Assembly (NCBI GenBank): GCA_021107755.1
Contig: JAIOSF010000017.1
Coordinates: forward strand, 1 to 46,451
Source of the DNA: Arcobacteraceae bacterium
GTDB lineage: Bacteria > Campylobacterota > Campylobacteria > Campylobacterales > Arcobacteraceae
Length of the DNA stretch: 46,451 nucleotides
Reading direction: 5' to 3'
This document shows positions 1-46,451 of the stretch, one piece after another. The notes beneath the pieces were generated by a model that was not told the origin of the DNA, searched no databases, and saw only the letters and a program-made list of their open reading frames with translations. Every line of letters starts with the position of its first letter. Position 1 is the stretch's first letter. A program made the position numbers and the translations under genes.

Positions 1-1617
1 TACATTGGAAGCTAGGTTTGACATCTGAATAATATTACTTGTATTATTTGATATATTTCCTGTTATCTCTTCTAAAGCTGCTGCTGTTTCTTCTAAGGCT
101 GCTGCTGCTTCATTTGAGTTTTGGTTCAAGATATCTACATTTTTAAGGAGTATATTAGAACTGTTATCTAGGGTTAGTCCGTTTGATTTGTTTTCTATTA
201 GCATTTGATTGATAATATCAGCTAAGTTATTTAAGCCTTTAGCAACGCCACCAATATCATTTTCAACTCTGTCTCTAAAGTCTAGTTTTGCAAAGTTATC
301 AAGTACTCTATTTATTTTATTGATATCTTCACACACATTATTACTTGTTACATCAAGCATATTGTTGAATATCTCTTTTAGTTCTGTTAGGTTTTCACTT
401 TGTGTTGATTTCTCTATTCTTTGATTAAGTCTACCTTGTCCAACTTCTGTAACAACTCTTTTTACATCTTCAAGTAGTGCTGTATCTTGGTCTATTAGAT
501 TTCTTGTATTCTCAATATTTTTATTTACAACTTTTGTCATAACACCTATCTCATCGCTTGAATTAATATCAATAGCCTGAACAGTTGTAGTTTCTTTATT
601 TAAATAGCTAAAGAATCCTAATAAACCTTTTTGGAATGTTTCTATTAAGTTCGCAATATCTCTTGGGATAATAATAGATAATGTGATAGCTATAATTAAA
701 ATAACTAGTGATATAACAGTAGTCATAAAATTAATACTCTCATTTAAGCTTGCAACTTTAGGTCCAATTGTATCTTGATCTTTTTTAATTGATAGCTTTA
801 CATCTTCACAAAGTTTTGCTATTTTTGGACCAATCACATTTAACTTATTATTGATAACATCATTTCTTTCTTTAATAATTTGAATAATTTTTGTTACACC
901 TTCTTCATATTGCTTAATTAATCCTATAGCTTCTTTAAGTTGAGCTCTTCTTGTTGGATTTTCAATGTTTTTTCTGATTTCTTTAAGCTCTTCGTTTAAA
1001 TTAATAAATTCTTTAAAGACCCTGTCAGAATGTTCTTTTTTGTTTGAAGCTAAAAACTTTGAAGTGTAAAGTCGTGCTAGAAGTAAAGTTCTTACTCCTT
1101 GTGCTGTAGCAAGTGCTGCTTCATCATCTTTATCATTATGGGCATTATTCATAACGGTAGTCATAAGTTGCTCTATTTTTTTACCATTTACATTAAGGTT
1201 ATTATTAACTACATCATTTCTTTTATTCATATAGTCTACAACTTGAAAAAAGTTTTCTTGATATTCTTTTAAATCATGGGAAATCATTTTTATCATTGGT
1301 ACACGAGTCGGGTTTTGTATCTCTTTGAGTGCTGTATTAACAAAACCTTCTGTTTTTGTATAGTAGCTGTTAAATTCGTCAATATCTTTTTGAGATTTTG
1401 TCATAAGATAATCTTTTACATTCATTCGAACCATAAGCATATTCGCTTGAACTCTTCCCGCTAAGATACTATCTTTTGCCATCTCTCTATAACTTGAAAA
1501 ACCATCTGCTGATTTACCAATTGCAGTGATACTGTAGATTGCAAGAATCGCAACAAGCACCGATAGTATTATAAATGAAGCTACTAATTTAGCTTTAATC
1601 GTCATATTTTTAAACAT
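1..1617 (-). CDS. Methyl-accepting chemotaxis protein, HBM-type sensor (C-terminus beyond window)
   Basis: Transmembrane chemoreceptor that would feed the CheA/CheW pathway. I translated the minus strand from the ATG at 1617, which follows an AGGAAAG ribosome site; the frame stays open for 539 codons to the window edge. A first membrane segment lies at about residues 8-28 and a second at about 310-330. The sensor region between them holds two related helical stretches, each with an RNDVxNNxLNVxGxKI motif, as expected of the helical bimodular (HBM) ligand domain. A HAMP-like region follows, and the last visible residues (AAAALEETAAALEEI) begin the signalling coiled coil. The conserved MCP hairpin tip is outside the window. 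The ligand is unknown. The family call is firm. Confidence 0.9.
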   Translation of the reverse strand, partial: MFKNMTIKAKLVASFIILSVLVAILAIYSITAIGKSADGFSSYREMAKDSILAGRVQANMLMVRMNVKDYLMTKSQKDIDEFNSYYTKTEGFVNTALKEIQNPTRVPMIKMISHDLKEYQENFFQVVDYMNKRNDVVNNNLNVNGKKIEQLMTTVMNNAHNDKDDEAALATAQGVRTLLLARLYTSKFLASNKKEHSDRVFKEFINLNEELKEIRKNIENPTRRAQLKEAIGLIKQYEEGVTKIIQIIKERNDVINNKLNVIGPKIAKLCEDVKLSIKKDQDTIGPKVASLNESINFMTTVISLVILIIAITLSIIIPRDIANLIETFQKGLLGFFSYLNKETTTVQAIDINSSDEIGVMTKVVNKNIENTRNLIDQDTALLEDVKRVVTEVGQGRLNQRIEKSTQSENLTELKEIFNNMLDVTSNNVCEDINKINRVLDNFAKLDFRDRVENDIGGVAKGLNNLADIINQMLIENKSNGLTLDNSSNILLKNVDILNQNSNEAAAALEETAAALEEITGNISNNTSNIIQMSNLASNV

Positions 1618-1703
1618 CTACTTTCCTTTTAATATTGTTGAACAATTATATATTATAATAATAAAGATATAGTGAAGATTAAATTAGTAAAGTTTTTTTA
1701 TAT

Positions 1704-1741
1704 AAAAAAAGGGGAAGTGTAGTAACACTTCCCCCCCCTTT
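1704..1741 (-). terminator. Rho-independent terminator of tpx
   Basis: A perfect 10-bp stem (1711-1720 paired with 1725-1734) with a 4-nt loop is followed, on the minus strand, by seven Ts (complement of 1704-1710). It lies just past the tpx stop codon and before the chemoreceptor gene, so it separates the two transcripts. An unusual run of eight C bases is at 1731-1738. Confidence 0.8.
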
Positions 1742-1768
1742 TTTAATAACATAATAAAAATTACTATA

Positions 1769-2320
1769 TTATGAACAATGTCCACCACCACAACAAGTTG
1801 AACCAGCTACCGCTGTTGCTGCTTCAATTGCTGCTGCATAATCAGGCTCTGCTGTAATTTCAGATACTAACTCTTTATATGTTACTTTTCCAGAACAATC
1901 AATAACAAATACTGCTCTTGCAGTTACACCTGCTAATGGTCCATCTGCTAAAAGCATACCATAAGCATTTGCAAAATCTTTGTTTCTAAAATCTGAACAT
2001 ACTGCTAAATTTTCAATACCAGCTGTTGAACAAAATTTTGCTGCTGCAAATGGTAAATCCATAGATACAGTTTTTACTGTAACACCTTTAATTGAAGCTG
2101 CTTCTGTATTGAATTTTCTTGTTTCTGCATCACATACTGGTGTATCTAATGAAGGTACAACTACAACTAATTGTGCTTTATCTTGAGCTCCACCAATTGT
2201 TTCATCTTGAAGCATAGGGTTACAGTTTACTACTGTTACTACTGGAGCTGTATCTCCAACATTGATTTCATTTCCCGCTAAATTACATACGATGTCATTT
2301 TTAAATGTTACTGTTGCCAT
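1769..2320 (-). CDS. tpx: Thiol peroxidase (peroxiredoxin Tpx) with Cys-rich C-terminal tail
   Basis: Atypical 2-Cys peroxiredoxin that reduces hydrogen peroxide and alkyl hydroperoxides using thioredoxin. The peroxidatic cysteine is C63 in the motif TPVCDAETRKF and the resolving cysteine is C97 in AAKFCS, 34 residues later, the same spacing as in E. coli Tpx. I chose the ATG at 2320 (183 residues) because AAAGGA precedes it and the protein then begins with the usual MATVTFKND; a longer frame to 2365 has no good start. The protein is about 15 residues longer than usual and ends in a tail with C176, C177, H181 and C182. It has nine cysteines in total, which is high for Tpx. Transcribed alone, divergently from tlyA. 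Confidence 0.95.
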   Translation of the reverse strand: MATVTFKNDIVCNLAGNEINVGDTAPVVTVVNCNPMLQDETIGGAQDKAQLVVVVPSLDTPVCDAETRKFNTEAASIKGVTVKTVSMDLPFAAAKFCSTAGIENLAVCSDFRNKDFANAYGMLLADGPLAGVTARAVFVIDCSGKVTYKELVSEITAEPDYAAAIEAATAVAGSTCCGGGHCS

Positions 2321-2429
2321 ATTTCTAAATCCTTTTTTTGTTTTAAGTGATAGAAGTTTAATCAAATAAGATAAAATTACTCTTAAATCATTGAGTTAGT
2401 CATTTTGCTATATCTAACTAAAATTTAAG

Positions 2430-2435
2430 TACAAT
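2430..2435 (+). promoter_or_regulatory. Putative -10 box of tlyA (leaderless arrangement)
   Basis: TACAAT ends six bases before the tlyA ATG, so transcription starting seven bases past the box would begin at the A of the start codon. No Shine-Dalgarno sequence precedes the ATG. The same spacing is seen at dnaE. Confidence 0.45.
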
Positions 2436-2441
2436 AATCCT

Positions 2442-3149
2442 ATGAGATTAGACATATACCTAACAAAGCATAACAATATTCAAAGTAGAAATAAAGCAAA
2501 TGAATTAATTAAGTTAAAAAAAGTTTTAGTAGATGGTAAAATAGTAACAAAACCATCTTTTAATGTAGAAGAGATTCATAAAATAACTCTTACCCAAGAG
2601 GAGTTCTTTGTGAGTCGTGCTGCTTATAAGTTAAAATATTTTTTAGAAGAGTTTGTTATTGATTTACATGATAAGGTAGCTTTAGACATAGGCTCTTCAA
2701 CGGGTGGTTTTACACAAATATTATTAGCATCAAATGTACAACGAGTAACTTGTGTAGATGTGGGGACTAATCAACTTCACGAAACTTTAAAAGATGATAC
2801 AAGAATTATTATCAAAGAGAACACCGATATTAGAGAGTTTCATAGTGATCAAAAATACAATTTAGTTACTTGTGATGTTTCTTTTATAAGTATATTAAAT
2901 ATTATAAAAGATATAGATAGACTTAGCAGTGATAAAATCATTATATTATACAAACCACAATTTGAAGTTGGAAGAGAAGTAAAAAGAGATAGTAAAGGTA
3001 TGGTTGTAGATACAAAAGCCATTGAGAAGTGTAGAAAAGAGTTTTTAAAAGTAGTAATAGAGTTAGGATGGAAACTTATATATAATAAGAGTAGTCAACT
3101 TTCAGGTAAAAGTGGAAATATTGAAGAACTTTTTTATTTTGAGAAGTAG
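2442..3149 (+). CDS. tlyA: TlyA family rRNA (cytidine-2'-O)-methyltransferase
   Basis: RNA 2'-O-methyltransferase of the TlyA/hemolysin A family, which in other bacteria methylates cytidines of 16S and/or 23S rRNA. The first 60 residues form an S4 RNA-binding domain (MRLDIYLTKHN at the start, RNKANELI). The FtsJ-like SAM-binding domain follows with the motif DIGSSTGGFTQ near residue 85. The length, 235 residues, is normal. The start must be near this ATG because family members begin with MRLD. The gene is followed two bases later by the protease gene. Older annotation calls this family haemolysin; methyltransferase is the better supported role. Confidence 0.92.
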   Translation: MRLDIYLTKHNNIQSRNKANELIKLKKVLVDGKIVTKPSFNVEEIHKITLTQEEFFVSRAAYKLKYFLEEFVIDLHDKVALDIGSSTGGFTQILLASNVQRVTCVDVGTNQLHETLKDDTRIIIKENTDIREFHSDQKYNLVTCDVSFISILNIIKDIDRLSSDKIIILYKPQFEVGREVKRDSKGMVVDTKAIEKCRKEFLKVVIELGWKLIYNKSSQLSGKSGNIEELFYFEK

Positions 3150-3151
3150 CT

Positions 3152-4318
3152 ATGAGATACATACTTTTTTTTTATTTTTTTTGTAGTGTTTTATATGCTA
3201 ATTTGCAACTTGCTGATGAAGAATTTACAAAAGGTAATTATACTAAAGCTATAGAGTATTATGAACAGTTACCTAAGCAAGATAAATATATCAATAAAAA
3301 ACTTTTTCAATCATATATATTAGCTGCTGACCATTTTTCATATGTTTATAATTTTGAAGAATCTAAAAAATATTATAATAAAGCAATGCCATACAATGAA
3401 AAGTTAGTAAAAAGTAAATTAGCAAAACTGTATGAAAAAGAGGGAAATCTTTATAATAAAGGTAGAAAATATAATTTAGCATTACAATCATATACTAAAG
3501 CTGTAGCGTTTGGAACTACGGAACTTGAAAAAAAGATAGTTGATATTAAAAAAATTTTACAACATCAAAAAAATCTAAAAAATGATACTAGAAAAGTAGT
3601 CAATCAAAACTCACCAATATGGACAAAAGCAATTGGAAGATTGGTAATACCAACAAGAATAAAGATGGCTACAAATAGTGGGTATAAAGTAGATATAAAA
3701 AAATGTTCCGCTACTTTAGTGAATTTTGAAGAGTTACATAGTTCAAAAATTATTGTTACAGCATCTCATTGTTTAACTAAGTTTGATAAAAGTGTTGGTT
3801 TATTGAGATTTCTTATTAAATCAAAAGAGAATAAAATCATACAAAAATATGCAACTATATATAAAGACAGTAATTTTGACCCAAAATTGAAAAAAGCAAG
3901 TGACTTTGCAATACTTATATTAAGCTCACCAATATCAAAAGAGGAAGTGGAACCTGTTAAAGTGGTTGAAAAAAGTTTCAATAAGTTACAAGAGGAATAT
4001 AAGTATCACTTTGCATCGTTAGCAGGTTTTTCAAGTGATATTGGTGATTTTGGGAGTCAATTAACTTATGATCCAAAATGTAAAATTCAATATTTTAATA
4101 AATTATATGGAAAAAGTAGTTGTAGTGGATTTAAAGGTGCATCGGGTGGACCTGTCGTTTTAACAACATCTAAAGATAAAAAAACAATAGAATATTATTT
4201 TGTAGGGATAATTTCTCACTTTCGAGGAAACAAGTATAATAAGATATATTTTGCACCACATCATATTTTTTATCAATCATTAAAAAAAGCAATAGAAATA
4301 TATAATAATAAAGAATAA
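3152..4318 (+). CDS. Exported trypsin-like serine protease with N-terminal TPR-like repeats
   Basis: Probable secreted or periplasmic serine endopeptidase. A signal peptide covers about residues 1-16 (cleavage near YAN). Residues 17-135 look like tetratricopeptide-type helical repeats (for example FTKGNYTKAIEYYEQL). The protease domain, about 155-385, shows the catalytic triad: H206 in VTASHC, D251 in ASDFAIL and S331 in GASGGP. C185 and C207 match the position of the disulfide beside the catalytic histidine in trypsin-like enzymes; C310 and C324 may form another. It follows tlyA by two bases and may be co-transcribed. The substrate is unknown. The fold and triad are clear by eye; the TPR call is less certain. 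Confidence 0.82.
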   Translation: MRYILFFYFFCSVLYANLQLADEEFTKGNYTKAIEYYEQLPKQDKYINKKLFQSYILAADHFSYVYNFEESKKYYNKAMPYNEKLVKSKLAKLYEKEGNLYNKGRKYNLALQSYTKAVAFGTTELEKKIVDIKKILQHQKNLKNDTRKVVNQNSPIWTKAIGRLVIPTRIKMATNSGYKVDIKKCSATLVNFEELHSSKIIVTASHCLTKFDKSVGLLRFLIKSKENKIIQKYATIYKDSNFDPKLKKASDFAILILSSPISKEEVEPVKVVEKSFNKLQEEYKYHFASLAGFSSDIGDFGSQLTYDPKCKIQYFNKLYGKSSCSGFKGASGGPVVLTTSKDKKTIEYYFVGIISHFRGNKYNKIYFAPHHIFYQSLKKAIEIYNNKE

Positions 4319-4352
4319 GCTACAGTTTATTAATTTTTAAGCTAAAGTTAAA

Positions 4353-4358
4353 TATAAT
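4353..4358 (+). promoter_or_regulatory. Putative -10 box for the rpmJ-rplQ operon
   Basis: TATAAT lies about 130 bases upstream of rpmJ with no recognisable -35 element, as is usual in Campylobacterota. It would give a leader of about 120 nt. Confidence 0.45.
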
Positions 4359-4425
4359 TCGCTTCCATTTCTATAACCAGTGAGAAGTTTTTATAAAACT
4401 TTCTAAATAGGTTTTATAAAGAGTT

Positions 4426-4449
4426 GGTGTAAAACATAGATTTTGCACC
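4426..4449 (+). promoter_or_regulatory. Stem-loop in the leader of the rpmJ-rplQ operon
   Basis: GGTGTAAAA at 4426-4434 pairs with TTTTGCACC at 4441-4449 (one G-U pair, 6-nt loop). No U-run follows, so it is not a simple terminator. It could be a control site for a ribosomal protein; in E. coli S4 controls the equivalent operon through a leader structure. This role is inferred. Confidence 0.4.
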
Positions 4450-4487
4450 TGTGATAGAATTTGGAAATACACTAAAAGGATACTTTT

Positions 4488-4601
4488 ATGAAAGTAAGAG
4501 CTTCAGTAAAAAAAATGTGTGACAAGTGTAAAATTGTCAAAAGAAAAGGTATCACAAGAGTAATTTGTGAAACTAAAAAACATAAACAAAGACAAGGATA
4601 A
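4488..4601 (+). CDS. rpmJ: 50S ribosomal protein L36
   Basis: Small zinc-binding protein of the large ribosomal subunit. The 37-residue frame begins [15 protein letters not shown] and ends KKHKQRQG. C11, C14, C27 and H32 make up the zinc site of the zinc-containing L36 type. AAAAGGA lies upstream of the ATG. It starts the operon here. In many relatives infA lies directly upstream, but no infA is present between the protease gene and rpmJ. Confidence 0.97.
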
Positions 4602-4603
4602 GC

Positions 4604-4972
4604 ATGGCTAGGATAGCAGGTACAGACTTACCACAAAAAAAGAGAATGGAGTATGCTTTAACTTATATTTTTGGTATAGGTTTACATACTTCAAGACTAA
4701 TCTTAGATGCTACAGGTATCTCTTACGATAAAAGAGTACATGAGCTTACAGAAGATGAAGTTGCTGCAATTAGAAACGAAATCCAAGAAAACTACATGGT
4801 AGAAGGGGATTTAAGAAAAAAAGTTGCTATGGATATTAAAGCATTAATGGCTTTAGGATCTTATAGAGGTTTAAGACACAGAAGAGGTTTACCATGTAGA
4901 GGGCAAAAGACTAAAACTAATGCTCGAACAAGAAAAGGTAAAAAGAAAACTGTTGGCGCAGCGGCTAAGTAA
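4604..4972 (+). CDS. rpsM: 30S ribosomal protein S13
   Basis: Component of the small-subunit head that contacts the large subunit and P-site tRNA. The 122 residues start [14 protein letters not shown] and contain the conserved [17 protein letters not shown] stretch and the basic tail. Two bases separate it from rpmJ and nine from rpsK, so they are one operon. Confidence 0.98.
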
Positions 4973-4981
4973 GGATAACTA

Positions 4982-5374
4982 ATGGCAAAAAGAAAAGTAA
5001 CTAGAAAAAAAGTTGTAAAAAAGAATATTGCTGACGGTATCGTTCATATAGCAGCAACATTTAACAACACTATGGTAACAGTAACAGACAATGCAGGAAA
5101 TGCAATTTCTTGGTCAAGTGCTGGTAACTTAGGTTTTAGAGGAAGTAAAAAATCTACTCCTTTCGCAGCAACAGCAGCAGTTGAAGATGCAATGCAAAAA
5201 GCAATTGAGCATGGTATTAAAAATGTTGGTATCAAAGTACAAGGACCAGGTTCTGGTAGAGATACAGCAGTTAAAGCAATTGGTGCAGTTGAAGGTATAA
5301 CAGTTAAATGGTTTAAGGATGTTACACCACTACCACATAATGGTTGTAGACCTCCTAAAAGAAGAAGAGTATAA
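4982..5374 (+). CDS. rpsK: 30S ribosomal protein S11
   Basis: Small-subunit platform protein. The 130-residue product has the family signatures [27 protein letters not shown] and, near the end, [14 protein letters not shown]. Normal length. Lies between rpsM and rpsD with short gaps. Confidence 0.98.
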
Positions 5375-5383
5375 GGATAAGGC

Positions 5384-6010
5384 ATGGCAAGATATAGAGG
5401 ACCAGTTGAAAAACTAGAAAGACGACTTAATGCTGACCTTGGACTTAAAGGTGAAAGAAGACTAAACGGTAAATCTGCTTTAGAAAAAAGACCTTTTGCT
5501 CCTGGACAACATGGACAAAGAAGATCAAAATTATCAGAATATGGTATGCAACTTCAAGAAAAGCAAAAAGCAAAAATTATTTATGGTGTATCTGAAAAAC
5601 AATTCAGAAAATACTTTAAAGAAGCAGCAAGAAGAGAAGGTAATACAGGTGCTAACTTAATTACTTTAATCGAAACAAGATTAGACAATGTTGTTTACAG
5701 AATGGGATTTGCTACAACTAGAGCAAATGCTAGACAATTTGTAACACATGGGCATATCTTAGTAGATGGTAAAAAAGTTGATATTCCATCTTTTATTGTA
5801 CAACCAGGTCAAAAAATTGAGATAAAAGAAAAATCAAAAGCTAACGCTCAAATCGTTAGATCTTTAGAGTTAACAAATCAAACAGGAATGGTTGAATGGG
5901 TTGATGTTGATAAAGATAAAGTGTTTGGAATTTTTACAAGAATACCTACAAGAGAAGAAGTAGTTATTCCAGTTGAAGAAAGACTAATAGTAGAGTTATA
6001 TTCTAAATAA
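5384..6010 (+). CDS. rpsD: 30S ribosomal protein S4
   Basis: Primary 16S rRNA-binding assembly protein and, in E. coli, the translational repressor of this operon. The 208 residues start [15 protein letters not shown], with the [11 protein letters not shown] motif and an S4 RNA-binding domain at about 98-165 ([20 protein letters not shown]). AAGGATAAGGC precedes the start. No N-terminal zinc-binding cysteines are present, so this is the cysteine-free S4 form. Confidence 0.98.
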
Positions 6011-6033
6011 TAAAAAATTTTAAAGGAAAATAT

Positions 6034-7038
6034 ATGAAAAAATTTGTAGATGCTCCGTTTTTACCAACAGAGGTAGAGATAGAACAAATTACTGAAACTA
6101 GTGCTAAGATTAGTGCTTTTCCTTTTGAGAGTGGGTATGCTATAACTTTAGCACACCCATTAAGAAGACTTTTAATGAGTAGCTCAGTTGGATATTCTCC
6201 AATTGCAGTTAAAATTGAGGGTGCAAAACATGAATTTGACTCTATTAGAGGTATGCTTGAGGATATTGCTATTTTTATCATTAACTTAAAAGAGTTAAGA
6301 TTTAAAATAAAAGGTGGACAAGAGCAAATTGAAGTAGAATACTCATTTAGTAATGCACAAGAGATAAAAGCTTCAAGTTTAGAAAATGACGATATTGAAG
6401 TTATTAACAAAGATCATCACTTAGCTACAATTAATAGTGATTGTACACTAAACTTTTCTGTAATTATACAAAAAGGTATTGGATATGTTCCAAGTGAAGA
6501 TTTAAGAGATTTAGTACCAGCTGATTATATCCCTGTTGATGCTTTCTTTACACCAGTAAAAAAAGTAACATATGATATAGAAAAAATCTTAGTAGAAGAT
6601 AACCCTAACTATGAAAAAGCTGTATTTACAGTTGAAACAGATGGGCAAATTTCTCCTATTGATGCATTTAAAGAAGCTGTAAGTACAATGTACTCTCAAA
6701 TGTCAGTATTTAATAAAGTATTTGACTTAGCGGAAGTAAAATTAGTAGAATCAAATGCAACTGAGAGTTCGATAGATTTAAAAGATTTAATTGTAAAAAT
6801 TGATGATTTAAATTTAAGTGCTAGAAGTTTTAATTCACTAGATAGAGCTGGAATTAAATATGTAGGTGATTTAGCACTTATGAGTGAAGTTGAAGTAAAA
6901 AGTATCAAAAACTTAGGAAAAAAATCTTTAGAAGAGATTTCTGATAAGTTTGCTGAGATAGGTTATCCAATAGATAGTAGCCTTCCTGAAGATACAGCAT
7001 CAGCTTTAAGAAAAAAATTAGAGCAAATAAAAGCTTAA
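6034..7038 (+). CDS. rpoA: DNA-directed RNA polymerase subunit alpha
   Basis: Alpha subunit; the N-terminal domain dimerises and nucleates polymerase assembly, and the C-terminal domain contacts UP elements and activators. N-terminal motif [16 protein letters not shown] is at about residues 42-57. The C-terminal domain (about 250-330) has [14 protein letters not shown], which retains the arginine and asparagine matching the DNA-contacting R265 and N268 of E. coli, and [10 protein letters not shown]. Length 334 is typical. AAAGGAAA precedes the ATG. Confidence 0.98.
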
Positions 7039-7057
7039 TAAAAGAAAGGGTCGGATA

Positions 7058-7408
7058 ATGAGACATAAGCATGGATATAGAAAGCTTAGTAGAACATCTT
7101 CTCACAGAAAAGCATTATTAGCAAATCTTGCGATTTGTATGATTGAAAGAGAAAGAATTGAAACTACTTTACCAAAAGCTAAAGAGTTAAAAAGATATAT
7201 GGAAAAATTAGTAACAAAAGCTTCATCTGGTGATTTAAATTCACATAGATTAGTTTTTGCTTCATTACAAAGTAAAACTGCTACAAATAAACTTGTAACA
7301 GAATTAGCACCAAAATATGCTGATAGAAACGGTGGATATACATCAATCGTTAAAACAAGAATCAGAAGAGGTGATGCTACACAAATGGCTTACATCTCAT
7401 TTGTATAG
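7058..7408 (+). CDS. rplQ: 50S ribosomal protein L17
   Basis: Large-subunit protein near the peptide exit tunnel. The 116 residues start [20 protein letters not shown], as in the family, and end [17 protein letters not shown]. Last gene of the operon; a strong terminator follows. Confidence 0.98.
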
Positions 7409-7431
7409 TAAATAAAATACACTTTATTTAT

Positions 7432-7462
7432 AAAGGCTAGCAAGAAGTTGCTAGCCTTTTTT
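7432..7462 (+). terminator. Rho-independent terminator of the rpmJ-rplQ operon
   Basis: A perfect 12-bp stem (7432-7443 with 7448-7459) and 4-nt loop GAAG run straight into a T-tract. It lies 23 bases after the rplQ stop. Confidence 0.92.
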
Positions 7463-7596
7463 CTTTCATTTAAATATACTTCCACTGCATTAAAATAAAT
7501 CCTCATGTGATATAAATATATTATAATAATATCTTATGGTACTTTTGTGATACTTTATTATGATACAATTTTATGTACAGTTGAAGGAACATATAA

Positions 7597-8526
7597 ATGG
7601 ATAATACAAATCAATATCTACCAATAGATAAAATTATTATAGAACATAACAATAATTTTTTATTTAATTTATATACGAAAAGCACAAAAGATGAAGAGGC
7701 TAGATTAGTATATGAAAATGGCGTTGATTTATCAATAAATGACGCTAAAAATCTTCTTGACTATCCTTTTTTATATGTTGAAAAAGAGAAAAAAGGCGTT
7801 TATCAGGATTATTATAAAAATTACATAGAACAAAAGATTATACCTAAGAATATGAAATCTTTTTATGAAGATGTAAGTAAAAATATAAATAGTTTATTTG
7901 ATAATCCAGAATCAATAGAAAATGTAAAAGAGGCAAAAGTAGTTGTAACAGATATGGTAAATACTATTCTTCAAGATGATTTTAAAGTTGAATCATTTGT
8001 ATCAATATTATCTAGTGATTATTATACCCATACTCATTCATTAAATGTAAGTGTATATTCCTTATGTATAGGGAAACATATGGGGATGGATAAAAAACTT
8101 TTAGAAGAACTAGGAATTTCAGCTTTACTCCATGACTTAGGAAAGACTAAAATTAATCCAGAAATTATTAATAAAAATGGAAAACTAACAGACCAAGAGT
8201 TTAAAGAAGTACAGAATCATCCATTTTATGGATGGTTATTAGCAAAAAAATGTGGAATTACAAATACAAATATATTAGCAGGAATTCGTAATCACCATGA
8301 AAAAATTGATGGAACAGGATATCCTGATGGACTTTTTGATAAAGAGATACATGTTTTTGCAAAAATAATTGGAGTATGTGATGTATTTGATGCACTAACT
8401 ACTAAAAGAACCTATAAAGATTCAGTGAGTACTTTTGATACAATAATGATGATGAAAAAAGAGATGTCTAATCATTTAGATGAAAAAATAATTAATCAAT
8501 TTATTCAGATATTAAAAGGTGAATAA
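7597..8526 (+). CDS. HD-GYP domain protein, probable cyclic di-GMP phosphodiesterase
   Basis: Likely hydrolyses cyclic di-GMP. The HD-GYP domain fills about residues 135-305: H146/H148 region (YYTHTHSLN), the HD pair H179-D180 in LLHDLGKTKINPEI, and HHEKIDGTGYPDGL at 233-246, which contains the GYP triplet. All metal-binding positions visible in active members are present. The first 130 residues are an unrecognised domain without membrane segments. AAGGAAC precedes the ATG. It stands alone between the ribosomal operon terminator and dnaE. Confidence 0.9.
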   Translation: MDNTNQYLPIDKIIIEHNNNFLFNLYTKSTKDEEARLVYENGVDLSINDAKNLLDYPFLYVEKEKKGVYQDYYKNYIEQKIIPKNMKSFYEDVSKNINSLFDNPESIENVKEAKVVVTDMVNTILQDDFKVESFVSILSSDYYTHTHSLNVSVYSLCIGKHMGMDKKLLEELGISALLHDLGKTKINPEIINKNGKLTDQEFKEVQNHPFYGWLLAKKCGITNTNILAGIRNHHEKIDGTGYPDGLFDKEIHVFAKIIGVCDVFDALTTKRTYKDSVSTFDTIMMMKKEMSNHLDEKIINQFIQILKGE

Positions 8527-8572
8527 ATAGTAAAATTTTAAAAATTTAACCACTAATATATTTAGAATAAGA

Positions 8573-8578
8573 TAAAAT
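8573..8578 (+). promoter_or_regulatory. Putative -10 box of dnaE (leaderless arrangement)
   Basis: TAAAAT ends six bases before the dnaE ATG. The reading frame is closed upstream by the TAA at 8573, so no earlier start is possible, and there is no Shine-Dalgarno sequence. Transcription starting seven bases past the box would begin at the A of the ATG. Confidence 0.5.
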
Positions 8579-8584
8579 ACTCTC

Positions 8585-11500
8585 ATGTCAAATAATGAAA
8601 CACCACAATTTACACATCTCCATCTCCATACAGAATACTCAATGCTTGATGGTGCAAATAAAATAAAAGCACTTGCCGCAAAAGTAAAAGAGTTAGGTAT
8701 GACAAGTGTTGCTATGACAGACCATGGTAATATGTTTGGAACTATTGATTTTTATAACACCATGAAAAAAGAGGGTATTAAACCTATTATTGGGATGGAA
8801 GCATATCTTCATAACCAAGAAGAGATAAGTGATAAATCAACAAAACAAAGATTTCATTTATGTTTATATGCAAAAAATGATATAGGATATAAAAATCTTA
8901 TGTTTTTATCTTCACAAGCATACATGCATGGCTTTTACTATTATCCAAGAATAAATAAAAAACTTTTAAGAGAGAATTGTGAAGGATTAGTATGTACAGC
9001 TGCTTGTTTACAAGGTGAGATAAATTGGCACTTAAATCTAAATAATGATAGAAATGTTAAGAATGGTGCAAAAGGTTATGATGAAGCTAAAAGAATTGCT
9101 TTAGAATATAGAGAGATGTTTGGGGATGATTTTTATCTTGAAATAATGCGTCATGGGATAGTTGATCAACATTTCATTGATAAACAAATAATAAAACTAA
9201 GTTTAGAAACAGGTATTAAAATAGTTGCCACAAATGATACGCATTATACTAATCCAAAAGATGCAGAAGCACACGAAGCTTTTATGTGTATAGCGATGAA
9301 TAAACTTTACGATGATCCAAATCGTATGAGACACAGTGTTCATGAGTTTTATGTAAAGTCACCACAAGAGATAGCAAGACTTTATTCAGATATACCTGAG
9401 GCTATAGCAAATACACAAGAGATAGCAAATAAATGTAATTTAGAGATAAAACTAGGAGATCCAACACCGCCAAATTTTAAATTTACAAGAGAAAAAGCTG
9501 AATTAAATGGATTAACACTTCCTCAACCAGAATTAGAATATAGTTTAGAAAATGATAAAGTATTATTTATTGATGAGTGTTGGAGAGGATTAGAAGAAAG
9601 GTTAAAAATAGTAGATCCATCACGACATCAAGAGTATAAAGATAGACTCCAAGTTGAGATAGATATTATAAATAACATGAAATTCCCAGGATATATGCTT
9701 ATTGTTTGGGACTTTGTGGAATATGGTAAATCTATAGGGGTACCTGTGGGACCAGGACGGGGAAGTGCAGCTGGAAGCTTAGTAGCATTTTCACTTAAAA
9801 TTACAGATATTGACCCTATCCCTTATGGACTACTTTTTGAGAGATTCTTAAATCCAGAGAGGGTATCTATGCCAGATATTGATATGGATTTTTGTCAAGC
9901 AAGACGGCAAGAGGTCATAGACTATGTTGTTGAAAAATATGGTCGAGCAAATGTAGCGCAAATTATCACTTTTGGGAAACTTCTTGCAAAAGGTGTTATT
10001 CGAGATGTTGCTAGAGTTCTTGATATGCCTTATTCTCAAGCAGATGCAATGGCAAAACTTATACCAGATGAATTAGGGATAAATTTAAAAGATAGTTGGG
10101 AAAAAGAGCCTAAGATAAAAGAGTTGTGCGAATCTGATCCAAAAGCTGCAAGGGTATGGGAGTATGCTTTGGCATTAGAGGGATTAAATAGAAATGCTGG
10201 AACACACGCAGCAGGTGTTGTTATCTCAAATGAAGCTTTATGGAAAAAAACACCACTTTTTAAACCATCAGGACTGGATACATTAGCTACGCAGTACAAT
10301 GGAAAATATGTAGAGGATGTAGATTTAATCAAGTTTGACTTCTTAGGATTAAAAACTCTTACTGTTATAGAGGGTGCATTACAACTTATTGAAAAAAGAG
10401 ATGGGAGAAGAATAAACTTTATTGAAGAAGATGTAAATGATAAAGGTGTTTATGAACTAATTCAAACAGGGCATACAATAGGGTTGTTTCAAATAGAGTC
10501 TTCAGGTATGCAAGATTTAAATAGACGACTAAAGCCATCTAACTTTGAAGATATTATCGCCGTACTTGCACTTTATAGACCAGGTCCTATGGAGTCTGGG
10601 ATGCTTGATGACTTTATTGATAGAAAACATGGACGAGCTGAGATAAACTATTTTTATGATGAGTTTAATGAACCTCTTCGTCCAATACTAGAACCTACCT
10701 ATGGGGTTATTGTTTATCAAGAACAAGTTATGCAGATTGTTCAAGTTATTGGTGGATTTTCCCTTGGTGGTGCGGATTTAGTTCGGCGTGCTATGGGGAA
10801 AAAGATTAAAGAGGAGATGGATAGACTAAAAGGTGAATTTGCAGATGGTGGTGTAAAAAAAGGGTATAACCGCCAACATTGTGAAGAGCTTTTTGATTTG
10901 ATTGTAAAGTTTGCAGGATATGGATTTAATAAATCACATAGTGCTGCATATGCTATGGTAACTTTTTATACAAGTTATCTTAAAAAATATTATCCAACAG
11001 ACTTTATGTCTTCTCTTTTAACAAGTGAAAAAGATAATACAGACAAAGTTGTAAAATATGTAGATGAGGTAAAAAGATTAGGATTTGATCTTGTACCTCC
11101 CCATATTAATAAATCAGATTTAGTTTTTAGTTCAAATGTTATAGATGGACAAAAAGTTGTTATGTTTGGTATGGGTGCCTTAAAAGGTGCTGGTGATGTG
11201 GCTATTAAATCAATTCTAGAAGCTAGAAAAGAGGGTGCATTTAAAAACTTAAGTGATTTTGTAAGTAGAATAGATAGTAGTAAAGTAAATAAAAGAGTTA
11301 TAGAGACACTTATAAAATCAGGTGCTTTTGATTGTTTTGAATATTCAAGACGAGCGATGTTAGAACAAGTTGAAGATATTGTTGAAGCTGCTGGAAAAGC
11401 TGCACAGGCTAAAAAACAAGCTGTTGGAAGTTTATTTGGTGATGATGAAGATATGACAAGTATAGAAGTGAATTTAGACCACAGACCAGAGTATGATGAT

Positions 11501-12133
11501 AAAGAGATACTAGAGTTTGAAAAAGCAAGTTTAGGTTTTTATGTATCTGGACATCCACTTGATAAATATAGAGAAACTCTTGATGAGATTAATTATACTT
11601 TAAGTAGCGAGATTGATAATTTAACAGATGGAAGTGAAGCACTTTTAATAGGAAAGATTGAAGGAATTGTAGAAAAAATCTCTAAAAAAGGGAATAAGTT
11701 TGGAATTGCTACAATTATGGATTTACACGGAAATATTGAGTTAATGCTTTTTGAAGATAGGATAAAAGAGCTTAATGAAGATTTTGACTTAACGAAACCA
11801 ATTGCTTTTAAAGTTCGAGCTAAAATAGATGATTTTGGTGTAAAGTTTAATCTTCTTAAAATAGAGTCACTTAAAGAGGCAAAAACAGAGAAGTTAAAAA
11901 AAGGGAAAAAAGTAGAAAAGATATTACCTCCTTTAAATGTTGCCATTGAATTTTCCAATGATGAAAAAATATTATATGATCTTTTTGAAATAATTTCTAA
12001 AAATCAAGGGAAAAGAGAAATTAACTTAATAATTAAATCCAAACTTGGTGATGTTGAACTTGACAGTAGTTATTATGTAAATAATACTATTGAGGCTAAA
12101 CTAAAAGAGTTGTCAGGTGTTCAAGTAGCTTAG
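8585..12133 (+). CDS. dnaE: DNA polymerase III subunit alpha
   Basis: Catalytic subunit of the replicative polymerase. The N-terminal PHP domain starts with FTHLHLHTEYSMLDG (about 9-23). The palm domain has PGRGSAAGSLV and PDIDMDFC with D431, D433 and D435 near the active site, then IKFDFLGLKTL. The motif VYQEQVMQI is in the fingers. A helix-hairpin-helix region and an OB fold (around 990-1070) follow. Length 1182 matches the bacterial DnaE1 type. The only possible start is the ATG at 8585, which lacks a ribosome site. Confidence 0.97.
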   Translation: MSNNETPQFTHLHLHTEYSMLDGANKIKALAAKVKELGMTSVAMTDHGNMFGTIDFYNTMKKEGIKPIIGMEAYLHNQEEISDKSTKQRFHLCLYAKNDIGYKNLMFLSSQAYMHGFYYYPRINKKLLRENCEGLVCTAACLQGEINWHLNLNNDRNVKNGAKGYDEAKRIALEYREMFGDDFYLEIMRHGIVDQHFIDKQIIKLSLETGIKIVATNDTHYTNPKDAEAHEAFMCIAMNKLYDDPNRMRHSVHEFYVKSPQEIARLYSDIPEAIANTQEIANKCNLEIKLGDPTPPNFKFTREKAELNGLTLPQPELEYSLENDKVLFIDECWRGLEERLKIVDPSRHQEYKDRLQVEIDIINNMKFPGYMLIVWDFVEYGKSIGVPVGPGRGSAAGSLVAFSLKITDIDPIPYGLLFERFLNPERVSMPDIDMDFCQARRQEVIDYVVEKYGRANVAQIITFGKLLAKGVIRDVARVLDMPYSQADAMAKLIPDELGINLKDSWEKEPKIKELCESDPKAARVWEYALALEGLNRNAGTHAAGVVISNEALWKKTPLFKPSGLDTLATQYNGKYVEDVDLIKFDFLGLKTLTVIEGALQLIEKRDGRRINFIEEDVNDKGVYELIQTGHTIGLFQIESSGMQDLNRRLKPSNFEDIIAVLALYRPGPMESGMLDDFIDRKHGRAEINYFYDEFNEPLRPILEPTYGVIVYQEQVMQIVQVIGGFSLGGADLVRRAMGKKIKEEMDRLKGEFADGGVKKGYNRQHCEELFDLIVKFAGYGFNKSHSAAYAMVTFYTSYLKKYYPTDFMSSLLTSEKDNTDKVVKYVDEVKRLGFDLVPPHINKSDLVFSSNVIDGQKVVMFGMGALKGAGDVAIKSILEARKEGAFKNLSDFVSRIDSSKVNKRVIETLIKSGAFDCFEYSRRAMLEQVEDIVEAAGKAAQAKKQAVGSLFGDDEDMTSIEVNLDHRPEYDDKEILEFEKASLGFYVSGHPLDKYRETLDEINYTLSSEIDNLTDGSEALLIGKIEGIVEKISKKGNKFGIATIMDLHGNIELMLFEDRIKELNEDFDLTKPIAFKVRAKIDDFGVKFNLLKIESLKEAKTEKLKKGKKVEKILPPLNVAIEFSNDEKILYDLFEIISKNQGKREINLIIKSKLGDVELDSSYYVNNTIEAKLKELSGVQVA

Positions 12134-12145
12134 GAAGCTATTTTT
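12126..12145 (+). terminator. Short hairpin terminator after dnaE
   Basis: TAGCTT/AAGCTA, a 6-bp stem with a 3-nt loop, overlaps the dnaE stop codon and is followed by five Ts. Stem is short, so strength is uncertain. Confidence 0.5.
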
Positions 12146-12205
12146 ATTTAGTATAAATTATAATTTTGATAGAATAAAATTAATTTTATTAAAAGAGAGT
12201 TATTC

Positions 12206-13471
12206 ATGCAACAAGAAACTTTAGCTATACACGCAGGATATGAAAAAGACCAGCAATTAACTATGGCGGTACCTTTATATCAAACAACAGCTTTTGAATT
12301 TAAAAGTACAGAACATGGGGCCAACTTATTTAGTTTAAAAGAGTTAGGTAATATCTATACAAGACTTTCAAATCCAACAACAGATATATTGGAAAAAAGA
12401 TTTGCTCAAGTTGAAGGTGGAGCAGCAGCTTTAGCAACAGCTAGTGGTATGAGTGCTATTTTTTATGCTATAGCAAATGTTGCCCAAGCTGGAGATAATA
12501 TAGTAACTTCAGATAAGCTGTATGGTGGTACATATAATCAATTTGTACATACTCTAAAAAGATTTGGAATAGAGGTAAGGTTTTTTGATACTTTTAATCC
12601 TCAAAGTGCTGAAGCTTTAATTGATGATAATACAAAAGCTATCTTTTTTGAATCTATCTCTAATCCATCTATTGATGTTATTGATATAGAACAAATTGTT
12701 GCAATTGCAAAAAAATACAATATTATGAGTATGGTTGATAACACTGTAGCTACTCCATATCTTTTTAAGCCTTTTGATTGGGGAATTGACATCTCAGTTC
12801 ATTCAACGAGTAAATATGTCACAGGACAAGGTCTTGCTATGGGTGGTATGTTAATTGAAAGAGTTGGATTAAATGATTTTATAAAAACTAATGATAGGTA
12901 TAAACACTTTAATGAACCAGATCCATCTTATCATGGTTTAGTATATACTCAACTTGAAGGATTTCCAGCATTTTGTTTGAGAGCTAGACTTGGATTAATG
13001 AGAGACTTAGGAAGTGTACCTGCACCATTTAATTCTTGGTTACTTATTCAGGGGCTTGAGACACTTGGACTGAGAATGAAAGAACATAGTGCAAGCACAC
13101 TTAAAGTAGCAAAATTTTTAGATACTTGCAGTGAGGTAAAAAGTGTAAAATATCCATTTTTAGAAGGGGATTTTAATTATAAAAATGCAAAAAAATATCT
13201 TATCAATGGAGCAAGTGGATTATTAAGTTTTGATGTTGGAAGTTATGAAAAAGCACAATCTATTATTGATAAGCTTCAAATATTTTCGTTAGTAACAAAT
13301 ATAGGAGATACAAAGTCTATTGTAACACATAGTGCAAGTACTACACATCAACAACTTTCAGATGAAGATAAAATAGCTTGTGGTGTAACACCTGGACTTA
13401 TACGATTAAGTATAGGATTAGAAAGTGTTGATGACTTGATCGCAGATTTAGAACAAGCAATAAGGGTATAG
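12206..13471 (+). CDS. metY: O-acetylhomoserine sulfhydrylase (aminocarboxypropyltransferase)
   Basis: PLP enzyme that makes homocysteine from O-acetylhomoserine and sulfide in methionine synthesis. The 421-residue protein starts QQETLAIHAGYEKD, has YTRLSNPTTDILEKR and the SGMSAIFYAI region, and carries the PLP-binding lysine in VHSTSKYVTGQG. Length and the QLEGFPAF insertion favour MetY over the shorter MetB/MetC enzymes. AGAGAG lies ahead of the ATG. metX follows with no gap and makes its substrate, which supports the call. Confidence 0.93.
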   Translation: MQQETLAIHAGYEKDQQLTMAVPLYQTTAFEFKSTEHGANLFSLKELGNIYTRLSNPTTDILEKRFAQVEGGAAALATASGMSAIFYAIANVAQAGDNIVTSDKLYGGTYNQFVHTLKRFGIEVRFFDTFNPQSAEALIDDNTKAIFFESISNPSIDVIDIEQIVAIAKKYNIMSMVDNTVATPYLFKPFDWGIDISVHSTSKYVTGQGLAMGGMLIERVGLNDFIKTNDRYKHFNEPDPSYHGLVYTQLEGFPAFCLRARLGLMRDLGSVPAPFNSWLLIQGLETLGLRMKEHSASTLKVAKFLDTCSEVKSVKYPFLEGDFNYKNAKKYLINGASGLLSFDVGSYEKAQSIIDKLQIFSLVTNIGDTKSIVTHSASTTHQQLSDEDKIACGVTPGLIRLSIGLESVDDLIADLEQAIRV

Positions 13472-14581
13472 TTGAAAATAGTAACAAACAAAGCTGTATT
13501 TAATAGACCACTTTATTTAGAAAGTGGTCGTTTATTAGAATCCTATGAGATAATGTATGAGACTTATGGCGAAATGAATGCAGATAAGTCAAATATTATC
13601 ATAATCACTCATGCTCTTACAGGTTCACACCATGCTGCTGGTTTTTATGAAGGGGATAGAAAGCCTGGATATTGGGATGCTTTGATTGGGGATGGAAAAG
13701 CTATTGACACACTCAAATATTTTGTAGTTGCTACAAATAATATTGGCTCTTGTTTTGGTAGTACTGGACCAATGAGTTTAGATAAAAATGGAAAACCTTA
13801 TAGATTTAAATTTCCAATATTAACAATAAGTGATATTGTAAAAGCACAAAAATCACTTTGGGATAAATTAGGAATAGGGCATGTTAAAGCTATTGTTGGT
13901 GGAAGTATGGGAGGTATGCAAGCATTGTGTTATGCTATTGAGTACCCTGATTTTGCTGATATTGTTATCCCTCTTGCGACTACTGCATATACAAGACCCT
14001 GGGCAATTGCATTTAATAAAGTTACAATGGAAGCAATAAGAAATGATCCAGAGTTTAAAGATGGTTATTATGATTCAAAAGATATAAAAGAAAATGGTTT
14101 AAAGGGTTTAGCAGTAGGGAGAATGGCAGGACATATATCTTATCTCTCATCGGGTTCTATGAATGAAAAGTTTGGGAGAAAGTATGTTGCACAAGATGGA
14201 CTCTATGAACTTTTTGGACGATTTGAAGTAGAAAGCTATTTAGAGTATAATGGGTATAATTTTCCACATAACTTTGATCCATTAAGTTATTTATATATTA
14301 TAAAAACCATCAATATTTTTGATGCAGCAAGAGGTAGTGATAAGCTTGAAGATGTACTTGGAAGAATAAAGTCTAAACTTCATTTGATTTCATTCAGTGG
14401 TGATATGTTATTTTTCCCTAGTGAAATGGAAGAGATAAAGATTGTGATGGATAAAATTGGAAATAGTGATAAGTGTACTTATGATATGATTGAAAGTGAT
14501 TATGGCCATGATGCATTTTTAGTGGAAGTGGAAAAATTCGAAGATAAAATAATACAAATGCTGGAGGGGAAATATGAGTGA
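13472..14581 (+). CDS. metX: Homoserine O-acetyltransferase
   Basis: Alpha/beta-hydrolase-fold enzyme that acetylates homoserine with acetyl-CoA, giving the MetY substrate. The nucleophile S145 is in VGGSMGGMQAL; the HALTGSHHAAG oxyanion region is at 47-57; the catalytic His is in DYGHDAFLVE near the C-terminus. The start is a TTG directly after the metY stop, with AAGGG six bases upstream. Length 369 is typical. The end overlaps xseB by 8 bases. Confidence 0.95.
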   Translation: MKIVTNKAVFNRPLYLESGRLLESYEIMYETYGEMNADKSNIIIITHALTGSHHAAGFYEGDRKPGYWDALIGDGKAIDTLKYFVVATNNIGSCFGSTGPMSLDKNGKPYRFKFPILTISDIVKAQKSLWDKLGIGHVKAIVGGSMGGMQALCYAIEYPDFADIVIPLATTAYTRPWAIAFNKVTMEAIRNDPEFKDGYYDSKDIKENGLKGLAVGRMAGHISYLSSGSMNEKFGRKYVAQDGLYELFGRFEVESYLEYNGYNFPHNFDPLSYLYIIKTINIFDAARGSDKLEDVLGRIKSKLHLISFSGDMLFFPSEMEEIKIVMDKIGNSDKCTYDMIESDYGHDAFLVEVEKFEDKIIQMLEGKYE

Positions 14582-14768
14582 AACAAAAGATGAATTGTCA
14601 TTTGAACAAAAAATTCAAGAGGCACAAAAATTACTTGAAAAGTTAATTGACCCAGAGATAACATTAAGTAAAAGTGTTGAGGTTTATAAGGCAGGTTTAA
14701 AAGAGTTAGAGATGGCTCAAAAGCTTCTAGATGATGCAAAGTTAGAGTTTCAAGAAATTTCACAATAA
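14574..14768 (+). CDS. xseB: Exodeoxyribonuclease VII small subunit
   Basis: Small helical subunit of exonuclease VII, which degrades single-stranded DNA. The 64-residue product has the family pattern FEQKIQEAQKLLEKL followed by LSKSVEVYKAGLKEL and LLDDAKLEFQEI. It overlaps the end of metX and has GGAGGGGAAAT upstream. The large subunit xseA is not in the window. Confidence 0.9.
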   Translation: MSETKDELSFEQKIQEAQKLLEKLIDPEITLSKSVEVYKAGLKELEMAQKLLDDAKLEFQEISQ

Positions 14769-14774
14769 GGATTT

Positions 14775-15380
14775 ATGATGAATGGTAGAATGAAAAGCTT
14801 TATAGAAGATACGGTTATTTCTATTGTAATAATCATGATTATAGCTGCTCTTTATTATGTTATTTCAAATTTTATATTAAATAATGATGAAGTGGTAGAA
14901 GAAAAAAAAGTAACAATTGTTATTGATGAAGAAAAAGTGCAAGAGAAAAACTCAACTATAATAATAGACGATAAGATTGAAGAAAAATTAGACACTAATG
15001 AAACAAAAGATATAAATCAAACAATTAGTGATAAAAAAAAAGTTAATAGTATAGAAAAACAACTCATTAGTGATGAAAAAGAAAAAAAAGTAGACAAGGA
15101 AAAATTAAAAAGCTTTATTAATAATTTAGAAGAGAATATTGCAAAAAGTATTGATTATAATTTGGATGAAAATAATACGAATCAAGAAGAGTATCTCAAA
15201 ATAAGAGTTACACTACTAAAATCTGGGGATTATGAGCAATTAACTTTTGTGGAAGGTAATGAAAAGTTATTTGAAAAAAATAAAGAGAATATTACTAACA
15301 CTTTTCCCTTATCTATTAACAAAGATATTATAGAAGAATTCCCTCGATATATAAGAATAGAATTAAAGAAAAAATTTTAA
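14775..15380 (+). CDS. Membrane-anchored protein with charged linker, function unknown
   Basis: I do not recognise the family. One membrane segment at about residues 12-34 (VISIVIIMIIAALYYVI), then a Lys/Glu-rich linker to about 125, then a small compact C-terminal part with alternating hydrophobic residues. The topology (anchor, charged linker, small C-terminal domain) resembles TonB-type proteins, but I see no proline repeats and no clear TonB motif, so this is only a shape comparison. AAGGATTT precedes the start. It follows xseB by six bases and is probably the last gene of the operon. Confidence 0.7.
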   Translation: MMNGRMKSFIEDTVISIVIIMIIAALYYVISNFILNNDEVVEEKKVTIVIDEEKVQEKNSTIIIDDKIEEKLDTNETKDINQTISDKKKVNSIEKQLISDEKEKKVDKEKLKSFINNLEENIAKSIDYNLDENNTNQEEYLKIRVTLLKSGDYEQLTFVEGNEKLFEKNKENITNTFPLSINKDIIEEFPRYIRIELKKKF

Positions 15381-15406
15381 TTTTAGAAATAGTTCAGATA
15401 TAACTA

Positions 15407-15431
15407 ATAGCGTATATTACTAATACGCTAT
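15407..15431. terminator. Hairpin between convergent genes, possible bidirectional terminator
   Basis: A perfect 9-bp stem, ATAGCGTAT at 15407-15415 with ATACGCTAT at 15423-15431, and 7-nt loop. It sits between the stop codons of two convergent genes. T-runs on either side are poor. Confidence 0.5.
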
Positions 15432-15757
15432 CAATTATTAAAACTTGTAAGTTTTTTACAATTAGTACAGTTCTCAATTTGTATAAAATCTTCTTTACAA
15501 CGAACACAAGGATGGTTCGTGTTTTCAAAATCTCTAACAATACTACAATTAGGATGTTTAGATGCTAAGTAAGATACATTGAGTACAGGATCAAATGCTA
15601 ACTCATGAATAATATCCTTTGTTGTATGTAAGTTTTGTGCAACAGACTTTCTAATTACTGCAGAAAAATCATTTTTAAGCTTTTTTAAGATAGATATATC
15701 TTGACTATTTTGTGCTAATAAAACCTTATGGTTAAAACTACTTTCATCTATGCTCAT
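15431..15757 (-). CDS. Small protein with HEAT-like helices and zinc-ribbon cysteines, function unknown
   Basis: A 108-residue cytoplasmic protein. Residues 15-70 contain two related helical units (VIRKSVAQN and VLNVSYLASKHPN, each followed by an acidic/hydrophobic helix), similar to variant leucine-rich or HEAT-like repeats. The C-terminal part has CVRC and, 12 residues later, CTNC, a likely zinc ribbon. AAAGGG precedes the ATG. Function cannot be stated; a protein-binding role would fit the repeats. Confidence 0.7.
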   Translation of the reverse strand: MSIDESSFNHKVLLAQNSQDISILKKLKNDFSAVIRKSVAQNLHTTKDIIHELAFDPVLNVSYLASKHPNCSIVRDFENTNHPCVRCKEDFIQIENCTNCKKLTSFNN

Positions 15758-16063
15758 AACAAACCCTTTCTTTTTTAATATAAGATAAAGTTATTATATA
15801 TCAATTTATTATATATGTAAAGAAAAAAGTATAAAATAATTATTTTAAGTATAAAATAGTTAAAAACTATAAAATATAAAGCTAAAAGTCTTATAGAAGT
15901 CTTGAATATACTCTATTGAACAAAAGAAATTTTTACTTTTTAAGATTGAAATTATTAATTTATGTAACAAATATAAGTTTTTTTTTGTTAAAAGAGTATT
16001 TAGTATTGACTTTTACTATATTTTCTGTATAATAGTAATAAAATATAGTGAAAGGAAATTAAA
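15758..16063. other. Intergenic region of about 300 bp, very AT-rich
   Basis: Holds divergent regulatory DNA for the genes on either side. An 11-base sequence, TTATTATATAT, is repeated at 15791 and 15806, and AGTATAAAATA is repeated at 15828 and 15848, exactly 20 bases apart. The right end carries a strong promoter for the small ORF at 16064. I see no RNA gene here. Confidence 0.5.
16006..16033 (+). promoter_or_regulatory. Strong sigma-70-type promoter before the 42-residue ORF
   Basis: TTGACT at 16006-16011 and a perfect TATAAT at 16028-16033 with 16 bases between. It is the closest match to the consensus in the window and points to the small ORF 30 bases downstream. Confidence 0.7.
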
Positions 16064-16192
16064 ATGTCAATATATTCAATAAAATATCAATCAAACAAAG
16101 ATTTAAGTGATGTTGCTACATTGAAACTTTATTTAATATCTGCGGGAATATTTCTAACGATAGCTTTGATTCCATCTATTTGTATCTCATAG
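16064..16192 (+). CDS. Small single-span membrane protein (42 residues), unknown
   Basis: Short frame beginning MSIYSIKYQSNKDLSD with one hydrophobic segment, about residues 20-41 (LKLYLISAGIFLTIALIPSI). AAAGGAAA lies ahead of the ATG and a near-consensus promoter lies further upstream; both argue that it is expressed. It ends 9 bases before the convergent fliP stop. I do not recognise it. Alternatively the transcript is a small RNA with incidental coding potential. Confidence 0.6.
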   Translation: MSIYSIKYQSNKDLSDVATLKLYLISAGIFLTIALIPSICIS

Positions 16193-16201
16193 TGTAATTT
16201 T

Positions 16202-16939
16202 TTACTTAAAGGATTGTGCTAAGTTACCAATAATCAAATGCCAACCATCAATAATGATGAAGAAGATTAGTTTAATAGGTAAGGATATCATTACAGGTGG
16301 AAGCATCATCATACCTAAACTCATTAAAATAGATGCAACAATAATATCTATAACTAAAAATGGCAAGAAGACTAAAAAGCCAATTTCAAAAGCAGTTCTA
16401 AGTTCACTTACAACAAAAGCTGGCATAAGAAGTGTAAGTGGTACATCTGCAATATTTGCTGGATTTTCCTCTTTTTTGATACGGTAAAAAAGTGCTAAAT
16501 CTTTTTCTCTGGTATTTTTAATCATAAACTCTTTAAAAGGTCCAACAGATTCATCAAAAGCGACTTCATAATTGATAGTTTCGTTCATGTAAGGCTGAAT
16601 TCCATTTTCCCAAGCTTGTTTTGCATAGGGTTCCATAATAAAAAATGTTAATATCAAACTAAGAGATATAATAATTTGATTTGGTGGGGATTGTTGTAAT
16701 CCCAATGCTTGTCTTAAAAGTCCAAATACAATGATAAGTCTTGTAAAACTTGTAACCATTAAAAGTAGAGTAGGGGCAAGTACAAAAAGCATCAGAATAA
16801 CTGCAATGTTGATAGTTTTTACAAATTGTGCAGGGTTTTCAACTGCAGCTACAGAGAGATTAACTAACGGTGTATCTTCTGCTCCAAATAAACTAAGAGA
16901 AAAAATAGATAATAAGAGTAATATAAATTTAATGTTCAT
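16202..16939 (-). CDS. fliP: Flagellar biosynthesis protein FliP
   Basis: Core membrane protein of the flagellar type III export gate, forming the FliPQR channel. A cleavable signal peptide (about 1-20, ending FGAED) is followed by membrane segments near 43-65, the LGLQQSPPNQIIISLSLILT region, and two C-terminal segments around 180-235 containing SLGMMMLPPVMISLP, a family signature. Length 245 is normal. The start overlaps the preceding gene by 11 bases. It implies a flagellated cell. Confidence 0.96.
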   Translation of the reverse strand: MNIKFILLLLSIFSLSLFGAEDTPLVNLSVAAVENPAQFVKTINIAVILMLFVLAPTLLLMVTSFTRLIIVFGLLRQALGLQQSPPNQIIISLSLILTFFIMEPYAKQAWENGIQPYMNETINYEVAFDESVGPFKEFMIKNTREKDLALFYRIKKEENPANIADVPLTLLMPAFVVSELRTAFEIGFLVFLPFLVIDIIVASILMSLGMMMLPPVMISLPIKLIFFIIIDGWHLIIGNLAQSFK

Positions 16940-17690
16940 TTTGTGATTCCCTTTGGTTTAAAATACAGCAAATTTTGGTTCCATAAAGATAAATATTCCA
17001 AGAGATATATATCCATAAAAAGAAAAATAGTATTACACTAAATGAACCATAAATAGTAGTATAAGTTGTATTTACAGTGACATAATATCCAAACAAACTT
17101 TTTGTAACACTTAATGCAATAATTGTAACTAAACTAGATATAGTAGCTGCTAGAAACTTTACATCTGTATTTGCAGAGAGTATAAATAAAGCGATAAATA
17201 AAAGCCATAAGAATAAAAATGCAAAGATATATCCAGAAAATGTAAAAATAAGAAAAGTCGATATTAGAATATATACTACAAATAATATAGGTATAAGGAT
17301 TAAAAAACCTAAATAGAGAAAAAAGAGTTTATAAATTGCTCTTGTTTTTGTCCCATAAATTTTATTGATGATATGTTCATAATCTCTAAAAAACATAGTA
17401 AATACAAAAAGGAGATAAAAAATCCCTATGGAGCCTAACTTATCTGTATTTTCTAAAAATTTATCTAAAAAATTTGCAATCGTGCTAGAGTGTGTGGGGT
17501 TAATAAAATCAACAATATAAGACATCAATAAAGCAGTATGTTGTTCAAAAGAGGATAAACTTGAGATAACAACAATTAATAATGCTAAAAGAGGTAAAAT
17601 AGAAAAAATAGTAAAAAAGCTTAAACTAGCTGAGTGATAAGGTATATCATCATCAAAAAAGTTATATACTTTGACAAATAACTCTTTCAA
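16929..17690 (-). CDS. YihY/BrkB family inner membrane protein
   Basis: Polytopic membrane protein once named ribonuclease BN; its role is not established and the RNase name is generally regarded as wrong. The 253 residues start with the typical FFDDDIPYHSASLSFFTIFSILPLLALLI-type first segment (shown here only in part: YHSASLSFFTIFSILPLL) and contain about six membrane segments. The start is TTG with GAGGGAAA in front. It overlaps fliP, so the two are probably translated together. Confidence 0.88.
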   Translation of the reverse strand: MKELFVKVYNFFDDDIPYHSASLSFFTIFSILPLLALLIVVISSLSSFEQHTALLMSYIVDFINPTHSSTIANFLDKFLENTDKLGSIGIFYLLFVFTMFFRDYEHIINKIYGTKTRAIYKLFFLYLGFLILIPILFVVYILISTFLIFTFSGYIFAFLFLWLLFIALFILSANTDVKFLAATISSLVTIIALSVTKSLFGYYVTVNTTYTTIYGSFSVILFFFLWIYISWNIYLYGTKICCILNQRESQNEH

Positions 17691-17703
17691 TTATTTCCCT
17701 CAA

Positions 17704-19092
17704 TTATTCTAGACCCATTTTAAATGGATTTAAAATATTGTTTGGATCGAAAGCTTTTTTAATGTTTTTAAATAGATTCATCTCTGCTTCATTAAAGGCA
17801 ATATGCATATATGGAGCTTTTGCTGTTCCTATTCCATGTTCACCACTTAGTGTTCCACCCATATCAACTACAAGTTGAAAAATCTCTTCAATAGCTTTGT
17901 GTCCATCTTCCATTTGTTTTTCATCATCTTTATCTTTTACCATAACATTTACATGGATATTTCCATCTCCTGCATGCCCAAAACATGGAACTTGTAAACC
18001 ATATTTATCACCAATCTTATAAATTTCTTCTAAAGCCTTAGGTAATTTACTTCTTGGTACTGAGATATCTTCATTAAGTTTTTTTGTTCCAAATATTGTT
18101 ATAGATGGGCTTGCATTTCTTCTTGCATACCATAACTCTTTCGCATGGGCGTCATCAGTTGCTATTATAAAATCAGTAGCTCCATTTTCTTTAAATGAAG
18201 CCTCTAAAGTTTCTAGTTGAAATTTTACTTCATCTGTAAGATTTCCATCAACATCTCCAACTAAAACAGCACCTGCGTGTTCAGGTAAATCAACATTGAG
18301 TTTTTCCCTTAATGCTTGGATAACTAATGCATCTAAAAATTCCATAGCAACAGGGTTTGCTCCTGATGAGAGTGATTTAAATACAGCATTCATAGCACTT
18401 GTAACATCTGGAAATATCCCCATGTATGTTTGTTTGTGTTTTGGTTTTGGAATAAGTTTTAGTGTAATTTCTGTGATAACTGCTAGAGTTCCTTCACTTG
18501 CAGTTAAAATACCTGCTATATTATATCCTGCTACATCTTTTATAGTTTTTTTACCAGCTTGGATAATGTCTCCATTTGGTAAAACAGCTCTTAGTGCCAT
18601 AACATAATCTTTTGTAATACCATATTTAGCAGCTCTCATACCACCTGCGTTTTCACTCACATTTCCACCAAGTGTACTATACTCTTCACTTGCAGGATCT
18701 GGTGGATAAAATAGTCCAACCTCTTCAACAGCTTTTTGTAACTGCATATTGATAAGTCCAGGTTGCACAACAGCCACCATATTTTGCATATCTATCTCAA
18801 GGAGTTGGTTCATATGTCGCTCTAAACTTAATATGATACCACCACTAGCTGGTAATGCTCCACCAGTAAAACCACTTCCAGCACCTCTTGGTACCACTAT
18901 GATTTTATGTTCATTACAATATTTTAAAATTTCACTTATCTCTTGCTCGTTTGTAGGAAATACTACTGCATCTGGTTCAAATCTAGTTTTTGTAGCATCG
19001 TAGCAGTATGCTATTAAGTGAGCTTTATCACTTTTAACATTTTCATCTCCAACAATTTTGATAAAAGTATCTAAATGCAATTTGTCAATCAT
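17704..19092 (-). CDS. glcD: FAD-linked oxidase, GlcD-like glycolate/lactate dehydrogenase subunit
   Basis: FAD enzyme oxidising a 2-hydroxy acid, such as glycolate or lactate. The FAD-binding PCMH domain has VVPRGAGSGFTGGALPASGG (about 70-90) and PDPASEEYSTLGGNVSENAGG; the C-terminal cap domain has FGHAGDGNIHVN and SGEHGIGTAKAPYM. Length 462 is normal. It starts within the last base of the pgbA-like gene (TAATG). In H. pylori glcD also sits beside pgbA. No GlcE or GlcF partner is visible. Substrate is not proven. Confidence 0.9.
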   Translation of the reverse strand: MIDKLHLDTFIKIVGDENVKSDKAHLIAYCYDATKTRFEPDAVVFPTNEQEISEILKYCNEHKIIVVPRGAGSGFTGGALPASGGIILSLERHMNQLLEIDMQNMVAVVQPGLINMQLQKAVEEVGLFYPPDPASEEYSTLGGNVSENAGGMRAAKYGITKDYVMALRAVLPNGDIIQAGKKTIKDVAGYNIAGILTASEGTLAVITEITLKLIPKPKHKQTYMGIFPDVTSAMNAVFKSLSSGANPVAMEFLDALVIQALREKLNVDLPEHAGAVLVGDVDGNLTDEVKFQLETLEASFKENGATDFIIATDDAHAKELWYARRNASPSITIFGTKKLNEDISVPRSKLPKALEEIYKIGDKYGLQVPCFGHAGDGNIHVNVMVKDKDDEKQMEDGHKAIEEIFQLVVDMGGTLSGEHGIGTAKAPYMHIAFNEAEMNLFKNIKKAFDPNNILNPFKMGLE

Positions 19093-20132
19093 TATAATTT
19101 TCCTAACATATTTAAATAATGCTTATTATAATCATCAAATTTTTCATTTGGATCTATTTGCTCTACCTCTTGCTTTGTATTAGTTTTATTTTCATTTGGA
19201 TTATAATCAGGGTCATAGAGATTGATTTTTGAAGCTAGTTCTATAACAGTACCAAGTCCAAAATCTCCACCAAATATTCCCTCTTCTATCTCTTCAATTT
19301 TTGTATAAAATGGCATTTGAGTTCTTCCATCATTTACAGCTATATCGATTGTATCAATAATAGTAAATGATAAAGCATCTAAAATATAAAGATTGTTTCT
19401 AACAACAATATAGATAGTCCCTATTTGTTGTTTTTGACAAAACTCTTGAATATCTTCTTTTAAAGGGATAGGGGTATTTGTAAGTTTTAAATAAGAAGCA
19501 AAAAAATCTTCACTTAAAAAGTTTTGTTTATTGTAGTTTTCAATTATCATCTTTTTTGCTTTTGTATTTGGTACAATTAACAAGCTTGTATTATAAAGAT
19601 GATTTAGAACAAAAGTATCTCCATTACTAGGTGTAAGTGTAGATGTTGGAAGTGCTTCTTGTTTGAGTAAATCAATATCTATAAATTTAATTGTTGAACC
19701 ATTTTTATTACTATCTATAACAGTAGCAGATGATACGATGAGATATTTGTCTCCCACTTTTTTTACAATTGCACCACTTTGCCCAACTTTTAGATATGCT
19801 AAATTAATCTTTGCTGTATTTTGGGTAGTTTGTTCTATCTTTGTATATGTTTTTTTATAATAGAGTTTTGGTAAAACTCTTACATTAGATGTATCTTCTT
19901 TTGCAAATACAAAAATATGATTATATTTATCACCTTTTTGAATAAAATTAGAACTAGTAAGTTTCCAACCATCTCGTATCATATCTTTTCTTGAATAGCT
20001 ACTTAAACACTCACCACCGTCTAAAAGAACATCTTTATCTAAAGTATTTTCTAGTGTATCATTTTTGTAACATAGTGTTGTTTGTGCAAAAATTGTTGAT
20101 AAAAATAATATCAATGTTAATATAATTTTCAA
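19092..20132 (-). CDS. PgbA-like exported protein (plasminogen-binding protein N-terminal domain)
   Basis: Exported 346-residue protein with a signal peptide at about 1-16 (ending FAQTT). The region around LAYLKVGQSGAIVKKVGDKYLIVSS and the cysteines near the N-terminus (CYKN, GECLSSYS) recall the N-terminal domain of Helicobacter PgbA. The C-terminus is rich in Asn, Lys and Glu, as in that family. The position beside glcD matches H. pylori and supports the call. Whether it binds plasminogen is doubtful; the conserved domain probably has another, unknown job. AAAGGGATTAGATTTG precedes the ATG. Confidence 0.72.
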   Translation of the reverse strand: MKIILTLILFLSTIFAQTTLCYKNDTLENTLDKDVLLDGGECLSSYSRKDMIRDGWKLTSSNFIQKGDKYNHIFVFAKEDTSNVRVLPKLYYKKTYTKIEQTTQNTAKINLAYLKVGQSGAIVKKVGDKYLIVSSATVIDSNKNGSTIKFIDIDLLKQEALPTSTLTPSNGDTFVLNHLYNTSLLIVPNTKAKKMIIENYNKQNFLSEDFFASYLKLTNTPIPLKEDIQEFCQKQQIGTIYIVVRNNLYILDALSFTIIDTIDIAVNDGRTQMPFYTKIEEIEEGIFGGDFGLGTVIELASKINLYDPDYNPNENKTNTKQEVEQIDPNEKFDDYNKHYLNMLGKL

Positions 20133-20215
20133 ATCTAATCCCTTTATTTTTTAAGTAGATTATTTTATCAAAATACTCTGAAGAAGAAGCTTATATTGCC
20201 ATGTAATCATTATTG

Positions 20216-20250
20216 TTATACCAATAAATTAACTAAACATATTGGTATAA
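20216..20250. repeat. Perfect 11-bp inverted repeat
   Basis: TTATACCAATA at 20216-20226 and TATTGGTATAA at 20240-20250 with 13 bases between. It lies after the HiPIP gene stop and about 85 bases before the pgbA-like start. No T-run follows on the minus strand, so an operator or RNA structure is as likely as a terminator. Confidence 0.6.
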
Positions 20251-20263
20251 CTATTTTATTGGT

Positions 20264-20512
20264 TTATTTGTTAGGGTTTTTCACAAAGACAGTACACCAT
20301 CCATTAGGACTTATAGTACCTTCAACTATTTTACATTCATTTGTTTCAGGAATAAACTGTAAACAGTCTTCACACTTGCTACCATATTTTGGAGTATCTT
20401 GATATTTGATTTTACTTTTAGTGAGCTTTGCTTCTAACGGGGAAACACTAAAGGTAACTAGACCCAAAGCAGCCATATATTTAAAAAAATCTCTTCTTTT
20501 TGAAATATTCAT
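20264..20512 (-). CDS. Tat-exported high-potential iron-sulfur protein (HiPIP)-like
   Basis: Small periplasmic [4Fe-4S] electron carrier candidate. I set the start at the ATG at 20512 because AAGGAGATAATT precedes it and the protein then begins with a twin-arginine signal (SKRRDFFKY), which suits export of a folded cluster protein. The mature part has C47, C50, C60 and C73, the last in the GWC motif, which is the HiPIP ligand pattern Cx2C...C...GWC. Length 82. Partners are not evident nearby; the downstream operon encodes GlcD. Confidence 0.82.
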   Translation of the reverse strand: MNISKRRDFFKYMAALGLVTFSVSPLEAKLTKSKIKYQDTPKYGSKCEDCLQFIPETNECKIVEGTISPNGWCTVFVKNPNK

Positions 20513-20771
20513 AATTATCTCCTTAATAATACTAATCAACTTCTAATATATTTAGATTGTGTTGATTTGAGTGGTTTTAATATGAAAAGTTTATTAATAA
20601 TAAAAGGACTAACAATAGAGTATTTTACTACTAATTATTCATATTACTACAATGATTTATTCTCTCTTATTCCTACTTAAATCATAATAAAAAGTAATAT
20701 GTAGTTTTTGGTGTTTATTTGATTGTATATAAGTAAAAGTGATTTTATAGTTATTTGAAAGAGAACTAAAA

Positions 20772-21229
20772 TTACAAATAATCTATTTGATTGAAATACT
20801 CTTTATAAAAAGGCAAAGTTACAGTTTCAAAACTCTCTTTATCTTTATAAAGATTAATATACCATTCATAATTTATATTATAATTCTTTAATAGAGTTTG
20901 AGAAAGCATAGTATCGTTAATACTCCCCAAGTTACTAGGAGATATAAGTATCGTTTTTGCATTTAATTGTTTTTGAAACTCTTTAATCAAATCAATCATA
21001 AAATAGTTTTTCTCAATTGGTACCATTAATCCACCAGCACCCTCAACAATTAAAACATCACAATAATTTAAAAGATTTTTTGCTTTTGTAGTAAGTACAG
21101 TATATCTATTTTGTATCACTTTATTAACAAATGGAGCAGTAAGTAGTTTAAATTGATAGGGTACAAATTAGTTAAGACCTGGAGTGAAATTTGGATTAAG
21201 GTTTTGTACTATCCTCTACTTTAATTTTG
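20772..21229 (-). pseudogene. bioD: Decayed bioD copy (lacks N-terminus, in-frame stops)
   Basis: The minus strand here matches the intact bioD at 22017-22634 from about its residue 52 to its end. A 115-residue open stretch (VEGAGGLMVPIEKNYFMIDL and so on) is well preserved. Further upstream the match continues in the same frame as IVQNLNPNFTPGLN, then a TAA at 21168-21170 where the intact gene has Glu, then VPYQFKL; another stop, TAG, is at 21216-21218. The P-loop part is missing, so no functional enzyme is possible. The remnant begins directly after the stop of the lipoprotein gene. Confidence 0.88.
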
Positions 21230-21994
21230 CTACTTATCATTTGACTTTTCTTTTCTGGCTTTTTCATTGTGACAATAGCTAACATCTAAACATCTTTCAT
21301 AATCTAGACATTTTTCTTTATTGTTCAGTATTTTCCAAGATCTAATTCTTTGATTTTTATCATTTTTATTAGTAATATAACCAAAGTTACAACCTTTACT
21401 ATTTGTATAAGTATAAATATATTGATTATTATTATAATTTAATTTATTAAATCTTGATTCCATAATTACTTTATTATTTTCTCTATTTACAATTGTTGAC
21501 TGAAATAGTTTTTTAGGTATTAGTTTATCTCTATAAATATTATAAAACTCATCTTGTTCAGAATGCATTCCTATCCACTCATATCTCCTAGCCATATGGA
21601 GAAAAAAACCACAAAAATTTTTAGGTACCTCAAGTCTTTTTATTTTTCTACTGTCTTTATTTGTAATAAAGCCAACTACAATATTTTTTTTTAAATTCAT
21701 ATTTTTTGATTCTTTTAGTGTTCTTCTTTTATATTGACAATTAGAATCAAGCCCATATGGAAATCTAAATTCATAAATATATTCAGTATTTGAATATTCT
21801 TTTTTTCCTATAAAACCATTAAAAGCTTCAAGCTTTCTATCTACCATTTTATCCATAGTACTTGTAAAACCTTTTGGTGTTGGAATGGGAATACAACCAC
21901 TAAATAAAAAAGAGATTGAAAATATAAAAATAAGCTTTTTGAAAGTAGAAGGTACAATTAAATTTTGAATATAATATTCTATTCTTTGATTCAT
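21230..21994 (-). CDS. Lipoprotein with internal duplication, function unknown
   Basis: 254-residue lipoprotein: 20 residues, a hydrophobic stretch (LIFIFSISFLF), then the lipobox ending SGC with C34 as the acylated residue. The mature protein appears to carry two related units, one around residues 64-130 and one around 185-235. Both have a YIY segment, a Cys-containing turn, an ITNK motif and a closing Cys (GFITNKDSRKIKRLEV compared with GYITNKNDKNQRIRSW). I do not recognise the family. It lies between intact bioD and a bioD remnant, which suggests it was inserted there. Confidence 0.75.
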   Translation of the reverse strand: MNQRIEYYIQNLIVPSTFKKLIFIFSISFLFSGCIPIPTPKGFTSTMDKMVDRKLEAFNGFIGKKEYSNTEYIYEFRFPYGLDSNCQYKRRTLKESKNMNLKKNIVVGFITNKDSRKIKRLEVPKNFCGFFLHMARRYEWIGMHSEQDEFYNIYRDKLIPKKLFQSTIVNRENNKVIMESRFNKLNYNNNQYIYTYTNSKGCNFGYITNKNDKNQRIRSWKILNNKEKCLDYERCLDVSYCHNEKARKEKSNDK

Positions 21995-22016
21995 AGTATC
22001 TGGCCTTTTAATTATT

Positions 22017-22634
22017 TTATCTCTTTAAGTAAGATACTTTACTAAAATACTCTTTATAAAAAGGCAAAGTTATCTTTTCAAAGCTTTCTTTGTCTTTATA
22101 AAGATTTATATACCACTTATATTCTATTTTGTAGTTCTCTAAAGCTCTTTGTGAAAGTAAGGTGTCGTTAATACTTCCTAAATTACTAGGAGCTATTAGT
22201 ATTGTTTTTGCATTTAATTGTTTTTGAAATTCATGAATCAAGTCAATCATAAAATAGTCTTTTTCTATAGGTACCATCAAGCCTCCAGCACCCTCGACAA
22301 TTAAAACATCACAATGATTTAAAAGATTTTTTGCTATTTGTAGTAGATTTTGGATATTTATATTAGTATTGCCTTTAGCAACAAATGGTGCAGCTGGTAG
22401 CTTAAATTGATAAGGTACAATTTCATTAATAGTTGGAGTGAAATCTGGATTAAGAGTTTGTGCGATTTGTAATAATTTTAATCCATCTTGTGGAAGAGTA
22501 TCTACACCTGTTTCAATAGGTTTAAAATAGCCAACTTTTTTATTTTCTTTTGCAAATTTTTCAAGGAAGATTTCAGATGCATAACTTTTACCCACATCTG
22601 TATTAGTAGCTGTTACGAAGAAAATTTCTTTCAA
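22017..22634 (-). CDS. bioD: Dethiobiotin synthetase
   Basis: ATP-dependent carboxylase closing the ureido ring of dethiobiotin from 7,8-diaminopelargonate and CO2 in biotin synthesis. The P-loop is TNTDVGKS (about residues 10-17; many homologues have GKT), the lysine in FKPIETGVD is the substrate-binding one, and VEGAGGLMVPI is the second signature. Length 205 is a little short of the usual 220-240. The start overlaps the preceding gene by 4 bases (ATGA). No other bio genes are in the window. Confidence 0.93.
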   Translation of the reverse strand: MKEIFFVTATNTDVGKSYASEIFLEKFAKENKKVGYFKPIETGVDTLPQDGLKLLQIAQTLNPDFTPTINEIVPYQFKLPAAPFVAKGNTNINIQNLLQIAKNLLNHCDVLIVEGAGGLMVPIEKDYFMIDLIHEFQKQLNAKTILIAPSNLGSINDTLLSQRALENYKIEYKWYINLYKDKESFEKITLPFYKEYFSKVSYLKR

Positions 22635-22912
22635 ATTTCAGCTAACCTTTTGATGATTATTGATGATTCTTCATTGGTAAAAAATATATTTCTAGAAAGC
22701 TCATCATTGCACTGTTTTAAAAATCGTTTTTTTTGTTCTAGTTGTGTGATTTTATCATCTTTGTATTGTTCAATGAGTGATTGTAATTCTGATTCATACT
22801 GTTCTATTATCTCATTTTTCTTAACAGCCGTTTGTTTAATTTTGTGATTTGTTTTTCTTAAAACTATATAGGCTACTACAAGTGTTGCTAAAAATATTAC
22901 GACAAATTCCAT
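22631..22912 (-). CDS. Membrane-anchored coiled-coil protein, function unknown
   Basis: 93 residues from the ATG at 22912, chosen because GGAG lies 8 bases upstream; the upstream gene's stop codon ends one base before. One N-terminal membrane segment (MEFVVIFLATLVVAYIVL) is followed by a long charged helix that is probably a coiled coil (VKKNEIIEQYESELQSLIEQ). Co-translated with the HD hydrolase before it and bioD after it. No family recognised. Confidence 0.75.
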   Translation of the reverse strand: MEFVVIFLATLVVAYIVLRKTNHKIKQTAVKKNEIIEQYESELQSLIEQYKDDKITQLEQKKRFLKQCNDELSRNIFFTNEESSIIIKRLAEI

Positions 22913-22913
22913 C

Positions 22914-24143
22914 TTATAACTCCATTGTTGTTTGGGTTTTTCCAGTTGTACAAAACTCTTCATCAATGCAAGTTGCAATTGCTTTGAAATCTACACCTTG
23001 GACCTCTTGTAAAGATGCCATAATCTGTTTTTTACCACTGATTAACTCTTTTGATTTAATCCCATGTGATATAGATAAGCTAGCTTCTATAAATGCAGAA
23101 AGTTTATCACACTGTTTTAATGCTTTTCCATCTATAGGATTGTATTTATCAAGATTATATTGAGACATATCTGCAACTGTGGTAATTGTCTCATTTTGAA
23201 TAATTTTATTTTCAAATTCATCTTTGATATTATTTTTATCTAGACCTAAAATATATGAAAATTCTTTTTTTAAATTCATAGGAACATAAGGCATAATTTT
23301 ATCTTCAATTTGACTCACCTCATATTCTGCTATGATATCTGCTAACTCATCTACACTATATTTTACGGGACTTATAATATCACGAGTTAGAGCTTCAGGG
23401 AGATCATGAAAAAGTGCTACAAAAAAATTATTTTGAATTCTTTTATCACAAGCATTTATTTTAAGTGAGTAAAAATAGCCAAAAATCGCAACAGTTAACA
23501 TATGACCTAATACTGAAGTTTCTGGAATTCTTGGTGTTTGTGCCCATCTTTTTTGAAATCGAAGTCTACCACTTAAATCTACTATTTTTGCTAATTTCTG
23601 ATTTAATGCAATTTTACGAACCCCTATAAGTTCATAATAATCTTCTATCTCAGCATCAACCTCTTTTTTTACCTCTTCAATATCATTGAGAAATTGACTG
23701 GTTTGATATACGATACCAAATTCCCATTTTGTGGCAAGATATGAAGCGGCTTTAAGAACAAATCTCTCTTTTTTATACATATTATCATCAGCTAAGTATT
23801 CTTTAAACTTTTGTAAAAAAAGTCCTTTATCTATATCTTGAAGACTCTCTTCTAGTTTCCCAATAACCCAATGATTTATCTCATTACCTTTTTTTTGTAA
23901 AGCTTTTCTAAATACATCTGGGCGTATATCTGTTACAACTACTCGTCTTAAAAACTCAAAAATACCTGCTTCTATTAAGTGTGTAAAGTTTATATTATCT
24001 TCAAGTTTTGCTATAAAAAAAGCGATAATAAATTTATGTGCTTGTTTATCTAATTCAACTAAATCTATCATTCGAGGATAGTCATTCCATCTTTGTATTG
24101 ATGCAGAACTAAATATATAATCTACAATTTTTGGATTTATCAT
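22914..24143 (-). CDS. HD domain-containing hydrolase
   Basis: 409-residue soluble protein. The second half has an HD-type metal-dependent phosphohydrolase domain: VLGHMLTVAIFGYFY supplies the first His, ALFHDLPEALTRDI supplies the HD pair, followed by an acidic helix and a later DMSQYNLDK. The order resembles the YfbR-type 5'-nucleotidase branch. The N-terminal half (about 1-190) is not recognised. Overlaps the small membrane protein gene by four bases. Substrate unknown; nucleotides are the best guess from the family. Confidence 0.82.
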   Translation of the reverse strand: MINPKIVDYIFSSASIQRWNDYPRMIDLVELDKQAHKFIIAFFIAKLEDNINFTHLIEAGIFEFLRRVVVTDIRPDVFRKALQKKGNEINHWVIGKLEESLQDIDKGLFLQKFKEYLADDNMYKKERFVLKAASYLATKWEFGIVYQTSQFLNDIEEVKKEVDAEIEDYYELIGVRKIALNQKLAKIVDLSGRLRFQKRWAQTPRIPETSVLGHMLTVAIFGYFYSLKINACDKRIQNNFFVALFHDLPEALTRDIISPVKYSVDELADIIAEYEVSQIEDKIMPYVPMNLKKEFSYILGLDKNNIKDEFENKIIQNETITTVADMSQYNLDKYNPIDGKALKQCDKLSAFIEASLSISHGIKSKELISGKKQIMASLQEVQGVDFKAIATCIDEEFCTTGKTQTTMEL

Positions 24144-24322
24144 TTGATTTTTTCCTCAATATCTTCAATAATGTGTTCTAATTCATCAATATCTTCTTTA
24201 ATAACATCTTGGATAGGTTGTTCACCTTTTCCTATGAGATATTTTCCTAACATCATAGCAGCTACAACACTTAAAACTACAAGATACACTACCCAATCTT
24301 CATGAGGTGGTTGTCTAGTCAT
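24140..24322 (-). CDS. Small single-span membrane protein (60 residues), unknown
   Basis: MTRQPPHEDWVVYL leads into one membrane segment (about 11-29) and an acidic helical tail (DIDELEHIIEDIEEKIK). It overlaps rpiB by one base and the HD gene by four, so it is clearly part of the operon. No family recognised. Translation coupling suggests it acts with the HD protein, but this is inference. Confidence 0.75.
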   Translation of the reverse strand: MTRQPPHEDWVVYLVVLSVVAAMMLGKYLIGKGEQPIQDVIKEDIDELEHIIEDIEEKIK

Positions 24323-24777
24323 TATACTCTACAGCTTCCCATTTTAGCTAAAGCATTGATTTTATCAACTCGTCCAGTGTGTCTTCCACCCTCAAAGGAG
24401 TTTGTGTTCCATGCATCAACTATAGCTTCAACCATACCAGCTCCACTTACTCGCTCTCCCAAACAAAGTACATTTGCATCGTTGTGTTCTCTTGCCATTT
24501 TAGCACTATATTCATTGTGACATAAAGCTGCTCGAATACCATCAAATTTGTTTGCAGCCATAGACATACCTATACCACTCCCGCAGATTAAAATACCTTT
24601 ACTTCCTTCGTTAGCTATTACTTGTTCACACACTTTTGCTGCAAAATCTGGATAATCAACTCTATCTTTTGTTTGAGGTCCCATATCGATTACTTCATGA
24701 CCTCTTGCCTCAAATAACTCTTTTACAAAAGCTTTAAAATCAACTCCTGCATGATCTGCACCTATAAAATATTTCAT
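24322..24777 (-). CDS. rpiB: Ribose-5-phosphate isomerase B
   Basis: Interconverts ribose 5-phosphate and ribulose 5-phosphate in the pentose phosphate pathway. The 151 residues begin MKYFIGADHAGVDFK, contain the active-site Cys in ILICGSGIGMSMAANK, and the conserved IRAALCHNEYSAKMAREHNDANVL. Normal length for the RpiB/LacAB family. Two bases after lepB. Confidence 0.96.
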   Translation of the reverse strand: MKYFIGADHAGVDFKAFVKELFEARGHEVIDMGPQTKDRVDYPDFAAKVCEQVIANEGSKGILICGSGIGMSMAANKFDGIRAALCHNEYSAKMAREHNDANVLCLGERVSGAGMVEAIVDAWNTNSFEGGRHTGRVDKINALAKMGSCRV

Positions 24778-24778
24778 T

Positions 24779-25567
24779 TTAGTATATCCCCTCTTGATGT
24801 TTTATTTCATTTGTTATATATTTTGAACTTTCAAGTTGACTTGGAGTTTGGAAAACTCTATCCCATCTGATATTTTTATCTTCATCCCAACTAAAGTATA
24901 CAAACCAAGGAGTTCCTACAATATATCTGTATTGTACCGTTCCCCAAAATCTACTATCATTACTATGGTCACGATTATCACCCATCATAAAAAATTCACC
25001 TTGGGGAACTTTTACTGGCATCATATTAAATAGTTGTGATGGTTGCATCCCATTTTTTGTAATACTAGGATCATTATGGATACCTGGATGATCTTTTCTA
25101 TAAGGGTCTTCCACAAAAAGCATCCCATTTATCTCTACTGTTTTTTGCTCTTTATAGTTTTCCTTTACAAACTCATTTCCTTCGCTAGGATGAAGGTACA
25201 ATTTTTTGTTTTGTAAAAATAATATATCTCCACCAGTAGCTACACATCTTTTTACATAATGAATTTTTGGATTATGTGGATATCTAAATACAACGATATC
25301 TCCTCTTTGAGGTTTATCTCCCTCTATTAAGTGACCATTATCATTAAAATCAGGTAAGATTTGGAGTTCAAGCCAAGGAACGGTTGGTGTTGGAATACCA
25401 TAAGTAAATTTTTTAACAAAAAGCATATCCCCTATTAGAAGTGAGTTTTTCATACTGCCACTTGGTATCACAAAAGCTTGCGCTATAAAAAAAATAATTC
25501 CTAAAACTATTACAACTGTACCAGTCCAAGAACCACTCCAGTGATATATTTTTTTTAATTTTTCCAT
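24779..25567 (-). CDS. lepB: Signal peptidase I
   Basis: Membrane serine protease that cleaves signal peptides of exported proteins. One N-terminal membrane segment (about 17-34) leads directly to the catalytic Ser in IPSGSM (S38); the general-base Lys is K106 in IHYVKRCVA; box E is MGDNRDHSNDSRFWG. Length 262. The ATG follows the folD stop with no gap. folD-lepB adjacency is also known in Campylobacter. Confidence 0.96.
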   Translation of the reverse strand: MEKLKKIYHWSGSWTGTVVIVLGIIFFIAQAFVIPSGSMKNSLLIGDMLFVKKFTYGIPTPTVPWLELQILPDFNDNGHLIEGDKPQRGDIVVFRYPHNPKIHYVKRCVATGGDILFLQNKKLYLHPSEGNEFVKENYKEQKTVEINGMLFVEDPYRKDHPGIHNDPSITKNGMQPSQLFNMMPVKVPQGEFFMMGDNRDHSNDSRFWGTVQYRYIVGTPWFVYFSWDEDKNIRWDRVFQTPSQLESSKYITNEIKHQEGIY

Positions 25568-26422
25568 CTATTTATTTTCCTGCTTTCTCAATTGTGCTGA
25601 TTTTATTGTATTTTTAAGAAGCATAGCAATTGTCATAGGACCAACTCCTCCTGGAACTGGTGTGATGTAAGATGTTTTTTTTGCTACATTTTCAAAATCA
25701 ACATCTCCTACAAGTTTCCCATTATCAAGTCTATTGATACCAATATCTATAATTATCGCACCATCTTTTACCATATCTTCTTTGATGAGATTTACAACAC
25801 CAACACCAACACAAATAATATCTGCATTTAATGTATGAGCTTTTAAATCTTCTGTATAGATATGACAGATATCAACTGTAGCATTTGCATTTAAAAGTAG
25901 TGTAGCCATAGGTTTTCCTACAATATTACTAGCACCCACTACACATACATTTTTCCCTTGAGGATCAATATCATACTCTTTTAAAAGTTCCATCACTCCA
26001 TAAGGAGTTGCTGGGATAAACCCATCAAGTCCAGCTACTACTCTTCCTACATTATAAGGATGAAAACCATCTACATCTTTTTCTGGAATAATAGCTTCTA
26101 GTATAGCAGTTGTATCTATATGTTTTGGAAGTGGTAGTTGTACCAAAATACCATCGATATTTGGATTTTTATTCATCATATGAATTATCTCTAGAATGTT
26201 GTCCTGAGAGATAGTTTCTGGCATCTCATGGGCAATAGAATAAATACCTGCTTCTTTACAAGCTTTACTTTTCATGTTTACATAAGCAGCACTAGCAGGG
26301 TCACTTCCTACAAGAACAACAGCAAGTCCTGGTGTGATACCTTTTTGTTGAAGAGTTTGGACATCGTTTTTTACCTCTGACCTAATTTTATCTGATAATT
26401 TTTTACCATCTAGTATAGTCAT
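25568..26422 (-). CDS. folD: Bifunctional methylenetetrahydrofolate dehydrogenase/cyclohydrolase
   Basis: Converts 5,10-methylene-THF to 10-formyl-THF through the methenyl form. I start at the ATG at 26422 (284 residues) with AAAGGAAA upstream; a TTG seven codons earlier would overlap that site. Signatures are AYVNMKSKACKEAGI with the catalytic Lys, VGASNIVGKPMATLLL in the NADP-binding part and TPVGGVGPMT-type ending (here ITPVPGGVGPMTIAML). First gene of a tight minus-strand operon running to bioD. Confidence 0.96.
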   Translation of the reverse strand: MTILDGKKLSDKIRSEVKNDVQTLQQKGITPGLAVVLVGSDPASAAYVNMKSKACKEAGIYSIAHEMPETISQDNILEIIHMMNKNPNIDGILVQLPLPKHIDTTAILEAIIPEKDVDGFHPYNVGRVVAGLDGFIPATPYGVMELLKEYDIDPQGKNVCVVGASNIVGKPMATLLLNANATVDICHIYTEDLKAHTLNADIICVGVGVVNLIKEDMVKDGAIIIDIGINRLDNGKLVGDVDFENVAKKTSYITPVPGGVGPMTIAMLLKNTIKSAQLRKQENK

Positions 26423-26508
26423 ATTACTATTTCCTTTTTTCAATTAATAAAGGGATGTTATCTAAAATTTGATAAAAATGTGGTTATGCTATATTTTATA
26501 TTAATATT

Positions 26509-27132
26509 TTAAGTTTTTTCAACAATGCTATCAAGATCATCTTTGATATTTAAGTTTGCCATCTTTTTAGAATCATTGCTTAAAACTTTTTCACAATCTT
26601 TACAAACAGATAAGAGATTTTCTAGATAATATTTTCCACCATCTTGAATAGGACGAATTAGGTGAATCTCAATTGTATTTAAAGTTACAACTTTACTACA
26701 TCGTAAACATCTTTTATGGTCTCTTATTATTAAAGCATTTTTCCTTTTTGCCCAATCAGGGGGCAGTTTATCTTTGTTGGGTTCACAGTTAAATACATAA
26801 CCATCCCATCTAAGAGATGTTGGTGTTGATTGAGGAAATTTATTTGGATCAAGGGTGAGGTTTTTGTATTGATCAAGAATATTACCAATAATAATATATT
26901 TTCTTAAATCAGGATTTTTTTCAATTTTACTAGTTTCAATAATTGTTAAATCAAATTTTATTTTTGGATAAGTTTCTTGAAGATAGTGTTTTAGTTTACT
27001 TATAAAAAGATCAAGTGATGTTTTAGGATAAAATAATTTAGCTATATGTTTTCTAAATGTGAAAACTAAAGCAAATATTATAGTTAACCAAACTATTGAT
27101 GATATGATGTAATCTAATCCTAAAAAGTGCAT
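26509..27132 (-). CDS. Membrane-anchored HNH-type endonuclease domain protein
   Basis: 207 residues. An N-terminal membrane segment at about 8-27 is followed by a middle region of about 90 residues with no known motif, then a zinc-binding HNH domain: CLRC, then IEIHLIRPIQDGGKYYLENL with the first His and the Asn, then CKDC. The domain is close to the 5-methylcytosine restriction-type HNH layout. A membrane anchor on an HNH nuclease is uncommon. Biological target unknown. The ribosome site is weak. Confidence 0.78.
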   Translation of the reverse strand: MHFLGLDYIISSIVWLTIIFALVFTFRKHIAKLFYPKTSLDLFISKLKHYLQETYPKIKFDLTIIETSKIEKNPDLRKYIIIGNILDQYKNLTLDPNKFPQSTPTSLRWDGYVFNCEPNKDKLPPDWAKRKNALIIRDHKRCLRCSKVVTLNTIEIHLIRPIQDGGKYYLENLLSVCKDCEKVLSNDSKKMANLNIKDDLDSIVEKT

Positions 27133-27210
27133 TGTTTCACAAACCTAATTTATTTTATTTTGATTATACTATAAAAATCTTATTTTCTAATATGTTTACT
27201 TCAAGTAATA

Positions 27211-27244
27211 AAAAAGGCAAAAGTTAAAAAACTCTTGCCTTTTC
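27211..27244 (-). terminator. Rho-independent terminator of the superoxide reductase gene
   Basis: GGCAAGAGTT and AACTTTTGCC form a stem with one G-U pair on the minus strand, flanked by A- and T-runs, so it can work in both directions. It lies about 30 bases after the gene stop. Confidence 0.8.
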
Positions 27245-27272
27245 TTTTCTATAGTATTTAATAATTAAGTAA

Positions 27273-27656
27273 TTAGTTAACAGTAACTTCTACTGGTGTA
27301 CCTTCCCAAATACCATGTTTTGTACAGTACCCATGAGCTACAAGATTTAATTTTTTCCCTGTTGGGATAATTGTAAATGTTGTAGTGTTATGCGCCTTAG
27401 TGTTTCCTAATGTTCCTGGTACATATGACGCTTTTGCTAACATTGTTTCACCATTAAAAAGTGTAATTGATTCAATATAGTGATCAAAATCATCTGGATG
27501 AGTATATTCGTTCCCCATTTTTACAGTTACTTCAAATGGTTCACCAGCAGTTGCAGTATCAGCACAGTGAATAAATGGACTATGTCTATCTATTAAGTCT
27601 TTTTTAGCTTCTCTCTCTACTTGGTCAATATCTACATATTTATTAATCTTTGGCAT
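27273..27656 (-). CDS. Superoxide reductase (neelaredoxin/desulfoferrodoxin family)
   Basis: Non-haem iron enzyme that reduces superoxide to hydrogen peroxide without making oxygen. The iron ligands expected for the family are all present: H25 in DRHSPFI, H53 and H59 in THPDDFDHYI, and C111 and H114 in HGYCTKHGIWEG. The 127-residue protein lacks the N-terminal rubredoxin-like domain, so it is the one-iron type. The Glu-Lys before the first ligand His in studied enzymes is Asp-Arg here (D23, R24). AAAGGAATTTAAT precedes the ATG. It may work with tpx in oxidative defence. Confidence 0.88.
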   Translation of the reverse strand: MPKINKYVDIDQVEREAKKDLIDRHSPFIHCADTATAGEPFEVTVKMGNEYTHPDDFDHYIESITLFNGETMLAKASYVPGTLGNTKAHNTTTFTIIPTGKKLNLVAHGYCTKHGIWEGTPVEVTVN

Positions 27657-27815
27657 ATTAAATTCCTTTGTTGTTTAAATTTTAAGAAGTATACAATAAA
27701 AATATTTAATATATAGGATAAAAATTGTCTTAATAGATAAGTTTAAGTTAATAGTAATTTTATTTTTATTCTATAAAGTTTTTGATACAATAACTTATAT
27801 TATAAGGATTGACTT

Positions 27816-30314
27816 ATGCATAATAACTTTACGACAACTCAATTACGATTTGATATATTTAAAAGATTATTTATTGTTTTTTCAATACTTTTAGTTATAT
27901 TAATTTATATTGTGTATTTAGCACAAAATAAAAGTTTTGAACAATATAATACAATATCACAAAAACATATTCATAAAACAATAAAACATACATTGAATCA
28001 TAATATAAATCAGTATAGGAACCTATTAATAAGACTTTTGATTATGGAGGATGTATCGAAGTATGTTGCTAATTTTGATAGAGAAGGTTTATATAAAGTA
28101 TTAAAGCCAAAATTCGATTTTCTAAAAAAAGAAAATCAATATTTTGCAACTTTGCATATTATTACAAAAGATGGAAAATCATTTTTAAGGGTTCATGCAA
28201 AAGAGCACTTTGGTGATAATATTATGCAATTAAGACCTATGGTACAAGAGATAATGAAAAATAAAACTACTCTAATAGGCTATGAAACTGGACTTCATGC
28301 TACTGCATTTAGAATAATTATGCCTTTATATAATGGGAAAGAGTTTTTAGGTTCTATAGGTATTGGTATAAATCCAAATTATTTTATTAGTCAGATATCA
28401 GAGTTATTAAGTGAACAAGGAATGTTATTTTTAGAAGATCAACATTTAAAACTTTTTTCTACAAATATTGATTTTAAAATAGGAAACTATAGATTACAAA
28501 CAAAAATAAGTGAAAAAACAAAAGAGTTGCTTAATGCTTTACCTAAAGGATATGCATTTGAAGACTCTATCCAAATCACTTTAAATGATAGAATATATTT
28601 TATCCATTATGAAAATTTAAAAGATTATGATAATCATACATTAGGAAAATATCTTTTCTTTGAAGATATTACTGATAGGATAAATAGTCACAATAGTATA
28701 AGATGGCAGCTTATTGCAGTAGTTATTTTGTTTATTATTATTGTTTTTATTTTGGTAAGTGGTTCTATTATGAAATTTTCAAGACAACTAAATAGGTTTT
28801 ATCAAGATATTATAAACACTACTGAAGAAAATGAATCTTATTTAAAAGCAGTAGAGAATGGTTCAAAAAATCTTATTTGTACAATATTCAAGGGAGAGAT
28901 TTTTACAGTAAATAACGCTTTTTTAGAATTTATGGAGTATAAAAGTTTAGATACTTTTAAACAGCAACATAAATTACTTAGTGAACTTTTTGTTAAAAGA
29001 GCTGGTTATTTAGATAGAATAATAGATGGTAAAGATTGGTTTAAATATGTGGTGGAAAAGCCTAATAAAATGCATAAAGTTATTTTTCAAAAAGACTCAC
29101 AAGAGTATATTTTTAGTGTAACTGTATCAAAAGTTAAAATTAACAATGATAGAAGATACTTAGTTACATTTTCAGATATAACAGAGATAGAAACAATTAA
29201 AAATAGATATGAATTTGCTATTAATGCTGCACAAGATGGTATATGGGATTGGAATTTACAAACAAATGAACTCTATTTTACTCCTCAGTGGAAGAAACAA
29301 TTGGGATATGAAGATAATGAATTGAAAAATGCTTTATCTACTTGGGAAGAGCATATCCATCCAGACGACAAAGAACAAGCAGTAAAAGATATTCAAGCAA
29401 GTCATAATAATGAAACAGAGTTTTATGAAAATATTCATAGACTTAAACACAAAGATGGGCATTGGGTTTGGATACTTGACAGGGGACAAACGATATTTGA
29501 TGAAAATGGGCTTGCAGTACGGATGATTGGTTCTCATACAGATATAACAAAAATCAAAGAATTAGAAGAGGAAATTAAAGAAAAAGATAAAGTTATGATG
29601 ACTCAATCACGAAGTGCTGCAATGGGTGAAATGATTAGTATGATAGCACATCAATGGAGACAACCACTTGCCGTCATATCTATGGATGCAAACAATATTT
29701 TAGCTGATATTGAACTAGATATGGTAGAGCAAGAAAGCCTAAAAGAGATATCTTTAGAGATTATTAATCAAACAAATGAATTGTCAAAAACTATTGATGA
29801 TTTTAAAGAGTTTTTCAAGCCAGTGAAAGAATCAGAAATGGTCCTTGTAGAAGAGGTAATTAAAAGAGCCTTTAGTGTAGTTGGAAAATCATTAGAAAAT
29901 AATAATGTAGCGGTTCGTAAAATTTTTAGTAGTAAACAAGAGATTGACACTTATTCAAGAGAACTTATGCAAGTTTTTATAAATATCTTAAATAATGCAA
30001 AAGAGGTTTTAATTGAAAAAAATGTTCAAGCTAAAGAGATTTTAATAGAACTAGAAGATACAGAAGATACAATAATAATAAAGATATGTGATAATGCTGG
30101 TGGAATACCAGATTCTATTATTGATAAAATTTTCGAACCATATTTTAGTACTAAAGATGCGAAAACTGGTACAGGACTTGGATTATATATGAGTAAAACA
30201 ATTATTGAAAAACACTTAAGTGGAACTTTAAGAGTTATTAATACACATGAGGGTGCATGTTTTATTATAGAGTTGCCTTTTAAAAAGGCCAACAAAAATA
30301 TTGAGGATAAATAG
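27816..30314 (+). CDS. PAS-domain sensor histidine kinase
   Basis: 832-residue membrane kinase. Membrane segments at about 18-38 and 297-320 flank an extracytoplasmic sensor of about 250 residues with a Cache-like appearance. Two PAS domains follow (about 340-455 and 465-590; the second has WDWNLQTNELYFTPQWKKQL and IHPDD, a PAS_3-type pattern with PAC). The H-box is SMIAHQWRQPLAVI with H612; the ATPase domain has NILNNAKEVL, DNAGGIPD and GTGLGLYMSK. AAGGATTGACTT precedes the ATG. It heads a cluster with three receiver genes, its likely targets. Signal unknown. Confidence 0.92.
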   Translation: MHNNFTTTQLRFDIFKRLFIVFSILLVILIYIVYLAQNKSFEQYNTISQKHIHKTIKHTLNHNINQYRNLLIRLLIMEDVSKYVANFDREGLYKVLKPKFDFLKKENQYFATLHIITKDGKSFLRVHAKEHFGDNIMQLRPMVQEIMKNKTTLIGYETGLHATAFRIIMPLYNGKEFLGSIGIGINPNYFISQISELLSEQGMLFLEDQHLKLFSTNIDFKIGNYRLQTKISEKTKELLNALPKGYAFEDSIQITLNDRIYFIHYENLKDYDNHTLGKYLFFEDITDRINSHNSIRWQLIAVVILFIIIVFILVSGSIMKFSRQLNRFYQDIINTTEENESYLKAVENGSKNLICTIFKGEIFTVNNAFLEFMEYKSLDTFKQQHKLLSELFVKRAGYLDRIIDGKDWFKYVVEKPNKMHKVIFQKDSQEYIFSVTVSKVKINNDRRYLVTFSDITEIETIKNRYEFAINAAQDGIWDWNLQTNELYFTPQWKKQLGYEDNELKNALSTWEEHIHPDDKEQAVKDIQASHNNETEFYENIHRLKHKDGHWVWILDRGQTIFDENGLAVRMIGSHTDITKIKELEEEIKEKDKVMMTQSRSAAMGEMISMIAHQWRQPLAVISMDANNILADIELDMVEQESLKEISLEIINQTNELSKTIDDFKEFFKPVKESEMVLVEEVIKRAFSVVGKSLENNNVAVRKIFSSKQEIDTYSRELMQVFINILNNAKEVLIEKNVQAKEILIELEDTEDTIIIKICDNAGGIPDSIIDKIFEPYFSTKDAKTGTGLGLYMSKTIIEKHLSGTLRVINTHEGACFIIELPFKKANKNIEDK

Positions 30315-30710
30315 ATGGAAGATATAAAAACACTAAAAGATACATTAAAAGATATTAAAATATTGTTTGTTGATGATGAGGAAGATATTAGAAATGGTAC
30401 AGGTTCTTTTTTAAAAAAGTTTTTTGATAATGTAATAATATGTTCAAATGGGGAAGAGGGACTTCAAGCTTTTAAAGAAAGTCAAGATATTCAAGTGGTT
30501 ATATCTGATGTTTTAATGCCAAAAATGACTGGTACTATAATGGTAGAAGAGATTAAAAAGATTAATCCAGATATTTTTATTATTTTTATATCAGCATCAA
30601 GAGGTGTAGAGTTTAAAAAAGAATCAAATAATGATATATTTGTTAAAAAACCATTGTCTTATAATGATATGAAAGATCTTTTAATAAAAATAAATGAGGT
30701 AGTAATATGA
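30315..30710 (+). CDS. Single-domain response regulator (CheY-like receiver)
   Basis: 131-residue receiver without an output domain. The acidic pocket is VDDEED near residue 19-24, the phosphoacceptor D65 lies in ISDVLMPK, and the conserved Lys is in FVKKPLS. It starts directly after the kinase stop and overlaps the next gene by 4 bases. It is likely phosphorylated by the upstream kinase and may relay to the next regulators. Confidence 0.9.
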   Translation: MEDIKTLKDTLKDIKILFVDDEEDIRNGTGSFLKKFFDNVIICSNGEEGLQAFKESQDIQVVISDVLMPKMTGTIMVEEIKKINPDIFIIFISASRGVEFKKESNNDIFVKKPLSYNDMKDLLIKINEVVI

Positions 30711-31834
30711 GTGATTTAGTAAAACTTAAAGGTATAACACAAAACTTAACAGTATTGTATGTGGAAGATAGTGCTATTCTATTAAAAAGAATGGGTACTT
30801 TTTTAAATCATCTTTTTAAAGAGGTATATCAAGCTCAAAATGGGAAAGAGGGTTTAGAAAGTTATAAGCAAAATAAACCTGATATTGTTATTACCGATTT
30901 AAATATGCCAGTTATGAGTGGTCATGAGATGATAAAAAATCTAAAACAGATAGACCAAAATATCAATATAATAGTAGTTTCAGCGTATTCAGATACAGAA
31001 AATTTACTAGAATCAATTCATTTGGGTGTTGTTGATTTTGTACCAAAACCAGTGGATAGTAATCTTTTTCAAGAGGTATTGTTAAAAGTTGCAACAAAAG
31101 CAGCTCAGGAGCCTATTAATACTATTTCTACAAATAAAGTGAATACAAATCTAAATGATGAGATGTTTAAAAAATTGAATATTGTATACAAAAGTCACAA
31201 TCAGATTGAGTTTATTAATCACTATAAAGGGGTTCCTATTTTAAATAAAGGAATTATTAAAGCTATTGATACAAATTCAGTTACAGTTGAAGTTCCTTTT
31301 TTCCAAGGTATGGCAATTAAATATGAGGGGAAGACAGTTTTAGATTCAGAATTATTTGATAAGTCAATAGAAGCAAAATTAGAAATAATAAATGGACATA
31401 ATGGTACGCTAAAACTTTGTGATTTAAGATACTTAAATTTAGCAACAATGAAACGAAGACAAATAAGTGTAGAACCAGGGAAAAGTTTTTCGGTTGTAAC
31501 ACAATATAAAGAAGAGATTTTAGAAACAAAAGTGAAACATCTATCAACAGATTTTATATCATTAGTTATAGACAATGTTCAATTAACATTTAGTGAGGGA
31601 GATCAACTTAACTTAGAGTTTGAAATAAAAAGAACAGAAAATAGACATACTTTAAAACCAATAAAAATAGTTACTCAAGGGGAAGTATATATTATTGATA
31701 CAAATAATACAAAACAAAAAGTACTTATGGTTTTATTTGAGTTAGATAATAATGAAAAAACTATTTTAGAATCTTATATTGAACATAGAAGATTAGATTT
31801 AGTAGTAGAGTTTAAACAACTTAATAAAAGTTAG
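30707..31834 (+). CDS. Response regulator with PilZ-like C-terminal output
   Basis: 375 residues. Receiver domain at 10-130 with phosphoacceptor D64 in ITDLNMPVMSG and the Lys in FVPKPVD. The rest (about 150-370) is two beta-rich segments; the second begins KRRQISVEPGKSF, which resembles the basic start of a PilZ cyclic di-GMP-binding domain, followed by VKHLSTDFISLVI. The PilZ motif is imperfect, so cyclic di-GMP binding is inferred. The neighbouring HD-GYP gene makes a cyclic di-GMP link plausible. Confidence 0.8.
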   Translation: MSDLVKLKGITQNLTVLYVEDSAILLKRMGTFLNHLFKEVYQAQNGKEGLESYKQNKPDIVITDLNMPVMSGHEMIKNLKQIDQNINIIVVSAYSDTENLLESIHLGVVDFVPKPVDSNLFQEVLLKVATKAAQEPINTISTNKVNTNLNDEMFKKLNIVYKSHNQIEFINHYKGVPILNKGIIKAIDTNSVTVEVPFFQGMAIKYEGKTVLDSELFDKSIEAKLEIINGHNGTLKLCDLRYLNLATMKRRQISVEPGKSFSVVTQYKEEILETKVKHLSTDFISLVIDNVQLTFSEGDQLNLEFEIKRTENRHTLKPIKIVTQGEVYIIDTNNTKQKVLMVLFELDNNEKTILESYIEHRRLDLVVEFKQLNKS

Positions 31835-31839
31835 TATTA

Positions 31840-32184
31840 ATGAATAGTGATATTGCTCAATTAAAAGATATAGCTCAAGAGCTAAGCGTCCTTTATGTAG
31901 AGGATGAGGAAAAACTAAGAGATGGTGTTTCTAGTTATCTAAGCAAATTTTTTAAAATAGTAGATGTTGCAAGTAATGGAAAAGAGGGACTAGAGTATTT
32001 TAGAAAATTTCAGTATGATTTGATTATTACAGATATAAATATGCCACTTCTTAGTGGACTAGAGATGGCAAAAGAGATAAAAAAAATAAATGAAAATCAA
32101 AATATACTAATTGTTTCTGCCTATTCAGATACACAGAACTTTATAAAACCACATTTAAAATTAAACAATTTAAAGAAAGTATAG
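31840..32184 (+). CDS. Receiver domain, 5' part of a broken receiver/HD-GYP gene
   Basis: 114 residues that match the first four-fifths of a receiver domain: EDEEK acidic pocket, ITDINMPLLSG with the phosphoacceptor Asp, IVSAYSDTQNF. The expected next 11 or so residues (a helix and strand before Lys-Pro) are missing, and after IKP the frame closes in a TAG. The missing end of the domain (KQFKESIEYKSLLEQL) is readable in the next frame and leads straight into the HD-GYP part. So this was one gene with what follows. Confidence 0.8.
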   Translation: MNSDIAQLKDIAQELSVLYVEDEEKLRDGVSSYLSKFFKIVDVASNGKEGLEYFRKFQYDLIITDINMPLLSGLEMAKEIKKINENQNILIVSAYSDTQNFIKPHLKLNNLKKV

Positions 32185-32231
32185 AATATAAATCTCTTTT
32201 AGAACAGCTTATTGAAACTAAAACAGAAGAT

Positions 32232-33260
32232 GTGAAAGAGCTACAAAAACAAAAAATATATAACTATAAAAACACCTTATATGCTTTAGTAAAAATGGTG
32301 GAAGATAGAGATACCTATACAGGTGGACATTCATTACGAGTTGCTAAATATTCTAAATTGATTGCTCAAAATTTAAATTTAGATGAAGAAACTTGTGAAA
32401 ATATTTATGAGGCTGGAATTCTTCATGATATAGGTAAAATAGCAATACCTGATAATGTGTTATTAAAGCCAGGAAGTTTAAATGATTTAGAATATACACT
32501 TATACAAGAACATGTCAACTTAGGAGTGAAAATGCTTTCTAAGGTACCTATGTTTAAAGAGCTTGCAAAATTTATTGATGGACATCATGAAAGATTAGAT
32601 GGAAGTGGATATCCAAAAGGTTTAAAAGGGGAACAGATTGCATTAGAATCTCAAATTATGGCAATATCTGATGCTTTTGACGCTATGACAACAAGTAGAA
32701 TTTATAAAGCACGAAAGAGTATTCCTGAGGCGCTTAATGAGTTGGAAAGTCTTTCAGGAAAACATTATAGCGAAGATGTTACAAAAAGTGCAATAGCTGT
32801 ATTAAAGGATATAATAATTGATAATAATATCTCTCAACTTCCAACTACACAGATAGAAAAAGAAAGATTTTCTTATTTTTATAAAGATCAAACTACCCAA
32901 AGTTACAACAGCAACTATTTAGATTTAGTCTTAAGACAAAATAGTTATGATGAAAAATATAAATATCTTTATATAATATCTATACATAATCTAAATCAAG
33001 TAAATATAACCTACGGTTGGGAACAAGGAAGTGAGTTCTTAAAAGATTTTTATCAAAAATTAAAAAATATTTTTAGTGAATATAATATATTTAGAGTTTT
33101 TAGTGATGATTTTATAATATTAAGTGATGTAGAGTTGAATATTGATAGAGAAGTGATTCAAAGTTGTATATCAAAAAAGGAGATCTCTTTTGATATACAA
33201 ACTTATGATATTGTTAAAGAAAAAATAGATTCTATACAAAGTATAGATATTTTACAATAA
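32232..33260 (+). CDS. HD-GYP domain with degenerate GGDEF domain, 3' part of a broken gene
   Basis: Frame open upstream past 32163 but the first usable start is the GTG at 32232. Residues 14-190 form an HD-GYP cyclic di-GMP phosphodiesterase domain: GGHSLRVAKYS, LHDIGKIAIPDNVLLKPG, DGHHERLDGSGYPKGLKG. Residues 205-340 look like a degenerate diguanylate cyclase domain in which the GGDEF signature is FSDDF (FRVFSDDFIIL), so cyclase activity is unlikely. The HD-GYP catalytic residues are intact, so an unregulated fragment could still be active if translated. Confidence 0.8.
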   Translation: MKELQKQKIYNYKNTLYALVKMVEDRDTYTGGHSLRVAKYSKLIAQNLNLDEETCENIYEAGILHDIGKIAIPDNVLLKPGSLNDLEYTLIQEHVNLGVKMLSKVPMFKELAKFIDGHHERLDGSGYPKGLKGEQIALESQIMAISDAFDAMTTSRIYKARKSIPEALNELESLSGKHYSEDVTKSAIAVLKDIIIDNNISQLPTTQIEKERFSYFYKDQTTQSYNSNYLDLVLRQNSYDEKYKYLYIISIHNLNQVNITYGWEQGSEFLKDFYQKLKNIFSEYNIFRVFSDDFIILSDVELNIDREVIQSCISKKEISFDIQTYDIVKEKIDSIQSIDILQ

Positions 33261-33262
33261 AC

Positions 33263-34147
33263 CTATTTTACATCTAGCCCTGTTTGATTAACATTGTGAT
33301 TGAGTCCTAAATCCTTTGGATCAATTCCAAGTGCAATACCAACCATTTGAGGTAAGTGAAGTATAGCGATATCTACAGGTCTTCCCATCTCTTTACTTAT
33401 ACCATGTTGTTGAACATCCATTCGAAGATGACATAGTGGACAAGGTGTTACCATCATATCTGCATTATTATCAATTGCATCAAGCATAGCTGTTCCACTC
33501 AATCTATTTGCAGTTTGTGGGTTTTGTAACTCTACATGAAATCCACAACATTTATTTTTAGATTCATACTCAACAGCGTTTCCACCAAGTGCAATTACTA
33601 GGTTATCTAGTGAAGTTGGTTTATATGCATTTTCTCCACCATTTGTTTTATTTTGTAAATGGCTTGGTCTAATATTGTGACAACCGTAAAATGAAGCTAC
33701 ATTAATATCAGCAATTGGGTTTGTAACTTTAGTTGCAATTTGATCATATCCATAATCATCTTGAAGAGCATATAAGAAGTGTTTTACTTCACTTGTCCCT
33801 TTATATTCCAGTCCTATTTCTGCTAGTTTCTCATTTACTTTTGCTTTGAGTTCTGGGTCATTATCAAGTCTATCTTTTGTTAAAGCAGTATTGAGTTGAC
33901 AAGTATTACAAATAGTTACCATAGTAAGTCCTAACTTTTCTGCATAACAAAGATTTCTAGCATTTAATGTAAGTGAAAGCATATCATCAAAATCTTGTAA
34001 ATGACTAGCTCCACAACAACTTGCTTCATCAAGTAATATCAACTCAATTCCTAGTTTTTCTGCAATCGCTATTGTTGATTTTAAAAGTTCAGGAGTTGAT
34101 TCTCTTGCTGTACAACCTGTGTATAAAGCATATTTTAATTTTTCCAT
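33263..34147 (-). CDS. HdrB-like Cys-rich subunit of succinate dehydrogenase/fumarate reductase (SdhE/MfrE type)
   Basis: Third subunit of the SdhABE-type complex, replacing the membrane cytochrome b; related to heterodisulfide reductase subunit HdrB. Two CCG domains supply cluster ligands: C12, C44, C45, C80, C83 in the first, and C156, C200, C201 (CCGFHVE), C236, C239 (CPLC) in the second. Length 294 is typical. It probably passes electrons between the SdhB clusters and the quinone pool. Ten bases after sdhB. It is not the flavinylation factor also called SdhE. Confidence 0.88.
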   Translation of the reverse strand: MEKLKYALYTGCTARESTPELLKSTIAIAEKLGIELILLDEASCCGASHLQDFDDMLSLTLNARNLCYAEKLGLTMVTICNTCQLNTALTKDRLDNDPELKAKVNEKLAEIGLEYKGTSEVKHFLYALQDDYGYDQIATKVTNPIADINVASFYGCHNIRPSHLQNKTNGGENAYKPTSLDNLVIALGGNAVEYESKNKCCGFHVELQNPQTANRLSGTAMLDAIDNNADMMVTPCPLCHLRMDVQQHGISKEMGRPVDIAILHLPQMVGIALGIDPKDLGLNHNVNQTGLDVK

Positions 34148-34157
34148 AATTTTACTC

Positions 34158-35141
34158 CTAGTACTTCACTGTTGAAGCTATATCAACAAGTTTTTTTATT
34201 TCATCTAAATTTTTAGATTTTGGCATATTCCATGGCATTACTATTTTCCCTTTTCTAAACATAGCGATTGCCTCTGGGATATGTTTCATAACACCAAAGT
34301 TACCTTCACTATATCTTACAAGTTCACCCTCATCTAATATACCGTGTTTTTTAATAGACCATTTAAATCCAACAGCATGTCTTACAGCTGCGTTATCTAG
34401 TGATTTTTCCTCTTGGAATGTTTGTAAGTGTAGTTTTGTAATTTTCCCTATTGGGTCTAACTCTTTTGGACACGCTTCAGCACATTCGTTACATTTTACA
34501 CAATCCCAAATACCGCTCCCTAGTTTTTGAAGAGTGTCTAGCCTTTCATGTTGCGCATTGTCTCTTACATCAGCATTAAATCGCCATGCTTTTGTAAGTG
34601 CCATTGGTCCTAGATATTCACTATTTACTTCAACTGCAGGACAGGCATAAAAACAGTTACCACAAGCGATACAATAATCAGCTTCATCTATTAGTTCAGC
34701 TTGTTGTTGAGTAACAATATTTTCTTGTGTTGGGAACTCATCTATATCTGTTACAACAAAAGGTTTTACTGCATCATATTTTTGCCAGAAGTTTTCTTTA
34801 TCTATAACCATATCTTTATAGGCTCTTTTGATATCTTGTGGTTCGATTGTTAACTCTTCACCAAATACCTCTACAAGTTCAAATACATTGTCTTTACATG
34901 CAAGAGTTGGTTTTTGGTTTACTTTAATTGCACAACTTCCACAAATACCATGTCTACAACTTCTTCTATATGAAAAGCTTCCGTCATGTTCCCATTTGAT
35001 TCTGTTCATTACATCAAGTACAAGTTCATCTTGATTTACATCCATCTCAACTGTATCGTAATGAGGGAGATAGTCTGTATCTTTATTAAATCTAAAAACT
35101 TTAAAAGTTAATTTTTTTGTTCCATGTTTGTGACTCATCAT
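34158..35141 (-). CDS. sdhB: Succinate dehydrogenase/fumarate reductase iron-sulfur subunit
   Basis: Electron-transfer subunit. The N-terminal plant-type ferredoxin domain has C62, C67, C70 and C82 for a [2Fe-2S] cluster (SCRHGICGSCAI). The C-terminal helical domain has two Cx2Cx2Cx3C sets, C157-C160-C163-C167 and C214-C217-C220-C224, with a full extra cysteine at the position that makes a [3Fe-4S] cluster in classical enzymes; this fits the E-type enzymes. 327 residues, longer than the usual 240. GGAGATA precedes two ATG codons; either may start. Confidence 0.94.
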   Translation of the reverse strand: MMSHKHGTKKLTFKVFRFNKDTDYLPHYDTVEMDVNQDELVLDVMNRIKWEHDGSFSYRRSCRHGICGSCAIKVNQKPTLACKDNVFELVEVFGEELTIEPQDIKRAYKDMVIDKENFWQKYDAVKPFVVTDIDEFPTQENIVTQQQAELIDEADYCIACGNCFYACPAVEVNSEYLGPMALTKAWRFNADVRDNAQHERLDTLQKLGSGIWDCVKCNECAEACPKELDPIGKITKLHLQTFQEEKSLDNAAVRHAVGFKWSIKKHGILDEGELVRYSEGNFGVMKHIPEAIAMFRKGKIVMPWNMPKSKNLDEIKKLVDIASTVKY

Positions 35142-35147
35142 TATCTC

Positions 35148-36863
35148 CTAGTATGTTCGTTCTTGTGGCTCAAAGTAACCCATTACTACATCCATATATT
35201 CTGTTTTTATATTTCCATCTTTATCCATATAAGCCATAGTATGTTTTAAGAAATTCTCATCATCTCTTGTTTGATACTCTTCTCTATAGTGAGCACCTCT
35301 ACTCTCTTTTCTATGGATTGCTCCATCAACTATAAATGAACTATAATCTAACATATGACTAAATTCAATAGCCTCTTGAAGATCAGTATTGTAGATTTTA
35401 GACTTGTCATCTATTCGTACATTTTTAAATCGTTCTTTAAGTTTTTTAATATTTTCTTGTTGTACTAAAAGTGATTTTTCTGTTCTAAATACACCAGCAT
35501 TATCTGTCATACCTTGTTGTAACTCTTCTCGTAAGGCTGGTACTTTTTCATTTCCACTTGATGTTCTAATAGATTCAATTCTTTCTAATGCAGGTGTTGC
35601 ATCTGTAACTTTTGCATCTTTAAAAGCGATACCTCTTTTTACATCCTCAACAATTGTTTGTCCCACATGTCTTCCAAAAAATAAAGCTTCAAGTACTGAG
35701 TTTGCACCAAGTCTATTTGCTCCATGTACACTTACACAACTACATTCACCAGCTGCATAAAAACCTTCTACAAACTCTTTAGTATTTTTTCGTACATGAC
35801 CATCTTTGTTTACTGGAATTCCACCCATAGAGTAGTGAGCAGTTGCAGCAATAGAGATTGGCTCTTTTATCATATCTTGACCTAGGAATGTAATAGCTAA
35901 ATCTCTTAATTCTGGAAGTCTAGTCATAATAATCTCTTCACCAAGATGTGTTAAGTCAATAAGTACATGGTCTTTATTTTCACCACAACCTCTACCTTCT
36001 AAAATCTCTTTTGTAATAGCTCTTGAAACAACATCTCTTGAAGCTAGTTCTAGTTTATTTGGAGCATATTTCTCCATAAATCTTTCACCTTTAGAGTTAT
36101 AAAGAATTCCTCCTTCACCTCTTGCTGCTTCAGAGATAAGAACACCACTTCCAGCTATACCTGTTGGGTGAAACTGTACAAACTCCATATCTTCTAGTGG
36201 AAGACCATGTCGTGCTACAATTGAAAGTGCATCACCTGTATTTGCATGAGCATTCGAGTTAATTCTAAAGGCTCTCCCGTATCCACCAGTTGCAAACATA
36301 ACAGCACGAGCATTGAATATCATAGGTTTACTATCAATTAAATCAAAAGCAAATACACCATTTACTTTTCCATTTTCATAAATTAAATCCGATACATAAT
36401 ATTCATCTTTAAAATCAACACCATCTCTATGCGCTTGTTCATATATTGTTTGAAGTAGTGTTAACCCTGTTCTATCTTTTGCATAACAGGCTCTTGGTTT
36501 ACTTTGACCACCAAATGGTCTTTGAGCAATTTTACCCTCATCATTTCTAGAAAATACTGCACCCATTCTTTCAGCCCATCTAATTGTTTCAGGAGCTTTT
36601 TCACACATTAGTTTTATAGCGTCTTGATCACCTAAGTAATCACTTCCTTTTACTGTGTCAAACTCATGAAGCTCAACAGTGTCTTCTTCACTTAAAGCGG
36701 CATTTATACCACCTTGAGCTGCCCCTGAGTGGCTTCTTAGTGGATGAAGTTTTGTTAGTACACATACACTTAAACCAGCGTGAGCAGCTTCTCTAGCAGC
36801 AGCACATCCAGCAAGTCCAGCACCAACAATAACAACATCATATTTATGAATTGGAATACTCAT
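35148..36863 (-). CDS. sdhA: Succinate dehydrogenase/fumarate reductase flavoprotein subunit
   Basis: Catalytic subunit with covalently bound FAD. The dinucleotide fold is [14 protein letters not shown] (10-23); H45 in [11 protein letters not shown] is the FAD attachment site; the active-site region includes HPTGI and REYQTRDD near the C-terminus, and [19 protein letters not shown]. There is no twin-arginine signal, so it is cytoplasmic, unlike the periplasmic methylmenaquinol:fumarate reductases of Wolinella and Campylobacter. AGAAGGAAC precedes the ATG. 571 residues. Confidence 0.95.
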
Positions 36864-36991
36864 ATTTGTTCCTTCTAATTGTTTTGGATTAAAATTAATT
36901 TGTATTTATTCTACAGAAGTTTTATATATAAGTTTATTAAATAATTAGCATGTGGGTAAAAAGAGCTGAATACTCTGTTACAAATTGAAGC

Positions 36992-37017
36992 AGTGAAAAG
37001 TAATTTTACTTTTCACT
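36992..37017. promoter_or_regulatory. Perfect hairpin between the fusion gene and sdhA
   Basis: AGTGAAAAGTA at 36992-37002 pairs with TACTTTTCACT at 37007-37017 (11 bp, 4-nt loop). No T-run follows on the minus strand. It may be a weak terminator, an attenuator or an mRNA processing or stability site setting different levels for the fusion gene and sdhABE. Confidence 0.55.
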
Positions 37018-37024
37018 AGAAGGG

Positions 37025-38095
37025 TTATTGTAAAAATGGCACGCTTACTTTATGATTTTTCAATCCAAGTGTTACTAGATTTTTTTCACCATTTACTATA
37101 TGGTTGAATTGTTGTATTGTTATAATTGGAAGTTGTATCTCTCTTCCTACAACTTTTTCAATCTCTTTTTGTTTATTATCAAAAAGTTTAAAAGCATCTT
37201 GACTTTTAACCACAATAAAATCGGCATTATTATCTTTTGCTTCTAACAAAATATTTCCAGCAATCTTATATGAGAATGTTTTATTAACACTTTGACTATG
37301 AAGTGCTAAGTCATCACTTTTTGAATCTATATGAATATATTTTGCATCACTAGTTAGTACAGATTTTTCTAAAAATTGAGTATCTGTTATATCATATACT
37401 GCAATATTAAAATCTGTAAATTTTTGTACAACTGTGTCAACAGTTATCTCTTCATCTATCTGGCTAGTAGTTTGTTTTTTTGTTACTTCTTGTAGTAATG
37501 TATTTATTTGATTCTTATATTCTGTATTGATATTTAGAACTCTGTTGTCTTTTGAAGTATTGTACCAAATACCATTATTTTCATCACTAATTAACTGAAT
37601 GATTTCATTCTTTAATTCAGGATTAGTTTTTATAATATCACTAGCTATTAAAATACTATGATCTCCAATATATTCTTTATTTACATTAAGTGTATTTGAA
37701 GAATAATATTCAAATTGTAAATTTTGAGCATAGTTCTCTTTTTGTTCATTAGATAAATATTTATCAAAAATAGCAAGTTTTTCAAAAAAATCATCATTAT
37801 TGATTGTTAAATCATCTATTGCTCTATAGCTGCTTACTGGTTCTATTATAAACTCATTTGATGTAGCATTTACTATATCTTCTACTAAATCAGTAGTTCT
37901 TACAAAGATATTGTTAATTTTAATTCCAAATTTTTCCACTTTCTTAAAGCTAAATTTTTCATTTTCATAAAGATTATTTAATAAATCTAAAATTGTGTCA
38001 TTAGTATTGTAAGTGGTTTTATATTTTTTATAGTAAGGTAAATAATCATTCTTATGATTAAATCTAAATAACTCTACTAAAAGTTCGTTGTTCAT
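37025..38095 (-). CDS. Cysteine-free SdhB/SdhE-like fusion protein, function unknown
   Basis: 356 residues without any cysteine. Residues 5-205 align with the SdhB encoded 3 kb downstream: LFRFNHKNDYLPYY compared with VFRFNKDTDYLPHY, NVNKEYIG with EVNSEYLG, NGIWY with SGIWD. All cluster cysteines that align are replaced (for example E54, K59, N62; A123, L126, E129, S133; N179, K182, R185, I189). Residues 230-356 align with the second CCG domain of the HdrB-like subunit: the pentapeptide DNNAD is shared, CC is D262-L263, and CPLC is SQDA (298-301). AGAGGAAC precedes the ATG. It cannot carry iron-sulfur clusters; a structural, assembly or regulatory role for the Sdh complex is inferred. Confidence 0.85.
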   Translation of the reverse strand: MNNELLVELFRFNHKNDYLPYYKKYKTTYNTNDTILDLLNNLYENEKFSFKKVEKFGIKINNIFVRTTDLVEDIVNATSNEFIIEPVSSYRAIDDLTINNDDFFEKLAIFDKYLSNEQKENYAQNLQFEYYSSNTLNVNKEYIGDHSILIASDIIKTNPELKNEIIQLISDENNGIWYNTSKDNRVLNINTEYKNQINTLLQEVTKKQTTSQIDEEITVDTVVQKFTDFNIAVYDITDTQFLEKSVLTSDAKYIHIDSKSDDLALHSQSVNKTFSYKIAGNILLEAKDNNADFIVVKSQDAFKLFDNKQKEIEKVVGREIQLPIITIQQFNHIVNGEKNLVTLGLKNHKVSVPFLQ

Positions 38096-38123
38096 AAATG
38101 TTCCTCTTCTTGAATATTTAGAT

Positions 38124-38129
38124 ATTATA
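38124..38129 (-). promoter_or_regulatory. Putative -10 box of the fusion gene and sdh operon
   Basis: TATAAT on the minus strand, about 28 bases ahead of the ATG at 38095. No clear -35. Confidence 0.5.
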
Positions 38130-38201
38130 TAAAAAATAGTATTAAAAGATGAAAAAAAGATAGGAACTAAATAGAGGTTTTTAGAAATCTATCTAAATGT
38201 A

Positions 38202-38237
38202 TAAAAAACAAACACCCGTAGAGTTTTCCCACAGGTG
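38202..38237 (-). terminator. Rho-independent terminator of the cytochrome c gene
   Basis: On the minus strand CACCTGTGG and CTACGGGTG pair over 9 bp with G-U pairs, loop of 7, followed by TTTGTTTTTT. It ends the cytochrome transcript before the sdh promoter. Confidence 0.8.
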
Positions 38238-38243
38238 ATTTTA

Positions 38244-38540
38244 TTATTTGTTGGTTACTATATGTTCAGCTAAAGCTTCAATATCTTTATCCTCTAAGCT
38301 AGCAACTTGACCTCTCATAATCCCTTTCATAGGACCACCATAAGTTCCTGCTTTATATCCTTGTAATGCTTTTACAATATCATCTTTTGACATATCAGCT
38401 ACAATTTTTGATTTACCTAAAGCTACTTTTTCAGCTTTAACTCCATGACATCCAGCACATTTTTTATAAAGAACATCTCCACCATTTGCGAATAAACTTG
38501 TTGTAGCTATAAGTGCTACTGTTGCAATTATCTTTTTCAT
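38244..38540 (-). CDS. Periplasmic class I c-type cytochrome
   Basis: 98-residue precursor. Signal peptide about 1-19 (SLFANG). One haem-binding motif CAGCH (C28, C31, H32) and candidate methionine ligands M71 and M75 in GGPMKGIMRGQ. It resembles the c553-type monohaem cytochromes of Campylobacterota, which shuttle electrons to oxidases or peroxidases. AAAGGAG precedes the ATG. An 81-base gap with its own terminator suggests it is at least partly expressed alone. Confidence 0.92.
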   Translation of the reverse strand: MKKIIATVALIATTSLFANGGDVLYKKCAGCHGVKAEKVALGKSKIVADMSKDDIVKALQGYKAGTYGGPMKGIMRGQVASLEDKDIEALAEHIVTNK

Positions 38541-38621
38541 TTTGAACTCCTTTTGTTTTATAATTAGAAGTATAAAAGAAAATTGTGAATTGATTGTGAA
38601 GTAGTTAAAAAGTTTTAAAGT

Positions 38622-38951
38622 TTATTTGAGTTTCCCAAATACTTTGTATTTTTCCCAATAGATATCTATAGCTTTTCGTAGCTCTTCATCTTTGAGTGTC
38701 GTTTTTTTCTTGATACCATATCTTTTTATAAAAGCTTCTGGCATCACAGTTGTATCTACAGTTGGGTTTTGTAAATATTCTATAAGAGATTTTTTGACAT
38801 TTTTTTCACTACTATATTTTAAAAGGTATCTAAAAAAGAGTTTTTCTAATGTTACATCAATTTTTTGATGACATGAGCTACAGTTTGTTTGATAGATATC
38901 TGCGAATACTATATTGACAAAAAGTATAATAGACAGGAATATTTTTACCAT
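38622..38951 (-). CDS. Small exported c-type cytochrome-like protein
   Basis: 109 residues with a signal peptide (about 1-17, VFADI) and one CSSCH haem motif (C24, C27, H28). M70 in TVMPEAF is a candidate sixth ligand. It overlaps the end of the histidine kinase gene by 7 bases, so it is tied to the two-component system and may be involved in sensing redox state or be its target. Function unproved. Confidence 0.8.
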   Translation of the reverse strand: MVKIFLSIILFVNIVFADIYQTNCSSCHQKIDVTLEKLFFRYLLKYSSEKNVKKSLIEYLQNPTVDTTVMPEAFIKRYGIKKKTTLKDEELRKAIDIYWEKYKVFGKLK

Positions 38952-40132
38952 TGTATTGTTACCTTTGTCTCTTTATTTTCTATTGAGGTGATAGTGATAT
39001 TGAGATTATACTCTTTTGCAATCATCGATACAATACTCAATCCTATCCCAAATCCACCAACACTTTTATCAAATCTACTATATCTATCAAACATCATCTT
39101 TATTTGTTCTTTTTTTATCCCTCTTCCTGTATTACTAATAGTAAGTGTATTGTGTGTAAGAGTGATATCTATTGTTCCATTGATAATATTGTATTTAATA
39201 GCATTAGAGAGAAGATTATCAATCAGTTTAGAAAATTTAATTTTATCAATATAAAGTGTGATATCATCTTCAAGAGTTGTGTTGATTTTTATTTTTTTTA
39301 TGTTTGAGAGGGTTTTAAAGTATTCTACCCTTTGTTTGATGATTTCACTTATATTGAGGTTTTCATTTTGTGATATTATTTTATTATTTAAAGTTAGATA
39401 GGTTAAATCTTGATAGATATTTGAGATAGTCTTTGCTCCTATATCAATACGGTTAAGTTTTTTTAAAAGTTTAACATCAAGGGTAGTTTTATCTATCATC
39501 TCTATATTTGCAACAATTGTACTCACCGGGGTGTTTAGTTCATGGGTGGTGTCTTTTATAAATCTATCAAGTAAATGAAGAGCATCTCTAAGAGGCTTTA
39601 GAAAAAGTTGTAGTAAAAAATATCCAATAAAGGTCATAAATATAAAAGCTAAACTACCATACAAAAGAATATCGTGTTTTATTTTTCCAAGCCATAATTT
39701 ATCATCAGTAACTTCAATAATAATATATTTTGCTCCTAGATAATAAGACTCAGGTTGGTTTATAAAATGAATTTTATTTTCAACCAAATAGATTGATTTC
39801 TCAAATTGTATTTGCTTTGATTGTAAAGTTGAAAAAATCTGTGTTTTGTCACTATCATATATTGCAGATTCAAATCTCCCATCTCTTGGGTAGTTTTTAT
39901 ATGTTTCAAAGTTAAGGTGCATATATTTTATAATCGTGATAAGGTCATTTGAATATTCTTCTAAAAGAACTCTTTTTTCTTGAAGCATTAAGTCTTTTTG
40001 AAAGTTATAATATAAAAAGGATATGGTACTTATGATGATAATTGTTAAAAAAGAGTAAAGAGCCAAAAAACTAAAAAGTGTTTTTTTCTCTTTTTTAATT
40101 AAATCTATATCCAAGCTTTTTAATACTAACAA
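38945..40132 (-). CDS. Sensor histidine kinase
   Basis: 395 residues. Membrane segments at about 20-42 and 157-177 flank a periplasmic sensor of about 115 residues. The phosphoacceptor is H197 in DTTHELNTPVS; the ATPase domain has NLLSNAIKYN, ISNTGRGI and GFGIGLSIV. The start appears to be TTG, 38 bases inside the response regulator gene, with AGGAAAAG upstream. Partner of the regulator encoded before it. The kinase starts with no HAMP domain that I can recognise. Confidence 0.92.
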   Translation of the reverse strand: MLVLKSLDIDLIKKEKKTLFSFLALYSFLTIIIISTISFLYYNFQKDLMLQEKRVLLEEYSNDLITIIKYMHLNFETYKNYPRDGRFESAIYDSDKTQIFSTLQSKQIQFEKSIYLVENKIHFINQPESYYLGAKYIIIEVTDDKLWLGKIKHDILLYGSLAFIFMTFIGYFLLQLFLKPLRDALHLLDRFIKDTTHELNTPVSTIVANIEMIDKTTLDVKLLKKLNRIDIGAKTISNIYQDLTYLTLNNKIISQNENLNISEIIKQRVEYFKTLSNIKKIKINTTLEDDITLYIDKIKFSKLIDNLLSNAIKYNIINGTIDITLTHNTLTISNTGRGIKKEQIKMMFDRYSRFDKSVGGFGIGLSIVSMIAKEYNLNITITSIENKETKVTIQW

Positions 40133-40760
40133 TTTTTTCTTTTCCTATATATTTTCTTAAAACTTTTATATATGTTCGCAAAGATGTCTCACTTGGAGTT
40201 TCATCATATTCCCAAAGTGTATCATGTATTTTTTCGTGAGACAATGGTACATCTCTATTTTGTAAAAAAAGTTTTAAAAGTTTTATCTCTTTGGTATTGA
40301 GTTGGATTTTTTCCTCTTTTACAAGCAGTAAATCTGTATCTATATCAAAAGATATATCTTTATCGATCTCAATTCGCTGTGAAGTGTTATGAAAATATCC
40401 TCTTTTTAAAATAGTTTCAATTCGAAACAGTAACTCTTTAAGTTCAAAAGGTTTTCGTATATAATCATCACCACCACTTTTGTATCCCTCTTCTAATGAA
40501 TCAATTGAGTTTAAAGAGGTTATATAGATTGCTGGAGTTGTGATATTGTTTTCTCTTTGCTCTTTTAATAAAGTAAACCCATCTATGTAGGGTACATTTA
40601 CATCTAGTAAAAACAGATCAAAGTTTTGTTCATAGATAATCTCATTGGCTTCTTTACCATCATAGGCACACACTACTTCAAAATTATTATCTTCTAAAAA
40701 GTCTTCTAAAGTTTGACTTAAACTCATATCATCTTCTAAAAGGAGTATTTTGTTTTTCAT
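40095..40760 (-). CDS. OmpR/PhoB-family response regulator
   Basis: 221 residues. Receiver domain with acidic pair in LLLEDD, phosphoacceptor D53 in FLLDVNVPYIDG and Lys in YIRKPFE. The C-terminal winged helix (about 125-221) ends TYIKVLRKYIGKEKIVSIKKLGYRFN, typical of OmpR-type DNA-binding domains. Probable transcription regulator working with the overlapping kinase gene; targets may include this operon. Confidence 0.94.
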   Translation of the reverse strand: MKNKILLLEDDMSLSQTLEDFLEDNNFEVVCAYDGKEANEIIYEQNFDLFLLDVNVPYIDGFTLLKEQRENNITTPAIYITSLNSIDSLEEGYKSGGDDYIRKPFELKELLFRIETILKRGYFHNTSQRIEIDKDISFDIDTDLLLVKEEKIQLNTKEIKLLKLFLQNRDVPLSHEKIHDTLWEYDETPSETSLRTYIKVLRKYIGKEKIVSIKKLGYRFN

Positions 40761-40762
40761 AG

Positions 40763-40981
40763 CTACTTTTTATCTATTTTATGTTTGTTTTTATTATAAC
40801 TTTCTAACTGTTTTTTTGTCATACTTTTTTTCCGATTTTCTAATTCTTGTATAAACTTACTTTGATTTTGAGGCTTTACATAGCCCATGATAGCTAATAG
40901 TTCTTGCGTACTCATCTCACTATAGTCAACACAAAAAGCAGTTTGTACCATAATAAAAAATAGTAATAAAAATTTAGTCAT
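40763..40981 (-). CDS. Small exported protein, DUF1104-like
   Basis: 72 residues with a signal peptide (about 1-17, TAFCVD). The mature part has YSEMSTQELLAIMGYV, then a lysine-rich helix. The pattern recalls DUF1104 proteins found in Campylobacter and Helicobacter, of unknown function. It precedes the response regulator gene by two bases and overlaps the upstream gene by eight. Periplasmic location next to a sensor kinase suggests a sensing accessory, as inference. Confidence 0.7.
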   Translation of the reverse strand: MTKFLLLFFIMVQTAFCVDYSEMSTQELLAIMGYVKPQNQSKFIQELENRKKSMTKKQLESYNKNKHKIDKK

Positions 40982-41222
40982 TATTTAAATTCCGAAGAAT
41001 CTTTTTACTTTTTTTAATTTGAAGTTTAATGATTGCATAATCTTCTTCTAAATCTTCCAATTTATTTTTAAATTTTTTATCTTTGATCTTCTCTCTTATC
41101 TCTTTTCTTTTTGTTCTTAGTTCTTTGATTAACTCTTTTATTTTTTCTCTTTTAGACTCTTTTTTAGAGAGTTTTATATCAAAAGCATCTTTTACAGATT
41201 TGATAAATTTTTTTATTCCCAT
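40974..41222 (-). CDS. Highly charged helical protein, function unknown
   Basis: 82 residues, about half Lys, Glu, Arg and Asp, predicted to be almost all helix (IKELIKELRTKRKEIREKIK) and probably a coiled coil. No signal or membrane segment. AAAGGAAAATCAAATG supplies the ribosome site. It lies 12 bases after the Na/Pi transporter-like gene and overlaps the DUF1104-like gene. Family not recognised. Confidence 0.68.
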   Translation of the reverse strand: MGIKKFIKSVKDAFDIKLSKKESKREKIKELIKELRTKRKEIREKIKDKKFKNKLEDLEEDYAIIKLQIKKSKKILRNLNND

Positions 41223-41234
41223 TTGATTTTCCTT

Positions 41235-43058
41235 TTAGTTATTACTGAGTAAATCATCAATATCTTCATCATCTACTAAAATATTATTTGCTAAGTTTGT
41301 ATCTACAAATATAACCTCCGCCATATCTATAAGGTTTTTACTTATATCATAGGCATAAGTACTATCATTCATTAATGATGTTGCCATCTCAGCTGTTATA
41401 AGATTTTCCCTTATGAGATTATCAAGTCTCCCATTTGCCATCATATCATATCTTTGTGAATGTAATTTTGCTTTAGAGAGTATCAAAACAACCTCATGTT
41501 GCTCTTTCACAGTTGCGAGAGAATTTATATCTCGTAAGAGTACAACTAAATCTTCTCTTAATTGATTATACTGTTCTTTCACATAAGTGTTTTTACTTTT
41601 TGAGTATTTAATAAGGTTTTTTTGAAGATGTTTTGTATCTTTCACAGCTTCAACAATATCTCTTGCAGCTACTTTTAGTTTATATAAATACTCTATATTA
41701 TGGGAGTTTTCTTCAGTGTTCATATTTCCCTGAGCTCTTGTAGCAAAATCTATAATTTGTCCATATATACCTTTTATTTTGTATCTATAAAATGCATCAA
41801 TATCAATATATTCACTAGAGTAAGCATCTTGTATCACTTGTTTGGTATCCATATCAGAAGCAAGATTTTTCTTCTTTACATTGATACCATGGATAATGAT
41901 TTTAAATCCATTAGCAAAGAGATGTTGTACTTCTTTGGTTATAGCAGACATAGCAACATCAGGTATTGCTAATATTGAGCTATCTAAATATTTTGCTTTT
42001 CCAACTTCAGTACTTGTTGGTATAAATCTTTTATTTAGAAATGTAACTAAATATTTAATAAATGGTGAGACAATTAATACCCCTACCACATTAAATATAG
42101 TATGAAATAGTGCTAATTTCATTGCATAGTTTTCAACCCCAATACCTATAAGAGAAGATATAAAATCAACTAAATCTGTAAGTTGATAGATAAATATAAT
42201 AGCTATTGCTCCAGTAATCATATTAAATATAAAATGAGCAAGAGCGAGCCTTTTCCCATTTTCATTTGATTTTAAAGCCCCAATAACAGCTGTTACGGTT
42301 GTTCCTAAATTTGCACCAATTGCAAGTGCTAAAGCATTTGCATATTCAATTTGTCCAGTAGCAAGAGCTGTTATAATTATAGCCATAGTAGCACTACTAG
42401 ATTGGATGATAATAGTTGCAACTGCTCCAACTAATACATAAACAAAAACACCAAGATACCCATCCATAGCATAAGAAGCAAGATTCATTCCTTCTTTTAA
42501 GACCTCAAATCCATCTTTCATGTATCCAATACCAAGAAAAATAACCCCTAACCCAATAAGAATAGAAGCTATACCTTTCCAAGCTTTATCTTTTAAAACA
42601 ATAGGTATTAAAATACCCATAACAATCATAGGCATAGCATAGGCAGAGATTTTAATTTTAAGACCAAACATTGAGACAAGCCAAGCAGTTGTTGTTGAAC
42701 CAATATTTGATCCAAAAATAATCCCCACAGCAGAAGCTAAAGTGATAAGTTCTGCTGTTAAGAATGAGATAACAATCACAGAGAGTAGACTAGAACTTTG
42801 TACTATAGAAGTTGCTACAAAACCTGTAGTGATAGCTTTTGGTGTTGTATTAGTGAATTTTTCTAAAACTTGCTCAAGCATACCACCACTAAAAGTTCTA
42901 AAACCACTCTCCATGTACTCCATACCGATTAAAAATAGAGCAATACCACCTAGTATCATACTTACATTTGGGTAAAATCCTAAAAACACCAAAGCAACTA
43001 GTAGTATGGCTATAATAATTGGTGTTATTAATCTTTTATAAAAATTGGTATCCAACAT
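41235..43058 (-). CDS. Na/Pi cotransporter family protein (PhoU-like C-terminus)
   Basis: 607 residues. The N-terminal part (to about 345) has the two inverted repeats of the NptA family, each with a QSSS motif (87-90 and 219-222) followed by GSNIGSTTTAWL and GANLGTTVTAVIG. The C-terminal 230 residues are helical and PhoU-like. Members carry phosphate or have unknown substrates. First gene of an operon with a two-component system and a cytochrome. AGG sits ahead of the ATG. Confidence 0.9.
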   Translation of the reverse strand: MLDTNFYKRLITPIIIAILLVALVFLGFYPNVSMILGGIALFLIGMEYMESGFRTFSGGMLEQVLEKFTNTTPKAITTGFVATSIVQSSSLLSVIVISFLTAELITLASAVGIIFGSNIGSTTTAWLVSMFGLKIKISAYAMPMIVMGILIPIVLKDKAWKGIASILIGLGVIFLGIGYMKDGFEVLKEGMNLASYAMDGYLGVFVYVLVGAVATIIIQSSSATMAIIITALATGQIEYANALALAIGANLGTTVTAVIGALKSNENGKRLALAHFIFNMITGAIAIIFIYQLTDLVDFISSLIGIGVENYAMKLALFHTIFNVVGVLIVSPFIKYLVTFLNKRFIPTSTEVGKAKYLDSSILAIPDVAMSAITKEVQHLFANGFKIIIHGINVKKKNLASDMDTKQVIQDAYSSEYIDIDAFYRYKIKGIYGQIIDFATRAQGNMNTEENSHNIEYLYKLKVAARDIVEAVKDTKHLQKNLIKYSKSKNTYVKEQYNQLREDLVVLLRDINSLATVKEQHEVVLILSKAKLHSQRYDMMANGRLDNLIRENLITAEMATSLMNDSTYAYDISKNLIDMAEVIFVDTNLANNILVDDEDIDDLLSNN

Positions 43059-43149
43059 TTAAACCTCGTTAAAATTATATATGGCTATATTGTACAGCTA
43101 CTATTCTTAAAAAGATATACTGAAGTTATAGTATGATTAGTTGATAGGT

Positions 43150-43178
43150 TTTACTCTTAATAATAAATTTGATATAAT
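43150..43178 (+). promoter_or_regulatory. Putative promoter of nadE
   Basis: TATAAT at 43173-43178 with a weak TTTACT 17 bases upstream. Transcription would start near 43185, which rules out the longer frame from 43141 and supports the ATG at 43207. Confidence 0.5.
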
Positions 43179-43206
43179 CATCCAATATATAAATATGAGG
43201 ATTGAT

Positions 43207-43971
43207 ATGAACTATAAGTCTATAAAAGAACAAATGATTAGTTTTTTAAAAAATGAAGTCTCAAATATTGGATTAAAAAAAGTTGTAGTAGGTATAAGTG
43301 GTGGACTTGACTCTGCAATAGTTGCAGTTCTATGTAAAGAGGCTTTTGGAGAGAATATGCACGGTGTTTTTCTCCCATCACATTTCTCTAGTGATGCAAG
43401 TATTGTTGATGCAAAAGAGCTTTGTGACAAGTTTGATATCTCCTATGAAGTAGTTGAAATTGCACCTATGGTAAAAGGGTATTTTGACCATGTTTCTGAA
43501 GCAACAGCTTTAAGAATGGGAAATTTTAGTGCAAGAATGAGAATGGCAGTTTTATATGATATAAGTGCTAGAGAAAATGCAGTTGTTGTGGGAACTTCAA
43601 ATAAATCAGAGATACTATTAGGATATGGGACTTTATACGGAGATACAGCGTGTGCTATAAATCCAATAGGGCAAATGTACAAAAGTGATGAGTTTGAGTT
43701 TGCAAGATTTTTGGGGGTGCCTGAGTCAATTATTAATAAAAAACCAAGTGCTGATTTATGGGAAGGTCAAAGTGATGAAGAGGAGCTTGGATATTCGTAT
43801 AAGACAATGGATGATGTTTTAAAAGAGCTTGTTGATCATGGTAAAAGTAAAGAAGATTTAATCCTTAATGGTGTAGATGAAAAATTAATCCATATGTTAG
43901 AGCATAGAATGGTTTCTAATGCTTTTAAAGGAAAACTACCTACTATCGCAGATATAGATTTTATAAAATAG
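43207..43971 (+). CDS. nadE: NAD+ synthetase
   Basis: Amidates deamido-NAD to NAD using ATP and ammonia; no glutaminase domain is present. The ATP-pyrophosphatase P-loop is SGGLDS (31-36). Other signatures are FSARMRMAVLYDISARENAVVVGTSNKSE-type sequence, visible in part as VVGTSNKSEILLGYGT, and KKPSADLWEGQSDE. The start at 43207 (254 residues) has GAGGAT in front. Followed 13 bases later by the aminotransferase gene. Confidence 0.95.
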   Translation: MNYKSIKEQMISFLKNEVSNIGLKKVVVGISGGLDSAIVAVLCKEAFGENMHGVFLPSHFSSDASIVDAKELCDKFDISYEVVEIAPMVKGYFDHVSEATALRMGNFSARMRMAVLYDISARENAVVVGTSNKSEILLGYGTLYGDTACAINPIGQMYKSDEFEFARFLGVPESIINKKPSADLWEGQSDEEELGYSYKTMDDVLKELVDHGKSKEDLILNGVDEKLIHMLEHRMVSNAFKGKLPTIADIDFIK

Positions 43972-43984
43972 AAAGGGACACAAT

Positions 43985-45145
43985 ATGATAAAAAATGTAA
44001 AAAATAAAAAGACAATACCTTTTTTTAGACCAACAATAGATGAAGAGGAAAAAGCACAAGTTCAATCTGTGTTGAATTTAGAAACAGGAACAACAAGTAA
44101 AGTTGAAGAGCTTGAGGAAGAGTTGCAAAATTTTATAGGAGCTAAGCATGCAATAGCTACAAATAATGCAACATCAGCCTTACACTTAGCTCTAAGTGCA
44201 ATGGAATTAAAAAGAGCCGATAAAGTTTTAATGAGTGTTAACTCTTTTGTAAATCTTCCAGAAACTGTAAGACACTTTGATGCAGAGCCTATTTTTATAG
44301 ATATAGAGTCAAATGGATTTAATATTGACCTAGATAAGCTTGAGGCATATTTAGAGGAAAACAATAGTAAAAAACTACGAGCTTTAATGGTGACTTTTGT
44401 TGGTGGTGAAGTTCCAGATTTAAATAGAATTTATGCAATAGCTAAAAAATATGACATCATAGTAATAGAAGATGCTACAAGTGCATTGGGTGCTATGTAT
44501 GAAGAGCAAATGGTAGGTTCTTTAGAAGCTGATATGACAATTTTTTCAACAAATTATTCAAATAGTAAAACAGCTATTAGTAGAGGTGGATTTATTGTTA
44601 CTAATGATGAACAACTAGCAATTCAAGCAAAGCTTTTAAGAACACATGCTATAAACAGTAGTTTTGATGAGTTTGGTAACTTAGATTATATTTATGATGT
44701 AGTTGATATTGGTTATAAGTATGATATGACAGAATTAGAAGCAGCTTTTAACCTTGCTCAATTTTATAAGACAAATAGTTTTTGTGAAAGAAGACAAGAG
44801 ATAGCAGCTATTTATAATGAAAAGCTTGCAGGACTAAAGCATATCACTCTACCACATTTTGATGAGGAACATATTTTTAGTCAATATATTATAAAAGTAA
44901 GTAAAAATAGAGATGGTTTTGCAAGAGTTTTAAAAGAGAAAGGTGTATCAACAGGATTACACTATATCCCTTTACATCTTTTAACATATTACAAAAAGAA
45001 ATATAAATTAAAAATAACAACATTTGGGAATGCTTTAACAACTTATGGGCAAATTTTATCGCTTCCAATCTATCCTGCTATGAGTGATGAGGATGTTGAG
45101 TATGTATGTGATACTATAAAGAGTGTAGCACAAGAGTGGATTTAG
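43985..45145 (+). CDS. DegT/DnrJ/EryC1/StrS family aminotransferase
   Basis: PLP-dependent sugar aminotransferase type, acting on a nucleotide-linked keto-sugar. FFRPTIDEEEK starts the fold; ATNNATSALHLAL is the phosphate-binding region; IVIEDATSALGA holds the cofactor-contacting Asp; the lysine in FSTNYSNSKTAISRGG would hold PLP. 386 residues. In this context (before lpxK) a role in surface polysaccharide or lipid A-linked sugar is possible, but the substrate is unknown. AAAGGGACACAAT precedes the ATG. It overlaps lpxK by 10 bases. Confidence 0.88.
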   Translation: MIKNVKNKKTIPFFRPTIDEEEKAQVQSVLNLETGTTSKVEELEEELQNFIGAKHAIATNNATSALHLALSAMELKRADKVLMSVNSFVNLPETVRHFDAEPIFIDIESNGFNIDLDKLEAYLEENNSKKLRALMVTFVGGEVPDLNRIYAIAKKYDIIVIEDATSALGAMYEEQMVGSLEADMTIFSTNYSNSKTAISRGGFIVTNDEQLAIQAKLLRTHAINSSFDEFGNLDYIYDVVDIGYKYDMTELEAAFNLAQFYKTNSFCERRQEIAAIYNEKLAGLKHITLPHFDEEHIFSQYIIKVSKNRDGFARVLKEKGVSTGLHYIPLHLLTYYKKKYKLKITTFGNALTTYGQILSLPIYPAMSDEDVEYVCDTIKSVAQEWI

Positions 45146-46110
45146 GTTTAAAAAAAAGCTTCTTTATAAAATGGATTGAACAATATCTATTTTTTCCAAC
45201 ACCTTTTCAAAGGTTAGTTGGAGTTTTATTTCTCCCCTTTACTGTTTTATATTGTGTTATCACTGCATATCAAAGATTATCAAAAAAAACTATTGATTTA
45301 GGGATACCTGTTATTAGTGTTGGAAATTTACTTATTGGTGGAACTGGAAAAACTCCTGTTATCATTGCTTTAGCAAAAGAAAAAGAAAATATAGCTGTGG
45401 TTTTACGAGGATATGGAAGAGAGTCAAAAGGGCTCTTTGTGGTATCACAAAATGGAAAGATAAAAGAAAATATTCAAACAAGTGGTGATGAAGCTATGCT
45501 TTTAGCAAAGAGCCTACCAAAAGCCACGATAATTGTAAGTGAAAATAGAACAGATGGTGTTCTAAAAGCAAGAGAGTTAGGGTGTAAAGTGGTTTTTTTA
45601 GATGATGGATATAGACATCATGAGATAGAAAAGTTTGATATACTACTACGACCAAAAGAAGAACCTACAAATATTTTTTGTCTTCCTAGTGGTGGATATA
45701 GAGATACTAAAATGATGTATTCTTTTGCTAATTTAGTTTTAAAAGAGGATGTGGATTTTACTAGAACGGTTACTTTAAAAAAATCAAATGTTATAGTAGA
45801 AAAGTTACCAGAAGATGTAGTACTTGTTACTGCTATATCAAAAGCGTATAGACTTTTAGAATATCTACCAGAAAATATTTCAACAGTTATTTTTGAAGAT
45901 CATCATACTTTCACACAAGAAGATATTGATATGATAACTACAAAATATCCAAAAAGTGCAATTATTACAACAGCCAAAGATATGGTAAAACTAGAGCAGT
46001 TTGATTTACAAGATATCTACTTAATGGATTTAGAAGTACAAATAGATAGTAAGGCTATACAATCAATTGAAAACTATATTACGCCCAAATCTGCAGATGA
46101 GGTGTATTAG
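45136..46110 (+). CDS. lpxK: Tetraacyldisaccharide 4'-kinase
   Basis: Inner-membrane kinase that phosphorylates the lipid A precursor at the 4' position. N-terminal membrane-associated helix (about 10-45), then the P-loop in VGNLLIGGTGKTPV (GGTGKT at 68-73), the LRGYGRESKG motif and the family motif LDDGYRHHEI. 324 residues. The start is GTG at 45136, overlapping the aminotransferase end. It shows an outer membrane with lipid A. Confidence 0.94.
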   Translation: MDLGLKKSFFIKWIEQYLFFPTPFQRLVGVLFLPFTVLYCVITAYQRLSKKTIDLGIPVISVGNLLIGGTGKTPVIIALAKEKENIAVVLRGYGRESKGLFVVSQNGKIKENIQTSGDEAMLLAKSLPKATIIVSENRTDGVLKARELGCKVVFLDDGYRHHEIEKFDILLRPKEEPTNIFCLPSGGYRDTKMMYSFANLVLKEDVDFTRTVTLKKSNVIVEKLPEDVVLVTAISKAYRLLEYLPENISTVIFEDHHTFTQEDIDMITTKYPKSAIITTAKDMVKLEQFDLQDIYLMDLEVQIDSKAIQSIENYITPKSADEVY

Positions 46111-46451
46111 ATACAGCATCAACAATATCGTGTCTTGTAACAACACCTAAAATATTTTCTTCCCCATCTACTACAGGGATTGCATTGAGATTAAAATCTA
46201 TCATAACTTTTGCTACTCTTCTTATATCAGATATAGGATCTGTAGTGATAATTTTATTTTTTGTAATTTGGGATATTGGGGTATGATTGATATTTTTAGT
46301 TTCAATATTGTTCATAAGATAGTTTAAAATATCATGTTTTGTCACCATTCCTTTGAGATGATTGAAATTATCAGCTTGAATGAGAAGCTGTTGTACTTCA
46401 TTTTCTTGCATCATCTCAAAACATTCACCAATAGTTTTATTATCATTAATA
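46079..46451 (-). CDS. CBS-domain pair protein (5' end beyond window)
   Basis: The frame is open on the minus strand from the window edge; the visible 123 residues contain most of two CBS domains: INDNKTIGECFEMM and LKGMVTKHDILNYL in the first, ISDIRRVAKVMIDFNLNAIPVVD and ILGVVTRHDIVDAV in the second. CBS pairs bind adenine nucleotides and regulate attached or partner proteins. The ATG at 46414 lies within the first domain, so the real start is outside. It overlaps the end of lpxK by 32 bases, convergently. Confidence 0.85.
   Translation of the reverse strand, partial: INDNKTIGECFEMMQENEVQQLLIQADNFNHLKGMVTKHDILNYLMNNIETKNINHTPISQITKNKIITTDPISDIRRVAKVMIDFNLNAIPVVDGEENILGVVTRHDIVDAVSNTPHLQIWA

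Follow-up and report, generated by a model that had tools for sequence, protein, structure and literature searches.

Organization of the apo-sdhABE locus

The window analysed here, a 46,451-nucleotide stretch of an Arcobacteraceae contig (JAIOSF010000017.1), carries on its minus strand a succinate dehydrogenase operon of the SdhABE type. The gene upstream of sdhA-sdhB-sdhE, co-directional with them and 161 bp from sdhA, encodes a cysteine-free protein and is called apo below. The features of the locus are as follows, in the order in which they are transcribed.

38213..38237, minus: terminator-like hairpin followed by a T run, preceding apo (2 such sites in the real sequence, 0.3 in shuffles)
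38101..38108, minus: ribosome site AAGAGGAA just 5' of the apo ATG (sequence)
37025..38095, minus: apo gene (DUF5644 + HdrB-like_C), 356 aa, ATG start, 0 Cys
37757..38095, minus: apo residues 1-113, N-terminal [2Fe-2S]-type domain of SdhB that lacks the cluster loop and retains SdhB character (Fer2_3 E 8e-4, below cut-off; BLASTP; alignment)
37475..37756, minus: apo residues 114-207, remnant of the SdhB [4Fe-4S]/[3Fe-4S] domain (DUF5644 region) without ligands (Pfam, alignment)
37028..37411, minus: apo residues 229-356, Cys-free second CCG-type domain of HdrB/SdhE (HdrB-like_C; Pfam, BLASTP, alignment)
36991..37018, minus: 12-pair hairpin with weak T tail, just past the apo stop codon (z -3.4 for the intergenic stretch)
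35148-36863, minus: sdhA, flavoprotein subunit (profile searches)
34158-35141, minus: sdhB, 12/12 Cys present, parent family of the apo N half (profile searches, alignment, tree)
33263-34147, minus: sdhE, HdrB-like subunit carrying two CCG domains; its family is parent to the apo C half (profile searches, alignment, tree)

The initial annotation had credited apo with a full frame, a ribosome site and a promoter. The frame is intact and AAGAGGAA precedes the ATG, but promoter-like sites were no commoner than in shuffled sequence. Given the terminator-like hairpin upstream, apo probably has its own transcript start, and the hairpin at 36991..37018 is a possible partial terminator separating it from sdhA. 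Together the two hairpins suggest that apo may be transcribed separately from sdhA. Further 5' on the same strand (38244-40760) we noted, naming by eye, two small c-type cytochrome-like ORFs (38244-38540 and 38622-38951) and a two-component system made of a histidine kinase (38945-40132) and a response regulator (40095-40760).

Apo resembles SdhB and SdhE and lacks their iron-sulfur ligands

BLASTP aligned the apo protein to the SdhB of the window with 24% identity over 205 columns (E 1e-14) and to residues 180-274 of its SdhE with 26% identity over 95 ungapped columns (E 8e-10), and a whole-genome search with apo returned only itself, sdhB and sdhE. At the level of sequence this double resemblance lies well beyond chance, and with no Cys in 356 aa it confirms the earlier description of apo as a cysteine-free fused SdhB/SdhE copy upstream of sdhABE. 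The suspicion that a named DUF family might already cover the protein also proved right: it scores above the curated cut-offs of Pfam DUF5644 (PF18712; 29.9 bits vs 25) and HdrB-like_C (PF22196; 47.2 bits vs 33.4). It falls short of the SdhB/FrdB families (Fer2_3, 19.9 vs 27; TIGR00384, 26.9 vs 88), and NCBIfam gave only weak SdhB and HdrB matches.

In the alignment the window protein has a non-Cys residue or a gap at each of the 12 columns that hold Cys in SdhB and each of the 11 that do so in SdhE. None of 44 aligned family members retains any SdhB cluster ligand, the [2Fe-2S] loop is deleted, and the CCG cysteines of SdhE are lost across the aligned family apart from stray single Cys. The window protein, with a single CCG-type domain and no Cys, also lacks the two Cys-bearing CCG motifs by which SdhE/HdrB proteins are recognised. 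Of the individual substitutions listed initially, A123, L126, E129, S133, N179, K182, D262, L263, S298 and A301 were recovered, whereas R185 falls in a gap and I189 is aligned as Leu; the proposed [2Fe-2S] positions E54, K59 and N62 lie inside the mostly deleted loop. In substance the listed losses are right. Judging from these columns, the loss of clusters in the apo family is old and complete. A search for a replacement metal site across the family was negative: Cys does not exceed about 16% in any column, and no cluster of newly conserved His emerged; His348 is part of a C-terminal motif common to SdhE. With the ligands gone the clusters should be absent too, and apo would be a non-redox protein.

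The two parents have left unequal traces. The N half keeps the N-terminal domain fold of SdhB and its motifs FRF..DYLPYY and IEP..RA..DL, but has lost the cluster loop together with all [2Fe-2S], [4Fe-4S] and [3Fe-4S] ligands. This half is 34% identical to SdhB, against 36% among family members, while the former cluster-domain half has drifted (17% to SdhB vs 28% within the family). The C half keeps the second CCG domain fold of SdhE/HdrB with the DNNAD and LGL..H motifs; the CCG cysteines are absent and, in the window protein, so is the first CCG domain. Residues newly conserved in the family are L96, Y122, S133, D145 and I165.

Predicted fold and a solved relative

AlphaFold2, run on the window protein with 33 family members as input, gave a model with a pLDDT of 92 and a pTM of 0.86. 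Foldseek matched this model to 3KWL (E 4e-17, TM 0.81 by query length), to FrdB/SdhB chains (E 4e-8 to 4e-4; 1kf6_B 4e-8, 1nek_B 8e-7) and to HdrB chains (1e-5 to 1e-3; 5odc_B 1e-5). Both parental folds thus appear to be retained, and the expectation that the fold was kept is borne out in the predicted model.

3KWL is a solved Helicobacter pylori protein of unknown function (PMC3397514). In H. pylori DUF5644 is represented by HP0468 (PMC9570263), and we infer that this protein and 3KWL are the same. Molecular hydrogen is reported to upregulate HP0468, to which no function has been assigned (PMC6090961). The profile of the apo family matches 3KWL with E 2e-90, and a 496-aa relative from f2 (L066) matches it end to end (1039 bits). 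3KWL/HP0468 and the window protein share family, domain order and fold, with no conserved cluster ligands in either. The H. pylori protein is about 500 aa long and keeps both CCG-type domains, whereas the window protein has only the second, and H. pylori-type genomes carry FrdABC, not SdhABE. Our literature searches found no functional study of the DUF5644/HP0468 family, nothing on Cj1459 and no paper on SdhABE with HdrB.

Origin from an sdhB-sdhE pair

In a tree with SdhB, MfrB and FrdB, the apo N halves form a single clade (support 100) inside SdhABE-type SdhB, with nesting branches of 91-92 that leave the exact sister open. The C halves likewise form a single clade (100) inside SdhE, in a 37-row set that also holds the SdhE of groups f1 and f9 (99). 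These are quick tree searches with a long stem, and the exact sister group is unsure. Both trees set apo apart from FrdB, only a distant relative of the N half, and from MfrB/MfrE, and so rule out Mfr or Frd subunits as its parent. That both halves trace to the same operon type fits one duplication of sdhB-sdhE. An origin of apo by duplication and ligand loss is supported by sequence, structure and trees, as had been proposed from the window: most simply, a single duplication of sdhB-sdhE from an SdhABE-type succinate dehydrogenase would have been followed by loss of every iron-sulfur ligand.

The fusion that was part of the same proposal is not basic to the family. Three gene forms were found: two adjacent genes (f10, f13 and parts of f2 and f3), a long fused gene of about 500 aa (H. 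pylori-type f2), and a short fused gene that lacks the first CCG domain (the window, f1, f3, f4, f7 and f8). Two of these group codes can be linked to genera: the 3KWL match connects f2 with Helicobacter, and the position of L033 in the tree connects f7 with Sulfurimonas. The simplest reading is that the halves fused at least twice. From the distribution of forms, fusion would have come after ligand loss, and the lineage of the window would have shed the first CCG domain. In part of f3 g19 (L071 8992-10334, L107) the halves are separate and the second is shortened (about 230 aa) among otherwise fused forms, possibly a re-splitting. What looked there like an in-frame stop between the halves turned out on reading to be two ordinary genes with a separate ribosome site; the pattern found the gene in only 3 of 14 loci. 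The window apo is nearest to Sulfurimonas-type copies (48%) and the window SdhE to its own family (82-88%); apo may have been exchanged between families.

Distribution and neighbourhood across Campylobacterota

By family profile apo is present in about 190 of 298 Campylobacterota genomes and absent from 108, after removal of 52 genomes that matched only through true SdhB (all with SdhE, none with a DUF5644 match). Typed from search tables with score limits of our own choosing, SdhABE occurs in 71 genomes and FrdABC in 235 (FrdA tally 236; a few genomes are borderline). Apo accompanies SdhABE in only 15 of these 71 genomes and is absent from the other 56; it is present in 175 of the 227 genomes without SdhABE. 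Among the 190 apo genomes 173 have FrdABC only, 11 SdhABE only, 4 both (the genome of the window included) and 2 neither detected. No single complex II type is required for apo, and the counts, uncorrected for relatedness, show only this. A partner limited to SdhABE, as the initial annotation had it, is rejected by the distribution: 175 genomes have homologues and no SdhABE, which is the refuting condition that the annotation itself had set, and 56 have SdhABE and no apo. A flavinylation factor needed by all complex II of the phylum is ruled out as well, by 105 genomes with SdhABE and/or FrdABC that lack apo.

In many lineages apo sits between sdhABE and a gene pair that we take, from the printed sequences, to be thiL-truD, or adjoins this pair alone where sdhABE is absent. 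Genomes with sdhABE and without apo often have thiL directly adjoining sdhA, and in some of them sdhE is followed by two genes that, from the printed sequences, are presumably superoxide-reductase-like and uracil-DNA-glycosylase-like. In f10 and at one f3 locus (L054, L056) an apoB-apoE pair lies between thiL and these two genes. The simplest reading is that a thiL / apo-sdhABE / sor / udg block lost sdhABE by deletion and kept apo. Where apo and sdhABE occur together they adjoin in 13 of 15 genomes; in f1, f4 and f6 loci it is the first gene ahead of sdhA, and at L063 apo, sdhA, sdhB and sdhE form a tight operon in which a TGATG overlap couples apo to sdhA. Other settings are a pepF cluster in Helicobacter-like f2 genomes and a position between murA and an HNH gene in f1 g7. 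In the FrdABC-only genomes whose loci were read apo is not adjacent to frdABC, and no regulatory gene lies consistently beside apo in the loci read.

We also considered a hidden apo remnant in the apo-less Sulfurimonas-type genomes L076 and L078, where 1.4 kb separate sdhA from thiL; this gap holds a GGDEF-like ORF and nothing that matches apo. Such an ORF, named by eye, about 400 aa long and containing a membrane segment, lies between sdhA (or apo) and thiL at L076 12710-13921, L078 5324-6523 and L033 11072-12271.

Selection on apo

Pairwise dN/dS (Nei-Gojobori) for apo was 0.12-0.29 in most close pairs, which answers the earlier question of relaxed selection in favour of purifying selection; a single distant pair reached 0.56, where saturation is likely. 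In Sulfurimonas-type pairs sdhA, sdhB and sdhE have values of 0.03-0.09, selection on apo being 2-5 times weaker. A recent pseudogene is ruled out by dN/dS and retention. Two f4 g54 genomes (L058 10669-14290, L061 11075-14696) have near-identical sdhABE (dS 0.005-0.016) beside apo copies with a dS of 0.40, a contrast suggesting that sdhABE was recently transferred or underwent gene conversion.

Possible roles of apo

We tentatively favour, by a narrow margin, a role for apo as a non-redox, cluster-free mimic of SdhB/SdhE: docked on SdhA or FrdA, it would serve complex II as an optional factor in assembly or control. In complex II structures it is the N-terminal domain of SdhB/FrdB that docks on the flavoprotein, so that the conserved part of apo is the part expected to bind SdhA or FrdA. 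Apo would dock through this SdhB-like domain in place of the iron-sulfur subunit and would hold or guard the flavoprotein during assembly, or cap the amount of active complex. It would be an optional factor outside the core enzyme, because many complex II genomes lack it. The usual bacterial flavoprotein assembly factor of complex II is Sdh5/SdhE(YgfY). This factor was not found in any of the 81 Campylobacterota genomes tested, with positive controls in E. coli and Caulobacter, which makes an assembly or holding role for apo attractive. The likeness is one of possible role only, that of a non-redox flavoprotein helper: Sdh5/SdhE(YgfY) belongs to another Pfam family (PF03937) with no match to apo. 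A more specific version, in which apo is a lineage-specific helper that docks on SdhA/FrdA before the real iron-sulfur subunit, partly replaces Sdh5/SdhE(YgfY) and moved from SdhABE to FrdABC upon loss of SdhABE, seems to us unlikely.

Several observations speak against docking. SdhABE and FrdABC can both do without apo, since one or the other is present in nearly all of the 108 genomes that lack it. Apo is not adjacent to frdABC in the loci read, FrdB is distant, and selection is weaker than on sdhABE. The adjacency of apo and sdhABE may merely mark an origin by tandem duplication, because thiL and sdhABE stay adjacent in apo-less genomes, and the similarity of the N half to SdhB could stem from folding needs alone. 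The general idea of a non-redox pseudo-subunit stands as the best, unproven explanation, but its obligate tie to SdhABE does not agree with the distribution.

Nearly as probable as docking is that the SdhB-SdhE scaffold has been reused outside complex II, for example to bind a small molecule or another protein, its place beside sdhABE being a trace of origin. SdhABE is missing from 175 of 190 apo genomes, apo lies in the pepF cluster in Helicobacter-like f2 genomes and between murA and the HNH gene in f1 g7, it evolves faster than sdhABE, and the five newly conserved residues are specific to the family. Such reuse sits less easily with an N domain conserved at the level of SdhB itself, with the presence of some complex II enzyme in all but two apo genomes and with the tight coupling to sdhA at L063.

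A competitive inhibitor or off-switch, with apo in the place of SdhB keeping a pool of flavoprotein inactive and so tuning succinate oxidation against fumarate reduction, is improbable. A docking-competent, cluster-free SdhB copy would inherently block electron flow, and the window apo, with a terminator before it, seems to start its own transcript. However, a docked flavoprotein without electron exit could produce superoxide, and no neighbouring regulatory gene is consistent. That apo is a decaying relic of the duplicated sdhBE pair is barely credible: its weaker constraint and repeated absence would fit, but dN/dS well below 1 already contradicts it, as do frames open in many family-level lineages, a high-confidence predicted fold and retention after SdhABE loss.

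The sequence family is known and named, and its crystal structure dates from 2010; its identity as a cluster-free SdhB-SdhE paralogue outliving SdhABE is not stated in the literature searched. Our work shows where an uncharacterised family, present in H. pylori and most Campylobacterota, belongs in evolution: its members are paralogues of two subunits of complex II, stripped of the iron-sulfur sites. Because it has no iron-sulfur sites and has often outlived its parent enzyme, apo probably does something other than electron transport, and the docking model predicts that it binds SdhA or FrdA. The family is a clear case of respiratory subunits giving rise to an apparently non-redox protein that has been kept in many lineages past the loss of the parent enzyme.
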